Shown: piece after piece, positions 1 to 64,000 of the stretch
Layout: each line of letters begins with the position of its first letter
How positions within the stretch are numbered: position 1 is the first letter of the stretch
DNA from: Candidatus Nanoarchaeia archaeon
Lineage (GTDB): Archaea > Nanobdellota > Nanobdellia > SCGC-AAA011-G17 > JACPNG01
Direction of reading: 5' to 3'
Length of the DNA: 64,000 nucleotides
Assembly: GCA_028714095.1 (NCBI GenBank)
Contig: JAQTMY010000002.1
Span: forward strand, 202,636 to 266,635
Position numbers and translations under genes: made by a program
Notes under the pieces: model-generated
What the model was told of the DNA's origin: nothing
The model's database searches: none
Seen by the model: the letters and a program-made list of their open reading frames with translations, nothing else

Positions 1-203
1 CCTCTCCTCTTTTAATAATCTGCTGCCTGCAAGATTATGCAAATCGGTCGGATGTAGACTAAGGAACATATATTTTCGTAAACACATTTTGTGTTTAAAT
101 AACTTTTCATTCAAAAAAACAATCAGGATTTTTTAGATTTATCTGGAAGAATACCGGAATTTATTTCTAAACCCTTTTTAAGAAAATTTACAAAATAAAT
201 TAC

Positions 204-1229
204 ATGAAAGATGATTACAATCATTTCTTGGATCAAATAAAAAAAGAAAAGAATTCAGATTCTAAATTAATAACCTGTAATATCCCATCAATAAATCCTC
301 CTCCGGAAATAAATCCAAACCAAATAATAAGAGTAGATGAAACCTCATACACTGATTTAGGGGATGAAACTAAAAAGTTCCTCCCAACTCCCTATATCCC
401 TCAGTTAAAAGACTTAGAAAAAACAGTTAAGGAGATAGATAAAGGACTGAAAAATCTAGACAAAGGTAAAAGGATAAAATCCGGGGTAATACCCCATCTA
501 CAAAATGACCTAGCCAATTTAATAAGAGATAAAATGGGAAAAGAAAAAAAATTTTATGACTTAGATGAATTATTCCCAAAACAACAGGAGTTAGTTTTTA
601 ATCTAAATCAGGAATTGATAAATTTAATTAATGTTCATTCTCAGGAATTAGATATTGTTTATGCAGATCTTGAAAAAATAATTGATTCAAATAAATACCA
701 TCTGCAATTAAAAGAAGACATAAATGCAAGAGCAGTTCCTCCACAAAGGGAAAAATATAAAGTATCTCTTGCAAATTTCAAAAGAACAAGATATCCAGAT
801 AAAGATTTCCATGAAAATCTTAAAACCCTTGTTCAGGATGGTAGATCTTTAAACGATTTGATATTCAAAAGCAAATTATATGCAATAGCAGAATCCTATG
901 ATAAAAAAGATATTGAATTAGGGATTTATCAGGCAAATCTTTTCCAGAAAAGTTTAAACGGAGGAAAAGAAGTTGCATACAAGGCAGCAAGATACCAAAG
1001 AAGACTTGCATCAACGTTTAGGATTTATCAATTTGTAAGAGCTGAAGGAAGACTAACCAAAGAATTACTGGAAGGGATTGATTCATTAGTTGAATTTAAC
1101 AATGAACTAAATAAATCCTTTACAGAGAATATTATAATAATAAACAATGCGATGCATTCAACAGCAGATCAGATAATAACTAACCAGACAATCTATCAGA
1201 CAAGATATCTTGGCAGTCATATGACATGA
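204..1229 (+). CDS. unknown helical protein
   Basis: A 341-residue protein I do not recognise. It has a short Pro-rich N-terminal part (about residues 25-75) and then mostly charged, heptad-like helical sequence rich in Lys, Glu, Leu and Asn. I see no signal peptide, membrane segment or catalytic motif. Translation starts at an ATG about 25 nt after AT-rich promoter-like sequence, with no clear Shine-Dalgarno motif. Its 3' end overlaps the convergent ndk gene by 13 bp. It may be a coiled-coil scaffold or structural protein, but no function can be assigned. Confidence 0.75.
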   Translation: MKDDYNHFLDQIKKEKNSDSKLITCNIPSINPPPEINPNQIIRVDETSYTDLGDETKKFLPTPYIPQLKDLEKTVKEIDKGLKNLDKGKRIKSGVIPHLQNDLANLIRDKMGKEKKFYDLDELFPKQQELVFNLNQELINLINVHSQELDIVYADLEKIIDSNKYHLQLKEDINARAVPPQREKYKVSLANFKRTRYPDKDFHENLKTLVQDGRSLNDLIFKSKLYAIAESYDKKDIELGIYQANLFQKSLNGGKEVAYKAARYQRRLASTFRIYQFVRAEGRLTKELLEGIDSLVEFNNELNKSFTENIIIINNAMHSTADQIITNQTIYQTRYLGSHMT

Positions 1230-1705
1230 ATATCATGTACAATCTTATAATTAAACAATTCAGATTTTGAGAACCATAATGAAATTTCTCTCTCAGCACT
1301 CTTCTTGTCTTCAGAGGCATGAATCAGATTTCCAACTTTTTTATTGTTGTCATTTGCGTATTTCTTTGATATATGGCAGAAATCTCCTCTTATTGTCCCG
1401 GGGAGGGATTCATTAGGATAGGTGCTTCCAACAATTTTTCTTACAACGTCTATAACATTAACTCCTTCTAATACAAGAGCAACAACAGGAGCCTCTTTAA
1501 TATAATCAACAAGATTCTTCAAAACTCTTTCTCCATGTCTTTCAGCAATTCCTGTATAATGGGTTTTGGCAAACTTATCATCAATCCATACCATTTTCAT
1601 GCCAACAATCTTAATACCTGCATCTTCAAAACGAGAAAGAATCCTGCCACACAAAGATCTTTGCACAGCATCGGGCTTCAAAAGGACTAAGGTTCTCTCA
1701 ATCAT
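1217..1705 (-). CDS. ndk: nucleoside diphosphate kinase
   Basis: Transfers the gamma phosphate of ATP to NDPs through a phospho-histidine, keeping cytoplasmic NTP and dNTP pools balanced. The 162 residues are close to the family length. The N-terminal strand with LLKPDAV, the Kpn-loop region LPGTIRGDF (about residues 101-109) and the active-site block NLIHASED (about 126-133, catalytic His129) are all visible. It is the last gene of the L7Ae-S28e-L24e-NDK cluster, an arrangement common in archaea, and overlaps the L24e stop by 4 bp, so translational coupling is likely. Confidence 0.97.
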   Translation of the reverse strand: MIERTLVLLKPDAVQRSLCGRILSRFEDAGIKIVGMKMVWIDDKFAKTHYTGIAERHGERVLKNLVDYIKEAPVVALVLEGVNVIDVVRKIVGSTYPNESLPGTIRGDFCHISKKYANDNNKKVGNLIHASEDKKSAEREISLWFSKSELFNYKIVHDIHVI

Positions 1706-1899
1706 TTTTCATTGTTCTCCTTTTTAGGAATTCTCTCATAAGACTCAGTCCATTTAAATTTCCTGGATTTTCTATTAAGGTTAAGCTGGTTTCTCTCACA
1801 TTTATTAGTACAAAAGTAACTAATCTTGCCAGACTTGAATACATACATCTTACCTGTTCCTTTTTCTAAGTTAGCACCACAAAAACTACACTTTGCCAT
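1702..1899 (-). CDS. rpl24e: 50S ribosomal protein L24e
   Basis: A 65-residue zinc-ribbon protein of the large subunit, found in archaea and eukaryotes only. Four Cys form the expected metal site: C4 and C7 (CSFC) and C30 and C34 (CTNKC). The block NRKSRKFKWTE after the ribbon is the family signature. It is one nucleotide downstream of S28e and overlaps ndk, so all belong to one operon. Confidence 0.97.
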   Translation of the reverse strand: MAKCSFCGANLEKGTGKMYVFKSGKISYFCTNKCERNQLNLNRKSRKFKWTESYERIPKKENNEK

Positions 1900-1900
1900 T

Positions 1901-2206
1901 TTAACCTTTTTTACCTCTAGTTAATTTTCTTGCCTCAATTTCAGTTTCTCTAAGCATTAAAATATCCTTCTTCCTTATAGGCCCCTTAACATTTCTTCTT
2001 AATACTTTTCCTTGGTCTCTCCCTTCTAAGATCTTACATCTAACCTGAATAACTTCTCCTCTTGTTCCGGTTCTTCCAACAATTTCCTCAACTATAGCCG
2101 GAACAGCATCAGTAAATGTTCTCTCAGAAGAGGTCTGTTCTTTTGGAGCAGTTGTTTTTTGCTGCTCTTTCTCTTTCTTTTGGTCTGATTGTTGTTGTTT
2201 GGCCAT
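1901..2206 (-). CDS. rps28e: 30S ribosomal protein S28e
   Basis: Small-subunit protein shared by archaea and eukaryotes. Residues from about 33 onward match S28e ([18 protein letters not shown], then [11 protein letters not shown] and [11 protein letters not shown]). At 101 residues it is longer than the usual ~70 because of an N-terminal Lys/Gln/Glu/Thr-rich, probably disordered, extension of about 30 residues. It sits 2 nt downstream of L7Ae in the same operon. No internal Met lies near the conserved core, so the extension seems real. Confidence 0.96.
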
Positions 2207-2208
2207 TT

Positions 2209-2685
2209 TTATTCTTCACTGATTTCTTCTTCAACAGGTTTCTCTTCAGCTTCTTCTTCCTTAGCCTTTGCTTTTTTAGCCGGCTTTTTCTTTTCCTTAA
2301 CAGGTTCTTCTTCTACAGGCTTTTTTGCAACATGCTCAGCATGTTCTTTAGGCAAAACTTTTTCAGTTATCTCTTTTATAAGACCCTTAGCCTCCCCCTC
2401 TTGAAGAACAGCCACAACGCTTGTTGGTCTTTGTATGCCTGCAGCAGTACCTAATTCCTCTCTAGAAGAAACTTCAACACAAGGGATACCCTTGTCTTCA
2501 CATAATGGTTTAATATGCATAATTATTTCTGCTGGGTTAGTATCTTTTGCAACAACCACAAGTCTTGCAATCCCTTTTTCTATAACCTTAGTTACCTCAT
2601 TAATCCCTTTCTTTATTTTTCCTGTGGTCTTAGCAACCTCAATGGCTTCAAAAGCCTTCTCTATGGTTTCTTTAGATAATTCCAT
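2209..2685 (-). CDS. rpl7ae: 50S ribosomal protein L7Ae with acidic/basic tail
   Basis: Kink-turn binding protein of the large subunit that in archaea also serves in C/D and H/ACA sRNPs and RNase P. The fold covers residues 1-120, with the RNA-binding stretch around GTAAGIQRP. The protein is 158 residues because of a C-terminal tail of about 35 residues made almost only of Lys, Glu, Pro and Ala. It is the first gene of the L7Ae-S28e-L24e-NDK operon. A purine-rich GATAGGAGGT lies 6-10 nt upstream of the ATG. Confidence 0.97.
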
Positions 2686-2877
2686 CTTAAACCTCCTATC
2701 ATTGGTTTAACAATGAATCTTGGTAAATTTGGGGTTTAAAAAGGTTTTGATTCTGTAAATTAAAGTCTAAAACATCCAAAAAAGCAGATTTAATAAAGTC
2801 TTAGTATAATTTATATAAAATATCAACTTAGAATTAATTAAAAAAACTTAAATATGTGAAAGAAATAAAAAATAAAT

Positions 2878-3552
2878 ATGTTTTCATTAAATGTAATCTC
2901 AAAAGAGGAAAATAAATCAAAAAATGCGATAGCCGATTTAAAAGGTTATGGACTTAGTATAACAAACAAACCAGATATTGTTCTGTGCCTCGGAGATTTT
3001 GGAACCTTATTCAGGGCAGAAAACAAATTCCCTGCAATCCCAAAAGTACTAATAAAAGATCAGGAAATCTGTAAGAATGAGGAAGATGAAAAATTTAAGA
3101 AAATAATTGAGAAAATAATTGAAAAAAAATATAAAATAAATGAATATCCTAAACTAGAAGCAGATAATCTTGTTGGTATGAATGATATTATAATAAGAAA
3201 CCGTGATCCAGGAACAGCCTTGAAGTTTACAGTAAAAATAGACAATAGGTATATAATAAGGGAACTTATAGGCGACGGGATAGTAATTGCAACCCCCTTC
3301 GGGGCAACTGGTTACTTTAATTCTATTACAAGAAAAAAATTCAGCAAGGGCTTTGGCATTGCATTCAACAATCCTATAAAAAGAGCAAAGCCAGTATATG
3401 CAGGAACAGAATCAACGATAAGTTTGGCAGTAAACGACGGCATTGCATTAGTATGCGCAGATAATTGCAAGGACATTATAGAATTAAGCAGTGGAAAATC
3501 AATAAGCATAAAGAGAAACGACAAAAACGCCAAGATAATCGCCTTGAAATAA
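2878..3552 (+). CDS. NAD kinase-like protein (altered GGDGT motif)
   Basis: Resembles ATP-NAD kinase (NADP synthesis). The glycine-rich second half reads GDGIVIATPFGATGYFNS (about residues 126-143), the family's conserved C-terminal region, and the N-terminal nucleotide strand is VLCLGDFGTLFRA (about 35-47). In typical enzymes that strand carries GGDGT with an essential Asp. Here the aligned residues read G-D-F-G-T, so the Asp is displaced. Length 224 is short for the family (about 250-300). A TATA-like box (cttaaatatg) about 26 nt upstream of the ATG implies a leaderless mRNA. Family fairly sure, activity uncertain. Confidence 0.75.
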   Translation: MFSLNVISKEENKSKNAIADLKGYGLSITNKPDIVLCLGDFGTLFRAENKFPAIPKVLIKDQEICKNEEDEKFKKIIEKIIEKKYKINEYPKLEADNLVGMNDIIIRNRDPGTALKFTVKIDNRYIIRELIGDGIVIATPFGATGYFNSITRKKFSKGFGIAFNNPIKRAKPVYAGTESTISLAVNDGIALVCADNCKDIIELSSGKSISIKRNDKNAKIIALK

Positions 3553-3588
3553 GAAATCTTTAAATAATTCTTAGATTTTACCTTAACC

Positions 3589-4869
3589 ATGATAGATATA
3601 AGAATTATAAGAGAATCTCCAGAAATCATAAAAGAAAGTTTAAAGAAAAGATTCAAAGAAGATAAAATAAAGTGGATAGATGAAATTATAGAAAAAGACA
3701 AACTATCAAGGAAACTAAAAAAAGAAGCTGATGATTTGAGGCAAAAAAGAAATAATCTAACAAGCGAAATCAATGAATTAAAGAAAAAAGGCAAAGACAT
3801 CAAAAAAGTTCTTTTGGAAGCAAAGGAGATCCCGGAAAAAATAAAAGAAAGAGAATTAAGTTATGAAAATTTACAGAATGAAATAAATTACTATCTTTTA
3901 AGGATTCCAAATATTTTACATAAATCTGTCCCAAAAGGAAAAGATGCATCTGAAAACAAGGAAATTAAAAAAATCGGGAAGATAACCAAGAAAAAAGAAG
4001 ATATTAAGAATCACTCAGACCTTATAGAAGAACTAGGCCTTGCTGATTTTGAAACCGGAAGAGTTGTTTCAGGCCAGGGATTTAACTATCTTCTGGGAGA
4101 CTTGGCATTACTTGATTTAGCATTACAAAGATATGGGATAGATTTTCTTGTAAAAAAAGGATTCCTAGTTATAGTTCCTCCAATATTAATAAGAAAAGAT
4201 GCGATGGAGGGAGTAATAAATCTCTCAGATTTTGAAGAAGTAATTTATAAGGTTGACAAAGAAGATTTATATTTAATAGGCACAGCAGAAAATTCCCTAG
4301 TCCCATTATTTAAAGATAAAAAAATAGATTACGACAAACTTCCAATAAAGATTTGCGCAGTAACTCCCTGCTTCAGAAAAGAAATTGGAGGGCATGGAGT
4401 TGACACAAAAGGACTCTTCAGGATGCACCAATTTAACAAAGTAGAACAGGTAATATTCTCAAAACCAGAAGAATCCTATAGATTATTAGAAAAAATGCAA
4501 AAGATAACAGAATCTTTCTTTGAAAGTTTGGAGATTCCATTTAGGGTTATAGAAATCTGCTCAGGAGACCTAGGAGATAAACAGGCAAAACAATACGACA
4601 TTGAGGCCTGGTTTCCAAGACAGGATTCCTATAAAGAAATAACTTCTGCAAGCAACTGCACAGACTATCAGGCAAGAAGACTAAACATAAAATATCTTAA
4701 GAAAGATACCTCAAGGGACTATGTTCATATATTAAATAATACAATGGTAGCAACCTCAAGAGCGATGGTAGCTATATTAGAAAATCATCAAAACAAAGAC
4801 AATAGCGTTAATATCCCAAAAGTCCTTCAGCCCTATATGTTTGGCAAGAAAAAAATATCCATAAAGTAA
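3589..4869 (+). CDS. serS: seryl-tRNA synthetase
   Basis: Charges tRNA-Ser. This is the common class II SerRS, not the rare methanogen type. The N-terminal long-arm coiled coil that reads the tRNA variable arm spans about residues 30-110. Motif 2 is FRKEIGGHGVDTKGLFRMHQ (about 262-281) and motif 3 lies near the C-terminus around RAMVAILENHQ. At 426 residues it has normal length. It starts 36 nt after the NAD-kinase-like gene. Confidence 0.97.
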   Translation: MIDIRIIRESPEIIKESLKKRFKEDKIKWIDEIIEKDKLSRKLKKEADDLRQKRNNLTSEINELKKKGKDIKKVLLEAKEIPEKIKERELSYENLQNEINYYLLRIPNILHKSVPKGKDASENKEIKKIGKITKKKEDIKNHSDLIEELGLADFETGRVVSGQGFNYLLGDLALLDLALQRYGIDFLVKKGFLVIVPPILIRKDAMEGVINLSDFEEVIYKVDKEDLYLIGTAENSLVPLFKDKKIDYDKLPIKICAVTPCFRKEIGGHGVDTKGLFRMHQFNKVEQVIFSKPEESYRLLEKMQKITESFFESLEIPFRVIEICSGDLGDKQAKQYDIEAWFPRQDSYKEITSASNCTDYQARRLNIKYLKKDTSRDYVHILNNTMVATSRAMVAILENHQNKDNSVNIPKVLQPYMFGKKKISIK

Positions 4870-4909
4870 GCCAGATAGCTTTTTAAAGAATCTATTAGAC
4901 CAATTCTAC

Positions 4910-6979
4910 ATGTGTGGTATAATAGGTATATTCAACAGGGAAGATGCATTAAACCTAGCAAGAACCGGATTAAAAGAGATTGAATACAGGGGAAAAGATA
5001 GCTTTAACTTATATGCCCAAAAAGATTTTAGTCTTGGACACTGTTTGCATTCAATTGTAAACAAAGTAAAACAGCCAATAATCAACAAAGGAACTTTAGT
5101 TTCAAACTGTGAGGTATATAACTGGAAGGGGCTAAGTAAGAAATACAAACTAAATGCAAAAAATGATTCTCATTTATTGTCGCTTGTTCTGGAAAAGAAA
5201 AATATAAAAGAAGTTTTAGAAGAACTTGATGGGGATTATGCTTTTGCTTACATAAAAGACAATCAATTAATTCTCGCAAGGGATATTATTGGCATTAAGC
5301 CATTATGGTATTCTAATTCCAATGGATTTAGTTTTGCATCAGAAAGAAAAGCCTTAGAAAAAATCGGTTTTACAAATATAATTGAACTAAATCCAAGGAA
5401 AATATTAATCTATGACATTAAAACTAAAAAAATAAGAATAATCCAGAGAAAATTTTTCAGAATATCTCCAAAAATAAATTTATCAAAAGAAAAAATAATA
5501 TATCATATAATCTCTTTACTTAAGTCTTCAGTCAAAAAAAGAATTCCAAAAAAGAAATTTGCGTTGTTGTTTTCAGGCGGTCTTGATTCCAGTTTAATAG
5601 CTCTAACCCTGAAAAAACTTGGTTGTGATTTTACCTGTTATACCGTAGGTTTGGATAATCCGATTGGAGAAGAAGCAGAAGATATAGTCTATGCAAGAAA
5701 AGCAGCAAAAAACATTGGAGTAAAACTCAAGATTGTAAAAATAAAAGAAAACAGAATAGAAGATTATTTAAAAAAAATAGTTCCTTTAATAGAAGATTCT
5801 AATGTAATAAAGGTTGGTGTTGCTCTGACTTTTTATTTAGCATGTGAACAGGCAAAAAAAGATAACTGCAAGGTAATTTTTTCTGGAACAGGCATTGAAG
5901 ACATATTTGCCGGATATGAGAGGCATAAGAGAACAACAAATATTGATAAGGAATGTTTGTCAGGCCTTCTCAAGATATATGAAAGAGATACTTATAGGGA
6001 TGATATAATAACAATGTATAACGGACTTGAATTAAGAGTTCCATTTTTAGACAAAAAATTAGTAGAATTCGCATTAAAAGTCCCTGAAAAATATAAGGCA
6101 AATCCAGAAGAAACAAAAATAATAGTAAGGGAGGTTGCAGTCAAAATGGGTCTTGACAAAGAAATAGCCTTCAGGAAGAAAAAAGCAGCCCAGCACGGAT
6201 CAAAGATACATAGGGCAATACAAAAGTTATCAAGAAGAGAAGGAAATAGATTAATCTCAAAATATCTCACTAAGTTTTATTCAAAACCAAATGCCAGGCT
6301 GGGTTCATTGGTAAGTTCTGGAAAAGACAGTATTTATGTGATGTATACTATGATAAGGCAAAACTACGAAATAAGCTGCATGATCACATTAAAAAGCAAA
6401 AATCCAGATTCTTATATGTTCCATACCCCAACAATAGAACTGACAAAACTACAGTCAGAAGCATTAGGAATTCCATTACTAGAACAGGAAACTCCAGGAG
6501 AAAAAGAAGCAGAACTAAAGGATTTAAGAACAGCGCTTAAGAAAGCAAAGGAAAAATATCATATCGAAGGGGTTACAACCGGAGCCCTATTCTCAAATTA
6601 TCAGAGAGAAAGAATAGAAAAAGTTGCAGATTCTCTTGGATTAAAAATATTTTCTCCATTATGGAACATGGATCAGGAAAAAGAAATGAGGATGATCTTG
6701 CAGGATGGATTTAAGTTTATAATAACAAAAATCGCTGCAGAAGGGTTGGATAAAAGCTGGCTAAACAAGGAGATAACAGAAAAAGAGATTGATAAACTTG
6801 CAGAATTAAACAGAAAACATGGATTTAACGTGGCATTTGAAGGGGGAGAAGCAGAAACTTTAATGGTTGATGGTCCAATATTCAAAAAAAGAATTGTTAT
6901 CGAAGATTTTGAAATAAAAGAAGAATCCAAGAACATAGCAGAATTAATAATCAAGAAAGCAAAATTAGTTGATAAATGA
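4910..6979 (+). CDS. asparagine synthetase (glutamine-hydrolysing) fused to diphthine-ammonia ligase
   Basis: Three domains in one 689-residue chain. Residues 1 to about 170 are an Ntn-type glutamine amidotransferase with nucleophile Cys2 (MCGIIGIFN). Residues about 190-450 are an asparagine synthetase domain with PP-loop SGGLDSS (about 222-228). Residues about 460-680 are a Dph6/DUF71 N-type ATPase, with a second PP-loop SSGKDS (about 469-474) and the signature EGGEAETLMVDGP (about 643-655). AsnB makes Asn from Asp and Gln. Dph6 amidates diphthine on EF-2 with ATP and ammonium. Both halves look intact. The fusion may let glutamine-derived ammonia reach the Dph6 site; that is inference. Confidence 0.9.
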   Translation: MCGIIGIFNREDALNLARTGLKEIEYRGKDSFNLYAQKDFSLGHCLHSIVNKVKQPIINKGTLVSNCEVYNWKGLSKKYKLNAKNDSHLLSLVLEKKNIKEVLEELDGDYAFAYIKDNQLILARDIIGIKPLWYSNSNGFSFASERKALEKIGFTNIIELNPRKILIYDIKTKKIRIIQRKFFRISPKINLSKEKIIYHIISLLKSSVKKRIPKKKFALLFSGGLDSSLIALTLKKLGCDFTCYTVGLDNPIGEEAEDIVYARKAAKNIGVKLKIVKIKENRIEDYLKKIVPLIEDSNVIKVGVALTFYLACEQAKKDNCKVIFSGTGIEDIFAGYERHKRTTNIDKECLSGLLKIYERDTYRDDIITMYNGLELRVPFLDKKLVEFALKVPEKYKANPEETKIIVREVAVKMGLDKEIAFRKKKAAQHGSKIHRAIQKLSRREGNRLISKYLTKFYSKPNARLGSLVSSGKDSIYVMYTMIRQNYEISCMITLKSKNPDSYMFHTPTIELTKLQSEALGIPLLEQETPGEKEAELKDLRTALKKAKEKYHIEGVTTGALFSNYQRERIEKVADSLGLKIFSPLWNMDQEKEMRMILQDGFKFIITKIAAEGLDKSWLNKEITEKEIDKLAELNRKHGFNVAFEGGEAETLMVDGPIFKKRIVIEDFEIKEESKNIAELIIKKAKLVDK

Positions 6980-7055
6980 TTTTTTCTAATCTGTCCCGAA
7001 AATAATCCGGATTAATCAAAGCAACTTATAATTAAATTACAATAAAAATAACTCA

Positions 7056-8162
7056 ATGACTTATTTATCCAGAGAAGAAATTCTAAAAACAGCTGGAATT
7101 GATATTAACAGTCCTCTGGCAACTTTCTATGACGAATTAGGAAAATTTGATTCAGAAGCTTATCATCAAAGTGATTTATACAAAGAACGTGAAATTAAAT
7201 GTCTGGAAGAAATTAGAGAATTCAATGTAAGATTAGAAAATTATCACATAGAAAAAGCAATTGACAAGTTTATAGAAAATAACGGATTAGATGTAAATAT
7301 AACAAGGGCAGCCTATGAAAAAGAAAGAAAAATAACCAGAAGGTTCAAAGAGCATACAGAGGCTTTAGGAATAAACTACCATGAACTTGGTTTTTATCTA
7401 ATGGCAGACCAGGATGTTTTAGATGAAGTTGATATTCCAAAACAGACAATAAAACAAGATCATTGCTTCATTAATCTTAGCTTAGCAATTCCTACAATGG
7501 AACAATATAACAAACAGGCAGTAACTTACTGTCATGACCATGCAAAAGTAGGCTTTACTAATTTTTCTTATGAAGATAAAGAAACGATGAAGAATGTTAT
7601 CCCCCCAAATTTTAGACCAATAAAGAAAAAGATAAAAATTAATATTCTTGACAATGAATATGCTGAAACAGAGATTGAATTATTTAATTCTTTTATAACA
7701 GATTTGATGGGAAATAAACCCACAGCAGGAACTTATTGGACCTATACAAAAAAGGAAATAAATGATGATGTTATCCTGAATAAAAAACACAAAAGAAATA
7801 ATGGTTTTTATGAGGGAGTCAATCTAAACATAATAGACAACGGAAAAGAACCAAAATATTCCAACAGGGAGATAGATAAAAAATTATTTGAAAACGTGAC
7901 AATAGAAAATAAAGAAGGCATTTTCACATTGGGAAAATTGTACAAACTTGCCAATAAGGAAATTAACGATGAAGTATATTCCCCCACAGTGGAAGATTCA
8001 ATAATCGGAAGGATTGAAAACCTGGAAGAAAAAATAAACAACTACCTAAAGATGGAATATTTGATGATTAATGATATCCACCAGATAGCAGAATACGTAG
8101 GCATAAACAATAAAAAACTTATAAGGGATATTCTCGAGAGGCTAAAGGAAAAAATTATTTGA
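7056..8162 (+). CDS. unknown protein with C-terminal helix-turn-helix-like end
   Basis: A 368-residue soluble protein that I do not recognise. The first 120 residues are charged helices and the middle is mixed. The last ~45 residues (MINDIHQIAEYVGINNKKLIRDILERL) look like a short winged-helix or helix-turn-helix segment. There are no membrane segments and no clear catalytic motif, although isolated HDH and CH pairs occur near residues 155-170. Transcribed alone. Its 3' end overlaps the convergent glycosylase gene by 8 bp. Confidence 0.7.
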   Translation: MTYLSREEILKTAGIDINSPLATFYDELGKFDSEAYHQSDLYKEREIKCLEEIREFNVRLENYHIEKAIDKFIENNGLDVNITRAAYEKERKITRRFKEHTEALGINYHELGFYLMADQDVLDEVDIPKQTIKQDHCFINLSLAIPTMEQYNKQAVTYCHDHAKVGFTNFSYEDKETMKNVIPPNFRPIKKKIKINILDNEYAETEIELFNSFITDLMGNKPTAGTYWTYTKKEINDDVILNKKHKRNNGFYEGVNLNIIDNGKEPKYSNREIDKKLFENVTIENKEGIFTLGKLYKLANKEINDEVYSPTVEDSIIGRIENLEEKINNYLKMEYLMINDIHQIAEYVGINNKKLIRDILERLKEKII

Positions 8163-8775
8163 TTATGTCTTTTGTTTTTATGTACCACATATACAAATCA
8201 AGCTCAGCACAACTCATCTTTAATTTCTTTGCCAGATCCTTAAACTTATTTTCTATCTCAAAATAAACTTTCTTATTCAGAGTTTTAGGTTTATTCCTTA
8301 TTATTTTATCCTCAACCATTAGATTAAGGATATGTCTGTCCAGAATTGCCAGATCAAAATAACCAACATTTCTTAAAAAATGGCTTGCTTCTTTATACCC
8401 CAGTCCTTTGATATTCTTAACCAAAAATTCCCTCGCATCTCTGGAGCTTTTATTTTTTAACAAGTCCTTAATATTGCAGGAACTTCTTGCTTCAACTATA
8501 TACCTTGCTTTGTTGTTATGAAACCTATGTTTATTCCTTTTAATGCAATTTCTTATTTCAATCTCTTTAGCTTTAATAAAACCATCAACCCCTAACTCAT
8601 CCTGGATGTTCAATGCAGTCTTGGCCTTGGAATTAGCAGTCAACAAACAGAAACACATCTCAGAAAACCACTCGTCCTTGTTTTTGAAGTTCTTAAATTC
8701 CTTTAATTTTTTGTTTACTTTTTTAGAAATACTAGTTTTCCTTAATTTACTAATTTCATCAAGAAAAGATTTCAT
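8155..8775 (-). CDS. ogg: 8-oxoguanine DNA glycosylase/AP lyase, Ogg2 type
   Basis: Base-excision repair enzyme that removes 8-oxoguanine and nicks the AP site. It is 206 residues long, typical of the archaeal Ogg2 family. The helix-hairpin-helix is NIKGLGYKEASHFLRN (about 121-136) with the catalytic Lys in GYK (about 128). The conserved Asp follows in LAILDRHIL (about 146). The gene lies 1 nt after the PFOR stop and may be cotranscribed with it. Confidence 0.93.
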   Translation of the reverse strand: MKSFLDEISKLRKTSISKKVNKKLKEFKNFKNKDEWFSEMCFCLLTANSKAKTALNIQDELGVDGFIKAKEIEIRNCIKRNKHRFHNNKARYIVEARSSCNIKDLLKNKSSRDAREFLVKNIKGLGYKEASHFLRNVGYFDLAILDRHILNLMVEDKIIRNKPKTLNKKVYFEIENKFKDLAKKLKMSCAELDLYMWYIKTKDIIK

Positions 8776-8776
8776 T

Positions 8777-11700
8777 TTAATTATCTTTCAACTTAACATT
8801 GCATTTCCCGTTTGTATCTTCGTGGCATTCAAATCCGGAAGCAATTGCCTTGATTCTTTTTATTCTGTCCATTGCATTCATCTCTGCCTGCTTGAATAAC
8901 AATTCTGCTTCTTTTGGATTAATAATTTTCAGAGAAGAGAATCTTTTGTTTGTCATTAAATAATCTCTAAATGGAATCTTGGGAGTTATCTTATCTAGAA
9001 TAAATGGATTTTTTCCCTGTTTTAACAATTCAGGATTATATCTAAACAAAGGCCAATATCCAGAATCAGTAGCCATCTTTTCAATTTCCTGAGCTTTTGA
9101 CATGTCAATTCCGTGGGCAATGCATGGACAATAAGCAATTATCAATGAAGGCCCTTTGTATTTTTCAGCCTCTAAAACCGCCTTGATTAATTGTACTTTG
9201 TCTGCGCCCATATTGACCATGGCAACATAAACATTGCCGTAAATTGTCATCATTAAACCCAGATCTTTTTTACCAATTTTTTTACCGCTTGAAGCAAACT
9301 TAGCTATCGCTCCCAAAGGAGTTGCTTTAGATGCCTGTCCTCCTGTATTTGAATAAACTTCTGTATCCAAAACCAAGATATTAACATCCTTTCCCTGGGC
9401 CAGAACATGATCCAATCCTCCAAAACCAATGTCATAAGCCCACCCATCTCCTCCAATAATCCAGACACTTTTGTCAATCAGGAAATCTTTCAGTTCATCT
9501 ATCTTTTCAATATAATTTTTATTTTTGTTGTTGCTTTTTTTCAGAGCTAAAGGTAAAATTTTCTTAATAGACTCAGCATTTTTCTTAGTATTCTCATCAA
9601 TCTTATCCCAATCTTTTATTCTTTCCTTAAGTAATTTATCAAGTTCAGGAATAGATTTGATTTTCAATAAACCCTCAATATTAGTCAGAAGCTGCTTTCT
9701 GTTTGCATCAACAGCAAGTTTCATTCCAAATCCATATTCTGCATTGTCTTCAAACAAAGAATTTGCCCATGCCGGTCCTTTTCCCTCTTTGTTTTTGGTA
9801 TATGGAACAACTGGAAAAGTACCCCCATAGATAGAGCTGCATCCAGTAGCATTTGCAATCAACATCCTGTCTCCAAATAACTGAGTCACTAATCTTATAT
9901 AAGGAGTTTCTCCGCACCCAGTACATGATCCTGGAAATTCAAACATTTGTTTATGGAACTGCGCTGAAACAGGACTAAATTCTAATACCCCATCCAAAAC
10001 ATCATCAGGCAGATTCTCAAAGAAAACAGAATTTTCAACTTCGTTGTTTTCTCTTGACTTGTCTATTGTCGTTACAGATAATGCTTTTCTGTCTTTCCCT
10101 TTTCCAGGACAGACTAAAACACAGTTCATGCATCCAACACAATCTTCAGGATAAACCTGAACTCTATATTGTAAATTCTTATTATTATTTGTATTGGATT
10201 TAATGGTCTTGAACGTTTTAGGTTTGTTTTTTAAATCCTTAGGATCAATTTGCTTGACTCTTATAGCAGAATGAGGACATACAAAACTGCACTGTCCGCA
10301 CTGTATACAGTTTTCATTATTCCAGCTTGGAACAAAATTAGCTATGCCTTTCTTTTCTAGTTTTGTTGTTCCGGTAGGAATACTGCCATCAACAGGCATC
10401 AGGGAAACAGGGATATCATTTCCTTCTAACTTACAAATCTTGCAAAATATTTTTTTATCAAATTCAGTCTCACACTTAATACTATTAATCTTTACCTTTG
10501 ATTTAACAATTTTATTAGGAATTTTAATTTCCTGTAAGGCCTTCATAGCTTTGTCAACGCACAATAAATTTTTGTTTACTACATCCTGACCTTTACTCTT
10601 GTAGGTTTCTTTGATATGTTCTTTGACTAATTCAATAGCTCTTTTAGGATTAATTATTTTAGAATATTTTAAATTACATCCAAGAGCAACAACAAAAGCT
10701 GCCTGCATCGTAGTATTAATCTTGTTTTCCAATCCTGCTTCTTTGGCAATTTTAGTAGCATCAATATTATAAACCTTTATTTTTTTATTAATAATTACTC
10801 TCTGCATATCCTCAGTCAAATTCTCAAATAAATTTTCTTCACTCCATGGAGAATTAATCAAAAATATTCCATGTTCATTGATTCCTTTCAAGATATCATA
10901 TCTACCGATATAGGCCCTGTGATGCAATGCAATAAAATCAACCCTCGTTGGTTTGTATGTAGATTGTATTCTGTTCTTGCCAAATCTTAAATGAGAGATT
11001 GTAACTCCGCCCGATTGTTTGGCATCATATTCCAGATAAGCCTGTACATTTAATTCTGTTTCCTCTCCAATTATTTTAACTGTGTTTTTATTTGCTCCGA
11101 TTGTACCATCAGAGCCTACTCCAAAAAATCTTGCTCTTATAATTCCACTAGGTTCAGAATCAAACTCCTCTCCAATCTTCAAGGATTTATTAGTAACATC
11201 ATCATTGATTCCAACAGTAAAGTCATTAAAACATTTTCCATTAAGATGATCATAAACAGCTTTAACCATTGCAGGAGTAAACTCCTTGCTAGATAGCCCA
11301 TATCTTCCTCCAATTATTTTTATGTTTTTATTCTTCAAAACTCTTGAAACATCTAGGTAAAGAGGCTCTCCTCCAGAACCCGGTTCTTTAGTTCTGTCTA
11401 AAACCGCTATTTTCTTAACAGATTTTGGAATTTTCTTTAAGAATTCTTCATCAAAGAAAGGTCTGTAAAGTCTGACTTTTATCAATCCAACCTTGTATCC
11501 TTTTTTATTAAGATAATTAATTGTTTCTTCAATTGTCTCGCAGGAAGAACCCATACTTATTATTATTCTGTCAGCATTTTTATTTCCAACATATTCAAAC
11601 AAATCATAGCTTCTTCCGAATTTATTCTTAATTAATTTCATGTATTTTTTAACAACAAAAGGAAGTTTTTTGTAATAAGGATTTACAGTTTCTCTTCCCT

Positions 11701-12385
11701 GAAAATAAACATCAGGATTTTGTGCTCCAACCTTGCATACTGGATGCTCAGGACTTAACGCTCTACTTCTAAATTCTTTAACTTTATTCATATCAACCAT
11801 GGATTTTATTTCATCATAGCCTGGCATGTGTATTTTTTGTATTTCATGGCTTGTCCTGAACCCATCAAAGAAATGCAGCATAGGAATTCTTGTTTCAATT
11901 GAAGTTAAATGGGCTATTATTGCAAAATCCAAAACTTCCTGGACAGAAGAAGAATTAATCATCCCAAAACCAGTCCCCCTGACAGCCATTACATCTGAAT
12001 GATCCCCAAATATAGACAAGGATTGGCATGCTAAGGACCTAGCCGCCACATGGAAAACTCCAGACAATAACTCTCCTGCAATCTTAAACATGTTTGGCAT
12101 CATTAATAATAAGCCCTGAGAAGCAGTAAACGTAGTTGTTAAAGATCCAGCAACTAAAGAGCCATGAACAGCGCCAGCAGCTCCGGCCTCTGATTGCATC
12201 TCAACAACACTGACCTTCTCTCCAAAAATATTTTTTTTATCCTGAGAAGACCATTCATCAACAAGCTCCCCCATTGTAGAAGCAGGAGTTATTGGATAAA
12301 TAGCAGCAACATCAGATAAAGCATAAGCTACATAACTTGCAGCAGTATTACCATCAATAACCTTTAAGTCTTTTTTACTTACCAT
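8777..12385 (-). CDS. nifJ: pyruvate:ferredoxin/flavodoxin oxidoreductase, single-chain (NifJ type)
   Basis: Oxidatively decarboxylates pyruvate to acetyl-CoA, reducing ferredoxin or flavodoxin. All parts are fused in 1202 residues: the N-terminal pyruvate-binding domain (YPITPASTMGELVDEW near residue 35), the CoA-domain region, the gamma domain, two 4Fe-4S motifs CIQCGQCSFVCP (about 691-702) and CVGCMNCVLVCPG (about 747-759), and the TPP domain with GDGWAYDIGFGG (about 978) and SNTGGQ. Extra Cys in FPGSCTGCGETPY bind the proximal cluster. Most archaea have multi-subunit PORs; this single-chain form is usual in bacteria, so transfer is likely. A 13-codon ORF lies 36 nt upstream. Confidence 0.97.
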   Translation of the reverse strand: MVSKKDLKVIDGNTAASYVAYALSDVAAIYPITPASTMGELVDEWSSQDKKNIFGEKVSVVEMQSEAGAAGAVHGSLVAGSLTTTFTASQGLLLMMPNMFKIAGELLSGVFHVAARSLACQSLSIFGDHSDVMAVRGTGFGMINSSSVQEVLDFAIIAHLTSIETRIPMLHFFDGFRTSHEIQKIHMPGYDEIKSMVDMNKVKEFRSRALSPEHPVCKVGAQNPDVYFQGRETVNPYYKKLPFVVKKYMKLIKNKFGRSYDLFEYVGNKNADRIIISMGSSCETIEETINYLNKKGYKVGLIKVRLYRPFFDEEFLKKIPKSVKKIAVLDRTKEPGSGGEPLYLDVSRVLKNKNIKIIGGRYGLSSKEFTPAMVKAVYDHLNGKCFNDFTVGINDDVTNKSLKIGEEFDSEPSGIIRARFFGVGSDGTIGANKNTVKIIGEETELNVQAYLEYDAKQSGGVTISHLRFGKNRIQSTYKPTRVDFIALHHRAYIGRYDILKGINEHGIFLINSPWSEENLFENLTEDMQRVIINKKIKVYNIDATKIAKEAGLENKINTTMQAAFVVALGCNLKYSKIINPKRAIELVKEHIKETYKSKGQDVVNKNLLCVDKAMKALQEIKIPNKIVKSKVKINSIKCETEFDKKIFCKICKLEGNDIPVSLMPVDGSIPTGTTKLEKKGIANFVPSWNNENCIQCGQCSFVCPHSAIRVKQIDPKDLKNKPKTFKTIKSNTNNNKNLQYRVQVYPEDCVGCMNCVLVCPGKGKDRKALSVTTIDKSRENNEVENSVFFENLPDDVLDGVLEFSPVSAQFHKQMFEFPGSCTGCGETPYIRLVTQLFGDRMLIANATGCSSIYGGTFPVVPYTKNKEGKGPAWANSLFEDNAEYGFGMKLAVDANRKQLLTNIEGLLKIKSIPELDKLLKERIKDWDKIDENTKKNAESIKKILPLALKKSNNKNKNYIEKIDELKDFLIDKSVWIIGGDGWAYDIGFGGLDHVLAQGKDVNILVLDTEVYSNTGGQASKATPLGAIAKFASSGKKIGKKDLGLMMTIYGNVYVAMVNMGADKVQLIKAVLEAEKYKGPSLIIAYCPCIAHGIDMSKAQEIEKMATDSGYWPLFRYNPELLKQGKNPFILDKITPKIPFRDYLMTNKRFSSLKIINPKEAELLFKQAEMNAMDRIKRIKAIASGFECHEDTNGKCNVKLKDN

Positions 12386-12421
12386 ATTTTATTCTAATAA
12401 ATAAAAATTAAAAATAAAAAA

Positions 12422-12463
12422 TTATTTTTTCTTTTTCTTTTCTTCACAACATTTACAGCACAT
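12422..12463 (-). CDS. 13-residue Cys-rich micro-ORF upstream of nifJ
   Basis: Reads MCCKCCEEKKKKK and then TAA. It has a near-perfect Shine-Dalgarno AGGAGGT at 12471-12477, spaced 7 nt from the ATG, which is better than most genes here. Four Cys in C-C-x-C-C precede an acidic pair and a Lys tail. It ends 36 nt before the PFOR start on the same strand, so the two are probably on one transcript. It could be a leader peptide sensing Cys, iron or redox state, or a tiny metal-binding peptide. The composition is so biased that a chance origin cannot be excluded; the ribosome site is the main support. Confidence 0.5.
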   Translation of the reverse strand: MCCKCCEEKKKKK

Positions 12464-12528
12464 TTTAGACACCTCCTAGCCTAAGAAATAATAGTCGATA
12501 TATAAATATTTTGTTAATAGTATATAAA

Positions 12529-12603
12529 CGGGCCTGGGAGGATTCGGACCCCCGACTTCCAACTTAGGAGGTTGGCACTCTATCCAAGCTGAGTTACAGG
12601 CCC
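12529..12603 (-). tRNA. tRNA-Arg (anticodon CCT)
   Basis: Folds as a full cloverleaf: 7-bp acceptor GGGCCTG/CAGGCCC, D-stem ACTC/GAGT, anticodon stem CCAAC/GTTGG around loop CTCCTAA (anticodon CCT, reads AGG), and T-stem GGGGG/CCTCC. The T-loop is TCCGAAT, with C instead of T at position 55. G is the discriminator base and CCA is not encoded. On the minus strand a TATA-like TTATAAAT lies about 30 nt upstream. No intron. Confidence 0.95.
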
Positions 12604-12627
12604 ATATCTTAGAGTTAGATATAAGAT

Positions 12628-12870
12628 TTATAACCTTTTCCTAACAGAAAAAAACAACGAAATCCCGCTCATTAAAGCCACAAAAGAATTCAAGATTAAG
12701 AAAACATAATCCCTGATCTGAACAGAATAAACAACTAACAATAAAGAACCAACAACATACAAGACGCCAAACTTCCAGTCAATGCTGGCTTTTCTTTCTT
12801 TAATGATTTTTATCGTTTCCGGGATCCATCCAATACCTAATAAGATTAAACCAATTATTCCGATAATCAT
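12628..12870 (-). CDS. three-helix PQ-loop (SemiSWEET-like) membrane protein
   Basis: An 80-residue hydrophobic protein with three predicted membrane helices (about residues 2-16, 33-50 and 54-73). The WIPETIKIIKERKA segment after helix 1 resembles the PQ-loop motif of SemiSWEET and lipid-A N-terminal-domain proteins. Such half-size units usually dimerise and carry small solutes, but the substrate cannot be read from sequence. The start ATG overlaps the stop of the PIN-ATPase gene upstream (ATGA), so translation is probably coupled. Confidence 0.7.
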   Translation of the reverse strand: MIIGIIGLILLGIGWIPETIKIIKERKASIDWKFGVLYVVGSLLLVVYSVQIRDYVFLILNSFVALMSGISLFFSVRKRL

Positions 12871-14666
12871 CTTCTTAACTCAATTTTTTCTTTCTTATTG
12901 ATTGCATTTAACAAAGTATTTCCAATCTTGCTTCTCTTGTTTATTCTTAGTTCTCCTTTTCTACTGGTAGTCGCAGAAAACAAAAATTGGTCATTCAAAT
13001 AAACATCCATATCAACATTCTCTTCATTGGTATAAAAAATAATGTCTTTTTTGCTCTCATTGATATTAAAATTAACACCACTCTCCTCTCCTTCAAGAGG
13101 TTCAACATCTAATTTAACCCCTAATTTAATTTCCAAAGATTCAACATTCTTTCCCTGTTTGCCAATAAATTTACCAATAACAGAATTAGGCAGATAAACT
13201 TTAGCTTTATTTTCATCAACCATTACAACTTTGACTTTATCACTATACTTTTGCAGTTCTTTTGTTAAATGTCTTGCAGCAATCTCCTTGGCAGGACTTG
13301 ATTTTGGTTTAGGAACCTCTCCTAAGGGAATAACAACTGTTTGTTCTCCATAAGAATAAATCTCAAAGATGGGTTTATTTGTTTCAAAATCACTTACAAC
13401 AACAACAGGCCTTGCTAAATCAGCATCACTCATTCCTTCAGGAATCTTAACAGTCATCTTTAAGGTCAAAACCTTTCCGATCTTCCCGCTCTCAATGAAA
13501 ATGATTGTATCCAAAACACTTGGAATCATCCCAACATCAAGTCTTGAGATAAATCTCTGAACAGCATCTATCGGAGTTGCAGAGTGCAGAACTCCCAGAC
13601 AATTGCTTCCAGCCAATCTTAAATCAACATAAAGACTAAAATCAGGAGTGTCCCTTACTTCATCAAAAATAACATTGTCTGGCCTTGACAAGAATAAAAT
13701 GTCATGGATTTCCTCGCTTGTTGTAAAATTCTTGCTGTATTGTGTTATGTTGTCAACTAATTGTAAGTCTCTTGGTGACTCAACCGTTTTAGTAATTTTA
13801 CCATTAGCAGCATAGTATTCAGCAACCGCCTGTGCAAAAGTTGATTTTCCAGATCCTGTTTCTCCGGCAACAACAATACCTCTTCCCTGTTTCTTAACTC
13901 TATCAGCAATAATTTCAGGTAAATTATAATCCTCTAATTTTAATACTTTTAAAGGCCTTATTGCAGTTATCTCCCACCCATCGCTTACAGGAGGCTTGAC
14001 AATAACAATTCTGTAATTCCTGAACTGTACTATTGTACTTCCCTTTCTTGCAATCTCAACAAAAGCTTTTGGATCTCCCCTTGTTTTTTCAACAACCTCC
14101 TTTGCCATGTTTGCAATTCTTTTTCCGGTTAGTTTTTCTTTTGAAACCTCAATTAATTTCCAGTCTCCTGGTTTTCCTTTTTTAGCATAAACAAAACAAT
14201 CTTCCTTGATATGAATACTCATAGTTGTATCATCAAAGAACTTTTCAAATTCTAATTTTCCAGAACCTCCGAGCATTTCTATAAATTTAACCTTGATTCC
14301 TCTTGCTTTTGCAGCTTCAGCCTGGACGTTGTCAGCAGTAATTAAGATTGCATCTTTATCAAAAGCCAACTCAGAAATAATTGCATCTATCTCTCCGCTT
14401 GACTTTGCATATTTAATCTGCATTGCATTAGGTCTATTTCCTATAATTTCTATCTTGACTCTTCCTGTTCTTGCCATCTCCTGCAGCATTTGTAATTCAT
14501 CTAAACCCAGAAACCCTGTTTCCAATCCAGAATTAGCCTGTCTTTCAAGTTCTGCAATTACCGCTCTTGGAATAAAGATGGTTCCTTTAATCATTGCTTT
14601 ATCAACTAGATTAGTAACTGCTTTTTCAATAACAGCAGAAGTGTCTATTACATACCTCTCTTCCAT
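12867..14666 (-). CDS. PIN domain / PilT-type ATPase / KH domain protein
   Basis: A 599-residue conserved archaeal protein (COG1855-like layout). Residues about 5-130 form a PIN nuclease-like domain (DTSAVIEKA; acidic residues at EIDAIISELA and LITAD). A VirB11/PilT secretion-family ATPase follows, with Walker A GETGSGKST near 268 and NVIFDEVRDTPDF as the Walker B region. A KH domain with VIGKFIGKQGKNVESLE sits near 488-504. The exact role is unknown; nucleic-acid handling is suggested by the PIN and KH modules. It probably heads an operon with the PQ-loop protein. Confidence 0.92.
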   Translation of the reverse strand: MEERYVIDTSAVIEKAVTNLVDKAMIKGTIFIPRAVIAELERQANSGLETGFLGLDELQMLQEMARTGRVKIEIIGNRPNAMQIKYAKSSGEIDAIISELAFDKDAILITADNVQAEAAKARGIKVKFIEMLGGSGKLEFEKFFDDTTMSIHIKEDCFVYAKKGKPGDWKLIEVSKEKLTGKRIANMAKEVVEKTRGDPKAFVEIARKGSTIVQFRNYRIVIVKPPVSDGWEITAIRPLKVLKLEDYNLPEIIADRVKKQGRGIVVAGETGSGKSTFAQAVAEYYAANGKITKTVESPRDLQLVDNITQYSKNFTTSEEIHDILFLSRPDNVIFDEVRDTPDFSLYVDLRLAGSNCLGVLHSATPIDAVQRFISRLDVGMIPSVLDTIIFIESGKIGKVLTLKMTVKIPEGMSDADLARPVVVVSDFETNKPIFEIYSYGEQTVVIPLGEVPKPKSSPAKEIAARHLTKELQKYSDKVKVVMVDENKAKVYLPNSVIGKFIGKQGKNVESLEIKLGVKLDVEPLEGEESGVNFNINESKKDIIFYTNEENVDMDVYLNDQFLFSATTSRKGELRINKRSKIGNTLLNAINKKEKIELRR

Positions 14667-14744
14667 TAGATTAAAGTTAAATAGAATTATTTAAAACTTT
14701 CTAAGACAAATTATTTAAATAGTATTTAACTTTGGTTTTATATT

Positions 14745-15242
14745 ATGGATACAGGAGAATTGAAGATTAAAGTTCAAAATATTGTGAGGAAGGCTACCAC
14801 ACTTAAGAATAAACATATTAACCATAAAAATGCACCTGTAAATTATGCTTGCATTTTTTCTCAAAGCAAAGAAGAATATGATAAATTGCTTGAAGCTGCA
14901 CGGAAAATTGGAAATATTATAAAAGAAACTCCCACAGGTTTGCTTTTTCAAATTAGTCCATTAAAAACTGTTTCTGGTTTTCTTAGGTTATTAAAAATCC
15001 GACTTCCAGATAATACAAGGCCTGAACTTGGTGATGCAGATTTTACTATTTCAAATTTTCCTGATTTTAAGAAAAAATATCTTTCAAAAGATGGATTTAA
15101 GTTGATAAAACGTGAAGATTTCGAGATGATTGAACTTATGGATTCTGAATTTGATGTACGATCATATTTTTCAAATCCCCCTCTAGATAAGCAATTAAAT
15201 CTTTCCTTGGAACACTCTTTAATGAAGATTAAGAAGAAATAA
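14745..15242 (+). CDS. conserved hypothetical protein
   Basis: A 165-residue soluble protein without a family I can name. The middle has a distinctive block with GLLFQISPLKTVSGFLRLLK and PELGDADFTISNFPDFKKKY, which looks like a folded alpha/beta domain. A TATA-like aattatttaaatag about 30 nt upstream indicates a leaderless message from ATG 14745. It is divergent from the PIN-ATPase gene and convergent with mscL. Confidence 0.7.
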   Translation: MDTGELKIKVQNIVRKATTLKNKHINHKNAPVNYACIFSQSKEEYDKLLEAARKIGNIIKETPTGLLFQISPLKTVSGFLRLLKIRLPDNTRPELGDADFTISNFPDFKKKYLSKDGFKLIKREDFEMIELMDSEFDVRSYFSNPPLDKQLNLSLEHSLMKIKKK

Positions 15243-15244
15243 TA

Positions 15245-15550
15245 TTATTTCTTAGTAACCTTGTCTTCTTTCATAACTTTCTTTGCAATCATAAACACAA
15301 CAAAGGCAATAATTAAAAAGTTTATTAACTCACCAATAAAAGCCCCCCACCCAAGATTTATAGGACCTAAAACAAAGGTTGCTGTTTTCCACGCACCTCC
15401 AGGTATAAAAGGAGTTATCACAGGCATAATAACATTATCAACAAGAGACTTGATTAATGCTGTAGCAGCCACACCCATTATGAATGCAATAGCCAGAGCA
15501 ACTACCTTATATTCTTTCAAGAATTCCATGAACTCTTTAATCATACTCAA
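15245..15550 (-). CDS. mscL: large-conductance mechanosensitive channel
   Basis: Membrane channel that opens under turgor to release solutes during osmotic downshock. 101 residues with two transmembrane helices: about 14-38 (VVALAIAFIMGVAATALIKS, the pore-lining helix) and about 66-90. The conserved N-terminal amphipathic helix FMEFLKEY precedes helix 1. It can start at TTG 15550, with AGGTGAT spaced 6 nt upstream, or at ATG 15544. The spacing favours TTG, but either is possible. Confidence 0.95.
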   Translation of the reverse strand: MSMIKEFMEFLKEYKVVALAIAFIMGVAATALIKSLVDNVIMPVITPFIPGGAWKTATFVLGPINLGWGAFIGELINFLIIAFVVFMIAKKVMKEDKVTKK

Positions 15551-15651
15551 CTTGATATCACCTAATATAGACTAGAATAATTAATATATAAATTGTTTGC
15601 TACTCAGAAAAGTAACCTAAAGCTTATATATTAAATAATTAAATTAAAAAT

Positions 15652-16083
15652 ATGGAATATTTGTGGATAATATTTGCATTATTATCAGCATTGACAGCCT
15701 CACTTGTTGCAATCTTTGGAAAAATAGGCTTGCAGGGAATTGACACAAACACAGCCACAGCGATCCGTGCAATTATAATGGCTTTATTCTTAATCGGTTT
15801 AATAGTAATCCAGGGAAAATTAACTGAAATAAATTCAATATTTGCAAACAGCAAAGCTCTTTTCTATATAATTCTAAGCGGAATTGTCGGAGCTCTATCC
15901 TGGTTGTTTTATTTTATCGCATTAAAAAGCGCAAAAGTATCCCAAGTAGTTCCAATAGATAGGTTAAGTATAGTATTTGCATTAATATTTGCTCTTTTAT
16001 TTTTAGGTGAAACTATTTCTCTGAAAGCAGGGATCGGAGCTGCATTGGTTGTTGCAGGCGGAATTTTAATAGCGTTAGGATAA
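15652..16083 (+). CDS. EamA/DMT-family half transporter
   Basis: A 143-residue protein with five hydrophobic segments matching one EamA repeat, including the family end block IDRLSIVFALIFALLFLGE followed by a final helix GIGAALVVAGGILIALG. Full-length DMT transporters have two such repeats, so this half-size unit would act as a dimer. Substrate unknown. A TATA-like ttatatattaaataa lies upstream and no clear SD is present. Confidence 0.9.
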   Translation: MEYLWIIFALLSALTASLVAIFGKIGLQGIDTNTATAIRAIIMALFLIGLIVIQGKLTEINSIFANSKALFYIILSGIVGALSWLFYFIALKSAKVSQVVPIDRLSIVFALIFALLFLGETISLKAGIGAALVVAGGILIALG

Positions 16084-16088
16084 ATCTA

Positions 16089-16172
16089 TGCGGACGACAG
16101 GGTTCGAACCTGCGTAGGCACTAAGCCAACAGCTCTTGAGGCTGTCCCGTTTGGCCGCTCCGGCACGTCCGC
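16089..16172 (-). tRNA. tRNA-Leu (anticodon CAA)
   Basis: 84-nt class II tRNA with a long variable arm (TTGGC..GCCTA region). Acceptor is GCGGACG/CGTCCGC with discriminator A. The anticodon stem ACAGC/GCTGT encloses loop CTCAAGA, giving anticodon CAA for UUG. The T-arm is GCAGG-TTCGAAC-CCTGT, with normal T55, unlike the other two tRNAs here. A TATA-like TTATTAAATC sits about 25 nt upstream on the minus strand. No intron. Confidence 0.96.
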
Positions 16173-16221
16173 GCAAGAAACAATACTCAATAATGATTTA
16201 ATAATCTTTTGATTAATCAAA

Positions 16222-16234
16222 AGGTTTAAAAGTA
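16222..16234 (+). promoter_or_regulatory. promoter of the SRP RNA
   Basis: The A-rich aaggtttaaaag box (archaeal BRE plus TATA) is centred about 27 nt upstream of the first paired base of the SRP RNA at 16255, the spacing expected for an archaeal TATA box. Confidence 0.6.
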
Positions 16235-16254
16235 TTAACTAGCTTTAAAAACCA

Positions 16255-16522
16255 GTAGACTAGGCCGGGGAGCCAGCCCTATCCTGTCACCACAAACGGG
16301 CTTCATGGTGGGGTCGAAGCCTTGGGAGCGGTTTATATTAGTTAAGCAGTCTTGGTTCGTACTGAGAAACCCTGTCCTACAGGGCTCTTGTTTTTGTGAA
16401 CCGGGTCAGGTCAGGAATGAAGCAGCCCTAAACAATGATAAGGGTGTCTTTAGGGTCGCAGGGTGGAGGAAAGATCAAGGGCACTACTTAATTAGTTTAA
16501 ATCCATCTTGAGGCGCGTCTAC
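16255..16522 (+). ncRNA. signal recognition particle RNA (7S)
   Basis: RNA scaffold of the archaeal SRP, binding SRP54 and SRP19. The SRP54-binding helix 8 is visible around 16396-16430: CCGGGTCAGGTCAGGAATG, then AAGCAGCCC. The Alu-domain side GGCCGGGGAGCC with loop sequences begins near 16263. The ends close perfectly: GTAGAC at 16255-16260 pairs with GTCTAC at 16517-16522, giving helix 1. At about 268 nt it is slightly short for archaea. No protein gene should be called inside. Confidence 0.93.
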
Positions 16523-16530
16523 AATTCTTT

Positions 16531-17028
16531 TTAAAAAGTAAATAATTGTTTCTTAACCTCACCAACAATATCCCCTAAATTCTGTATTAACAATCCATAT
16601 AACTTTTCTATCATAACCTCATAAATTCCTTCTTTCAGAGTTCCAGAACAATAATTAATCATGCCTTCTACCTCTTTAATTTCATTTAGCTTATCTTTGG
16701 GAACATAGCATTTCATATCCTTTCCCTCCAATTTCCCTCTTAACCTTAAGTCAGTTCCAACAGCCATCCTTGTCAGTTCAATCGTTAATACACAAGAATC
16801 TTTCTTCCTTCCTTCAATAACGTAATTATAGATATTGCCATTTTTTATAGCAGTATATTTTGTTCCCTGGCATTCCATTAATCTTTCATTAAAACAATCC
16901 TCACTTTGCTTGCAGTCTTTCTTGAAAAATCCGCTAAAGAAAATTAGCCAGACTAAAAAGATTATTATTAATAACCCAAATACTAGATGACTAAAAGAAA
17001 TTTCAATCCTCTTTTTTGTCTTTATCAT
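16531..17028 (-). CDS. unknown membrane-anchored exported protein
   Basis: 165 residues with a single N-terminal membrane segment (about 10-33, HLVFGLLIIIFLVWLIFF) and an outside-facing domain with five or more Cys (CKQSEDC, MECQ, DSCV, MKCYV, YCSG), suggesting disulfides. This layout is frequent among small surface proteins of DPANN archaea. No recognised domain. Its 3' end lies 8 nt from the SRP RNA. Confidence 0.7.
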   Translation of the reverse strand: MIKTKKRIEISFSHLVFGLLIIIFLVWLIFFSGFFKKDCKQSEDCFNERLMECQGTKYTAIKNGNIYNYVIEGRKKDSCVLTIELTRMAVGTDLRLRGKLEGKDMKCYVPKDKLNEIKEVEGMINYCSGTLKEGIYEVMIEKLYGLLIQNLGDIVGEVKKQLFTF

Positions 17029-17106
17029 TATATAGTTTCCAGTTATAAGTATTAATAAAGTTTTTGTATTAGAAAGTTTTTTATAATCTCAATATAATTA
17101 TTTCTC

Positions 17107-17529
17107 ATGGCAGAACAGCAATATCCAGAACCAATTTGCGGAGCGTTAATTTTCAATTCAGCAAACAAGATTTTTCTAATGAAATCTTACAAATGGAATA
17201 ATAAATATGGAATTCCTGGCGGACATATTGAACTTGGTGAAACAAAAGAAGAAGCATTAAAAAGAGAGATGAAAGAAGAAACCGGATTAGATATTTTTGA
17301 TATAGAATTTATTTTCCTTCAAGAAGGTATATTTGACAAATCCTTCTGGAAGAAGAGACATCTTATATTTTTTGATTTTGCCTGTAAAACAAACTCAACA
17401 GAAGTTATTCTCAACTCAGAAGGTCAAGAATATGTCTGGGTAGATATTGAAGAAGCCTTAAAATTACCAATTGACTCCTACACAAAAAATACAATAAAAG
17501 AATATCTCAAGCTAAAGAATAAAATCTAA
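17107..17529 (+). CDS. NUDIX hydrolase
   Basis: A 140-residue pyrophosphohydrolase for nucleoside-diphosphate-linked substrates. The full Nudix box GX5EX7REUXEEXGU is present: GHIELGE, then REMKEETGL (about 38-60). The C-terminal part resembles GDP-mannose or 8-oxo-dGTP type members, but the substrate cannot be decided. The 3' end overlaps the convergent peptidase gene by 4 bp. Confidence 0.93.
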   Translation: MAEQQYPEPICGALIFNSANKIFLMKSYKWNNKYGIPGGHIELGETKEEALKREMKEETGLDIFDIEFIFLQEGIFDKSFWKKRHLIFFDFACKTNSTEVILNSEGQEYVWVDIEEALKLPIDSYTKNTIKEYLKLKNKI

Positions 17530-18218
17530 TTATATCTCTCCTTCTTAGCAAATTTATTGATAAACCTATTGTAGCTTATCCCATAAATCTCCTTAAACCT
17601 ATTTTCATATTGTTTTTTATTCATTTTTTTATGATAAGAATTAATTAATCTTACTAATCTATCTTTACCAAACTCAGAAATTAAGAATCTAACTCCATAA
17701 TACTGAGGAACATACATCCTGTCATTTATTTTTTTTAGGATTAATCTGTAAAATAACAATTTTTTAATATTTTCTTTATTAAGGTTTACTTTCTTTTTGT
17801 ACGTCTTTCCAGGAACCTGTCCAGCAACATACATGGCAAGTCCTTCAGTAAACCAATAAGGCCCTTTATAGACATTAAGTTGCTCTGCATAGATGTGATT
17901 TATCTCATGGGTTAATAATATTTCAAATTTCTCAGTACCTTTGAATTTCTTATAGCATTTATCATATAACTCAATATTTCTTATGACTACAAAATTACCG
18001 TTCTTGCCAACCCCCTTAACCCAAGGGTTATAGAACTTTCCAGCCAATCTTTTAAATTCATCTTCACTGTTAGCAAGCCTTATTCTGAAGAAGCTGCAGT
18101 CTTTTCCAAAAAATCTTTTGTTTTTGTTATAGGCATAATTGCATTTATTAATTATATCTTTAGTTATCTCGTTCTTATTATCCAGTATCTCATAATGCTT
18201 TGTTTTGCACTTATACAC
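17526..18218 (-). CDS. peptidase MA-like zinc metalloprotease
   Basis: 230 residues with a gluzincin-type metal site: HEINH (His104, Glu105, His108) followed by the third ligand in WFTEGLAMYVAG (Glu125). No signal peptide or membrane segment is visible, so a cytoplasmic role is likely. The surrounding basic, Tyr-rich sequence is not otherwise informative. Substrate unknown. Confidence 0.8.
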   Translation of the reverse strand: MYKCKTKHYEILDNKNEITKDIINKCNYAYNKNKRFFGKDCSFFRIRLANSEDEFKRLAGKFYNPWVKGVGKNGNFVVIRNIELYDKCYKKFKGTEKFEILLTHEINHIYAEQLNVYKGPYWFTEGLAMYVAGQVPGKTYKKKVNLNKENIKKLLFYRLILKKINDRMYVPQYYGVRFLISEFGKDRLVRLINSYHKKMNKKQYENRFKEIYGISYNRFINKFAKKERYN

Positions 18219-18316
18219 TCTATTAGTAATCTCTGAATATTTTTAAGTTTAACCAATAAAATCAGTTTCTAGAACCCCACAAATCCCAAACAGGAAGCTT
18301 TTTAAACAGGGATTAT

Positions 18317-18330
18317 ATGCCTTAAGGCAT
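18317..18330. promoter_or_regulatory. 14-bp palindrome between TATA and start of the zinc-ribbon miniprotein gene
   Basis: ATGCCTTAAGGCAT is a perfect palindrome. It follows the TATA-like ctttttaaacagg (18298-18310) by 7 bp, so it covers the expected transcription start and could be a repressor site. Confidence 0.4.
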
Positions 18331-18376
18331 GCATAAATGATAACCAAAGTTTATGTTGACACGGAGGTCCTATAAA

Positions 18377-18544
18377 ATGGATAGATTTAACAAAGGTGGG
18401 TTCAAACCAAGAAGTTTCGGCCCAAGAGAAATGCATAAAGCAACTTGTTCTGAGTGCGGACAGGAATGTGAAGTTCCTTTCAAGCCACAAGAAGGCAAGC
18501 CAGTTTACTGCAGAGATTGTTACGCTAAGAAGAAAAAATTCTAA
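18377..18544 (+). CDS. CxxC-CxxC zinc-ribbon miniprotein
   Basis: A 55-residue protein with a basic, Gly-rich N-terminus and one treble-clef or ribbon: CSECGQEC (about 27-34), VPFKP, then CRDC (about 47-50), and a Lys-rich tail. The same small ribbon is common in DPANN and CPR genomes. It is probably RNA- or ribosome-associated, but the function is not established. Start chosen at ATG 18377 because GGAGGT (18363-18368) lies 8 nt upstream; an in-frame upstream TTG at 18353 is not supported. Confidence 0.8.
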   Translation: MDRFNKGGFKPRSFGPREMHKATCSECGQECEVPFKPQEGKPVYCRDCYAKKKKF

Positions 18545-18610
18545 GTTAATAACGTATAAATAACATTTATTCAAATTTTTTTACTTTTAATTTTATAAAA
18601 AGAAAAGGAA

Positions 18611-19867
18611 CTAAAGTTCCTTAGAAGTCAATACAAATATTTTTGTTTCTCCAGGTCTAAGTTTAGATGAAGTTCCAACAATGTATTTTACTCCTGCTCT
18701 TTCTGCAGTCTTAACTAAATCCCTATCTATCTCTCCATCCATGACTATTGCGCTAGCCTTTAAATTTCTTAAAGTAGCCATCAATTCAGCCAAAGGAACC
18801 TTTCCGAGCACATCCATCTTGTCATCTAAAATAGATGCTCCTCTTGTTCCAACTAAATCATTTATCATATCTTTGAAGAGTTTACTCATATTTTCATCTA
18901 AAACAGGTCTTCTTTGATATGTCCTCTGCTGCATCTGCATCCTGGGTCTTTCTTCTCTGTTTTGAGACTCTCTCATCTGAGGTCTATTAGTTCTATATCT
19001 TATATTTTCTTTTCCATTTCCCTGGTTAATGTCTTCCAAAGCCTGTTCTAAAGTAACTCTTGATCTCAATGATTTATGAATTTCTTTTTTAGTTATTTCT
19101 TCAACTTCTTTTCCGTCTGGGGCCTTAGCTACAAAATCAACTTCTGCAACAGCAGCAATCTCCTTAATAATCAGGTCTCCGCCCCTGTCTCCATCAACAA
19201 AAACAGTAATTGTTTTTCTCCTACATAATTCAATTATAGTTTCAGGGATATTTGTTCCATTCATTGCTATGATATTTTTAATTCCATGTCTTAGTAAATT
19301 AAGAACATCAGCTCTTCCTTCAACAACAATAACTTCATCAGTTTCATCTATTCCGGGGCCTGCAGATAATCTATCTTTCCCATATTCTACAGCCTCCATC
19401 ATCCTTACTGAGTTAGCTACCTCATCTGTGATTTCCTGACTATCAGGCAAAATATCGCTGGTTAAATTCCTTAGTAATTCTTTGGCTCTCTCCAAAACAA
19501 AAGATCTTTTGCTTATCCTTACATCTTCTATTTTTTCAACAACAACCTTTGAATTGCAAGGTCCTATCCTTTCGATAGTTTCCAGAGCAGCAGCTATAAT
19601 TGCTGTTTCTGACTTGTCCAGACTGGATGGAATAGTAATTGTACCAGAAGTTTTTCCAGCTTTAATCTCTGTCTTAACTTCTATCCTTCCTATTCTTCCA
19701 GATCTTTGTAATTCTCTTAATTCTAGGTTCTCCCCTAGTAATCCTTCTGTTTGACCAAAAATAGCTCCAACAACATCAGGTCTTTCGACCGTACCATCAA
19801 TCTGAATGTGAGCGTGAACTATATATTTGGCTGATACTGGGCTTATTTTTCCCATCTTAACCTCCAA
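18611..19867 (-). CDS. dnaG: archaeal DnaG-type primase
   Basis: 418 residues. A TOPRIM domain holds the catalytic Glu in VIVVEGRADVLNLL (about 178-191) and the DGD motif in VFVDGDRGGD. Archaeal DnaG associates with the exosome and can make RNA primers. A Gln/Arg/Met-rich low-complexity linker lies near residues 300-325. A conserved C-terminal domain (GEIDRDLVKTAERAGVKYI) follows. It starts at ATG 19867 or at the internal Met5 (MGKISPVSAKYIVHAH, where the conserved sequence begins); GGAGG lies between the two and favours Met5. Confidence 0.95.
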   Translation of the reverse strand: MEVKMGKISPVSAKYIVHAHIQIDGTVERPDVVGAIFGQTEGLLGENLELRELQRSGRIGRIEVKTEIKAGKTSGTITIPSSLDKSETAIIAAALETIERIGPCNSKVVVEKIEDVRISKRSFVLERAKELLRNLTSDILPDSQEITDEVANSVRMMEAVEYGKDRLSAGPGIDETDEVIVVEGRADVLNLLRHGIKNIIAMNGTNIPETIIELCRRKTITVFVDGDRGGDLIIKEIAAVAEVDFVAKAPDGKEVEEITKKEIHKSLRSRVTLEQALEDINQGNGKENIRYRTNRPQMRESQNREERPRMQMQQRTYQRRPVLDENMSKLFKDMINDLVGTRGASILDDKMDVLGKVPLAELMATLRNLKASAIVMDGEIDRDLVKTAERAGVKYIVGTSSKLRPGETKIFVLTSKEL

Positions 19868-19962
19868 TGCTAAGTCACCAAAAACAACTATTTAGAAAGA
19901 AACACAACCTTTTACAAAAGCTATTCCCCCTTTTCTTTACCTAAATCTTGCCATCCAACCCC

Positions 19963-19975
19963 CCCTCATCGAGGG
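19963..19975 (-). other. short GC hairpin upstream of dnaG
   Basis: CCCTC-GAT-GAGGG is a stem-loop in the otherwise AT-rich dnaG upstream region, next to a run of seven G on the minus strand. It may be in the dnaG leader or at the 3' end of the RNA at 20059-20131. Too small to interpret further. Confidence 0.3.
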
Positions 19976-20058
19976 TTTAAATGAAATTAAGCATTAATAT
20001 TAAATTATGTTCCTTCCCACGTATAGTGATTTAGTGATTTTATTATTATTAATTTTTA

Positions 20059-20131
20059 GCCCGCTACACTAACTCCCAAGCTCATCGCATTGGCATTAGC
20101 CGCACTCCATTGAGTATTCTCATGGCGGGCA
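20059..20131 (-). ncRNA. candidate structured small RNA, tRNA-sized
   Basis: On the minus strand this 73-nt GC-rich island in AT-rich surroundings begins GCCCGC and ends GCGGGC, closing on itself with 6 bp. Inside, CATGAG-AATA-CTCAATG forms a second hairpin and GGC-TAAT-GCC a third, giving a branched, cloverleaf-like outline. There is no T-loop consensus, no clear C/D or ACA boxes, and no credible anticodon arm. A TATA box (TTTATATAGG, 20152-20162) is centred 26 nt upstream of the 5' end, and the 3' end runs into an A/T tract. It may be an unusual guide RNA or a decayed tRNA. Confidence 0.5.
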
Positions 20132-20232
20132 TATGCTATATTGATATTTAACCTATATAAAAAGGTTTCTATACAACTTATAAATAAAACAAAAGGTTTA
20201 TAAATAAGATAACCCTACTAAGGAGTAACAAA

Positions 20233-20688
20233 ATGAATAGTAAGATCCTAAACATTGAAGAACTTGCAGAAAAGAGAGGTAGTATTCCTCCCTATTTCAC
20301 AGAAAAATTTTGTATAGATAAAATTAAAAAAAATGTTTTAGATGATCTAAAAAAGAACACTAAAAACTATTCAGAATCCTATGGAATTTCTCAAGATACA
20401 TTCAAAACGGTTGTAAATCTTTTTAAACAAAGTAATAGCCCAGGAAGCCAAGATTGGAAAGAAGTATTTAATAATCAAAAAAACATCGAGAATATAGAAA
20501 AGATCTATTCTGATATAACTACTCTTTTAGTTTCAAAATTTGAAAGATTCAATGACCTAGTAGATCAATATCATCAAGCATCTACAGCAAAAAGGTTAGA
20601 TACCATTAAAGAATTAGAGATTAACCCAGAAGAGATTACCTTAGTCTCTCTTGACTCAGACAACATAGATAAAATCCTAGATTACTAA
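20233..20688 (+). CDS. unknown small helical protein
   Basis: 151 residues, acidic and helical, with no motif I recognise. AAGGAG lies about 7 nt before the ATG, and two TATA-like boxes (acttataaataa near 20177 and gtttataaataag near 20196) lie upstream. Convergent with lysS, 1 nt between stops. Confidence 0.65.
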   Translation: MNSKILNIEELAEKRGSIPPYFTEKFCIDKIKKNVLDDLKKNTKNYSESYGISQDTFKTVVNLFKQSNSPGSQDWKEVFNNQKNIENIEKIYSDITTLLVSKFERFNDLVDQYHQASTAKRLDTIKELEINPEEITLVSLDSDNIDKILDY

Positions 20689-20689
20689 T

Positions 20690-22162
20690 TTATTCAATTT
20701 CTTTCATAAACGGAAATAAAATTACATCTCTTATTGAAACAGAATCAGTCAAGATCATTATTAACCTATCAACTCCTAATCCAAACCCGCCCATTGGAGG
20801 CATTCCAAATTCTACTGATTTAACAAAATCTTCATCCATTGGATGGGCATCCTCACTTCCAGCCCTTAATTCTTTGGCCTGTTCTTCCAGTAATTCTTTT
20901 TGTATTTCAGGATCATTTAATTCTGTATAACCATTCCCCAATTCCATCCCAGCTATGTAAGGTTCAAACTTCTCAATTAAATCATCATGCTTCCTATGAA
21001 TTTTGCATAAAGGACTCGCTTCCTTAGGATAATCTATAACAAACACAGGATCAACCAATTTATCCTCAACTAACTCTTCAAATAATAAAGTTATGGCCAA
21101 TCCTCTTGAATAATCTCCTTCGTATTCAATATTATAACTCCTCAACAATTCTTTCATTTCTTCATTATTATATTCATCAACATTAATGTTAGCATATTTT
21201 TTTATTGCATCCTTGACAGTTATCCTCTTCCATGGAGCCTTTAAATTAATTTTATGTCCCTGATATTCTATCTTTGTTGTTCCTAAAACTTTTTTAGCAA
21301 TAGATTCTATCATTTCTTCAACTAAGTTCATCATATCATTGTAATCAACATAAGTCCAATAACATTCCATCTGTGTAAACTCAGGATTATGGGTTCTATC
21401 TACGCTCTCATTCCTGAAGTCCTTTCCAATTTCGTATACTTTTTCAAATCCACCAGTAACTAATCTCTTCAGATATAATTCATCAGAAACCCTCATATAA
21501 ACATCCATCTTCAAATCATGCAGGAAACTTTTGAATGGCCTTGCATTTGCCCCTCCATAGACTCTTTGCAATACCGGAGTTTCAACCTCCAAAAATCCTT
21601 TATTATCTAAAAACTCCCTTAAAGATTTAATTATTTCAGTCCTCTTGACAAAAGTATCTTTAACCTCCTTGTTAGAAATCAAATCAAGATATCTTTGTCT
21701 GTATTTTATTTCAATGTCTTTTAATCCATGGAATTTTTCAGGCAAAGGCCTTAAACTTTTAGCCAGTATCTCAAATTCTTCAGCATAAACAGAGAGTTCC
21801 CCCATCTTTGTTTTAAAAATAGTTCCTTTGATGCCAACAATATCACCTAAATCAACTTTCTTAAAGATTTTGTAAATCTCTTTTCCAACATCATCCTCTC
21901 TTATATAAAACTGGATTTGTCCGCTGTCATCCTGGATATGTGCAAATGATGCTTTCCCCATTATCCTTAATGTCATAATCCTTCCGGCAACAGCAACATG
22001 CTTTTTAGTCCTAGTTTCTTTTTCTAAATCTTTATTTTCCTCTGAAATCTGCAAAGTACTATGCGTTTTCTTGAAAAAATAAGGATAAGGATTAATACCT
22101 TCTTCTCTTAAAGCATTTAATTTTTCCTTTCTTTGTTTAATTAAATCATTTGTCTCTTCCAT
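20690..22162 (-). CDS. lysS: lysyl-tRNA synthetase, class II
   Basis: 490 residues: an N-terminal OB-fold anticodon-binding domain (about 45-150), then the class II core with motif 2 FRNESVDRTHNPEFTQMECY (about 247-266) and motif 3 GFGLGVDRLIMILT (about 461-474). Most archaea carry a class I LysRS, so this bacterial/eukaryal-type enzyme suggests ancient transfer. Probably cotranscribed with pyrG, which lies 26 nt upstream. Confidence 0.97.
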   Translation of the reverse strand: MEETNDLIKQRKEKLNALREEGINPYPYFFKKTHSTLQISEENKDLEKETRTKKHVAVAGRIMTLRIMGKASFAHIQDDSGQIQFYIREDDVGKEIYKIFKKVDLGDIVGIKGTIFKTKMGELSVYAEEFEILAKSLRPLPEKFHGLKDIEIKYRQRYLDLISNKEVKDTFVKRTEIIKSLREFLDNKGFLEVETPVLQRVYGGANARPFKSFLHDLKMDVYMRVSDELYLKRLVTGGFEKVYEIGKDFRNESVDRTHNPEFTQMECYWTYVDYNDMMNLVEEMIESIAKKVLGTTKIEYQGHKINLKAPWKRITVKDAIKKYANINVDEYNNEEMKELLRSYNIEYEGDYSRGLAITLLFEELVEDKLVDPVFVIDYPKEASPLCKIHRKHDDLIEKFEPYIAGMELGNGYTELNDPEIQKELLEEQAKELRAGSEDAHPMDEDFVKSVEFGMPPMGGFGLGVDRLIMILTDSVSIRDVILFPFMKEIE

Positions 22163-22187
22163 TAGAAAATAGTTTTAAAGAGAATAT

Positions 22188-23888
22188 TTAAAGTTTCCTC
22201 TTCAAACAGGCATTGATAAATCCTGTATAAATTGGACTTGGTCTTAAGGGTTTAGAAGTATATTCAGGATGGAACTGCACTCCAATAAAGAAAGGATGAT
22301 TTCTTAACTCCAATATCTGCATGATTTCCTCATGCTTTGCTCTCCCAGAAAATATCACTCCTGAATTTACAAACTCCTGCAAATACCTATTATTAAATTC
22401 ATATCTATGTCTAAATCTCTCTCTTATCTGATTTTTATTATACAAATTATAAGCCAAGGTCCCATCCTTAATAAGAACATCATGTCCTCCTAGTCTCATT
22501 GTTCCACCCATTTTATCAATAGATCTTTGTCCAGGCAACAAATCAATGACAGGATGGCTAGTTTCTCTGTCAACTTCTGTTGTATGAGCATCACTCCATC
22601 CCAAAACATTTCTTGCATACTCAATTATTGCCATCTGGAATCCATAACATAATCCTAAGTAAGGCAATTTATTTTTTCTTGCATACTCAACGCATTTAAT
22701 CTTACCTTCAACTCCCCTTGATCCAAAACCACCCGGAACAATTATTCCATCCAGATCCTTTAATTTTTCATTTACGTTTTCATTTGTAACCTCTGTAGTG
22801 TCAATCCAGATTATATTAAGATTACAGTATTTGTAAGGAGCACAATGCTCCAATGCCTTTAATATGCTTAAATAAGAATCCCAAACCTCGGTATATTTCC
22901 CGGTAATCCCCACATTAATTGTTTTATTTACATTTTTTAAAGCATAAACAAACCTTTCCCAGTTTTCAAATGTTAACTCTCCAGTTCCAGAACAGCAATT
23001 TAATTTTAGATGGTTTATTATTGATTTATCCAACCCAATTTGTTTAAGATACAATGGAATTTCATAAATACTTCCGACATTAGGCAATCCAAAAACGCTT
23101 TCAACAGGAACGTTGCTTGAAACACTTATCTTTTGTCTTATCTGGTCTGGAATTGGCAAGCTTGATCTGCATACAATAATATCTGGCTGTATCCCTAATG
23201 ATAATAAACCCTTTAATCCAAGCTGAGCTGCTTTGCTTTTAAATTCTCCCAAGCTACTTGGTTTTAGAATATAACTTAGGTTTACAAAGCAGACATAATC
23301 TGCTCCTTCTTCATGCCTTAGCTGTCTCATTGCCTCAACAAAATATCCGTTCTCTAAATCCCCTACAGTTCCGCCAACCTCAACAATAACAACATCTGCT
23401 TTGGATAAAACTGCTAATTTTCTTATGAAATATTTTATTTCTCCCGTAACGTGGGGGACAAACTGGACATCTCTTCCCAAATATTTTCCAGCCCTTTCTT
23501 TATCTATAATTGTTTTGAATAATTTTCCAGCTGTTAGGTAATTATCTTTAGTTAAATCTCGATTATTAAATCTCTCATAACTTCCTAAGTCCAAATCTGT
23601 TTCAGTCCCGTCATCCAAAACAAAAACCTCTCCATGTCTGTATGGATTTAATGTTCCTGCATCATAATTTAGATAACCATCAAACTTTAAAGGAGCTACT
23701 TTTAGACCATTACAACCTAAAACAGTTCCTAAACTTGAACTGAAAATTCCTTTTCCAATACCTGAAATAACAGTTCCGGTAACAACAACATATTTTGTCT
23801 TACCTTTTTCATAACCATCAGGAATCTCAGAATAGCCTTCTTCATCTACCCCTTTTTTCCCTAGAGAAATAATATCTTCAGGCATCAA
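22188..23888 (-). CDS. pyrG: CTP synthase
   Basis: Makes CTP from UTP, ATP and glutamine. The amidoligase domain (residues about 30-300) has SGIGKGIFSSSLG, HGEVFVLDDG and IVEVGGTVGDLE. The class I glutaminase domain (about 320-566) has the nucleophile Cys in LGLCYGFQMA and the C-terminal His/Glu in GVQFHPEYTSKP. An N-terminal extension of about 27 residues precedes the P-loop strand. A paralogue of only the first domain lies 3.8 kb away at 27677-28516. Confidence 0.98.
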   Translation of the reverse strand: MMPEDIISLGKKGVDEEGYSEIPDGYEKGKTKYVVVTGTVISGIGKGIFSSSLGTVLGCNGLKVAPLKFDGYLNYDAGTLNPYRHGEVFVLDDGTETDLDLGSYERFNNRDLTKDNYLTAGKLFKTIIDKERAGKYLGRDVQFVPHVTGEIKYFIRKLAVLSKADVVIVEVGGTVGDLENGYFVEAMRQLRHEEGADYVCFVNLSYILKPSSLGEFKSKAAQLGLKGLLSLGIQPDIIVCRSSLPIPDQIRQKISVSSNVPVESVFGLPNVGSIYEIPLYLKQIGLDKSIINHLKLNCCSGTGELTFENWERFVYALKNVNKTINVGITGKYTEVWDSYLSILKALEHCAPYKYCNLNIIWIDTTEVTNENVNEKLKDLDGIIVPGGFGSRGVEGKIKCVEYARKNKLPYLGLCYGFQMAIIEYARNVLGWSDAHTTEVDRETSHPVIDLLPGQRSIDKMGGTMRLGGHDVLIKDGTLAYNLYNKNQIRERFRHRYEFNNRYLQEFVNSGVIFSGRAKHEEIMQILELRNHPFFIGVQFHPEYTSKPLRPSPIYTGFINACLKRKL

Positions 23889-23941
23889 TCCTTGATTTAG
23901 AAGAACCTATATAAAGATTATTATACTGCAGAGAATATTAC

Positions 23942-24373
23942 CTACATTATTAAATATTTATCAAAAAATTCAAATTCAGAAAGAGGACAGTTCTTATAAA
24001 AAGGTTTATCATCCTGTTGAGGGATAGGAGCTTTACTTAAATAAACTATTGCCTTTTGGAGAATATTATCCGCAAATTTTTCAACACCCCCTTCATCAGT
24101 ATTAAACCTTTCATCTTTACTGATAATATCATCAATTGGAGTTAAAAATTTAAACACTTCATTATTATTCATCAAAAAAGGATGGTCATAATTCCTTCCC
24201 ACAAAAACACCACTAAATTTTTTAACCTTATAATCATAACTTACACAAATCTCCCCTGGAGGAAATTTATATTTTTTATCACCTCGCCTTGAGACTAAGA
24301 TAAGAGAATCAAAATGACGCAGAAATACAACTAAATCCTCCTTCAACTTTATAATCTCAAACGAATTCCTTTC
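23942..24373 (-). CDS. unknown small protein
   Basis: About 143 residues, cytoplasmic, with mixed alpha/beta character. It has no recognised motif, although SRRGDKKYKFPPGEI near residue 28 is reminiscent of the start of nucleotide-handling folds. Start placed at ATG 24373 and not at the in-frame ATG 24397: the TATA-like CTATTTAAG (24408-24416) predicts transcription from about 24386, downstream of the longer start. Confidence 0.6.
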   Translation of the reverse strand, partial: ERNSFEIIKLKEDLVVFLRHFDSLILVSRRGDKKYKFPPGEICVSYDYKVKKFSGVFVGRNYDHPFLMNNNEVFKFLTPIDDIISKDERFNTDEGGVEKFADNILQKAIVYLSKAPIPQQDDKPFYKNCPLSEFEFFDKYLIM

Positions 24374-24407
24374 CATAAAAAGTATAAAACAGAACATAAT
24401 AAAAAAC

Positions 24408-24437
24408 TTAAATAGGATTATCTGTAATTATTACAGA
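24408..24437. promoter_or_regulatory. bidirectional TATA box plus 17-bp palindrome
   Basis: The box cttaaatag is placed to serve the minus-strand gene starting at 24373 and also a rightward start near 24439. Directly after it, TCTGTAAT-T-ATTACAGA (24421-24437) is a perfect inverted repeat, placed like an operator for rightward transcription. Confidence 0.45.
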
Positions 24438-24479
24438 CATGACTGAAAAAACCTGGAAGAAATAAGAAACCTAGTTGGA

Positions 24480-24581
24480 ATGCCTGGACTAAAAGAACTA
24501 GATTCAGGTAGAGAAGGCATTTTTGGTGGAAGCCTTTACCCCTTTACCAACTTTAGGATGTATATTCTACATCCAAAATAA
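24480..24581 (+). CDS. possible 33-residue ORF or gene remnant before the thermosome gene
   Basis: Reads from ATG 24480 to TAA 24581 and contains FGGSLYPFTNFRMYILHPK at its end. Upstream in another frame is an 8-codon ORF (24439-24465) beginning at the predicted leaderless start. The same frame as the 33-mer is open back to 24451, which suggests one slightly longer coding segment broken by a frameshift. A hairpin GGATGTA-TATTC-TACATCC ends the region (24556-24574). Whether it encodes anything is uncertain. Confidence 0.25.
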   Translation: MPGLKELDSGREGIFGGSLYPFTNFRMYILHPK

Positions 24582-24587
24582 ATCCAA

Positions 24588-24600
24588 AACCTTTATAAAG
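24588..24600 (+). promoter_or_regulatory. thermosome gene promoter
   Basis: aacctttataaag is a strong BRE-like plus TATA element about 65-75 nt before the start of the thermosome gene, leaving a leader of about 40 nt that carries GAGAGAGGT near the ATG. Confidence 0.5.
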
Positions 24601-24662
24601 AAAAACATTAAAAAACTAACGAAAAGAAGTGAGTTTTAAACCTGAGAGAGGTTAATTATAAC

Positions 24663-26273
24663 ATGAACCAACAACAACCAATCTTTATACTTCCAGAAGG
24701 CTATTCCAGAATGATTGGAAAAGATGCCCAGAGATCTAATATTCTAGCAGCCAAGCAGGTAGCTGAAACTGTAAGAACAACTTTAGGCCCAAAAGGAATG
24801 GACAAGATGTTAGTTGATTCTACTGGAGAGATTATTATCACAAATGATGGTGTTACAATTCTTGAAGAAATGGGGATAGAGCATCCAGCAGCAAAAATGC
24901 TGGTAGAGGTAGCAAAAACCCAGGAAAATGAGGTTGGAGATGGAACAACAACAGCAGTAGTTCTTGCTGGAGAATTATTAAAAAACGCAGAAGATTTATT
25001 AGACAAGAATATCCATCCTACTGTAATCTCAAAAGGTTATAGATTGGCTGCAGAAAGAGCTCAGGAAATTTTGAATAGGATAGCTGAAAATATAACAGAG
25101 CAGGATATTGGATTATTAAAAAAGATTGCATCTACAGCAATGACTGGAAAAGGTGCAGAAACAGCCAAGGAAATTCTTTCAGAATTAGTTGTAAGAGCTG
25201 TTATCCAGATTACAGAAAGAAAGGATAAAATAGAAATCGATATTGATAATATTAAACTTGAAAAGAAAATAGGAGATGGTATTGGAGATTCTGAATTAAT
25301 CTCAGGTATTGTTCTGGATAAAGAAAGAGTTCATTCAGGAATGCCAACAAAAGTAAAAAATGCAAAGATTGTTTTGATTAACTCTGCTCTGGAAATTAAG
25401 AACACAGAGACAGAAGCAAAAATACAGATAACCTCTCCTGATCAATTGCAGGGATTTTTATTCCAGGAAGAAAAAATATTGAAAGACATGGCAACAAAAA
25501 TAATTAATTCCGGAGCTAATGTAGTGTTCTGCCAAAAAGGAATTGATGATATTGCTCAGCATTATCTTGCCAAAAATAAGATTTATGCATGCAGAAGAAT
25601 AAAAAAATCTGATATTGATAAATTGGCAAAAGCAACAAATGCCAAGATTGTAACTAATCTAGATGATTTAAGTCCAGAAGATTTAGGAAAAGCCGGCTTA
25701 GTTGAATCTGTAAAGGTAAAAGATGAAGAGATGACATATGTAAGGGATTGTGAAAATCCAAAAGCAGTGACTTTGTTAATCAGAGGCGGAACCGAGCATG
25801 TTATTGACGAAGCAGAAAGAGCTGTAAAAGATGCAATCGGTGATGTTATCGCTGCATTAAAGGATTCAAAAGTGGTTGCTGGTGCAGGTTCAGTTGAAAT
25901 TGAGTTATCAAAAAAATTAAAAGAATTTTCAAACACATTAACTGGAAGAGAGCAATTGGCAGTTCAGTCTTTTGCAGAATCTCTGGAAATAATTCCAAAA
26001 ACTCTTGCAGAAAATGCCGGTTTAGATCCAATTGATATCTTAACAGAATTAAAACTTCAGCATACCAATAATAAATGGGCAGGCATTGATGTATTTGAGG
26101 GAAAAATCATAGATGCCTGGAAAGCAGGGATAATAGAGCCATTGAAGATAAAAACTCAGGCTGTGAAGTCAGCATCAGAAGTAGCTGAATTAATTCTAAG
26201 AATCGATGATGTAATCGCCGGGGAACAAAAACCAGCAAGTCCTGTTCCAAGAACAAACGAAGAGGAAATGTAA
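24663..26273 (+). CDS. ths: thermosome subunit (group II chaperonin)
   Basis: ATP-driven folding chamber subunit. 536 residues with family blocks [20 protein letters not shown] (about 41-60), [15 protein letters not shown] (about 93-107) and a conserved equatorial C-terminal half ([16 protein letters not shown], then [23 protein letters not shown]). ATP-binding Asp residues are in place. The short C-terminal tail lacks a GGM repeat. It is transcribed alone from its own promoter. Confidence 0.98.
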
Positions 26274-26867
26274 TTATAAAAACTTATTTAATTCTCTTTT
26301 AATCTTTTCAATAAAGTTCTTATTAAGATTAAATTTTTCTTCTGGAGTAAAATCCATCCAAGATTTAAGACTTCCATTTCTAAAAAAAACTGCAGCAAGT
26401 GGGAACCCCTCAATAAATTCATTTTCAAATAAAGATTTATCAATTCGGCCTTCAACTTTATGAAAAAAAGTTTTAACTTTCCCTTCAGAAGTAGCAATAG
26501 AAACAGCTTCTTGAAAATAACAGTTAGTATTATCCAAATCTTTCATCTTTTTTTTAAAAAACTCAAAAAAGTCTCTATTAGAAACATCAACAGGTAATTC
26601 TCCTCCCCACCTTCTAATCGCGACTCCAGGCTTACCATCTAAAGCTTCAAAATATAATCCAATATCCTCGCTTAAAGTAACTATTCCACTTTCCTTGGCA
26701 TAAAACAAAGCCTTTTTTTGAGAATTTTTTTCTAGAGAAACAAGGTCTTCCTCAATCTCACAGTTAATCCCTAACTCATCTAAAGAATATAAATCAAACT
26801 CTTTCAAAAAAAGTTTCCATTTTTCAAACTTCCCCTTGTTTCTTGTTCCAATTAAAAGTTTAGGCAT
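26274..26867 (-). CDS. HAM1/RdgB-like nucleotide pyrophosphatase, divergent
   Basis: 197 residues. Resembles ITP/XTP pyrophosphatases that clear non-canonical purine NTPs: IGTRNKGKFEKW (about 5-16, the TxNxxK motif), LSEDIGLYFEALDGKPGVAI (about 65-84, the ADDSGL region), and FTPEEKFNLN near the end. The usual GFGYDPVF motif is changed to GFPLAAVF, losing an Asp, so substrate range may differ. It is the last gene of the operon headed by the CTP-synthase-like ligase, 13 nt after its neighbour. Confidence 0.8.
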   Translation of the reverse strand: MPKLLIGTRNKGKFEKWKLFLKEFDLYSLDELGINCEIEEDLVSLEKNSQKKALFYAKESGIVTLSEDIGLYFEALDGKPGVAIRRWGGELPVDVSNRDFFEFFKKKMKDLDNTNCYFQEAVSIATSEGKVKTFFHKVEGRIDKSLFENEFIEGFPLAAVFFRNGSLKSWMDFTPEEKFNLNKNFIEKIKRELNKFL

Positions 26868-26880
26868 ATTCTAAAAGAAT

Positions 26881-27684
26881 CTAACTCCTATTTAATAGTT
26901 TCTCAAATAAATAAAGATGATGATCTAATTCTTCTTTAAATGCTGGAGCATGGAGACCATTATAACTTTCCCTTATCCATACTGAATCCTCCTCAAACCA
27001 ACGGACAGGATCAAATCCTTTAAGATCTTTCCAAGTTTTAGGATCATAAAAACCAAGGGATTCAAAACCCGGAAAAATAATTTCTTTAAGAATATTTCTC
27101 TTGTGGTTTTCTCTATACAAAGGAATTTCCTCCGGGAATAAATTAAAAGATGAAATAAAAACATAAGAAGGCATACCTACCAAAGAAGCTATTCTCAAAA
27201 TAAAGGAAAAAATTACCTCATCATTCATATTAGATTTCTGGGTCAGGATATTGGATAAAGTAGGATAACTCATTTCAAAACCATATAACCCTCCGATAGT
27301 TTCAGAATCAAAACTAATTAGCCCCTCTTCCAATATCTTTCCACAGTTTTCTATAATATAATCTCTTATTTTATCTTTAAAATGCATTGCCTCTGGTTTA
27401 ACCATCCAAGGAAAAGACCTAAAATTTTCAGAAAATTTTTGTGGAGGTTTTAAAAGAGACTTGTGGATATATTTATCCAACTTACCTTTCGCAGAATCTG
27501 TATAATAATCAAAAAAATCAGGGCCATAATTTTCCAATCTCTGAACAAGGACTGAAGGATAAAATTTCCTATAGATTTTCTCTAGAGCAGCAATCTTATC
27601 ATCAAAAGAAATGATATTAGAAGTATCAACTATCCCCTCATAAATTTCAAAAAAACTATCCGAAATATCCTGAATCTCAACCAT
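26881..27684 (-). CDS. unknown protein in CTP-synthase-like operon
   Basis: 267 residues from ATG 27684 (MVEIQDISDSFFEIYEG), which overlaps the end of the upstream ligase gene by 8 bp; a longer frame open to 27786 would overlap it by 110 bp and is less likely. Acidic and aromatic-rich, mostly helical, with segments such as FDSETIGGLYGFEMSYPTL and GMPSYVFISSFNLFPEE. No family recognised. The tight coupling with the amidoligase-like and HAM1-like genes points to a role with a nucleotide or a ligated product. Confidence 0.7.
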   Translation of the reverse strand: MVEIQDISDSFFEIYEGIVDTSNIISFDDKIAALEKIYRKFYPSVLVQRLENYGPDFFDYYTDSAKGKLDKYIHKSLLKPPQKFSENFRSFPWMVKPEAMHFKDKIRDYIIENCGKILEEGLISFDSETIGGLYGFEMSYPTLSNILTQKSNMNDEVIFSFILRIASLVGMPSYVFISSFNLFPEEIPLYRENHKRNILKEIIFPGFESLGFYDPKTWKDLKGFDPVRWFEEDSVWIRESYNGLHAPAFKEELDHHLYLFEKLLNRS

Positions 27685-28516
27685 CTTTATGAAGAAGCGG
27701 GACAAGACGCTCACAAAGGTATCCTCCAAGTTCATGAATTCTATCCTTTTCATAAAAAGGAATTGTAATAATTCTATTTGAATCAAAATGAAGGCCCAGT
27801 CTCTCCTCCAGTTTGTTAGAAATTATTAATTCATTTTCTTGTCTTTTAGCATCATCCAAAAGGGGCATCTCTGCAGGATCTCTAACAAGTAAAATATCCG
27901 GCATAATCAACCTTTTCCCGAACTCGGTAAGATATGATTGGATGTCCCTAGTTTTTATGTGGTATCCATTAAAACTACTCTTAGTTAACAATAAAATATT
28001 ACATCTTTCTCTAAGAGTGTCTTTATAATGTTTCATAGCAGGAACAATAAAAGGATCAACTTCAAAATCTAAGATTGTTCCCCCAACTTCAAAAATAAGA
28101 TTCCTTGGTCTATCTAATCCATTAAACATCTCGCCCATAGTTGCCAAAAAATGATTAACCATGTAAGACCTAAAAGAAGCATTTTCTCCTTCCCCGTACA
28201 AATCTATAAAGCTTTTGATTAACTCTCCTCCAAGAATATAATTTTCTCTGCCGAATCTCCTACCCGGATTATATTCCTCATAAACTCCAAAATCATCATT
28301 ACCTCTAGCCGTATGCCTCCCAGAGCAGTTTGTATTTAACAAACCATCAAACTTTATAACATTAGAATCTTCTAGAGCATTCAGAAGATGAGCTGCCACC
28401 GTCCCTTTCCCCATGTCAGATCCAGGCAAGCTCGTAATGATAACTAAAGAAGAATTATCACTTATCTTATTGTTTTCAATTCTTTGATGAATGTGGTTAA
28501 GAGATTTTTTTTCCAT
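27677..28516 (-). CDS. CTP-synthase-like amidoligase domain protein without glutaminase
   Basis: 279 residues matching only the synthetase half of CTP synthase. The P-loop region is SLPGSDMGKGTVAAHLLNAL (about 29-48), then KFDGLLNTN, GNDDFGVYEEY (aligned with the Mg/UTP loop of PyrG), ENYILGGELIKSFID, and IFEVGGTILDFE (about 142-153, the catalytic-Glu block). There is no class I glutaminase domain. A true pyrG is present, so this paralogue probably does another ligation or amination. Start at ATG 28516, about 30 nt after TTTTATATAG (28541-28550); an upstream in-frame TTG is ignored. First gene of a three-gene operon. Confidence 0.8.
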   Translation of the reverse strand: MEKKSLNHIHQRIENNKISDNSSLVIITSLPGSDMGKGTVAAHLLNALEDSNVIKFDGLLNTNCSGRHTARGNDDFGVYEEYNPGRRFGRENYILGGELIKSFIDLYGEGENASFRSYMVNHFLATMGEMFNGLDRPRNLIFEVGGTILDFEVDPFIVPAMKHYKDTLRERCNILLLTKSSFNGYHIKTRDIQSYLTEFGKRLIMPDILLVRDPAEMPLLDDAKRQENELIISNKLEERLGLHFDSNRIITIPFYEKDRIHELGGYLCERLVPLLHKDG

Positions 28517-28686
28517 AACTCCAACAAACAAAAAAGATCTATATAAAACTTTCTCCTCTTAACCACTTCGAAATAATTACAAAAAAATCAGAAGATTTCC
28601 GCTTCTAAATTTTCAAAGAATATATATCTGTTCCCCAAAACAAAAGTTTAAATACTGTTTAATTATTTTAATTTAAGAGGTGAAAA

Positions 28687-28971
28687 ATGTTATCTGATCT
28701 TCCAATAAATCTTTCAAAAGTAAGAAAAGAAGACATAGACAAGGAAATTCTAAGACTTGGCATGATTGCAGAGCTAGATGCAGTCAGCTTGTATGAACAG
28801 CTAGCAGCAATGACAGAAAATAAAGACATAAAAACTTTGGTTTTGGATATAGCAAAAGAGGAAAAAACCCACATGGGTGAATTCCAGGCCTTGCTTCTAA
28901 GACTGGATAAAGAACTGGTTAATGAATTAAATAAAGGCAGAAAAGAAGTAGAAGATATTACTGGAAAATAG
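28687..28971 (+). CDS. encapsulin-type ferritin-like protein
   Basis: 94 residues. The helix pair with EILRLGMIAELDAVSLYEQL (about 20-39) and LDIAKEEKTHMGEFQALLLR carries the Glu and ExxH iron ligands of encapsulated-ferritin (EncFtn) domains. It strongly recalls the ferritin-like N-terminal segment fused to Pyrococcus encapsulin. Here no shell-protein domain follows. AGAGGTG lies just before the ATG. Likely stores or oxidises iron as an annular oligomer. The micro-ORF at 28990 follows by 18 nt. Confidence 0.85.
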   Translation: MLSDLPINLSKVRKEDIDKEILRLGMIAELDAVSLYEQLAAMTENKDIKTLVLDIAKEEKTHMGEFQALLLRLDKELVNELNKGRKEVEDITGK

Positions 28972-28989
28972 GTTTAGGAGGTAATGATT

Positions 28990-29097
28990 ATGGATAATGA
29001 AGTTCTAATTAAAATAGAAAAACATTTAGAAAGAATTGCTAATGCTTTAGATGATATAGCTGATGCAGTATGCGGAGAGGTTGAAGAAACCCAATAA
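28990..29097 (+). CDS. 35-residue helical micro-protein after the ferritin gene
   Basis: MDNEVLIKIEKHLERIANAL then DDIADAVCGEVEETQ. A strong AGGAGGT (28977-28983) gives good spacing to ATG 28990; an ATG 6 nt earlier is too close to the SD. The sequence has Ile/Leu/Ala at heptad positions and would form an amphipathic coiled-coil helix. It is cotranscribed with the ferritin-like gene and may pair with it or address it to a partner. Confidence 0.65.
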   Translation: MDNEVLIKIEKHLERIANALDDIADAVCGEVEETQ

Positions 29098-29198
29098 CTA
29101 TTCTTTTAATTATCCTAATAAACTAGAGCATAAACTCAAACCACTTTGTAGTAGTTAAATAACGAAAAGCTTTTAAATTCAAAAAAAATTGTTGCAGT

Positions 29199-30680
29199 AT
29201 GGCAACAATAAACGATTTTTTGGATGACAAAGGATTTATTGATATCCCTTCAGTTATTAAATCAGGAGAAGCACACAATTTGTTTCCTGGATATCATCCA
29301 GATATAGAACAAATAAGAAGCAAAGATTTTCCTTTATTTGGAGAACGAGTATATCTCGATAATGGGGCAACATCCCAGGTTCCAGATACAGTAAAAGATA
29401 AAATTCATAATTATAGAAAAACTCACATCAGAGGGAGCAATCATTCTAATGAAAATAAAGAGGCTGAACAAGCCAATCTAATGTTCGAGAGTGCCAGAAA
29501 AGAACTAAGTGATTTTTTTGGGGCTTCAAATTATTTGATGGCTTTCACTTCTGGAACAACTGGATCTTCAAATATGATTGGTGCTAGCTTCGATTTCCAG
29601 TCTAATGATTTATTATTGCTAACTGAAATGGAACATAATTCCCAGATTTTGACTCCAAGAAACTTTGCAAAAATGAATGGAGCAAAAGTAGATTTCGTTC
29701 CTGTAGAATTATCCGAAGGCAGATTAGATCTAAATTATCTTAAAAAAGTTGTTGATGAATTTAATGGAGGAAAGATTCTTCTTAATGTAGTACACGTATC
29801 TAATGTTACAGGAGTTATAAACCCTATTAAGGAGATTAGACAGATAATTGGAGACAAAGGAGCAATTTATTTAGACATGGCTCATTCAGCAGGACATGTG
29901 CCAACTGTAATTAATGAATTGGATGTTGATTTTTTTGGTATGTCTGCCCATAAAATGAATGGTCCTTTTGGAATAGGGTTACTTGGAGTGAAAAAAGGCA
30001 GCCAAAAATATCTAAACTCTAACAGGATTAGTGGGGGCGGTGCAATAGACATGGTCACCATTGAAGGTGAAGTAATCTCAGACGGTGTTGCACGATTTGA
30101 ACCTGGAACCCAAAATCTCGAAGGAGCAATTGAGTGGATGTTTACAGCACAATATCTTAAAGGGATAGGAGGAATAAAAGCAATCAGGAACCACGACGAA
30201 GCTTTAGGTTCTTATTTCCTAGGCGAATTGGAAAAAATAAACAATTTATATGCTGGCGGAGACGGTCCAAAAATTACAATTTATGGACCAAAAACAATGA
30301 AGGATAAAGTTGCAATTTTTGCTCTTAATATTGGGGAAAGGCCTCTTCTTCATAATAATAATAAAAAAGTCGCAAGAATACTTGATAAAGAGGGGATAGC
30401 AGTAAGGCCTGAATGTTTCTGTGCACATATATATTTAGGAACTTTGAACGGATTCACACGTGAGATAAGGGAAGAAAGGCTAAGACTCGTCCAAGATAAA
30501 ACCCTGCCTTTGTCTGAAATGGCACTTTTAGGTGCAGTAAGATTTGGTGTTGGAATTAACAACAACTTAATGGATATGTATCGTGCAGTCGAAGCAGTAA
30601 AAGAAATTGCAGCAGATCCTGAAATTGCAAAACCAGACCCAACTAGAATAAAATATCTAAAGAAAGCCAGTTTAGCGTGA
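29199..30680 (+). CDS. class V aminotransferase, cysteine desulfurase-like (SufS family)
   Basis: 493 residues. PLP enzyme of the NifS/SufS fold: the substrate/PLP region VYLDNGATSQVP (about 50-61), conserved EMEHNSQILTPR (about 143-154), the PLP Lys in MSAHKMNGPFG (about 247-257), and a candidate persulfide Cys in RPECFCAHIYL (about 403-413, where SufS carries its catalytic Cys). Likely mobilises sulfur from Cys for Fe-S clusters or thio-modification. A 40-residue N-terminal extension precedes the fold. It is convergent with the radical-SAM gene; no Suf/Isc scaffold genes are nearby. Confidence 0.88.
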   Translation: MATINDFLDDKGFIDIPSVIKSGEAHNLFPGYHPDIEQIRSKDFPLFGERVYLDNGATSQVPDTVKDKIHNYRKTHIRGSNHSNENKEAEQANLMFESARKELSDFFGASNYLMAFTSGTTGSSNMIGASFDFQSNDLLLLTEMEHNSQILTPRNFAKMNGAKVDFVPVELSEGRLDLNYLKKVVDEFNGGKILLNVVHVSNVTGVINPIKEIRQIIGDKGAIYLDMAHSAGHVPTVINELDVDFFGMSAHKMNGPFGIGLLGVKKGSQKYLNSNRISGGGAIDMVTIEGEVISDGVARFEPGTQNLEGAIEWMFTAQYLKGIGGIKAIRNHDEALGSYFLGELEKINNLYAGGDGPKITIYGPKTMKDKVAIFALNIGERPLLHNNNKKVARILDKEGIAVRPECFCAHIYLGTLNGFTREIREERLRLVQDKTLPLSEMALLGAVRFGVGINNNLMDMYRAVEAVKEIAADPEIAKPDPTRIKYLKKASLA

Positions 30681-30704
30681 TAGATTAATAAAATTCTGTA
30701 AATT

Positions 30705-31712
30705 CTATTTAGGAACCATAGGACATATCATCTTATCAGATAATGGATATAATTCCCTTTTCCTGTCAATAATTAAATCCAATGAATCTATTTTTATGTT
30801 CCCGATATCTTTATCACTTTTAGGAGGGGGTCTTCCAAAACAAAATCTTGCAGAACCATCAATATATAAAATAATTCCTGTAGCCCAATAAAGACAACCA
30901 TGCTCTGTTTGTGTAAAAGAAGCTTCAGTATTTTGTTTTGATACGTCCACGAGTTTCCCAAAGCTCACATCGCCCACGATCTTTCGTTCCCACTCTTTTT
31001 CTGCAGAACCTGCCATTTCTGGAGGTCTTGCCACAAACAAAATTCCCTTATCATTACAATATTCTTTAATTTTTGGGATCTCATGATAATTTAATCCCAT
31101 TACAATTGTATTGATTGCTATATCTGTTACTCTCTGCCCGTTTTCAGTCCATACTTTCCCATATCCAGCCTTAAGGCAGTTTTCAATTCCAATCAAAGTT
31201 TTCCTAAGCATCCCTTCAGTCCTTGTTATTTGGTTGTAAAGTTTATCTGTAATCGCATGGACAGAAGCATAAACAGAAGTTTTGTGATCAAAAAGAAAAC
31301 TAGCCATATAAGAATCAATACAATCAGTCACATTTGTAATTACTAAAGGAGTCATATTTTTATGATAAATCCTTTCTATCAAATTAGTCACATTCGGATC
31401 TTTTAATGTTTCTCCTATTCCCACTAAAACTACAGACTTAGCCCCCAAATCTGCAGCTTGATCAATAGCACTTATATAATAATCCAAACTCATCCACTCA
31501 TCTCTGTTTATTTCTCTCCCGGAGTTGCTTATTCCTCCATGATTATAACAAAAAAAACAATCAAGATTACAACCCGGCCCCAAGGTTAAACCTAAGGTTA
31601 TCATTTTATTAGTTGGGTCTTGTCCACTTGCAATTAATCTAAATTCTTCCTCAGTAAATGAACCATTCCCCTTTAGGAACGTTTGATGATTTAAAGTGTC
31701 TGTTTTTACCAT
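30705..31712 (-). CDS. radical SAM enzyme with C-terminal Cys motif
   Basis: 335 residues. The cluster motif CxxxCxxC is CNLDCFFCYN (about 49-58). SAM-binding features include VVLVGIGETLKDP (GGE-like) and TNVTD. The C-terminal region has CLYW, ARFCFGRPP and a final CPM, like a SPASM-type auxiliary site with the ending DIGNIKIDSLD. It sits 3 nt downstream of the isopentenyltransferase-like gene, so the two are cotranscribed. The substrate is unknown; it is not MiaB, since no TRAM or UPF0004 domain is visible. Confidence 0.85.
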   Translation of the reverse strand: MVKTDTLNHQTFLKGNGSFTEEEFRLIASGQDPTNKMITLGLTLGPGCNLDCFFCYNHGGISNSGREINRDEWMSLDYYISAIDQAADLGAKSVVLVGIGETLKDPNVTNLIERIYHKNMTPLVITNVTDCIDSYMASFLFDHKTSVYASVHAITDKLYNQITRTEGMLRKTLIGIENCLKAGYGKVWTENGQRVTDIAINTIVMGLNYHEIPKIKEYCNDKGILFVARPPEMAGSAEKEWERKIVGDVSFGKLVDVSKQNTEASFTQTEHGCLYWATGIILYIDGSARFCFGRPPPKSDKDIGNIKIDSLDLIIDRKRELYPLSDKMICPMVPK

Positions 31713-31715
31713 TTT

Positions 31716-32462
31716 TTAAGTTCTTGCATGGCCCTCTCTTGAGAGTATCTCCTCAATCTCAGAAACATTCTGCCCTAAATCGTTGGGATTATACTCTATC
31801 CAATTGATATCTTCTATTTTTGAAAATTTTTTTAATCCACGATGAGCATGTTCTAAAACATTTTTAACTATTTCTTCTGTCAATTCTTCTTTACTAAGCT
31901 CTCCTTTTAAATATTTTGCAGTAGGAATAAGAATTATTCCTTTTTTCATTACATACGAATCCTCTAGCCCCCTCCTAATCGCTGCCTCTGTCTCTTTGAT
32001 TACAAATGGAAACACATCCTTCCATCTTTTTCTTATTGCTCCTTCTAAATCATATCCTTCTGACCATCTAAGTCCAACTGCAACAGGAGTCATTTTACTA
32101 GAAGGGCTCTTTAGTTTCTCCTGAAGTGCAGACATAAATTTATAAGAGCAACCCTCCGCAATAGGGAGATTCCCTCTTTCAAGTATCTCATCAACTGCAT
32201 ACAAAGCAAAGGAAATATATTCTTCAGTGCTCAAAATTGGGTCTTGAGGATCAAGTATTTGATATAGGTGGTGTTGGGATTTGGTTCCTCTAAAATTATC
32301 AGATGCTCCGGTTGAATATGTAAAATCCTTATATAGATAAAACTTATCTCCATTTATAATCTCCCCAGAGTGTTTAATAGCATAAGCTCGCGCAACTTTT
32401 GTTTTTCCGGTTGTTGTTGGGCCCATTATTAATAAGGCCACATCTTTTTTATCTAGTGACAT
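31716..32462 (-). CDS. adenylate/tRNA isopentenyltransferase-like P-loop protein
   Basis: 248 residues. Walker A GPTTTGKT (about 14-21), the conserved Asp in EIINGDKFYLYKDF, HHLYQILDPQDP (the MiaA/IPT core block), and IAEGCSYKFMSAL (aligned with the EGGSTSLLN region of plant-pathogen IPT). This family moves a dimethylallyl group to the N6 of adenine in tRNA (MiaA) or AMP (IPT). Archaea generally lack both. At 248 residues it is nearer the IPT than the ~300-residue MiaA length. Operon with the radical-SAM gene. Confidence 0.75.
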   Translation of the reverse strand: MSLDKKDVALLIMGPTTTGKTKVARAYAIKHSGEIINGDKFYLYKDFTYSTGASDNFRGTKSQHHLYQILDPQDPILSTEEYISFALYAVDEILERGNLPIAEGCSYKFMSALQEKLKSPSSKMTPVAVGLRWSEGYDLEGAIRKRWKDVFPFVIKETEAAIRRGLEDSYVMKKGIILIPTAKYLKGELSKEELTEEIVKNVLEHAHRGLKKFSKIEDINWIEYNPNDLGQNVSEIEEILSREGHART

Positions 32463-32603
32463 AAATTTTAAGATATATATTTATTTAAAAAACTATGTAT
32501 TTTTGTAACTTTACAGTCGTCATTTTTTGGAATCAGAAACTCTGAACAAATTCAAAAATTAATGGATATTTAGAAGCTTACCCAATATGCCAGAAAGATA
32601 ATA

Positions 32604-32675
32604 TGCACCAGCGGGGAGTTGGACCCCGGTCTAAGCGTTGGCAACGCCTAATTCTAACCACTAAACTACTGGTGC
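32604..32675 (-). tRNA. tRNA-Gly (anticodon GCC)
   Basis: 72-nt cloverleaf. Acceptor GCACCAG/CTGGTGC plus discriminator A; D-arm GTTT..GAAT with two G-U pairs; anticodon stem AGGCG/CGCTT around TTGCCAA (anticodon GCC); T-stem CGGGG/CCCCG. The T-loop is TCCAACT with C at position 55, as in tRNA-Arg here. No intron, CCA not encoded. Confidence 0.95.
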
Positions 32676-32733
32676 CTAACCAAAATCATAAAAGCCTCAT
32701 TTAAAAAGTTTCCTATGAAAACAGATAAAATTC

Positions 32734-33240
32734 CTAAGATTTTCTAGAAGGAAGGTTCCAACCATCAAAATCAAGCAAACAAAATCTATCAGTTCGCTCA
32801 TTGTATAACATATTTTTATCATGAGTATCCAGTAGAAAATAACCCAAAGACTTAATGGACTCATACGCTTTGTTTACTCTCTCACAAATATTTTCTCTAA
32901 GCAATTTGTTGCTGACCTCAAATATATATTTGCCATCAAAAAAATCCATAAACAAAGAAAACCTTGCAGAATAAAATTTCTTAGCAAAAGGACTATAAAT
33001 CTTAAAATCAACTCCATGCTCTTCCAGATCTAATAAAGAATGCATCTTTGGAACTGGATGCAGAAGATATAATTCATTAGCAATCCTAAAATATCTTTGA
33101 GCAAATCCCTCATACTCTTTTAGGTAAACTTTTGCCACAACCTTCCCATCTGCAATCCTGAGAACATTATCATGTCCATTCAGGTAGATTGGATTTTCCA
33201 TTGCTTTCTTGAACTCTAAGATTAATTCTTGCTCATTCAT
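32734..33240 (-). CDS. small kinase-fold protein
   Basis: 168 residues. The second half carries a kinase-like catalytic stretch FLLDTHDKNMLYN and, after a short loop, FCLLDFDGWNL, resembling the D..H..N and DFG-type metal motifs of RIO/Kdo/APH-like kinases. The N-lobe is reduced (VVAKVYLKEYEGF as a possible Lys strand). This is far shorter than standard kinases (250 or more). It could be a phosphotransferase for a small molecule or a lipid headgroup. Stands alone. Confidence 0.6.
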   Translation of the reverse strand: MNEQELILEFKKAMENPIYLNGHDNVLRIADGKVVAKVYLKEYEGFAQRYFRIANELYLLHPVPKMHSLLDLEEHGVDFKIYSPFAKKFYSARFSLFMDFFDGKYIFEVSNKLLRENICERVNKAYESIKSLGYFLLDTHDKNMLYNERTDRFCLLDFDGWNLPSRKS

Positions 33241-33301
33241 AAGTCAGAAAAAAAGTAAAGGATTATAAGGTTTCTAATTATCCAAAACATAGATTAAAAA
33301 C

Positions 33302-34198
33302 TTACTCTCTTCTCAATATAAACTTAGAACTAGTTCCATTTACTCCCAAAGTAGCATTAAGCCTAAACTCACCATATTTAACGTTATAACTAAGAATCTT
33401 GTCATCAAACTCATATCCAGATTTCCTGACAAATTTCTTTATAAAATTAACAACCTCATCTTCATTTTTATAATTTAGGTTAGTTTCTGTTCTCCCTAGA
33501 CCTCTGTAATCAACATAAACGGGTTTGTTAAATCCTTCTATCATAATTGCCAAAACATTTCCATCTCTAAAAAGTCCTTCAATAACCCCAAGATTATTCC
33601 AGTCTCGGTCAATTAGATATCTTACTTTTTCAAGTTCCCGGGCATCAAAAGTTAATCCTTTTTTACTAAATATCTTCCCAAACTTGCCTATTAAATAATT
33701 ATCATCTTTTAAAACGTCCTTGTCAAATTTAATTTTAAGTTTAATCGAATCTCTGCAGTCCTCTAAAACCTTTTCATCAATCTGAGGGACAACAAGATTA
33801 TAAATTATTTTTCCTTCCTCGTTATCAAGTCTTACATTAACTAAATTAACATTGTTAGCAAATAATAAAGTATAGGTTAAAGGAAACTGTATTTCTTCTG
33901 TTTTAGGAGGTTCAGGTGCATCAGGAATCTTTCCATTAACAACATTGGAAACCTGCAACTCTTCATAGGTTTTTATCCTTGGGATGTTTTGCCTAAACTC
34001 TTCTTTTTTATAGTTCTTGGCTATTTCTTTTTTTCTTTCCCTGTCGCTTGCAGCAAAAAATAAAGCCCTTAAAAATCTGGATCCTACATTAAGTTTCTCC
34101 ATCCTTGCAGGATCTTCTGTGACAACTTTAAGAATTTTCTCTAATTCTCTCTCTTTCTCAACCTCAGCAGGATCCCTCATAAACATGATTTCATCCAT
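33302..34198 (-). CDS. stand-alone N-domain of a secretion/pilus ATPase (FlaI/TadA/GspE type)
   Basis: 298 residues. The last ~90 residues (VLAIMIEGFNKPVYVDYRGLG, then NLNYKNEDEVVNFIKKF, YGEFRLNATLG, FILRR) match the N2 domain that precedes the ATPase core in type II/IV secretion and archaellum ATPases. The chain stops exactly where the Walker-A half would begin. It may act with a separate ATPase or be a decoy/adaptor. It is 1 nt downstream of the coiled-coil gene 34200-34574, so the two are an operon. Confidence 0.7.
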   Translation of the reverse strand: MDEIMFMRDPAEVEKERELEKILKVVTEDPARMEKLNVGSRFLRALFFAASDRERKKEIAKNYKKEEFRQNIPRIKTYEELQVSNVVNGKIPDAPEPPKTEEIQFPLTYTLLFANNVNLVNVRLDNEEGKIIYNLVVPQIDEKVLEDCRDSIKLKIKFDKDVLKDDNYLIGKFGKIFSKKGLTFDARELEKVRYLIDRDWNNLGVIEGLFRDGNVLAIMIEGFNKPVYVDYRGLGRTETNLNYKNEDEVVNFIKKFVRKSGYEFDDKILSYNVKYGEFRLNATLGVNGTSSKFILRRE

Positions 34199-34199
34199 T

Positions 34200-34574
34200 T
34201 TAAAATTGAGATTTAGGAAGTGGTCTGTTGATGTTTGTAGAAGGAGCTGTTCCAGCCAAAGCTTTATCCCTTACATATTTCTCAAGTAAAACCAAGCCTC
34301 TGGCTATGTTTTTATTTTGTTCCAAAAGAACCTCTAATTTCCTTACTAATGGTTCATCAGTTCCTGACTTGATGTGTTTTGCTGCGTCTTCAAACAAATC
34401 AACCATCTCTGTCATCTTACTCACTAGTTGATTAACAGCAGAAACCATCTCAGCATTTTTTTCCTGCAGTCTTATACTATGATGGATTAATTCTTTTACA
34501 ATGTTTTCATAAAAGTCTTTATTAGTTTTAGTAGTCTTGGATGACTTAGAAGAGCCTTTATTTACAGCAGACAA
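34200..34574 (-). CDS. coiled-coil protein paired with secretion N-domain gene
   Basis: 124 residues with a Ser/Lys/Thr-rich disordered N-terminus and then three long amphipathic helices (NIVKELIHHSIRLQEKNAEM, QLVSKMTEMVDLFEDAAKHI, RKLEVLLEQNKNIARGLVLL). First gene of the pair with the secretion-ATPase N-domain protein; a structural or regulatory partner in a pilus or surface apparatus is possible. No named family. Confidence 0.65.
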   Translation of the reverse strand: MSAVNKGSSKSSKTTKTNKDFYENIVKELIHHSIRLQEKNAEMVSAVNQLVSKMTEMVDLFEDAAKHIKSGTDEPLVRKLEVLLEQNKNIARGLVLLEKYVRDKALAGTAPSTNINRPLPKSQF

Positions 34575-34704
34575 CCTTTATCACCTCTTGATTATAATTG
34601 AAAGCCTTAAACTAATATAAAAACCTTTCTATAACTTTTCTTTGTTACCTTAAAGGGTGTTTTTTGAGAAAAATAATAACAAATCTAAATGTCAAAAAAG
34701 TAAA

Positions 34705-34714
34705 GTTTAAATAA
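34705..34714 (+). promoter_or_regulatory. TATA box for the small RNA at 34735
   Basis: gtttaaataa is centred about 26 nt upstream of the first paired base (34735) of the predicted RNA, the expected archaeal distance. Confidence 0.45.
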
Positions 34715-34734
34715 TAATAGATTATCAATAAAGA

Positions 34735-34812
34735 TGGGAGGAGAACTTTAATATTCAATAAACTGAGGGGCGAGTTCTTTTGAGTGGTATCAATAAGAAT
34801 CCCCGCCTCCCA
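34735..34812 (+). ncRNA. candidate small structured RNA with alternative pairing
   Basis: A 78-nt GC-rich island in AT-rich DNA. Its ends pair: TGGGAGG (34735-34741) with CCTCCCA (34806-34812). The 3' part is a long hairpin: GGGG/CCCC, GTTCTT (34774-34779)/AAGAAT, TTGA/TCAA, loop GTGGTA. The same GTTCTT can instead pair with GAGAAC (34741-34746), so two forms exclude each other, as in a switch. The hairpin top TTTTGAGTGGTAT (34778-34790) is complementary over 13 nt to 34917-34929, at the predicted 5' end of the next gene's message. Own TATA box. No family recognised. Confidence 0.5.
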
Positions 34813-34887
34813 CCTAATTTATATGTATGATAAATTGTTATAATTTTATAATGGTTACAGAATTTTGTTATGTGTTGTTATGCGAAA

Positions 34888-34898
34888 TCTTTTTAAAG
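34888..34898 (+). promoter_or_regulatory. promoter of the 35029 gene
   Basis: atctttttaaag is a TATA-like element predicting transcription from about 34917-34920, so the message would carry a leader of about 110 nt that begins with the 13-nt target of the small RNA. Confidence 0.4.
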
Positions 34899-34945
34899 CG
34901 AAATAGACTATGAAATATACCACTCAAAACAATTGTATGGTAAAT

Positions 34946-34997
34946 AATCTTAGCTAACCCTTGGGGAAAGGAGCGTAGATGACGGTTTTCTAAGATT
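34946..34997 (+). other. leader stem-loop before the 35029 gene
   Basis: AATCTTAG (34946-34953) pairs with CTAAGATT (34990-34997). Inside, AACC pairs with GGTT, and CTT-GGGGA-AAG gives a small apical hairpin, leaving an open purine stretch GAGCGTAGATGAC. It lies in the 5' leader, 17 nt before the SD AGGAGG. Riboswitch-like in position, but no known class is recognised. Confidence 0.45.
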
Positions 34998-35028
34998 TTA
35001 AAAATAGGTTCAACTAGGAGGACTTAAA

Positions 35029-35979
35029 ATGGAATCAGAAAATAAAAATTTAAACAACCCCTTTAATGTGGGAAAAGACATAAAATTTCTTCCTTGTCAT
35101 AAGGAAGTAGAATATATAAAAAAGTTTAATAAAAACTTCAAAGCTGGAGCTTATACAATTACAGGATTGTATAGTAAGAATAGAATAGAAGCTATGCTTA
35201 ATCGTCAAAGTAAATTTAATGAAGAAGTAGATTCGTTAAAACAAATTCTGATGGATTGTGGGGCGGAGGGAATTTTTACTCCAGTTATTTCAAAAAAGGC
35301 AATAAACCACAGGACAAACGAACTTTTTATAAAAATGCAAATCTCTGCAGGGCTTAACAGGATTACAATTATTGAAAAAGACATTCACCAATCAGAAGAG
35401 GATATGGAACTTTATTTTAAAGGATATATTAAAGGTTTTGGAGAGAATAAATTATTTTTCTTATTAGATGGTGGGATGGTTAAAGTATCCCTTTTAGGAA
35501 AAAAACTTAATAAACTCAAAGAAATGAAAATAGATAAAGTAATCTTACATTTTGCAGGATATTGGAAGTATAAACATAATTTCTTCCAATTACTTGAAAT
35601 GGACAAAAACAATAGACCAAATATCCTTTTAAGTGGAGTTTGGGCTGCAATTAGTAGAACTTCGTGTCCAGCCCTACTGTCTCTGTTTGGAGTAGAGGGA
35701 TTGAGTGTTGGATATAAATGGGGGGCTAGTCCAAATAAAGATAGCCCTCAGAAGAGACTAGACGAAATTAAAATTGAATATGCCCCATTAAATAAGCAAG
35801 AAACAGAAAATTTAAAGAAAGAGATTAAGGTCGCAAGTAATGATGAACTGTATGCTTATTTAAGAGCAGAGGCTTTTTTTAAGAATAAGAATATTTTATC
35901 AAGGCTCTCTAACTTAGATGAAGAAGAATTAAAAAAAGAAATAGAATCTAAACCTTCGCTGAGTTATTTCTTTAGTTAA
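35029..35979 (+). CDS. unknown protein of the accessory island, TIM-barrel-like
   Basis: 316 residues with good SD (AGGAGGAC, about 7 nt before ATG). Regularly spaced hydrophobic strands (AEGIFTPVI, LNRITIIEKDI, KLFFLLDGGM, IDKVILHFAGY, PNILLSGVWAA) followed by helices suggest an alpha/beta barrel. The GYWKYKHNF and SRTSCPAL segments could be functional, but I recognise no family. Preceded by a ~110-nt structured leader, so expression is probably controlled at the RNA level. Convergent with the 80-residue gene at 35972. Confidence 0.7.
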   Translation: MESENKNLNNPFNVGKDIKFLPCHKEVEYIKKFNKNFKAGAYTITGLYSKNRIEAMLNRQSKFNEEVDSLKQILMDCGAEGIFTPVISKKAINHRTNELFIKMQISAGLNRITIIEKDIHQSEEDMELYFKGYIKGFGENKLFFLLDGGMVKVSLLGKKLNKLKEMKIDKVILHFAGYWKYKHNFFQLLEMDKNNRPNILLSGVWAAISRTSCPALLSLFGVEGLSVGYKWGASPNKDSPQKRLDEIKIEYAPLNKQETENLKKEIKVASNDELYAYLRAEAFFKNKNILSRLSNLDEEELKKEIESKPSLSYFFS

Positions 35980-36214
35980 TTTTTTTGGCGATTAATCTCG
36001 CCAATTTCATTTTTAATATTTGATTAGATTCTTTTCTGAATTTATTTGCTCCAGCATTTAACATTTTTTCCCCTAATTCTTCTTCAGATATTTGAGGATT
36101 CTTCAATCTTGCTTTTCTTTCATAGGTTTCCTGCCATTCCTGAATTTTATTTAATAAATCTCTAGCCATAAGTTTCTCAGGTTCTCTTAAATCAATGTTT
36201 ATGGTATAATTCAT
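35972..36214 (-). CDS. small acidic/basic helical protein next to DUF2080-like gene
   Basis: 80 residues, helical, charged, ending in a Lys/Arg-rich amphipathic segment. The ATG overlaps the stop of the DUF2080-like gene (ATGA), so they are translated together. No family recognised. In this two-gene unit it could be the effector or the partner of the AbrB-like protein, as in toxin-antitoxin pairs. That is speculation based on layout alone. Confidence 0.6.
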   Translation of the reverse strand: MNYTINIDLREPEKLMARDLLNKIQEWQETYERKARLKNPQISEEELGEKMLNAGANKFRKESNQILKMKLARLIAKKIN

Positions 36215-36375
36215 TTACATACCACCACATAAATGCTACAATTAATATATTTCTTAGGAATATAGACGATTGCTCCATTCCCACTCCCTTTAGCTTCAGT
36301 TAAGAATATATCTTGAACTTTTCCGTCGGTAATTTTAAGTTCTTTCATTTTCACTGCATTTATTAATCTTGACAT
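36211..36375 (-). CDS. DUF2080/AbrB-like transposon-associated protein
   Basis: 54 residues. The C-terminal half SGNGAIVYIPKKYINCSIYV matches the GNGAxVxVPKxxxGxxVxV pattern of DUF2080 proteins, a SpoVT/AbrB-fold group often labelled transposon-encoded in archaea. They are probably DNA-binding and self-regulating. A TATA-like gtatttaaatag is 26 nt upstream, so the mRNA is leaderless and an 11-bp inverted repeat sits between the TATA box and the ATG. Followed by the 80-residue gene; the transposase gene lies 60 nt upstream on the same strand. Confidence 0.75.
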   Translation of the reverse strand: MSRLINAVKMKELKITDGKVQDIFLTEAKGSGNGAIVYIPKKYINCSIYVVVCK

Positions 36376-36397
36376 AGTCTAGACAAGTCTAGACTAT
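36374..36397. promoter_or_regulatory. 24-bp perfect inverted repeat (operator) at DUF2080-like gene start
   Basis: ATAGTCTAGAC-AA-GTCTAGACTAT, two 11-bp arms around AA. It covers the transcription and translation start of the 36211-36375 gene, directly after its TATA box, the classic position for repression by a dimeric DNA-binding protein, most simply the AbrB-like product itself. Confidence 0.6.
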
Positions 36398-36435
36398 TTA
36401 AATACTTTTCTTTTTTAAATTCTTAGTAAAATCAA

Positions 36436-37347
36436 TTAAATATTAGATAATCCTATTAATTCCAACCACTTATTTTCAGAGTTAAGTTTTAAATCAGTAG
36501 CTAACTCATAAGGGCATTTATTTAATGCCTGATGTTTAGTTATGAAATTATAATAAACTTCATACCCTTTCATAATGGCATTAGCACTTTCAACCGAGCC
36601 GTGAAATCCACGAAAAGTTTTAGTTCTCTGCCTAATGTTATTATGTAATCTTTCAATCATAATGTTAAACCCCTCTCCCTGAGAAGCATTAACTTGATGG
36701 TGAGTTATTTTAGTCTTTGCGTCTCTTTTATGCAATCCGAAACTATTCCTTAGTGCCTGTGGATAAGCCATATATCCATCTGTGGTAATAATTTTTACTT
36801 GTTGTTCTGTTTTCTTCTTTGCTGATTTAAGAACATCTTTTAACTCATTCATACTCCTTGATTTAACATAATTGGAAGAAACCATAAATCTTGTTTTTGT
36901 ATCAATAACATCTATAAACCAATTTTTATCTACACCCTTATAATTACGGCTCTTTCTCCTGTGGTATTCCATTTCGTCTATTTGTAGTTCATTACCAACA
37001 TTCAGTTTTAGATTATGGGTATATTGGCTTATTTTCTTAGAGTATTTAACAATCCACTTATAGATTGATTTATGGCTTGAATTATGAGGATAGAAAGCTT
37101 GAAAATGTTCCTGCACTTTTCTTGTTGAAACTCCCCTGTAAAACAAGTCCAAAGCACAGGTTATTTTTTGAGGGCTATTTCTCATCCTGTAAAAGCCATA
37201 ATCCAAGACAAACCTTAATCCACATTCCTTGCATTTATATCTCTGGATTAAGCCCCTGTTCTCTGTCTTTCTCTTGCCGTCCTTTCTGATTGATTGGCTC
37301 TTACAGTTTGGGCATTTTGTGTCAATTTCCATAGAAATATTAGGCAC
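36436..37347 (-). CDS. IS6/IS240-like DDE transposase with zinc ribbon
   Basis: 303 residues. N-terminal zinc ribbon CPNCKSQSIRKDGKRK, then RYKCKECGLRF; a helix-turn-helix region (GVSTRKVQEHF); then a DDE core with D in QIDEMEYHRRK (about 132), D in IITTDGYMAY (about 193) and E in MIERLHNNIRQRTKTFRGF (about 242). Appears intact. I could not find terminal inverted repeats or a target duplication on either side, so the element's ends are unresolved. A 38-bp promoter-like repeat lies just upstream. Confidence 0.85.
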   Translation of the reverse strand: MPNISMEIDTKCPNCKSQSIRKDGKRKTENRGLIQRYKCKECGLRFVLDYGFYRMRNSPQKITCALDLFYRGVSTRKVQEHFQAFYPHNSSHKSIYKWIVKYSKKISQYTHNLKLNVGNELQIDEMEYHRRKSRNYKGVDKNWFIDVIDTKTRFMVSSNYVKSRSMNELKDVLKSAKKKTEQQVKIITTDGYMAYPQALRNSFGLHKRDAKTKITHHQVNASQGEGFNIMIERLHNNIRQRTKTFRGFHGSVESANAIMKGYEVYYNFITKHQALNKCPYELATDLKLNSENKWLELIGLSNI

Positions 37348-37377
37348 CCGAACTATATAAACCTTTCGGTGCCCGAA
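37340..37377 (-). repeat. 38-bp TTCGGG-flanked promoter repeat, copy 1
   Basis: On the minus strand a TATA stretch (GTTTATATAG) is flanked by two direct TTCGGG copies 25 nt apart, just before the transposase start. A near-copy of the same length and orientation lies at 39257-39294. The shared element suggests common regulation. Confidence 0.6.
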
Positions 37378-37476
37378 GATTAATGTATTAAATAATTATA
37401 TAATATATTAATTAAGTTATTAATTAATAAGTTAATAATCGTAAGCTTTATAAATGAGTAATACACTTCTAAAGTT

Positions 37477-38832
37477 ATGATGAATAAAGAAATACAATTA
37501 ATAATAGAAATGATAGCTGGAGATAAACAGAGTTATACTTCTAATGAACTAGCTTCCTTTTTGAACTTAAAGTATACAAATGGTGTTTATCCTTATCTAA
37601 AAAAATTATCAGATAAAGAGTTAATCCATAAAATCTTCAAAGGGGATTATTCTTTAAACATTCATCATAATAAGATTAAAGACATAAAATTTGTAGTCAC
37701 AATCTTTGGAAAGCCTGCAGGCATTCTTTTTACAAATGAATCTAAAAAAATTTTACAGAAATTCTGTAAAAATCCGATTATTCCAAAGAATCAAATAACA
37801 AGAGAAAATTTAACTACCATTAAAAAGATTGCTGAAAAGACCAAGGTAATCCATGCTGTTAAAGAAAAAGGGAAAGAAGAAGATTACTTTATAGCCTGCT
37901 GGGAAGAACCAGCAAAAAGAGTTTTAGACTTTTTTGACATAAAACTTGATTTTGATGAAGAAGAATTTAAACACACGGTTATAAAATATTATTCTTCAAT
38001 TAAAAATACCAGTTCTCCCTTTGATGATGAGACCCAAAAACAATTAAAAAGATTAAATATGGAAACTTATCTTGGAAATCGTGATTTTATACTAAATAAA
38101 ATAAAACAATATGAATTTTCTTTTCTTGATAATGTAAGGAATTTAACAAATAGTAAAAATAAACAATTTACCAACCCTTTTTGCATAACTTCTAAGATTA
38201 CCGATTGGAAAATGAAATATATTTATAATACTGATAAAATTGAAGGAAATCCCCTAAGTATGCAAGATGTTAGAACTATTCTCACAGTCGGTTCACTTTC
38301 TGTTGAACAAGACAGTAAAGCAGTATTAGAAACTGTTAATTCCAGAACAGCTTTAGATAATATCTTTGAAACTTCTAATGAGTTAAATATAGATTTTATT
38401 AAAAAACTACATTTAGCTACTCAACAAGGAATTGATGAATTAGCGGGAGGGTATAAAGATAAAGAAAATTGTATAACCGATAATGAAGGAACTTTAATTG
38501 ATACAACTACCCCTGTAGAATTTGTTGAAAAAAGAATGGATGAACTCCTGAGTTGGTATGATAAAAATAAATCTAAACTCCATCCATTTGTTTTGGCAAT
38601 TATTTTTCATAATCAATTTGTTTATATCCATCCCTTTAATGATGGAAATGGAAGGGTTGCTAGACTATTACTAAATTTTATTTTAATAAAAAATGCATAC
38701 TTCCCAATTATTTTTTATAATGATGAAAAGAGTAAGTATTACACTTATATTCGTTCCTCTAAAACAGGAGATATAAAAGATTTTGTTAGTTACATCCTTA
38801 ATCTATATAGAGTTCAATTAGAAGAATTTTAG
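37477..38832 (+). CDS. Fic/DOC-family AMP-transferase-like protein
   Basis: 451 residues. The N-terminal ~90 residues form a winged-helix-like region (SNELASFLNLKYTNGVYPYL). The Fic core contains HPFNDGNGRVAR (about 384-395), the complete catalytic motif for NMP transfer. An inhibitory-helix motif (S/T)xxxE(G/N) is present as TDKIEGN (about 250-256), before the core, so it belongs to the self-inhibited Fic type. A TATA-like gctttataaatg (37443-37454) gives a leaderless start at ATG 37477. Targets unknown. The 3' end overlaps the AbrB-like gene by 4 bp. Confidence 0.92.
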   Translation: MMNKEIQLIIEMIAGDKQSYTSNELASFLNLKYTNGVYPYLKKLSDKELIHKIFKGDYSLNIHHNKIKDIKFVVTIFGKPAGILFTNESKKILQKFCKNPIIPKNQITRENLTTIKKIAEKTKVIHAVKEKGKEEDYFIACWEEPAKRVLDFFDIKLDFDEEEFKHTVIKYYSSIKNTSSPFDDETQKQLKRLNMETYLGNRDFILNKIKQYEFSFLDNVRNLTNSKNKQFTNPFCITSKITDWKMKYIYNTDKIEGNPLSMQDVRTILTVGSLSVEQDSKAVLETVNSRTALDNIFETSNELNIDFIKKLHLATQQGIDELAGGYKDKENCITDNEGTLIDTTTPVEFVEKRMDELLSWYDKNKSKLHPFVLAIIFHNQFVYIHPFNDGNGRVARLLLNFILIKNAYFPIIFYNDEKSKYYTYIRSSKTGDIKDFVSYILNLYRVQLEEF

Positions 38833-38990
38833 AGATTTTTCTCAATTACAATCTTGTCTTTCTCCAACCTAACCTTAATCTCTTTATCCAATAACTTACT
38901 ATCCTCTACAACCTTCTTAGGCAGATTAATCCTGTATTTAAAATATGTTGTTTCACCAACCTTTTTATCAAAAACTTTCATAATTTTCAT
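38829..38990 (-). CDS. AbrB-like small DNA-binding protein
   Basis: 53 residues (MKIMKVFDKKVGETTYFKYR start). YFKYRINLPKKVVEDSKLL and EIKVRLEKDKIVIEK fit the swapped-hairpin AbrB/SpoVT pattern seen in archaeal regulators and antitoxins. Its ATG overlaps the stop of the membrane-protein gene (ATGA). Convergent with fic. It may regulate the shared promoter element or neutralise a partner. Confidence 0.65.
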   Translation of the reverse strand: MKIMKVFDKKVGETTYFKYRINLPKKVVEDSKLLDKEIKVRLEKDKIVIEKNL

Positions 38991-39247
38991 TTTGTTTTCC
39001 TTCTTAAAATTTTAGATGATAAATGACCCCAAAGAACCTGCAATCCTCTAAACAATGCGATAAGGATAATAGCCCAGAAGTAACTTCCAACAATCCATCC
39101 AGCTAATACCCCAAGTTTTTCTGGACTACTTGAAGCTAAACCAATTTGCTTAACAGAAGGATTAGTCCCTAATAAAATAAATAACAGTCCTAACCACCAA
39201 CAATCCTTTTTGATTAATTCTTTTAGGGTTTTAGTTTTAGATTTCAT
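38987..39247 (-). CDS. two-helix membrane protein
   Basis: 86 residues with two membrane segments (about 17-34 and 48-71, GWIVGSYFWAIILIALFRGL) and basic ends (KSKTKTLK; KILRRKTK). First gene of a two-gene unit with the AbrB-like protein and driven by the second copy of the 38-bp promoter repeat. No family recognised. The layout, a tiny membrane protein with an AbrB-like partner, is compatible with a toxin-antitoxin pair. Confidence 0.65.
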   Translation of the reverse strand: MKSKTKTLKELIKKDCWWLGLLFILLGTNPSVKQIGLASSSPEKLGVLAGWIVGSYFWAIILIALFRGLQVLWGHLSSKILRRKTK

Positions 39248-39256
39248 ATATTTTTT

Positions 39257-39294
39257 TTAGGAACCCGAAGTTTATAAAACTTTCTGAACCCGAA
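39257..39294 (-). repeat. 38-bp TTCGGG-flanked promoter repeat, copy 2
   Basis: Minus strand TTCGGG, GTTTTATAAA, TTCGGG arranged exactly as in copy 1 at 37340-37377. It lies 9 nt upstream of the 38987-39247 start codon. Confidence 0.6.
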
Positions 39295-39330
39295 ATAAAA
39301 AGAGCAAACTCCCGTTAAGGTAACAAAGAA

Positions 39331-40302
39331 CTATAACTTCTCCAATTCCTCAATTATATTTTGTAATATCTTGGCAGCCATCTGGGGATGCCAGAAATTC
39401 AAAAACAAACAAGGTTCAACCTGCAAAACGATTCTGTCCTTGACAGGAAACAATTTTCTCTTAGGGCCAAAAGCACTGCTGCCATCAAAAACATTTTCCA
39501 AAGTTATTTCCGGAACAGGAACATTGTTTAATGCATATCTTACCGCTTCTATATAATTTCCAGGAATAAAATTATTTCTTAGCCTGTTTAATGCAATCTT
39601 GTCTGAATACCTCTCAATTTTTTCCAAGTCTTTTAAAAGTATCTCCCTGAAACTTTTTTCCATCTTATGGATATCAAAGCTGTTTTCATGAATCCTTAAG
39701 ATATTTAATATCATTCTTTTAGTTTCAGCCAATATCGCATTCTTATAGTCAGTTTCAATGCTTTTAAGGAAAGGATAATATTTTGTGTTAATCTTTGAGA
39801 TTATTTCCTGTACCTTTTTCTTTTGTATCTTTGCCTCTGTAAAAATTGTAATGTCCATCAGACTTGGAACAAACTTCATCCTGTCAAATGCCCGGTGGAT
39901 TAATAAAATATATTTCTCATCTTTAACTTCTGCCCAAAAATCCTGATAAATCTTTAATTTTTCATAATATTCTCGCTCATCTTTTGCAACCCAGGCATAT
40001 TTCTTCATATAAGAACTAACCTTATCATCTTCACTATTGCTGAAAAAATCATAGGAATTTGTAGCAGTTTTTAATGGTGGAATATCCCTGTTAAAATCAA
40101 CTCCAAACAATCTATTCCTTGAAATATTAGAAACAACCAACTTGCCTCCAAGACTTTCCCATACTAAACTTGCGATGGTCTCAGAGTTGTCATCTCTGGC
40201 AGAAACTGACTGTAGGGCAGGACCAGAATGAGGACAAATTAAAATCATCTCTTTGCCAATCTTTTCATATACAGAATATCCTTTCTTGAATCTGCACTCC
40301 AT
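39331..40302 (-). CDS. N-formylglutamate amidohydrolase-like protein
   Basis: 323 residues. The N-terminal part ILICPHSGPALQSVSARDD, SETIASLVWESLGGKLVVSN and SRNRLFGVDFNRD resembles N-formylglutamate deformylase-type hydrolases (PHsG, D/E, N-R-x-D-x-NR motifs). The C-terminal half is longer and helical and not recognised. The enzyme class, a metal-dependent amidohydrolase, is tentative. Divergent from the methyltransferase gene. Confidence 0.55.
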   Translation of the reverse strand: MECRFKKGYSVYEKIGKEMILICPHSGPALQSVSARDDNSETIASLVWESLGGKLVVSNISRNRLFGVDFNRDIPPLKTATNSYDFFSNSEDDKVSSYMKKYAWVAKDEREYYEKLKIYQDFWAEVKDEKYILLIHRAFDRMKFVPSLMDITIFTEAKIQKKKVQEIISKINTKYYPFLKSIETDYKNAILAETKRMILNILRIHENSFDIHKMEKSFREILLKDLEKIERYSDKIALNRLRNNFIPGNYIEAVRYALNNVPVPEITLENVFDGSSAFGPKRKLFPVKDRIVLQVEPCLFLNFWHPQMAAKILQNIIEELEKL

Positions 40303-40353
40303 ATCGTTAATAAAAACTATAGATATTTAAAGATAATCAATCTAAACAGTTAT

Positions 40354-41241
40354 ATGGAATTTAAAGATAGCTTTATTGACAGATATAGAGAATTAACAAA
40401 CCTGGAAGAATTCCTTTCAATATCCCAAAAACCATTAAGGAAATCCATAAGGGTTAATACTATAAAATCTTCAGTAGCAGAAATAAAAAACATTTTCCCA
40501 AATCTAAAAGAGATTCCCTGGTGCAAAGAAGGGTTTTGGGTTAATCAAAAAGCAATTGGGAATACCTCAGAACATTTTCTTGGAAAGATTTATGTGCAGG
40601 AAGCAGCATCAATGATCCCCCCAATAGTACTAAACCCAAAAGAAGAAGATATTATTTTGGATTGCTGTGCCGCTCCAGGGTCAAAAACAACACAATTAAG
40701 TATGATGATGAAAAACAATGGATTAATCATTGCAAACGAATTAGATTATAAAAGAATTAAAGCTCTTTCTCTTAACATTCAAAGATGTGGCTGTGTGAAT
40801 ATTATAAGAACAAATATGGATGCAACAAGATTAAACAAGAATTTTGATAAAATCTTATTAGATGCCCCTTGTTCTGGGATTGGAACAATAAGAAAATCTC
40901 CAAAAACACCGCAGATATACAATACAAACATGATTAAAAAGCTGTCAAACATACAAAAGACAATTATCTCAAAAATGTTTGATAATCTAGATGAGAATGG
41001 AATCTTAGTTTATTCTACCTGTACTTTAGAACCTGAGGAAAACGAAGGGGTCATAGATTGGTTAATCAATAAAAAAGATAATGTAAAAATTCTTCCAATT
41101 AACATTGAAATTAAAAAAAGTCCAGCGATTTTGGAATTTGAAAATAAAGCTTATTCGAGTGAAGTAAAAAAATGTTTGAGAATCTGGCCTCAGGATAATG
41201 ACACAGAAGGGTTTTTTATTGCTAGGCTGACAAAACAATAA
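40354..41241 (+). CDS. RsmB/NSUN-family RNA cytosine-C5 methyltransferase
   Basis: 295 residues. SAM motif LDCCAAPGSKTTQLS (about 106-120), catalytic motif IV LLDAPCSGIGT (about 168-178) and motif VI STCTLEPEENE (about 222-232), giving both conserved Cys. It makes m5C in tRNA or rRNA. No PUA or N-terminal extension beyond about 90 residues. Transcribed alone. Confidence 0.93.
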   Translation: MEFKDSFIDRYRELTNLEEFLSISQKPLRKSIRVNTIKSSVAEIKNIFPNLKEIPWCKEGFWVNQKAIGNTSEHFLGKIYVQEAASMIPPIVLNPKEEDIILDCCAAPGSKTTQLSMMMKNNGLIIANELDYKRIKALSLNIQRCGCVNIIRTNMDATRLNKNFDKILLDAPCSGIGTIRKSPKTPQIYNTNMIKKLSNIQKTIISKMFDNLDENGILVYSTCTLEPEENEGVIDWLINKKDNVKILPINIEIKKSPAILEFENKAYSSEVKKCLRIWPQDNDTEGFFIARLTKQ

Positions 41242-41252
41242 ATTTATAAATT
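41241..41252 (+). promoter_or_regulatory. promoter of the 41359/41531 small-ORF unit
   Basis: aatttataaatt is TATA-like and predicts a start near 41275, leaving a leader of about 85 nt before ATG 41359. Confidence 0.4.
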
Positions 41253-41338
41253 TACATAATAATAAAACAACCATAATTTTCAGTTTAAGAGGTGTTTATC
41301 TCTAGTCAATTCTATCAATCTCTGGCTTTCTAGCTGGG

Positions 41339-41358
41339 AATAACCGAAGGAGGTTATT
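41339..41358 (+). promoter_or_regulatory. RBS hairpin before the 41359 ORF
   Basis: AATAACC-GAAGGA-GGTTATT forms a 7-bp hairpin ending at the base before the ATG. The SD (AAGGAGGT) is split between loop and stem, so folding would hinder ribosome binding. This is a possible thermosensor or translation switch. Confidence 0.5.
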
Positions 41359-41550
41359 ATGTTTATTATTTATCCAAACGATCCTTGGAGTGAACACATC
41401 AGAAATTTCTTTGAATATACCCTGAGGGACTTTTTGGGAGAGTACAAAGGCCCGATTATTATTGTAATTGTTCTCCTGAGTATTATAATCTCAATCATAA
41501 CCCTAATAATTAAAAGGAGGAAAAAAGGTAATGATCCAAAGGCTAGCTAA
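41359..41550 (+). CDS. 63-residue single-pass membrane protein
   Basis: N-terminal aromatic, acidic part (PNDPWSEHIRNFFEYTLRDF), one strong membrane helix (about 32-52, PIIIVIVLLSIIISIITLII) and a basic end (KRRKKG). Strong SD AAGGAGGT inside a hairpin. The next ORF overlaps its 3' end. No family recognised. Confidence 0.7.
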   Translation: MFIIYPNDPWSEHIRNFFEYTLRDFLGEYKGPIIIVIVLLSIIISIITLIIKRRKKGNDPKAS

Positions 41551-41668
41551 CAAAATTAAAGGATTCATCAAAAAAATCCTAGAGGAAGAGGAGAGGAAAA
41601 CAATTAAACCAAGTTTTGTTCCACCCCCTCCTATCGTGAATCATCCTGCTCTTAAACACCGGAGATGA
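41531..41668 (+). CDS. 45-residue cationic peptide with PPPP motif
   Basis: MIQRLANKIKGFIKKILEEE, then ERKTIKPSFVPPPPIV and a basic end KHRR. AAGGAGG (41513-41519) provides an SD. The N-terminal 20 residues would form a cationic amphipathic helix. It overlaps the membrane-protein ORF by 20 nt in another frame, so both lie on one message that ends at the hairpin at 41726. Confidence 0.55.
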   Translation: MIQRLANKIKGFIKKILEEEERKTIKPSFVPPPPIVNHPALKHRR

Positions 41669-41725
41669 GATGGGATACTCAACCATCTAATTAATTTTAA
41701 TCCCAGCATTCACTTTCCATAGAAG

Positions 41726-41757
41726 AAAAAGGCACTTTAATCAGTGCCTTTTTTTAT
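41726..41757 (+). terminator. intrinsic-type hairpin terminator
   Basis: AAAAAGGCACT-TTAATC-AGTGCCTTTTT: an 11-bp stem, 6-nt loop and a T tract. It looks like a bacterial rho-independent terminator. Archaea normally end at T-runs without hairpins. Confidence 0.8.
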
Positions 41758-41779
41758 TATAATATATATACATCTATAA

Positions 41780-42565
41780 CTAAATATTATCCAATATTTT
41801 AACCATATCAATTGCATCTAAATACTGTCTTGGACTCTCGCATATAATTGTAATATCCATTTTTTTATGTTTTATTTCTTTAGCTAATTCTTTAAAGTTA
41901 GGTTTCTCACTTGAAATATTCAAATGATTTCTCTCCCCTTTGCTGTTAAAATTAATTCCAGAAAAATGGCAATGCAAATGTTTCAAGTCTAAAACTTTTA
42001 ATTTATCAAAGACTTGTCCATAATCTATCTTCCCATTGTTTCTTGCATACAAATGAGCAAAATCAACACATAAAGAAATTTTTGCTTTTTTAGCTAATTC
42101 AATTATTTCATCTAGACTCCCAAAAGCACTATGTTTTCCAGTCGTTTCAGGGCACAGATTAACATATAACTTTCTTTTTCTTAAGGTTTCTTTTATATCT
42201 AAGATATTTTTTAAAATAATTTCAAAAACTTCATCCTTATTCCTGTCATGATAAAAACCAGGATGAAAAACAACATGCTTAGCATTCATATTATAAGCTC
42301 TTTCACAACTCTCCAAAATCCAGTTCTTGCTCTTAGTTATATTTTCTGTTTTTAACGAACTTAAATTAATGTAATAAGGAGCATGTATACTTAACTCAAT
42401 CTTCTGTTTTTTAGCCTCAATCCCAATTTGCTTTGCCAGCTCATTTTTCATGGTAACTCCATAAACAAATTCAACTTCCATTGCACTTAATCCAATAGAA
42501 TTTAAAGCTCTAACAGAGTCCAGAGTATTTGCCTTAAAGCTTCCGGCAGGCCCAATCTTAATCAT
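41780..42565 (-). CDS. nfo: deoxyribonuclease IV (AP endonuclease)
   Basis: 261 residues from ATG 42565 (MIKIGPAGSFKANTLDS). TIM-barrel endonuclease IV family: HAPYYINLSS, HVVFHPGFYHDRNKDEVFE, NLCPETTGKHSAFGSL, SLCVDFAHLYARN and LHCHFSGI carry the zinc-binding His, Glu and Asp. Nicks AP sites in base-excision repair. The frame is open 59 codons further upstream, but that part is hydrophobic nonsense overlapping the divergent cca gene, so the shorter start is used. Confidence 0.92.
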   Translation of the reverse strand: MIKIGPAGSFKANTLDSVRALNSIGLSAMEVEFVYGVTMKNELAKQIGIEAKKQKIELSIHAPYYINLSSLKTENITKSKNWILESCERAYNMNAKHVVFHPGFYHDRNKDEVFEIILKNILDIKETLRKRKLYVNLCPETTGKHSAFGSLDEIIELAKKAKISLCVDFAHLYARNNGKIDYGQVFDKLKVLDLKHLHCHFSGINFNSKGERNHLNISSEKPNFKELAKEIKHKKMDITIICESPRQYLDAIDMVKILDNI

Positions 42566-42614
42566 ATCTAAAATAAATAAACTTAAATATAAAACCTTTT
42601 CTAAAATGTAGAGG

Positions 42615-43832
42615 ATGAAGAATATAAATCTTAATGAGGTAATAAAAAGTATTAAACCAGAGGCTTCAGAAACAAAAGAAGCAAAATATCTAATTAACTC
42701 AATAATTAACAAAATAAAAATAAATAATACAAAAACATCCATAGGTGGTTCCTGGGCTAAGAATACCCATCTTACAGGAAATCATGACATTGATATTTAT
42801 GTTAAATTTAATCTTAAGAAATATCAGCAAAAGGACATTTCAAAGATACTTGAAAAAGAATTAAAAAAGCATTTCAAGATAGAAAAGTTACATGGTTCAA
42901 GAGATTATTTCCAGATTAAGAAAGAACATTACACGGTAGAGATAATCCCAATTCTTGAAATCTCCAAGGTATCAGAAGCAAAGAACATAACAGACATAAG
43001 CCCCTTACATGTTAAATTCGTGAATAAAAATAAAAAATACTGTGATAATATCAGACTAGCAAAAAGATTTGCAAAAATATCAAAGGTATATGGAGCAGAA
43101 TCCTACATCAAGGGATTTTCAGGTTATGTCTTGGAGATCTTAACAATCCATTACAAATCTTTCAATAACTTGATAAAAGCAATTTCGAGATGGAAAGACA
43201 CAACAGAAATTGGGAATAAAACTTTGATTAAAGAATTGAACAAGGCAAAAAAAGAATCTCCTTTGATTTTGATTGATCCTACCGACCCTTCAAGAAACGC
43301 GGCGGCAGCATTATCCAAAGAAAAATATGATTTATTTATCAAAGCATGCAATTCTTATCTCAAAAATCCCTCTGAAAAGTTTTTCAAAGAACAAATATTT
43401 GACATCAATGACATAAGAAGAAAAAACAAAACAAACAAGATTATTATTCTAAATATTATTCCATTAAAAAAGAAGACAGATGTTGCTGGAGCAAAAATGC
43501 TAAAGGCCTTCCAGCACATTATAAAAAAATTAGAAGAAAATGATTTCAGGATCAAGCATGAAGGATGGGTCTGGAACAAAGATGCAACTTTTTATTTTAT
43601 CTTCGACAAAAAAAGTCTATCTAAGACAAAAAAACACTACGGGCCTAAAATTAAAATGGAAAAAGCATGCGAGGAATTCAGAGAAAGTTGGAACAAAAAT
43701 AAAATACTAAAAGAAAAAGGAAACTTATATGTTATTATAAAAAGAAAATATAGAATTCCAGAAGAATTAATAAAAAATTTAATCAAGGACAAATATATAA
43801 AAGAATTAGTTAAAGAGATTAAGTTAGTTTAA
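42615..43832 (+). CDS. cca: CCA-adding tRNA nucleotidyltransferase (archaeal class I)
   Basis: Adds or repairs the CCA tail on all tRNAs; needed here because the three tRNA genes do not encode CCA. 405 residues, with the polymerase-beta fold GGSWAKNTHLTGNHDIDIYV (about 44-63, catalytic DID) and the carboxylate in YTVEIIPI. The archaeal body and tail domains follow. It overlaps the convergent DUF1704 gene by 9 bp. Confidence 0.96.
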   Translation: MKNINLNEVIKSIKPEASETKEAKYLINSIINKIKINNTKTSIGGSWAKNTHLTGNHDIDIYVKFNLKKYQQKDISKILEKELKKHFKIEKLHGSRDYFQIKKEHYTVEIIPILEISKVSEAKNITDISPLHVKFVNKNKKYCDNIRLAKRFAKISKVYGAESYIKGFSGYVLEILTIHYKSFNNLIKAISRWKDTTEIGNKTLIKELNKAKKESPLILIDPTDPSRNAAAALSKEKYDLFIKACNSYLKNPSEKFFKEQIFDINDIRRKNKTNKIIILNIIPLKKKTDVAGAKMLKAFQHIIKKLEENDFRIKHEGWVWNKDATFYFIFDKKSLSKTKKHYGPKIKMEKACEEFRESWNKNKILKEKGNLYVIIKRKYRIPEELIKNLIKDKYIKELVKEIKLV

Positions 43833-44888
43833 GAAGTCAGGGAGGTATTTGGCTTTTTTAAGAGTTCCTTCTTTAATAAGTTCTCTTACCAGGGGTAAAT
43901 CTTCTATTCCTATTTTACCTATGTAAAGAGTTTTAAAGTCTCCATCGGTTCTTTCAAAATCCATAATCTTTAAAAGTCCCTGAAGGTAAATATGATCTTT
44001 AATATACCCCCCACCCCTGTGCCCTCTTACAGCTAAATTCCAGGCCTGATCATCGGTTAAATCATAACTTTTTAATCTATCGAAAGTATTTCTAAAATCT
44101 AGACCTTTACAAACAGAATCAACAGCAATAACCCTTGCTGCATAGTCTCTCATTAATTCATCATTCGTACTTCCTGTTTTATTTTCAAAATACAAGGTTA
44201 ACCCTTCTTCGGTTGAATCATACCTAGGCAGACCTGTTGCAAAGATACCAAGGGGTTGTTCATAACCATTCGCTGCTCTTAAAACATGAACTCCTATTTC
44301 ATGAACTTTCAATCTTTCAGGATCAATCTTACTAAATAATCTAGTTTTACAAATAGAGATTTCTTTTCTGGCAGCATTAACTGCAGTTAATTCTTTATCA
44401 GAAAAAATAATTTTCCAATCTAAAATTCCATATTTCTCTAGAGCCTCTTTTAAATTCATACCAATTAAATCAGATGAAATAATTTTTTCAGCTCCCTGGG
44501 CAGGTATCTTTTTTAATAATCCATCAGCATAACTTACAAGTTTTTCATCCGGGGTATTATGTATCAGAATAGTGGCGCTCCTCACAATTTCCCCATTACC
44601 TCTATTTGCAATAATGTTATTCATAAGCACCATATTTATTTTTTTTATCATAAAAATATTACCCAATCCTTCATAAGAAACTTCAATGGACTTTAATTCT
44701 CTCTCTACTTTTTCAGGATCATACTCTAAAGACCTATACGAAAACTCAGGATTTTTTATATTCCCTGCCAAAAACCTCATTTTCTGATCCTCGCGATTTT
44801 GTGGTTCAATATAATAAAGAGGCCTAATATTTTTACCCAATTCAATAAGTTTCTTATCAAGAGACTCTAAATCCTCGAGGTTTATCAT
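43824..44888 (-). CDS. DUF1704 zinc peptidase-like protein (MATCAP-related)
   Basis: 354 residues. VHEIGVHVLRAANGYEQ (about 194-210) and TEEGLTLYFE (about 226-235) form the HExxxH...E metal centre of the DUF1704 family, whose eukaryotic members (MATCAP) remove C-terminal Tyr from tubulin. In prokaryotes the substrate is unknown. The QEGLA motif reads EEGL here. Divergent from the acetyltransferase gene. Confidence 0.85.
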   Translation of the reverse strand: MINLEDLESLDKKLIELGKNIRPLYYIEPQNREDQKMRFLAGNIKNPEFSYRSLEYDPEKVERELKSIEVSYEGLGNIFMIKKINMVLMNNIIANRGNGEIVRSATILIHNTPDEKLVSYADGLLKKIPAQGAEKIISSDLIGMNLKEALEKYGILDWKIIFSDKELTAVNAARKEISICKTRLFSKIDPERLKVHEIGVHVLRAANGYEQPLGIFATGLPRYDSTEEGLTLYFENKTGSTNDELMRDYAARVIAVDSVCKGLDFRNTFDRLKSYDLTDDQAWNLAVRGHRGGGYIKDHIYLQGLLKIMDFERTDGDFKTLYIGKIGIEDLPLVRELIKEGTLKKAKYLPDFLN

Positions 44889-44965
44889 ATCAAAAATTAA
44901 GTAAGCTGATACTTAAAGATTTATATAACCAAAAAAATATAAGCAACTACTTACTTATTTCTAAC

Positions 44966-45529
44966 ATGAAAGTAAAATTGGAAGGGAACAAAATAAAAAT
45001 TAGAAAGATAGGATCAAGTGATGTTGGGGATATTTATCAAAATGTAAAGGACAAAGAAGTTACAAAATGGACTTTAAACATACCTCACCCCTACTCAAGG
45101 AAAGATGCAATAGCATTTGTAAAAAGATGCAGGAATAAACTCAGAAAAGAAGAAAGATATACCTTTGGGATAATCCTCAAGGAAACCAATAAACTTGTTG
45201 GATTAGTAAGCTTATTTCATGTTCATAAAAATAATAAGAACGCAGAACTCGGTTACTGGTTAGGTAAAAATTACTGGGGCAAAGGGATAATGTCAGAAGC
45301 AGTCAAGCTTATAATTAAATTTGGATTTGAGGAATTAAAACTACACAGGATTTATGCAGAGGCCTTTGAGGAGAACATTGCTTCTAGAAAAGTGTTGGAA
45401 AAAGCCGGGTTCAAGTTAGAAGGAATAAGAATAGAATCCCGCTACAAATACAAGAAGTTTCATAATAATTACGAATTTGGGATATTAAAAAAATATAAAC
45501 CTCCATCCAGAAAACCAAAAACCTTATAA
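44966..45529 (+). CDS. GNAT acetyltransferase (RimJ/RimL-like)
   Basis: 187 residues. Acetyl-CoA binding region ELGYWLGKNYWGKGIMSEAV (about 92-111) and the LHRIYAEAFEENIASRKVLEKAGF block (about 128-151) are typical of RimJ/RimL/SpeG-like N-acetyltransferases. The substrate, a protein N-terminus or small amine, is open. It precedes the proteasome gene by 45 nt. Confidence 0.93.
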   Translation: MKVKLEGNKIKIRKIGSSDVGDIYQNVKDKEVTKWTLNIPHPYSRKDAIAFVKRCRNKLRKEERYTFGIILKETNKLVGLVSLFHVHKNNKNAELGYWLGKNYWGKGIMSEAVKLIIKFGFEELKLHRIYAEAFEENIASRKVLEKAGFKLEGIRIESRYKYKKFHNNYEFGILKKYKPPSRKPKTL

Positions 45530-45574
45530 ATAAGCTAAATCCAATAAGAGTATAACAAATTCTGGTGAAAAATT

Positions 45575-46210
45575 ATGGAAGACAGAACACTTAAGACTGG
45601 AACAACAACCATAGGGATTCTTTGTAAGGACGGGGTTGTTTTAGCTGCAGACAAAAGAGCAACAGCCGGCTACATGGTAGCTGAAAAGAGAATGGACAAG
45701 GTTTTCCAGGTAGATGACTTTGTCGGCGTAACTACTGCTGGATCTGTTTCAGAAGTACAATTACTATTAAAATTAATTAAAGCCCAGATTAAACTAACAA
45801 AAATGAGGGCCAGAAAAGGACTAAGTGTAAAAGAAATCACTAATTTACTTGCAACCTATGTTTATTCAAATATAAGAAAGCCTTCGATGATAATGGCAAT
45901 AACCGGATTTTTGGTTGCAGGGAAGGATTCATCTGGATATTCTTTATATGAAGTTGGTTTAGACGGCTCATTAATAAAAGCAGACGATTACAGAACAGAC
46001 GGTTCTGGAAGTGTATATGCCTTAGGGGTCTTAGAAACCGAGTATAAACAAGACCTTTCTGTTCAGCAGGGAATTGAACTTGCATTAAGAGCAATAAATG
46101 CAGCATTGAAAAGAGATGCAGCAACAGGTAACGGAATTGATATAGTAACAATCACAAATGAAGGTTACAAGAAAGTAATGGAGAAACAAATCAATACAGG
46201 AATTTATTAA
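45575..46210 (+). CDS. psmB: proteasome beta subunit
   Basis: Catalytic subunit of the 20S proteasome. 211 residues. After a 9-residue propeptide (MEDRTLKTG) the mature chain starts TTTIGI, with Thr as N-terminal nucleophile. Catalytic Asp and Lys lie in LAADKRATAG. The usual GSGS block near the C-terminal half (DGSGSVYALGVLE) is present. Followed 30 nt later by fttA. Confidence 0.97.
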   Translation: MEDRTLKTGTTTIGILCKDGVVLAADKRATAGYMVAEKRMDKVFQVDDFVGVTTAGSVSEVQLLLKLIKAQIKLTKMRARKGLSVKEITNLLATYVYSNIRKPSMIMAITGFLVAGKDSSGYSLYEVGLDGSLIKADDYRTDGSGSVYALGVLETEYKQDLSVQQGIELALRAINAALKRDAATGNGIDIVTITNEGYKKVMEKQINTGIY

Positions 46211-46240
46211 TCTTCTTAAAATTAAATCCAAAAGGAAAAA

Positions 46241-48145
46241 ATGACAAAAATAATAGATGAAGTACTAAAACATATACCTAGTAATGCAAAGGTATCTGAT
46301 GTAGTCTTTGAAGGTGCAAACATTGTAATTTATACAAAAAACAAAGACTTTTTCCTAGATAGTAATGGAACAATTAAGGAAATTGTTAATGATATTAAAA
46401 AAAGAGTGGAGGTGAGACCGGATCCAAGCTTATGTATGGGTGTGGAGGATGCTGAGAAAAAGATAAGGGAAATTCTTCCAGAAGAAGCCCAGATCTCCAA
46501 TGTAACATTTGATCATCAAAGAGCAAGAGTTATAATAGAAGCAGAAAAGCCTGGCTTGGCAATAGGAAAACAAGGAGACCTGTTAAAAGAGATCAGGAAA
46601 AAAACGATGTGGGTTCCATTAATAAAAAGAACCCCTGCACTAAAATCAAAGATCATTGAAAATATCAGACAGGTTTTATATGAAAATAACGATTTCAGAA
46701 GAAAGTTCCTCAACAAGATAGGACATAGGATTTATGACGGATGGAAAAGAGAAAAAAGGCATGAATGGATTAGGGTTACATTTTTAGGGGGAGCAAGACA
46801 GGTTGGAAAATCATGCTTACTACTTCAGACTCCAGAATCAAATATTTTAATGGACTGCGGGATCCATCCAGCAAGATCTCTTAACGATCCTTCAGCCTAC
46901 CCATATTTGGATGCTCCAGAATTTAAACTAAATGAAGTTGATGCAATAATTTTAAGTCATGCTCACATAGACCACTGTGGTTTAATTCCTTATTTATATA
47001 AAATGGGTTATGAAGGCCCGGTTTATACAACCGCTCCAACAAGAGATATAGCAGCTCTTTTATGTTTAGATACAATCAGCATAGCACAAAAAGAAGGGAG
47101 AGATCCAATTTATACAACCACCGATATTAAAAATATGGTAAAACACACGATATGTTTAGGCTATGAAGAGGTTACAGACATAACCCCAGACATAAGACTA
47201 ACATTATATAATGCGGGTCATACTTTAGGGAGCTCAATGGCTCATCTGCATATTGGCAATGGTTTACACAACTTATTATATACTTCAGACATGAACTATG
47301 AAACCTCTAATTTGCTTGCTACCTCAGTAACAAGTTTCCCGAGACTAGAAACAGTAATCACAGAAGCAACACTTGGAGCAAAAGAAGATGTCCAGAAAAC
47401 AAGGGGCGAGGCTGAAGAAGATTTTCTAAAAGAAATAAATGATACAATAAATAACAAAGGGAAAGTTTTGTTGCCTGTACTGGGAACAGGAAGAGCTCAG
47501 GAAATTATGGTAATTCTGGAAAAAGCAATGAAAGAAAAAAAGATCCCAGATGTTCCAATCTATGTTCAGGGGATGGTTTGGGATATAACCGCAATTCATA
47601 CTACCTACCCAGACTTCTTTAACTCAAAAGTAAGGAGAAGTGTTTTCCATAAAGATGAAAATCCATTCTTATCACCAATATTCAAACATGTAAGTTCACA
47701 GAAAGAACAGCAAGAAGTAATTGAATCAGGAACTCCCTGCATTGTAATGGCCACCTCAGGTATGTTGGTTGGTGGGGCATCTATTGAATACTTTAAAAAT
47801 TTAGCAGAAAATGCAAGAAATACATTAATATTTACCTGTTACCAGGCAGAAGGTTCACTAGGTAGAATATTGCAGAATGGGGTCAAGGAAGTAAACATGG
47901 GCACAGCAGAAAAGCCAGATATGGTAAACGTTAAATCAAAAATATGTACTATTTCAGGATTTTCCGGACATTCATCCAGAAACCAATTAATAGCATTCTT
48001 CAAACATCTTGATCCAAGACCAAAGAAAATAATTATTCAGCACGGAGAAAGTTCTAAATGTCTTGATTTAGCCTCTTCTCTTCATAAGTTAATGAATGTA
48101 GAAACTTCTGCACCAAAAAACTTAGAGAGTATTAGAATAAAATAA
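46241..48145 (+). CDS. fttA: aCPSF1/FttA transcription termination ribonuclease
   Basis: 634 residues. N-terminal KH region (about 1-145), then a metallo-beta-lactamase domain with SHAHIDHCG (about 239-247) and the GHTLGSSM region, followed by a beta-CASP domain (GRAQEIMVILEKAM; SGFSGHSSRNQL). FttA is the archaeal factor that cleaves 3' ends of RNA and ends transcription. All metal ligands appear intact. Confidence 0.97.
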   Translation: MTKIIDEVLKHIPSNAKVSDVVFEGANIVIYTKNKDFFLDSNGTIKEIVNDIKKRVEVRPDPSLCMGVEDAEKKIREILPEEAQISNVTFDHQRARVIIEAEKPGLAIGKQGDLLKEIRKKTMWVPLIKRTPALKSKIIENIRQVLYENNDFRRKFLNKIGHRIYDGWKREKRHEWIRVTFLGGARQVGKSCLLLQTPESNILMDCGIHPARSLNDPSAYPYLDAPEFKLNEVDAIILSHAHIDHCGLIPYLYKMGYEGPVYTTAPTRDIAALLCLDTISIAQKEGRDPIYTTTDIKNMVKHTICLGYEEVTDITPDIRLTLYNAGHTLGSSMAHLHIGNGLHNLLYTSDMNYETSNLLATSVTSFPRLETVITEATLGAKEDVQKTRGEAEEDFLKEINDTINNKGKVLLPVLGTGRAQEIMVILEKAMKEKKIPDVPIYVQGMVWDITAIHTTYPDFFNSKVRRSVFHKDENPFLSPIFKHVSSQKEQQEVIESGTPCIVMATSGMLVGGASIEYFKNLAENARNTLIFTCYQAEGSLGRILQNGVKEVNMGTAEKPDMVNVKSKICTISGFSGHSSRNQLIAFFKHLDPRPKKIIIQHGESSKCLDLASSLHKLMNVETSAPKNLESIRIK

Positions 48146-49048
48146 TTATTTTAGTTTTTTTATAAAATCACAGGTTTTGCAGATATCACCAGAACAAGGT
48201 TCTCCGCAAGAATTACAATATCTAAGTTTACTTTTACTGTAAGCCTTTTTCAGATAAGGCAATATATTCATAAAAGAATTAATGATTGCATGTTTAGTCC
48301 CTTCGTATTGTTTTTCAAATTTATTTAACATACTCTTTACAGAATCCCTGTAAGAGTCAGAAGCAAATGGACATCTATCTTTTATTATTGGAAATTTCCT
48401 CAGTTTAGCATATAACCTAACCTCTTCCTCTAAAACAAAATACAAAGGTTTGATTCTTGGAATAAATTTCTCATCCTTGATGCTCCCGCTTATTGGGCCA
48501 AGTCTTGAACTTCTTTCCAAATTCCCCTTAAATTGATTCATTAAAACTGATTGAGCTTCGTCATCAAGATTATGGCCAGTAACTAACTTAGTGAATCCGA
48601 GCTCTCTTGCTTTTTTATTTAATAATGCTCTTCTTAAGGTTCCGCATACAGTACATCCCTTTAATTTGGTTTTCTTCATTGCATCATTTAAGTTAAATCC
48701 AAACTCATCTCTAAAACTATAAATTTTATAAGGGATATTATTTTTCTCGCAAAAAACCTTAATCTTATCAAAATTTCTATAATTTTTTACTCCTTCATCG
48801 ATCATAACTGCCATAAACTTAATTCTTTTTTTCCTGCAGTAACTGCTAAGAATATATAAGATTGACATAGAATCTTTTCCACCAGACAAAGCAATTCCTA
48901 TATAATCCCCTTTTCTAATCAACTGATATTTAAGGATTGTTTTAGCAACCTTTCTTTCAAAATACTTGAAAAAACAGTTCCTGCATAATTTAATCTTATT
49001 ATTAGTAAGAGTTCTTACAGGTTCCTTAGAACATAATTTACAGGGCAT
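48146..49048 (-). CDS. ncsA: tRNA 2-thiolation ATPase (Ncs6/TtcA-like)
   Basis: 300 residues. N-terminal zinc motif CKLCSKEPV, then CRNC; PP-loop ALSGGKDSMSIL (about 53-64); Cys pair GCTVCGTLRRAL (about 131-142); C-terminal zinc ribbon YCNSCGEPCSGDICKTC (about 278-294). It thiolates U34 of tRNAs, using a ubiquitin-like sulfur carrier. It overlaps the FKBP gene by 11 bp. The MIDEGVKNYR block is a family hallmark. Confidence 0.94.
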   Translation of the reverse strand: MPCKLCSKEPVRTLTNNKIKLCRNCFFKYFERKVAKTILKYQLIRKGDYIGIALSGGKDSMSILYILSSYCRKKRIKFMAVMIDEGVKNYRNFDKIKVFCEKNNIPYKIYSFRDEFGFNLNDAMKKTKLKGCTVCGTLRRALLNKKARELGFTKLVTGHNLDDEAQSVLMNQFKGNLERSSRLGPISGSIKDEKFIPRIKPLYFVLEEEVRLYAKLRKFPIIKDRCPFASDSYRDSVKSMLNKFEKQYEGTKHAIINSFMNILPYLKKAYSKSKLRYCNSCGEPCSGDICKTCDFIKKLK

Positions 49049-49673
49049 ACTCTACTTTTTTTCCTAATAATCTCTCAAGTCTGGTTTTGATAATTTCCTT
49101 AAAAGGATCCGCTATCTTAAATTTCTTAATCAAAAACTTGTCTTCTTTTTTCTCAACCTCAATCTGCTGATTAAAATGAAAATCAAAGAATTTTTTTAAT
49201 TTTTCAATATCATCACCAATAACTTTATTTATTTTAAATTCATAGATAATATCCTTTCCAGACAAAGGATTATTGAAATCAATTAATGTTCTGCTTCCGG
49301 AAACAGACTTAACAGTCCCTATCAATCCATCTATGTTTAATTGCAATCCCGGATAGGGCATTATCTTTTGCTGTCTGAATTTAGCAGTATTAACTAACTG
49401 CAGTAATTTAGAGTCTCTTTTGCCGAATGCATCCTCAGGATCTAAATAAATAGAATAATTTTTATTTATCTCTTTTCCCTCAAGTTCTTTATCTAATCCC
49501 TTGATAACATCTCCTTCACCAATGCAGACAATCCAGGGCCTGTAATTAAATCCTTTTCTGAATATGTTTTCTTTCTTGGCAATACTTTCACTAGTTAAAT
49601 CAAATATTTCATTTGTTTCCTTAATTCTGCCTACAAAATCCAGTTCTATAAAATCTCCTTTCTTGGTTTTCAT
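49038..49673 (-). CDS. FKBP-type peptidyl-prolyl isomerase, SlyD-like
   Basis: 211 residues: FKBP core GDFIELDFVGRIKETNEIFD (about 5-24), an insert-in-flap domain and then the archaeal C-terminal extension (EKKEDKFLIKKFKI). The isomerase strand CIGEGDVIKGLDKELEGKE (about 67-85) is clear. Works as folding helper. Cotranscribed with ncsA. Confidence 0.95.
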   Translation of the reverse strand: MKTKKGDFIELDFVGRIKETNEIFDLTSESIAKKENIFRKGFNYRPWIVCIGEGDVIKGLDKELEGKEINKNYSIYLDPEDAFGKRDSKLLQLVNTAKFRQQKIMPYPGLQLNIDGLIGTVKSVSGSRTLIDFNNPLSGKDIIYEFKINKVIGDDIEKLKKFFDFHFNQQIEVEKKEDKFLIKKFKIADPFKEIIKTRLERLLGKKVEYAL

Positions 49674-49756
49674 AATAAAACAACCAAAAAAAGAGTATTT
49701 AAAGTTTATTATACAGCATCCAAATACTTTAAAATATCTAAAACCTAAAAATCAGT

Positions 49757-49999
49757 ATGGACTGGCGAGAAAAAGTAGATCCATTATTGAGACAACATCT
49801 TGAGAAACAAATAAAGGAATCTTTTAAACAGAAAGAAGCATTTAGTAGTTCTAAAAAACCAGATATATCCCAGTTATGGATTGCCATAGCATTGCTCTCT
49901 AAAGAAAATTTTGATTTAAAACTAAAAATAAAATACCTTGAAAGTTTTATAAAAGAAAATGTTCAAGTAAAAAAATCAAGAAATCTTTCTAAGTATTAA
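49757..49999 (+). CDS. unknown 80-residue helical protein
   Basis: Charged helical protein (KQIKESFKQKEAFSSSKKP, WIAIALLSKENFDLKLKIK). No family recognised. Leaderless-type start. Convergent with the membrane protein at 49996; stops overlap. Confidence 0.55.
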   Translation: MDWREKVDPLLRQHLEKQIKESFKQKEAFSSSKKPDISQLWIAIALLSKENFDLKLKIKYLESFIKENVQVKKSRNLSKY

Positions 50000-50337
50000 T
50001 TATTTTTCAGGGCATGGGCAATAATGATAGCAACAAAAACCCACTGGACATAAGGCACAAATTCCAGTATAACTTCCAGTCCTGGATTTAAGACAGAAAC
50101 TACATTAAGATAAGGATTATTCATTTCGACAAGTAACAAGACAATTTTTCTCACAACCAAGACAAAAATAAATATAACTAACATAAAGGTAAATGAGTGA
50201 CTTAGTTTATCATTCTTAAAAATCGGATTAACCAACTCAGTCAATCTAGGCAAAATCTTTGTTATTAATAAATGTCCACCAAAAAAAGCAACAATAGCTC
50301 CAACTAAAACTGAAATCCATAATATAATTTCTGACAT
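49996..50337 (-). CDS. three-helix membrane protein, unknown
   Basis: 113 residues from ATG 50337 (MSEIILWISVLVGAIVAF). Hydrophobic segments at about 3-27, 47-69 and 92-110. No family motif. An ATG 5 codons upstream is also in frame, but the upstream part gives no support. Confidence 0.6.
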   Translation of the reverse strand: MSEIILWISVLVGAIVAFFGGHLLITKILPRLTELVNPIFKNDKLSHSFTFMLVIFIFVLVVRKIVLLLVEMNNPYLNVVSVLNPGLEVILEFVPYVQWVFVAIIIAHALKNN

Positions 50338-50430
50338 AGTAATTAAAACCAAAGCTTATTTTATATAATTTAGTTACCATTTCAAAATGAACAAAACAAT
50401 TAATAAACCTCCAGTGAAGTAGATTATCTC

Positions 50431-51366
50431 ATGGGTACATTAATCCAGTTCAAAAATGTTTCAAAAAGATATAGTTCTCATCTTGTCCTGGATAACCTAA
50501 ACTTTGAAATAGAAGACAAGGACATATTTGGGATAATTGGTTTGTCTGGATCAGGAAAAACAACAATATTAAACACCTTAATTGGTTTTATAAAATCCAA
50601 TGGAGGGCAGATAATCTACGGAAGCTCTGATATATCCAAAGATAAAAGGAGGATTGAACAAATAGTTGGATTCGCAACACAATCCTGTTCATTCTATAAC
50701 AAACTCACAGTAGAGGAAAACCTACATTATTTTGGAAAATTATATAATATGAACCGAGCAGAAACAATAAAAAGAATAGATGAACTATTACCCTTAGTAG
50801 AACTTGAATCCTCCAAAAAGGTTCTAGCCAAAAACCTGTCAACAGGAATGTCAAGGAGACTGGACATAGCCTGTGCAATGATACATCACCCAAAAGTATT
50901 AATTCTGGACGAACCAACAGAAGACCTCGATCCTGTACTAAGAAGGGAAATTTTAAAGTTAATAAGAAAAATAAACACAGAAGAAGGCACCACCATAATA
51001 ATAACCTCTCACTTATTAAATGAAATAGAAGCAATATGCACCAAAATAGCAATTCTTCATAAAGGTAAAATAATAAGATCAGGTACTCCAAATGAATTAA
51101 AGGATATGTATACCAAAAATCAAGAGATACACCTAAGAACCTCCCCAGGAAGATATGATCCTATAATTAATTATCTTAAAAAAACAACAGATATAACAGA
51201 CATAATGAATCAGGGAAACAAAATGGTAATCTATACCAAAGATGCAGAGAAGGTTCTTCAGGATTTACTTAATGTTCTTGCAAAAAATAACGAAAAGCTG
51301 ATTGATATTGATGTCAACAGGCCATCACTAGAGGAGGTATTTACATTCTTTACAAGACAAAAATAA
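50431..51366 (+). CDS. ABC transporter ATP-binding protein
   Basis: 311 residues. Walker A GLSGSGKTT (about 37-45), signature LSTGMSRRLDIACAM (about 136-150), Walker B VLILDEPTEDLDP (about 155-167) and H-loop SHLLNE. The C-terminal ~90 residues form an extra regulatory region typical of ABC-2 exporters. It precedes its permease by 1 nt. Confidence 0.95.
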   Translation: MGTLIQFKNVSKRYSSHLVLDNLNFEIEDKDIFGIIGLSGSGKTTILNTLIGFIKSNGGQIIYGSSDISKDKRRIEQIVGFATQSCSFYNKLTVEENLHYFGKLYNMNRAETIKRIDELLPLVELESSKKVLAKNLSTGMSRRLDIACAMIHHPKVLILDEPTEDLDPVLRREILKLIRKINTEEGTTIIITSHLLNEIEAICTKIAILHKGKIIRSGTPNELKDMYTKNQEIHLRTSPGRYDPIINYLKKTTDITDIMNQGNKMVIYTKDAEKVLQDLLNVLAKNNEKLIDIDVNRPSLEEVFTFFTRQK

Positions 51367-51367
51367 A

Positions 51368-53116
51368 ATGGGAATTTTTGATACATATAAAGAGGTGTTC
51401 TCAGCTCAAAAACCAAAAGGTAGAATCGAAGAGGAAAATAAACCAAGTCTGAAGCCGGAAAAAAGAATAGCTTCCAGGATAACAAAGAAAGAGCCACCTA
51501 CTAGAGTAAAGGAAATAACAGAAAGGGTAAAGAACAAAAGTTCTACATTCCCAATATTCCCAAAATTGTATTGGATGATTAAAAAAGATATAAAATTAAT
51601 CCTAAGATCTAAAACCTCTGCTTTGATTGTTCTTCTCGGTCCGTTACTTATAATCTTACTAGTGGCTCTTGCATTCAATACCTCATCCCTATATAATATT
51701 AAGATAGCAGCCTATTCAGAATCCTATTCTCCATTAACAGAATCTGTATTAACAGACTTGCAAGATCAACAGTATCAGATAATAAAATTAGATTCAAAAA
51801 CAAAATGCATTGAAGGAATAAAATCAGCTCAATATCATATATGTGCGGTGTTCCCAAAAGATATGTCTCTGGATAACATAGCTGATAATATTCTTGTTTA
51901 TGTTGATGAATCAAGGGTAAATCTCGCTTCTTTAATTTCCGGAACAATCTCTATGAAGATAGCAAATAAATCTTCTGCTTTAAGTTTAGATCTTACAACA
52001 ACATTAATATCAACTCTAGAGAACACAAAAGGAGAACTAACAAACAAAGAAAAAACACTTCAGGGGATAGAGGTAGCTAATCTTGACTCAAATACAAAAC
52101 TAACAAATTTAAAAGAGTCTTTATCAGAAATAGATTTATTAAATGAATCTAAAATGAACTTTTCTGAGATTATCAAGGGGGTTAGAGACTTTAGAGCAGA
52201 TTGTGACTCAAAGGATGAATCTGGAGGTAATAAATATAACTGCCCATCTGACACAAGATTAAGAAATGTTGAAAAAAATATTGAATCACTAAAGGAAACT
52301 CTTGAAGACACTCAACTAACTTTAAGGACCTCAACAGCCGAAGTATCAGATATAAAAACAAAAATAGCAGAATCAACAGAACAGATTAAAGCAACAAAAA
52401 CTTCATTAACCCAGCTAAAGACAGACATAGAAAGCATCAAGATTACGAACGCAGAAGCAATAGTAAGTCCCATCAAAACAACAATAGAACCAATTACGAG
52501 CAAAAAAACCCATTTAGGAATTTTATTCCCCACCCTAACAATCTTGATAATGATGTTCATATCTATCCTTCTTGCCTCCACATTAGTAATAAGGGAGAAG
52601 ACCTCATTGGCTTACTTCAGAAACTTCATTACTCCAACAAACGATTTGCTTTTCATGGTTGGGGCATTCCTAACAAATATAATATTGCTAATAATACAGC
52701 TGATTATACTATTTGGAGGAGCGATCCCCTTCTTTACAAAGGATCTAGTGCCTGCACTATTGCCATTAGTGGTATCCTTGATTGTAATATCAACTGTCTT
52801 CATCTTAATAGGAACTCTAATTGGTTACTTATTTAACTCAGAGGAAACCTCTACACTAGGAGCAATAGCTGTAGCAGCTTTAATGCTATTATTCTCCAAT
52901 ACAATCTTACCATTAGAAACACTTCCTCAGTATATAAGAGACATTGTCCAGTATAATCCATTTGTAATGGGTGAAGGAATGTTAAAACAAATAATAATGT
53001 TCCAGGCCACTCTTGGGGATTTATGGGTTAAGCTAGTAATCTTATTAGGGGCAAGTGCGGTATTAGCAATTCTTGCATTGGTTGCAAGAAAAGCTACTAA
53101 AAGGAGAATTGCATAA
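51368..53116 (+). CDS. ABC-2 type permease with long extracellular coiled coil
   Basis: 582 residues. A charged N-terminal segment of about 65 residues, one membrane helix (about 84-102), then about 270 residues of extracellular coiled coil rich in Leu, Thr, Ser and Glu (with a Cys pair near DCDSKDESGGNKYNC), and a C-terminal ABC-2 core with about five helices (from about 388). The domain order fits YhgE/ABC-2 exporters; the cargo is unknown. Cotranscribed with the ATPase. Confidence 0.88.
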   Translation: MGIFDTYKEVFSAQKPKGRIEEENKPSLKPEKRIASRITKKEPPTRVKEITERVKNKSSTFPIFPKLYWMIKKDIKLILRSKTSALIVLLGPLLIILLVALAFNTSSLYNIKIAAYSESYSPLTESVLTDLQDQQYQIIKLDSKTKCIEGIKSAQYHICAVFPKDMSLDNIADNILVYVDESRVNLASLISGTISMKIANKSSALSLDLTTTLISTLENTKGELTNKEKTLQGIEVANLDSNTKLTNLKESLSEIDLLNESKMNFSEIIKGVRDFRADCDSKDESGGNKYNCPSDTRLRNVEKNIESLKETLEDTQLTLRTSTAEVSDIKTKIAESTEQIKATKTSLTQLKTDIESIKITNAEAIVSPIKTTIEPITSKKTHLGILFPTLTILIMMFISILLASTLVIREKTSLAYFRNFITPTNDLLFMVGAFLTNIILLIIQLIILFGGAIPFFTKDLVPALLPLVVSLIVISTVFILIGTLIGYLFNSEETSTLGAIAVAALMLLFSNTILPLETLPQYIRDIVQYNPFVMGEGMLKQIIMFQATLGDLWVKLVILLGASAVLAILALVARKATKRRIA

Positions 53117-53149
53117 GCTTTTTATACAAACATATTCTTATTTTAAACA

Positions 53150-54262
53150 ATGAATAAGCAAATAGTTACACCCTGGGAAGTCAAAGGGGATATAAATTAT
53201 AACAAGCTACTAAAGGAATTTGGTTTATCTCCATTAAATGAACTTCCAGAAGTGTTTAACAAGGAAGTCTTGTTCAGAAGAAAAATTATATTTGCCCACA
53301 GGGATTTTCAGAAAATAATTAATTCTATTCACAATAAAAAGAAATTTGTTATGATGACTGGATTAATGCCCACAGGAAAATTCCATATTGGTCACATGAT
53401 ATTGGCCCAGCAAATGATATTCTATCAAAAACTTGGTGCAAAAATTTACATAGCTGTAGCAGACCTAGAGGCATTTCATGCAAGAAACCAGTCTCTTGAA
53501 GAATCAAGGAAAATAGCAATAGAACAATACATAAAAAATTATATTGCACTTGGCCTAAAACCAGAAAATTGTGAAATTTATTTCCAGAGCTCCAGATCCA
53601 GCAATGGAAAAAAGGCAAATGCCTATTATAGACTACAAAACATTCTTGCAAAACATGCTACATTTAATGAGTTCAGGGCAGTTTATGGAGACATAGGTCC
53701 AGGAAAAATGGTATCTGCTCTGTTGCAGGCCGCTGACATGTTACATCCCCAACTTCCTGAATTTGAAAATTTAATTCCTGTTGTTGTTCCTGTTGGAGTA
53801 GACCAAGATCCCCATTTAAGACTAGCAAGAGACATAGCAAACAGGATAAAAAAACCAGCATTCATACAGTTAAGCTCAACCTATCATTCATTTGTACCAG
53901 GACTTAAGGGAGGCAAAATGTCTGCCTCAGATCCAACATCTTACATTGCCCTTACAGATACTCCAGAAGAAGCAGAAAGGAAAATTAAAAAATACGCATT
54001 TTCAGGGGGCCAAAAAACAGTAAAAGAACACAGAGAAAAAGGAGGCAATCCAGACATAGATATTCCATTCCAATACCTAAAAACCATCTTTGAACCAGAT
54101 GACAAAAAGCTTGAAAAGATATATGAAGACTATAAATCAGGGAAGCTGCTTTCCAGCGAGCTTAAAGAGCTTCTGGCTGTAAAAGTATCCGACTTTCTAA
54201 AAGAACATAGCCTAAAGCTTAAAAACGCTGAAAAAGAACTTAAAAGGTTCGTTTCTGACTAG
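53150..54262 (+). CDS. trpS: tryptophanyl-tRNA synthetase
   Basis: 370 residues, archaeal/eukaryal type. HIGH motif in TGKFHIGHMILAQQM (about 76-90) and KMSAS in LKGGKMSASDP (about 251-261). The N-terminal extension (PWEVKGDINYNKLLKEFG) is typical of the archaeal form. The C-terminus ends in a short anticodon-recognition helix bundle. Confidence 0.96.
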   Translation: MNKQIVTPWEVKGDINYNKLLKEFGLSPLNELPEVFNKEVLFRRKIIFAHRDFQKIINSIHNKKKFVMMTGLMPTGKFHIGHMILAQQMIFYQKLGAKIYIAVADLEAFHARNQSLEESRKIAIEQYIKNYIALGLKPENCEIYFQSSRSSNGKKANAYYRLQNILAKHATFNEFRAVYGDIGPGKMVSALLQAADMLHPQLPEFENLIPVVVPVGVDQDPHLRLARDIANRIKKPAFIQLSSTYHSFVPGLKGGKMSASDPTSYIALTDTPEEAERKIKKYAFSGGQKTVKEHREKGGNPDIDIPFQYLKTIFEPDDKKLEKIYEDYKSGKLLSSELKELLAVKVSDFLKEHSLKLKNAEKELKRFVSD

Positions 54263-54357
54263 TAACTTATAATCACTAGTGAGTCATTACAAAACCGAAA
54301 CATTTATAAATAAACTCCACACCAAAATACTACTTATTAACGGCAAGGAGTACAAAT

Positions 54358-55149
54358 ATGATCGTGCAAGAAGAGTTTTTGAAGAAACTTAGAGCTGCAT
54401 TTGACCTTAACATTTACGAGGTAAAAATCTGGACAGCCCTTTTATCAAGAGGTTTAGCAACTGCAGGAGAGTTATCTGATATAAGTGGAGTTCCAAGATC
54501 AAGAACCTATGATGTTCTAGAATCATTAGAAAAAAAGGGTTTTGTAGTTATGAAACTAGGAAAGCCAATTAAATATCTTGCCGTAGAACCTAATGAAATT
54601 GTCAAGAGAGTTAAGAAAGTTATACAACAGACCGTAGACGAAAGGATACAAAGTCTTGATAATGTTAAAACTTCAAAGTTATTTGAAGAAATTCAAAGTT
54701 TATATTCAACCGGGATCAATCATGTGGATATTACATCCTTGTCCGGCGCAGTTAGGGGAAGAAATAATATATTAAATCACTTAGATAGTATGCTAAGGAC
54801 TGCAGAAAAATCAGTTATTTTGGTTACAACTCCAGATGGACTTGTAAGAAAATTGCCCTTGCTTGAAAAAACAGCAAAGAAAAACAAAGAATTAAAGATA
54901 AAAATAATTTCTCAGTTAAATAAGGAATCAAAAGATCTTATAAAAAAGCTAAGTCCAAACATAAAAATAAAAGAAAGCAATGAGATTAATGCAAGATTTA
55001 TTATAATTGATAATAAAAATATTTTGTTTATGACTGCAGATGACAAAATCACTCATGAGTCTTATGATAATGGAGTTTGGGTTAACACTCCATTCTTTGC
55101 CTCTGCTCTGGGTTCTCTTTTTGAGCAGGCCTGGAACAAATTAAAATAA
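54358..55149 (+). CDS. TrmB-family transcriptional regulator (1)
   Basis: 263 residues. N-terminal winged HTH (YEVKIWTALLSRGLATAGEL, SGVPRSRTYDVLESLEKKG, about 19-61), then a linker helix and a C-terminal PLD-like sensor domain (ILVTTPDGLVRK; RFIIIDNKNILFM). Such proteins bind sugars or other small molecules and control nearby genes. A TATA-like catttataaataaa lies at 54300-54313 and AAGGAG before the ATG. Two ACTAGT palindromes (54257-54285) flank the upstream region. Confidence 0.9.
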   Translation: MIVQEEFLKKLRAAFDLNIYEVKIWTALLSRGLATAGELSDISGVPRSRTYDVLESLEKKGFVVMKLGKPIKYLAVEPNEIVKRVKKVIQQTVDERIQSLDNVKTSKLFEEIQSLYSTGINHVDITSLSGAVRGRNNILNHLDSMLRTAEKSVILVTTPDGLVRKLPLLEKTAKKNKELKIKIISQLNKESKDLIKKLSPNIKIKESNEINARFIIIDNKNILFMTADDKITHESYDNGVWVNTPFFASALGSLFEQAWNKLK

Positions 55150-55185
55150 AAACCTTAATAAAGATTCTTCATCCATTTTTTATCT

Positions 55186-56694
55186 ATGGATATTAATATA
55201 CTAGCTGAGTCTCTGCACCCCTTAGAAAGAAAGGCAATTCCCCATCTGAAGAATAAAATAACAGACAAAGAACTTGAAAAAAAATCTGGGCTGAAAAATG
55301 CAGAAATCTCTAGAGTTTTGCAGTGGCTTGAAAACAAAGAAATAATAAAAATAAAGCAGGAAACCAAAGAAATAATCTGTTTGGATAAGAATGGTAAAAA
55401 TTACCTTAGGACAAACCTACCTGAAAAAGCGTTTCTGGAAACAATAAAAAATAATCCTCTTTCGTTAAAGGAGATAGAATCAAAAGCAAGACTGGACAAG
55501 CAGGAGCTAAATATTTCAGTTGGTTTACTAAAAAAACATAATTACATAGAACTTAACGATGATAAGATCTCAATCACTCAAAAAGGAAAAGATTTCTTAA
55601 AAGATGATTCTGAGATAAAATTCCTAAAATCCCTGCCCTTAGAGGCCTCAAAACTGGATAAAAAAATCCTGAAAGAACTTTCCGAAAGAAAGGAGATAAT
55701 AAAGACAAATTTTGAAAAAACAAAAGTAATTGAGTTAACAGAGCTAGGCGAGAAAATAATTAAATCAAAACTGGATGAAAATTTAATTGAAGCTGTAAAC
55801 CAGGACATACTTAAGAATTCTTCCTGGAAAGATAAAAAATTCAGAAGATATGATATTAAACTACCTGTTCCTAAGATCTATCCTGGAAAAAGACATTTTG
55901 TTAATCAAGTAAATGAATACACAAAAAGAATATGGATGGACCTAGGATTTAAAGAAATGACGGGTCCATTATTAAACACTTCATTCTGGAACTTTGATGC
56001 TTTATTTACCGCCCAAGATCACCCAGTAAGAGAGATGCACGATACTTTCTTTATTAAAAATCCAAGATCTGGAAAGCTTCCAGATAAAAAATTAGTAAAT
56101 TATGTAAAAGAAGTTCATGAAGGAAATTCTGATTTAGATAGTCTAGGCTGGCAGTATTCTTGGGATGAAAACGAAGCAAAAAGAAATATTCTAAGAACCC
56201 ATACAACAGTACTAAGCGCTAAAACATTAAATTCATTAAAAAAAGAAGATATGCCTTTAAAATTCTTCGCTGTAGGAAAATGTTTCAGGAATGAAACTTT
56301 AGACTGGTCTCACCTGTTTGAGTTCAACCAGACCGAAGGGATTGTTATTGATAAGAATAATAACTTCAGACACCTGTTGGGATACTTAAAACAATTCTTC
56401 AAAAAAATGGGATATGAAAAGGCAAGATTCAGACCAGCTTATTTCCCATATACCGAATTCAGTGTAGAAATAGATATCTTTGACCCTCAGCATCAAAAAT
56501 GGATTGAAATAGGTGGAGCAGGAATTTTAAGACCTGAAGTAGTTGTTCCATTGCTAGGAGAAGACATTCCTGTTTTAGCCTGGGGCCCTGGAGTAGACAG
56601 AATAATGACCTCAGTTTACAAGTTAAAAGACATAAGAGAACTTTATAAGAATGATTTAAAACAATTAAGAGAAATAAAAATCTGGATGAAATAA
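55186..56694 (+). CDS. pheS: phenylalanyl-tRNA synthetase alpha subunit
   Basis: 502 residues. About 200 N-terminal residues form repeated winged-helix domains (archaeal/eukaryal PheS). Class II core: motif 2 FRNETLDWSHLFEFNQTEG (about 366-384) and the Phe-binding block PYTEFSVEIDIFDP (about 422-435), then GAGILRPEVV and WGPGVDRIM. Immediately followed by pheT (1 nt gap). Confidence 0.97.
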   Translation: MDINILAESLHPLERKAIPHLKNKITDKELEKKSGLKNAEISRVLQWLENKEIIKIKQETKEIICLDKNGKNYLRTNLPEKAFLETIKNNPLSLKEIESKARLDKQELNISVGLLKKHNYIELNDDKISITQKGKDFLKDDSEIKFLKSLPLEASKLDKKILKELSERKEIIKTNFEKTKVIELTELGEKIIKSKLDENLIEAVNQDILKNSSWKDKKFRRYDIKLPVPKIYPGKRHFVNQVNEYTKRIWMDLGFKEMTGPLLNTSFWNFDALFTAQDHPVREMHDTFFIKNPRSGKLPDKKLVNYVKEVHEGNSDLDSLGWQYSWDENEAKRNILRTHTTVLSAKTLNSLKKEDMPLKFFAVGKCFRNETLDWSHLFEFNQTEGIVIDKNNNFRHLLGYLKQFFKKMGYEKARFRPAYFPYTEFSVEIDIFDPQHQKWIEIGGAGILRPEVVVPLLGEDIPVLAWGPGVDRIMTSVYKLKDIRELYKNDLKQLREIKIWMK

Positions 56695-56695
56695 A

Positions 56696-58348
56696 ATGAC
56701 TATGATTAAAGTTAGCAAAAAAGAATTGATTAAGCTAATTGGAAAACCTTTAGATGATGAAACATTAAAAGACAGAATAAGCATGATTGGAACTGACTTG
56801 GAATATATTCAAAATGATGAAATTTCAGTAGAAATCTTCCCGAACAGACCAGATATGTTATCCTGTCAGGGTTTAGCGAGAGCATTATCTTCATTTATCG
56901 GAGTTAAAACAGGTTTAAAAAATTATAAAATTCAAAAATCAAACAAACAATTATTAGTAGACAAGTCTGTAAAAGACATAAGACCCTATACAGCCTGCGC
57001 AATCATAAAAAGTCTAAAGCTTAATGATGAAAAGTTAAAAGAAATAATTGACGTTCAGGAAAAACTTCATATTGGGATTGGAAGAAACAGGAAAAAAGTT
57101 GCAATAGGAATTTATCCTTCTGAAGTTATCTCTTATCCAATAAGGTTTGAAGCTTTAAATCCAGAAAAAATAAAGTTCAAACCCTTAGAATCAAACATAG
57201 AGATGTCAGCAAGGGATATTCTGGAAAAACATCCAAAAGGAAAAGAATATGCTCATTTATTGGGAGGCAAAGAAAAATATCCTATTTTCATAGATTCCAA
57301 AAATAAAATTCTATCAATGCCTCCGATAATAAATTCAGACGATACAGGAAAGGTAACAGAATCAACAAAGGAAATATTTATAGAATGTTCTGGTTTTAGT
57401 TTTGAATCCTGTAAAATCACCTTAAACATCTTAGTTACAATGTTTGTAGATATTGGGGGAGAGATTTATTCCATGGATTTGATATATCCAGACAAAACCT
57501 ATGAAAGTCCTGATCTAAATCCAAGAAAAATGAAAATGGATATTAGCTATATAAACAGGCTTACAGGTCTAAACCTAAGTGAAACAGAGGTAAAAGAACT
57601 TCTGGAAAAAATGGGTTTTGGCTATGAAAACAAAAAAGTCTTGGTTCCTGCTTACAGGTCAGATATCTTGCATCAGATTGATCTAGCAGAAGAGGTAGCA
57701 ATCGCATATGGTTATGAAAATTTCATTGAAGAAATTCCAAATGTTTCAACAATAGGTGCAGAAGATCCATTGGAAATATTCAAGAAAAAAATAGTTTACT
57801 TACTGACCGGATTGGATCTGATAGAAACAAATACCTACCACTTAACTAATTTAAATGACCACAATGAAAAAATGGACAACAAAACAGAGGTCGTTGAAAT
57901 ACAGGAAACAAAAAGCTCTGACTATTCCATTTTAAGATCATGGATGATACCTTCCTTACTAAAAGTTTTATCTGAAAACAGGCATAATTCCTATCCTCAA
58001 AACATATTTGAGATTGGAAGTACATTTAAATTTAACAAAGAAACAGAGACAGGGGTAGAAGAATCCCAGAGATTAGCAGTTTTGTTATCTGATGCTAAAA
58101 CAGACTTCACACATATAAAACAAATCTTAGATGCAATATTCTTAAATTTAGATTTAGAATACTCTATAGAAGAAACTGAACATAATTCTTTTATCCCAGG
58201 AAGGGTTGGTAGGATATCAGTAAAAGGAAAAAACATTGCTTATATCGGAGAAATTCATCCTAAAGTTTTAGTTAACTTTGGTTTGGAAAATCCTGTAGCT
58301 GCTTTAGAAATTAATATTACTGAATTATTCAAACTTATCAACAACTAA
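56696..58348 (+). CDS. pheT: phenylalanyl-tRNA synthetase beta subunit
   Basis: 550 residues. B3/B4 domain (VEIFPNRPDMLSCQGLARAL near 42-61), B5 domain (LDLAEEVAIAYG-like block near 323), and a class II-like pseudo-catalytic C-terminal domain. Forms the heterotetramer with PheS. Stop overlaps the convergent 58345 gene by 4 bp. Confidence 0.96.
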   Translation: MTMIKVSKKELIKLIGKPLDDETLKDRISMIGTDLEYIQNDEISVEIFPNRPDMLSCQGLARALSSFIGVKTGLKNYKIQKSNKQLLVDKSVKDIRPYTACAIIKSLKLNDEKLKEIIDVQEKLHIGIGRNRKKVAIGIYPSEVISYPIRFEALNPEKIKFKPLESNIEMSARDILEKHPKGKEYAHLLGGKEKYPIFIDSKNKILSMPPIINSDDTGKVTESTKEIFIECSGFSFESCKITLNILVTMFVDIGGEIYSMDLIYPDKTYESPDLNPRKMKMDISYINRLTGLNLSETEVKELLEKMGFGYENKKVLVPAYRSDILHQIDLAEEVAIAYGYENFIEEIPNVSTIGAEDPLEIFKKKIVYLLTGLDLIETNTYHLTNLNDHNEKMDNKTEVVEIQETKSSDYSILRSWMIPSLLKVLSENRHNSYPQNIFEIGSTFKFNKETETGVEESQRLAVLLSDAKTDFTHIKQILDAIFLNLDLEYSIEETEHNSFIPGRVGRISVKGKNIAYIGEIHPKVLVNFGLENPVAALEINITELFKLINN

Positions 58349-59418
58349 TTTGCTTCTAGATTTCTTAAAGAAGTATAATATTTATTTGAATCAATAGAAA
58401 TAAGCAACCAGTCTAAAGGCATTCTTTTGTCTTTTGGAAATTTTTTAATAGTCTCTTTTGCCATTTTCTTAAAATGCCTTGCATAATTTATTGTATATTT
58501 TATTGCCCCATTCTCAATCAGCAAAGAAGTAGCTTCTTCAAGGTCATTTAAAGAATTTTGTTTACCCCCCTCCAATACATTAACTATTTTTTTGACTCTA
58601 TCTTCATTAATGTCATGATAAAGTGTATAAATAATTGGTAAAGTCAAATGACCATCCTTGACATCCGCATAAGAATCTTCTGGAAGTTTAGTTGTTGTAG
58701 AAATTCCAAAACGTGGAGGAACAAAATCCGCAACATCATTCATAATTTGATGGGCCATACCAAAATACTCTCCAAATTTTCCTAAAGCATTTAATTGCTG
58801 CTCAGAACCCTCAGCCAAAAGTCCCCCAACCTTTGCAATTCTTTCAATAAACGCTGCATTAATTTTATAAGTTCTCTCTAAAAATAAATTCATTTGATCT
58901 TCTTCAGAAACTAAATTGTTCCAGTTCTTATAATTATTAACCTTGATGTCCACAAACTGGCCTTCCTGAAATATTTTATTGGTTTCATTAAATAAAGAAA
59001 AAAGATTTATTAGTTTTTCTAAAGGAATTTTATCTTTGAGTCCATCAACTAAAACCTCTTGGCTTAACTCCCTCATTATAATTGCGGCAGTTAAAATATC
59101 TTTATCTTCACCTTTACTCCTAATACCCCCCTTCTCATCATGAATCCAATTAGAATAATACATTGAAGCAAGTAAAAATTCGATAGAAGCACCAACCGGA
59201 GCAATCCATTTCCAATTCTTATCCGTTAGACTTTCGTAAGCGGTTCTCAAAAGATATGTTCTAATATTTGAACCTTGTCTCATAAATGATTTGGGGATTT
59301 GGGAGATTAAATCATAAAAATTTCCCTTGGAATTTCTAAAATTATTTAAATATAAATCCACAACTGGAGCTACCTCATTAGAAGTTTCTCTCATCCTATC
59401 AAAGTAGAGTGTAACCAT
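58345..59418 (-). CDS. polyprenyl synthetase-like protein with altered Asp motifs
   Basis: 357 residues, all-helical. It matches the trans-prenyltransferase fold: the first Asp-rich site (usually DDxxD) reads YYSNWIHDEKG (about 88-98) and the second reads QIMNDVADF (about 231-239). So each site keeps only part of the metal-binding Asp set. It may make or bind a different prenyl diphosphate, or be an inactive partner. Convergent with pheT. Confidence 0.7.
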   Translation of the reverse strand: MVTLYFDRMRETSNEVAPVVDLYLNNFRNSKGNFYDLISQIPKSFMRQGSNIRTYLLRTAYESLTDKNWKWIAPVGASIEFLLASMYYSNWIHDEKGGIRSKGEDKDILTAAIIMRELSQEVLVDGLKDKIPLEKLINLFSLFNETNKIFQEGQFVDIKVNNYKNWNNLVSEEDQMNLFLERTYKINAAFIERIAKVGGLLAEGSEQQLNALGKFGEYFGMAHQIMNDVADFVPPRFGISTTTKLPEDSYADVKDGHLTLPIIYTLYHDINEDRVKKIVNVLEGGKQNSLNDLEEATSLLIENGAIKYTINYARHFKKMAKETIKKFPKDKRMPLDWLLISIDSNKYYTSLRNLEAN

Positions 59419-59487
59419 TAGTTAGACATAACACAACCCATATTTAAGCTTTTCCAGCCTCTAAAAAACTTAAGATTAAAAAGGAAA

Positions 59488-59781
59488 TTATTCAAACTTA
59501 TGTAAATACTTCCCTAAATTAATTTTTCCATTAACAACTTCGATACCTTCTTTGTTTAATCTTTTAATTTTCTCATCAATTCCAGCAGCATATCCTCCAA
59601 GTTCTCCATTGCTCTTGACAACCTTAAAGCAGGGAATGTTTTCAGGGTCTTTATTCCTGTGCATAATAACTCCAATAACTCTAAAAGCTTTAGAATTTAA
59701 TTTTTTGGCCAAGTCTCCATAAGTGGTAACCCTGCCATAAGGAACCTGTTTCAACAGCCTAAAAACATCTTCTTTATCCAT
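59488..59781 (-). CDS. alkyltransferase-like DNA repair protein (MGMT family, PCFK)
   Basis: 97 residues from ATG 59781. The core VPYGRVTTYGDLAKKL (about 11-26) and the Cys-box IPCFKVV (about 51-57) belong to the O6-methylguanine methyltransferase/ATL family. The canonical box is PCHRVV; here the Cys is present but the next residues are F-K. TAAATTTAAATA lies 22-35 nt upstream of the ATG, supporting a leaderless start and excluding the longer frame to 59820. Follows the 59821 gene by about 40 nt. Confidence 0.85.
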   Translation of the reverse strand: MDKEDVFRLLKQVPYGRVTTYGDLAKKLNSKAFRVIGVIMHRNKDPENIPCFKVVKSNGELGGYAAGIDEKIKRLNKEGIEVVNGKINLGKYLHKFE

Positions 59782-59820
59782 AGAAAAATACAAGATCAAG
59801 GAATATTTAAATTTACTCAA

Positions 59821-60627
59821 TTATTTCAACAACCAACGAGTTCCCCAACCATTACAACCTCTATAATCCTCCCCCATTTCCTTATGATCAAAACCAATGG
59901 ATGGACTTGTAGAAAAATTAAAAATACAAAGATTTGAGTTATAAGGGATATAACCTATCTTAATCCCCCCAGCATAAATTCCACATTGATTTTCCCCAAT
60001 AATGCAAGGTCTATCGTGATTATCGGACCAATTCCCTATTATCAAATCTATAACATCTATCCCAGAATGAGTCAAGAATTCTCCATACTCTTCAGTCCTA
60101 TTTCTAAATAACCATTTAGCCAATTCATTAGATTTAAATTTAGATACATCTATGTTTATTGAATGAGAATTAAGAACAAAAATATCACCCAGTTCCACTC
60201 CTGCATCTAGCTCTTCTCTAAATTTGTCTCTCTCTTTTTTGTCCAAAAGATATTCTTTACATTTCCCCCATGATTCAACCGCACGTTCTGGATTTTTAAA
60301 AATTGGACAATCCCTAACTAGATAGATTTGGTCAGGTTTCTCTGCATCACAAACAACTCCCTCTCTAACAAAAGAACCAGTCATAATGTGACCATAAGGA
60401 ACATACTGAATATTGTCATCCTTTCTTATATTGGTAGTCTTTTTATAAGCTTTTAGTTTTCCATTATAGCATTCCATTCTAGCCCAAGCAAGTTGCTCAG
60501 CAGTAATTGGCATTTCTTTGCCCATTAACTCAATCAATTTACGTCCCTCTGCATAAACAATAGTTCCTAATCCATTGATTTTTACTTCTTTTATATATTT
60601 ACTCTTAAGACTGGTTGTTTTTTTCAT
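59821..60627 (-). CDS. unknown protein
   Basis: 268 residues with no recognised family. Conserved-looking blocks: YVPYGHIMTGSFVREGVVCDA, LVRDCPIFKNPERAVESWGK, SHSINIDV, NWSDNHDRPCIIGENQCGIY and a final GCNGWGTRWLLK. Cys and His residues are spread through the chain, and a metal or cofactor site is possible. Divergent from the TrmB-like regulator, with which it shares a promoter/operator region. Confidence 0.65.
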   Translation of the reverse strand: MKKTTSLKSKYIKEVKINGLGTIVYAEGRKLIELMGKEMPITAEQLAWARMECYNGKLKAYKKTTNIRKDDNIQYVPYGHIMTGSFVREGVVCDAEKPDQIYLVRDCPIFKNPERAVESWGKCKEYLLDKKERDKFREELDAGVELGDIFVLNSHSINIDVSKFKSNELAKWLFRNRTEEYGEFLTHSGIDVIDLIIGNWSDNHDRPCIIGENQCGIYAGGIKIGYIPYNSNLCIFNFSTSPSIGFDHKEMGEDYRGCNGWGTRWLLK

Positions 60628-60696
60628 TTTTCCGACTCATTTTAATAACTTTAAAGTAGAAACATTAGACTATATAAGTTTTAGTTGTAATTTTTT

Positions 60697-60712
60697 TTAC
60701 TACAAATAGTAA
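60697..60712. promoter_or_regulatory. TTACTA-CAAA-TAGTAA operator candidate
   Basis: Inverted repeat (6-bp arms, 4-bp spacer) between the leftward TATA (CTTATATAG, 60671-60679) and rightward TATA (atttaaata, 60714-60722) of the divergent pair. Position fits TrmB-family control of both genes. Confidence 0.5.
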
Positions 60713-60743
60713 CATTTAAATAAAAGCAACACTAAACAAAATC

Positions 60744-61496
60744 ATGGTAGAAGAAGCATTAAAAGAAATCGGATTAAGTGAAAAAGAAATAAAAATATAT
60801 TTGGCTCTACTCAATCTAGGTCCAAGTCTTGCCTCAAAAATTTCAGAAAAAACACAAATTCCAAGAACATTTACCTACGATTTACTAAAAGATTTGAAAG
60901 ACAAGGGGATAATCTCTTTTTTTATCAGAGAAAATCGCAGATATTTCAAGGCAATAAATCCCGACGAACTTCTTGTAATCCTAAAAGAGAAACACAAACT
61001 ACAAGAACAATTAATACAAGATTCAATAGAAAAACTAAAAGAAAACCAATTCAAAGAAAATCCAGAAAAACCACTCGTTGAAATTTATGAAGGAGAAAAA
61101 GGAATAAAAACACTATTAAATAAAATTCTTATGGACAAACCAAAAGAAGTAATTAGTTATGGTGGTTCGGGTCTCTCAAGAAAAATCTTCCCTTTATTCA
61201 TAAAACATTGGCATAAGAGAAGACAGGAATCTAAAATTAAATTTAAAGTTCTTTACAACAATACAGATGAAGCCAAAACAAGATTCAAAACATACAAAGA
61301 AGATCTTAAATTAAGTAAGGTTAAGTTTGGAGACATTACTCTTCTATCTGCAGTAAACACAGTTCTTTATGAAAATACTACAATCCTTCTTTATTCTTCT
61401 AAGTATCCTTTTGGGATTTTAATTAAGAATGGGGAAGTTTACACAACAAACCTAAAAACCTTTGAACATCTCTGGGGACTAGCCAAGATTCAATAG
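60744..61496 (+). CDS. TrmB-family transcriptional regulator (2)
   Basis: 250 residues. Winged HTH (EIGLSEKEIKIYLALLNLGP, TQIPRTFTYDLLKDLKDKG, about 6-57), linker helix and a C-terminal sensor domain (EIYEGEKGIKTLLNKILMDK). The start ATG 60744 is about 26 nt after atttaaata, so leaderless. Likely controls the divergent 59821 gene and perhaps the nucleotidylyltransferase that follows. Confidence 0.9.
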   Translation: MVEEALKEIGLSEKEIKIYLALLNLGPSLASKISEKTQIPRTFTYDLLKDLKDKGIISFFIRENRRYFKAINPDELLVILKEKHKLQEQLIQDSIEKLKENQFKENPEKPLVEIYEGEKGIKTLLNKILMDKPKEVISYGGSGLSRKIFPLFIKHWHKRRQESKIKFKVLYNNTDEAKTRFKTYKEDLKLSKVKFGDITLLSAVNTVLYENTTILLYSSKYPFGILIKNGEVYTTNLKTFEHLWGLAKIQ

Positions 61497-61530
61497 AAAG
61501 ATATAAAAAAGACAATAATATAAAAACATT

Positions 61531-62250
61531 GTGAAAGCAATAATTCTTGCAGCAGGATACGGAACAAGATTAAAAGAGATAGCAAAAGACCTTCCAAAAG
61601 CACTTTTAAAACTAGGAAACAAAACAATACTTGATAGATTAATGGAAAATCTAAAAAAAACAGACATCAAAAATATAGTAATAGTAACCAATAACAAGTT
61701 CTATCAAAACTTCAACGACTGGAAAAATAAAAATAATTTAAACATAACAATAGTAAACGACGGAACAAATACTAATGAAGAAAGACTTGGAGCATTAGGA
61801 GACTTGCGGTTAGCCATTAAAACACTAAACATAAAAGAAGACGTTCTTGTTCTAGGCTCAGATAATATTTTAAATTTTGAAATAAAAGACATGCTAGATG
61901 AATTCAGGAAAGAAAAATCAATTATGGTTGCATTGGCAAAATTAAACAACAAAGAAGAACTAAAAAAAATGGGCGTAGTCTCAATAAACAAAAAAAAGGA
62001 TATTATCCTTTTCGAAGAAAAACCCTTAGAACCAAAATCAAACTACGCAAGCACCGCAGTTTATATCTATCCAAAAGAAAAACTAAATTTAATAGAAGCA
62101 TATCTTAAAGGTAAAAATAATCCAGAAGGTCCGGGTAATTTACTTCAGTATTATTACAATAAAGAAAGGATTCATTGTTTTATTTCAAAAGAACCTTGGT
62201 TTGATGTAGGAAGCATAGAAGTTTATGATAAGGTAAAAAATGGAATATGA
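61531..62250 (+). CDS. sugar-1-phosphate nucleotidylyltransferase
   Basis: 239 residues starting at GTG 61531. The signature ILAAGYGTRL (about 4-13), LPKALLKLG (KP-type Lys), LVLGSDNIL (metal Asp) and a C-terminal EPWFDVGSIEVYDKVK place it in the NTP-transferase family (RfbA/GlmU-like). It makes NDP-sugars for surface glycans. It overlaps the dph2 remnant by 11 bp. Confidence 0.92.
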   Translation: MKAIILAAGYGTRLKEIAKDLPKALLKLGNKTILDRLMENLKKTDIKNIVIVTNNKFYQNFNDWKNKNNLNITIVNDGTNTNEERLGALGDLRLAIKTLNIKEDVLVLGSDNILNFEIKDMLDEFRKEKSIMVALAKLNNKEELKKMGVVSINKKKDIILFEEKPLEPKSNYASTAVYIYPKEKLNLIEAYLKGKNNPEGPGNLLQYYYNKERIHCFISKEPWFDVGSIEVYDKVKNGI

Positions 62251-62494
62251 TTTAGAATTGGAAAAAGCTGTAAAGGAAATTAAAAAATCCAAAGCAAAAA
62301 AAGTATTAATCCAGTTGCCAGATGGTTTAAAGCCAGAAGCAACTAAAATAGTTAAATATTTAAAAGAAAAAACTAAAGCAGATATATTCATTTGGTTAGG
62401 ATCTTGTTATGGAGCATGTGATATTCCAAATACAAAAGATTTTGACTTATTGATCCAGTGGGGGCATTCAAAATGGCAAAAGACGAACAGGTAG
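62240..62494 (+). pseudogene. dph2: truncated diphthamide synthase subunit (Dph2), N-terminal fragment
   Basis: 84 residues: VLIQLPDGLKPEATKIVKY, then the Cys block GSCYGACDI (Cys56) and DLLIQWGHSKW, matching the first of the three Dph2 domains. Full-length archaeal Dph2 is ~330-350 residues and needs three Cys from different domains for its 4Fe-4S cluster; only the first is here. Sequence similarity ends just before the ATG of the next gene, so a deletion joined the two. It cannot make the radical-SAM-like enzyme alone. Confidence 0.75.
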
Positions 62495-62709
62495 GATTTC
62501 ATAAAGGTTCATTGGCAACTTTAATCAAAGAGAGGCAGGAAATGACAAGGATAATCACCATAGTAGATCAATTAATCCAGATGCATATCAAGGCATTAAA
62601 AGATTTAGGTGTTGATATTGAAAAAGAGGTCAAGGAAACAGAAGAACTACTCAAAAAAGCAAAAGAACCAAAGAAATTTGACGAGGATATAGCAGATAAA
62701 TTATTCTAA
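62473..62709 (+). CDS. unknown 78-residue helical protein
   Basis: Starts at ATG 62473 (MAKDEQVGFHKGSLATLIKE). Long helices with Glu/Lys/Leu (QEMTRIITIVDQLIQMHIKA; DLGVDIEKEVKETEELLKK) suggest a small coiled-coil protein. Begins inside the last codons of the dph2 remnant in a different frame. No family recognised. Confidence 0.6.
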   Translation: MAKDEQVGFHKGSLATLIKERQEMTRIITIVDQLIQMHIKALKDLGVDIEKEVKETEELLKKAKEPKKFDEDIADKLF

Positions 62710-62713
62710 CTCA

Positions 62714-63676
62714 TTAAAAAGGAAAGTAATTATATTTATGAACCTTAATAAGTCTTAAAATGTCAAAATCTTTTATTATACTCGAAAATTCCTTTCTCAG
62801 CTCAGTTAGTGTCTGATAAAGCTCATCTTCAGTCTCTGTTTCAAACTCAATTTCAATATCCCAAGAACCAATAAGCTTTAAGATCTGTACTACTCTCTTA
62901 TGATTTGAAACATAAATCTTTAGTCTCTGTTCTGCCTTATCATTAAAATTTTTTGTCCTTACCATCAGTTTATAATATTTTACCCCAATGTTCTGGAGAT
63001 TTAATTCACAGCCAAACTTAATGATTATATTTTCCTTGGCCAATTTTCTCAGTCTATAGCTTATGATATCTCTTGTTAATTTTGTTTTTTTCACTAGATT
63101 AACTATAGAAATTCTTGAATTCGTTGATAACTCTTTTAGAATTTTTTTGTCTATCTCATCTAGTCTATAGATTTCTATTGGGATACCATAAACAAATTCC
63201 AGTGGTTTTGTTTCCCCCAGATATTTCCTTGGATAGATTGAAGACGATTCAGTCATTAAAATCTCTTTGTCCAGGATAAAATTTGAAAAAATATTCATAA
63301 ATTCCCTAAGGATCTTACCAAACTCATAATTGGATTTTGCAAGGAAAGACACAGTTAAATCCCATCTTCCTCTTGTCTGAACCACCCAGATTGCATCCTT
63401 TAGGTTTAACCAGTAATTGATTATCCTTTCCTCATCTTCAGAGGTTAGATTCTGAAATTTAAAATAAGATTTGTACTGGGAAAGCCCCAGCTTTGTAAAA
63501 TTAAGTATAGTATAATACTCAAAGATTACATTGTTTTTTTCAAGCCTGTTTATTCTGTATTCTACTGCAGGTTTGCTTAGTTTAACCTTTTTAGCAATCT
63601 GGCTATTTGAATATCTTGCATTTTCATTTAATATGTTCAGTATCTTTATATTCTTTAAATCTAATTTTAGGGTCAT
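62714..63676 (-). CDS. Lrp/AsnC-family regulator with two HTH domains
   Basis: 320 residues: HTH-1 (LKNIKILNILNENARYSNSQ, about 7-26; recognition helix KPAVEYRINRL) and HTH-2 (IDKKILKELSTNSRISIVNL, about 176-195), each with an Lrp-type effector/oligomerisation region (about 60-140 and 230-310). Tandem-Lrp proteins of this length occur in archaea. The promoter carries two TACGTA boxes 22 bp apart, so self-control is likely. Confidence 0.9.
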   Translation of the reverse strand: MTLKLDLKNIKILNILNENARYSNSQIAKKVKLSKPAVEYRINRLEKNNVIFEYYTILNFTKLGLSQYKSYFKFQNLTSEDEERIINYWLNLKDAIWVVQTRGRWDLTVSFLAKSNYEFGKILREFMNIFSNFILDKEILMTESSSIYPRKYLGETKPLEFVYGIPIEIYRLDEIDKKILKELSTNSRISIVNLVKKTKLTRDIISYRLRKLAKENIIIKFGCELNLQNIGVKYYKLMVRTKNFNDKAEQRLKIYVSNHKRVVQILKLIGSWDIEIEFETETEDELYQTLTELRKEFSSIIKDFDILRLIKVHKYNYFPF

Positions 63677-63687
63677 GTTTTATAATA

Positions 63688-63718
63688 TACGTAACTTATT
63701 TATAAATTTTACGTAAAA
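63688..63718. promoter_or_regulatory. paired TACGTA operator at the Lrp promoter
   Basis: TACGTA at 63688-63693 and TTTTACGTAAAA (perfect 12-bp palindrome, 63707-63718) flank the leftward TATA box ATTTATAAAT. Their centres are 22 bp apart, two helical turns, as needed for an Lrp dimer on one face. Confidence 0.6.
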
Positions 63719-63795
63719 GTAAGAAAAACATAAAAAAAGTATTAAATATCATGTTAGACCTACTAGAAGATAACTAAAAGTCGAGGTAAACCAAA

Positions 63796-64000
63796 ATGTC
63801 AGTTAAAGAGCATCCAGAAATAATCCTTATGAGACACTCAGAGTGTCAGGAAAAACAAGAAGGAGCAAGTATCATTAAAGAAAACCTAACTATGAAAGGG
63901 ATTGAGAAAGTCCTTGGGTTTGGTAAAATCGTTAAGAAAAACATAATCGAAATAAATTCTTCAGAAGAACCAAGAGCACTAGCTACAGCCTATCTCCTGG
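63796..64000 (+). CDS. histidine phosphatase-like protein (partial, runs off the window)
   Basis: Starts at ATG 63796 after GAGGT (63783-63787). The N-terminus PEIILMRHSECQ resembles the RHG motif of the histidine phosphatase/phosphoglycerate mutase superfamily (His retained, Gly replaced by Ser), followed by LTMKGIEKVLGFGKIVKK and SSEEPRALATAYLL, where the family carries its S..RA..TA block. Only 68 codons are in the window. Confidence 0.75.
   Translation, partial: MSVKEHPEIILMRHSECQEKQEGASIIKENLTMKGIEKVLGFGKIVKKNIIEINSSEEPRALATAYLL

Follow-up and report, generated by a model that had tools for sequence, protein, structure and literature searches.

A CTP synthase-like ligase lacking a glutaminase, paired with a divergent HAM1-family pyrophosphatase in an archaeon and fused to one in two CPR bacteria

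The almost universal enzyme CTP synthase (CTPS) is described in teaching as a fusion of a glutaminase with a synthetase. What, then, would a synthetase half without its glutaminase do in a genome that also encodes the complete enzyme, and what would connect it with a pyrophosphatase encoded two genes further on? This question is raised by a 64,000-nucleotide stretch of DNA (the window) from a Candidatus Nanoarchaeia archaeon, with the following features at its centre.

26274 to 26867, minus strand: divergent HAM1-family pyrophosphatase, 197 aa; Ham1p_like (PF01725), 75.9–76.5 bits
26881 to 27684, minus strand: middle protein, an ORFan predicted to be mostly helical, 267 aa; ATG at 27684, 8-bp overlap with the ligase gene
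27677 to 28516, minus strand: CTPS-like amidoligase without glutaminase, 279 aa; ATG start; K37, K55, D75 and E143 correspond to E. coli K18, K40, D72 and E140
28277 to 28354, minus strand: family-specific shortened K-F-D ... D-F-G-x-Y-E segment of the ligase, 12 residues shorter than in CTPS
22188 to 23888, minus strand: ordinary complete pyrG, for comparison, 566 aa; PF06418 plus GATase

The three adjacent open reading frames (ORFs) are all supported as coding by codon usage, the middle one least strongly, and their layout is as the preliminary description gave it: they share one strand, the ligase and middle genes have 8 bp in common, and 13 nt separate the end of the middle ORF from the start of the HAM1-like one. 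The motifs GKG, KFDGLLN and EVGGT can be read in the ligase, whose sole Pfam family match is CTP_synth_N (PF06418; score 32.6 bits, cut-off 26.1, E = 7e-8). Its scores fall far under the PyrG equivalog cut-offs of NCBIfam (29.5 versus 308 bits and 22.6 versus 462.75 bits). The reading frame ends with the synthetase domain and lacks the C-terminal class I glutamine amidotransferase (glutaminase) domain, and a full-length pyrG, conserved in the genus, lies 3.8 kb away. These data bear out the initial reading of the gene as a CTPS synthetase half without glutaminase, and with it the need for a donor other than a glutaminase of its own. An AF2 model of the ligase built from a 12-row alignment reached a pLDDT of 84.8 and a pTM of 0.87, and only one longer stretch, residues 65–73 within the shortened loop, fell below a pLDDT of 50. 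In a Foldseek search with this model, all 50 listed PDB matches were CTPSs (best match 1vco, E = 3.4e-12). A better fit to dethiobiotin synthetase or MinD had been named as the result that would overturn the assignment; the ligase gave no Pfam or NCBIfam match to either. We therefore confirm the 279-aa protein as a CTPS-type ligase, not a dethiobiotin synthetase or MinD.

The middle protein has no Pfam, NCBIfam or PHROG match, a single non-significant match in the PDB, and only short weak matches across 371 genomes of the phylum; its single-sequence AF2 model has a pLDDT of 36. It was met nowhere else, and the conserved trio that had been expected thus gives way to a pair: the middle gene is an ORFan outside the conserved unit, which consists of the ligase and the HAM1-like enzyme.

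This pair occurs as a single-frame fusion in two Candidate Phyla Radiation (CPR) bacteria (genomes G902 and G476). In G902, an intact ORF of 482 aa comprises CTP_synth_N and Ham1p_like, with the HAM1 domain taking the place of the glutaminase at the C-terminus. The ligase at locus L035 of G476 (Candidatus Nomurabacteria) was matched at 37% identity over 274 aa (E = 1.5e-55), and its ORF continues into a HAM1 domain that is broken off by the end of the contig. The missing part of the domain is found on a second contig from this assembly (G476:C62): at the edge of that contig the domain picks up again from the following HMM position, the KEL residues at the junction match, and we infer that the two pieces belong to one fusion. 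A complete pyrG is also present in G476.

The L035 ligase was recognized by a DNA pattern representing the shortened K-F-D ... D-F-G-x-Y-E segment, which was scanned over 84,980 species genomes and returned 16 loci, L035 alone being genuine; the other 15 were chance matches. The G902 fusion was found by searching the family of the L035 bacterium. Because the pattern misses variants such as G902, which has DDFA and not DDFG, the rarity of this ligase is firm, whereas a total of three members is not. In 99 relatives and in 378 genomes from the class of the archaeon, only ordinary CTPSs were found besides the window copy; the few short frames had the look of fragments, of frameshifts or of genes cut by contig ends. 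No further member appeared in 393 class, 9 genus or 380 phylum genomes. Direct protein searches of viral contigs, phages and plasmids yielded either no relative or ordinary full-length CTPS, and two variable-gap patterns had no match in the viral contigs. The matches in jumbo-phage LR756511.1 and Rhizobium plasmid pRlX5 carry complete glutaminases and are thus ordinary CTPSs. In the open-access literature searched, we found neither a glutaminase-less CTPS family nor a CTPS–HAM1 fusion.

In a phylogenetic tree, the three ligases group at 100/100 on a long stem. All sampled CTPSs fall outside this clade, among them the window genome's own PyrG and that of G476. The three HAM1 domains likewise form a clade (99/97), apart from the canonical HAM1 of the archaeon. 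Two matching trees, together with a fusion that reaches across archaea and bacteria, argue strongly for joint action of the two activities. The functional link that had been proposed between the ligase and the HAM1-like protein is upheld by the gene fusions and the matching clades; as for recurrence of the gene neighbourhood, the pair returns, fused, in the two CPR bacteria, whereas the full trio was not recovered. At the level of sequence comparison, the pairing is confirmed as real.

Directly upstream of both CPR fusions lie remnants of a P-loop nucleotide-kinase-like gene (L071 9639–10230 in G902; L035 1769–1996). Those in G902 have broken frames and no Pfam match, and that at L035 is a C-terminal piece with a weak AAA_18 match below the cut-off. 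They hint that the ancestral cassette may have included a kinase.

We compared the active site of the three ligases with that of CTPS, taking residue roles in phosphoryl transfer and in direct UTP and ATP-ribose contacts from Drosophila CTPS, in E. coli numbering (PMC8325340), and the functions of the tunnel gate (P54/V60) and of the GTP and L4-loop residues from a review (PMC9138612). The phosphoryl-transfer residues K18, K40, D72 and E140 are kept in all three members. So are D42, which contacts uracil, D147 and E149, which contact the ribose, K187 and T188, which contact the triphosphate, Q192, and R211, which contacts the ATP ribose. The sole change among catalytic and direct-contact residues is K189 to Arg, in the window ligase only. 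The tunnel gate P54/V60, the GTP determinants T51, M52 and E68 and the L4 loop are deleted or replaced in every member, and the 12-residue deletion, identical in all three, falls exactly at the tunnel/GTP loop. Also replaced are R158 and the neighbour-subunit segment that contributes the inter-subunit base site (E. coli 103–118). Identical residues occupy 69 of 279 positions across the three ligases; the placement of the equivalent of H57, which contacts the UTP alpha-phosphate, and of some base-site positions varies with the alignment, and these were given no weight.

The retained direct contacts support a UTP-like substrate, as had been suggested from the window alone, while the replacement of segment 103–118 and R158 means that base specificity may differ from UTP. 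The pattern of conservation also bears on whether the ligase is an enzyme at all. A decaying or regulatory pseudo-enzyme left by duplication of pyrG would account for the lost domain, the high divergence and the degenerate kinase remnants beside the CPR copies. However, archaeal and bacterial members alike keep the catalytic residues, the same deletion is found in all three members, their frames are intact, and their clade is not sister to the local pyrG; the chance that they are pseudo-enzymes appears little short of negligible.

The HAM1-like protein has diverged in a comparable way. It is the product of a second copy in its genome, where a canonical HAM1 elsewhere scores higher (134 versus 75.9 bits), and it falls below the HAM1 equivalog cut-offs. 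Its phosphate motif T8-x-N10-x-x-K13 and its D68, equivalent to the catalytic Asp D69 of RdgB, are invariant. The S[HQ]R base-recognition motif, which reads SQR in the canonical HAM1 of the archaeon and SHR in RdgB, is missing from all three HAM1 domains (window, G902 and G476), whereas their phosphate-binding and catalytic residues are kept; GFGYDP is missing from all three sequences as well. A signature, GVA[IL]RRWGGELP, is common to the HAM1 domains of this clade, and for the window protein, the match to the HAM1 domain of the G902 fusion (115 bits) exceeds that to the canonical HAM1 of its own genome (48.9 bits). Yeast Ham1p has been implicated in action on non-canonical pyrimidine triphosphates (PMC3792807), and the altered base site seen here would fit a non-purine substrate.

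Other HAM1-family arrangements were seen in CPR bacteria. A second HAM1-like clade, which likewise has no S[HQ]R motif and is placed as sister to that of the fusions (94/91), consists of genes that stand alone in their genomes (L081 1492–2094 in G480; L086 1423–2037 in G775), and some CPR genomes carry tandem pairs of different HAM1-family genes (L073/L089 in G853; L074/L085 in G528).

Based on these comparisons, we propose a plausible mechanism in which the ligase and the HAM1-like protein act as a dedicated two-step enzyme unit, separate in the archaeon and fused in the CPR bacteria. First, the ligase would bind a uridine-type NTP and MgATP and phosphorylate the base at O4. With the UTP-activating site intact and no glutaminase, tunnel or GTP control, the simplest reading is that a soluble amine is used directly, so that free ammonia or another small amine would attack the phosphorylated intermediate. 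Second, the HAM1-family enzyme, with its changed base-recognition motif, would cleave the 4-aminated NTP to NMP and PPi. That the same two enzymes are fused in two bacteria suggests that they probably catalyze successive steps on a uridine-type nucleotide. Overall, one ATP would be spent to convert a UTP-type NTP into a C4-aminated NMP and PPi. The pyrimidine NMP released would be aminated and might be N4-modified, and the triphosphate would be kept out of RNA and DNA. Against this scheme stand the small number of known members (three), the third protein in the archaeal operon, the kinase-like remnants preceding the CPR unit, and the replacement of segment 103–118 and R158. On balance, we regard a two-step ligase/pyrophosphatase unit acting on a uridine-type NTP as having about an even chance of being correct, its substrate, donor, step order and product all being deduced from sequence. 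A more specific version is tentative: a pathway in ultra-small archaea and CPR bacteria whose product would be an N4-modified cytidylate or some other pyrimidine nucleotide substituted at C4, with the ligase using an amine other than glutamine and passing its product directly to a specialised HAM1 enzyme that releases the modified monophosphate.

The unit might instead make no new product. CTPS can take exogenous ammonia (PMC9138612), and with the catalytic and direct UTP contacts all kept, the ligase could be a minimal, unregulated, ammonia-dependent CTP synthase that converts UTP to CTP (and CMP) in nucleotide-scavenging hosts, accompanied by a pool-cleaning pyrophosphatase. This is unlikely: the genomes of the window and of G476 each have a complete pyrG, a fused HAM1 enzyme would destroy the newly made CTP, and the HAM1 domain of the partner falls in a clade of its own.

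We next consider the genomic setting, which bears on two further readings of the unit. The pair and the ORFan are part of a variable island, delimited by comparison with a genome of the same genus (G001).

26274 to 32603, no strand assigned: variable island of ~6.3 kb between the thermosome gene and tRNA-Gly(gcc)
28687 to 28971: EncB-family ferritin-like gene
29199 to 30680: SufS-like gene, 493 aa
30705 to 31712: MoaA-like radical SAM gene
31716 to 32462: truncated-MiaA-like P-loop gene
32604 to 32675, minus strand: tRNA-Gly(gcc), flank of the island

In G001, the thermosome gene and tRNA-Gly(gcc) lie ~0.6 kb apart with no island gene between them. The G902 fusion lies ~0.6 kb from tRNA-Val(tac) and adjoins a dihydroorotate dehydrogenase gene. 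About 100 bp around the start of that gene are duplicated beyond the fusion cassette (73%, E = 9e-10; L071 7850–8190 and 9990–10200), as insertion by duplication would leave them. This setting suggests that the ligase/HAM1 unit is probably mobile as a cassette; the viral contigs, phages and plasmids searched contained no carrier of it.

Several observations concern the neighbours themselves. The best NCBIfam matches of the SufS-like protein, encoded beside the EncB-type gene, include the family 2A encapsulin cargo cysteine desulfurase, and its DndA/SspA match reflects generic cysteine-desulfurase similarity. The similarity of the MiaA-like gene to MiaA (69.6 bits) is confined to the first half of the latter; the radical SAM gene lies 3 nt downstream, and the two look like an operon. 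The radical SAM gene scored 38.6 bits against the prokaryotic viperin models of PADLOC, but NCBIfam, with scores all far below cut-off, ranks it closer to MoaA and other radical SAM proteins, and the idea of viperin and ddhCTP was therefore dropped. An ORF resembling an IS6-type DDE transposase, read from its translation, lies ~8 kb from the three genes (window 36436–37347).

Carriage in a tRNA-flanked island with other variable genes, an extremely patchy distribution and the proximity to a tRNA in G902 as well are what a defence or conflict effector might show, one that drains UTP/CTP and ATP when triggered, with the ORFan as its sensor or regulator. We consider this distinctly unlikely, as no PADLOC model matches the ligase, the middle protein, the HAM1-like protein or the CPR fusion, no partner resembles a known phage sensor, the CPR version has no ORFan, and viral relatives were not found in the searches above. 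The island also makes conceivable a changed ligase substrate: this P-loop amidoligase would act on some nucleotide other than a uridine nucleotide, or on one made by the MiaA-like and radical SAM neighbours, and the HAM1-like enzyme would be tuned to it. The replaced 103–118 segment and R158, the loss of S[HQ]R and the presence of both neighbour genes in the same island fit such a change, which nonetheless seems quite improbable, given that the contacts to uracil (Asp42), ribose and triphosphate are kept and that the island neighbours are absent beside the CPR fusions.

The two-step unit on a uridine-type nucleotide would be of interest beyond these genomes. A clade that has shed the glutaminase, the tunnel and GTP control, retains the UTP-activating site and is joined to a pyrophosphatase amounts to a natural experiment on the use of other amines. 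Its study may bring to light a pyrimidine nucleotide with a new modification, an effector that depletes nucleotides, or a CTP synthase reduced to a minimum, and the 482-aa fusion offers a single soluble protein for direct assay.

Among known systems, PyrG (EC 6.3.4.2) is the nearest to the ligase, sharing its fold, P-loop, 4-O-phosphorylation residues and direct UTP and ATP-ribose contacts. The ligase differs from it in having neither glutaminase nor tunnel gate and GTP loop, in its replaced L4, in its separate clade, and in being paired or fused with HAM1. The logic of a ligase working with a pyrophosphatase or triphosphohydrolase is analogous to that of PurZ with MazZ or DatZ in the 2-aminoadenine (Z-genome) phages; PurZ, however, is a homologue of adenylosuccinate synthetase that acts on dGMP with Asp, and there is no CTPS or HAM1 homology. 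With the HAM1/RdgB/ITPA family (PF01725), the partner enzyme shares the domain, T-x-N-x-x-K and the catalytic Asp, whereas the window and CPR domains are without the S[HQ]R purine-recognition motif and GFGYDP, and those of the CPR bacteria are fused to the ligase. Yeast Ham1p with YJL055W likewise combines a HAM1 enzyme with a partner, and this pair targets non-canonical pyrimidine nucleotides (PMC3792807); unlike the unit described here, its partner is not a ligase, its role is detoxification and its genes are separate.
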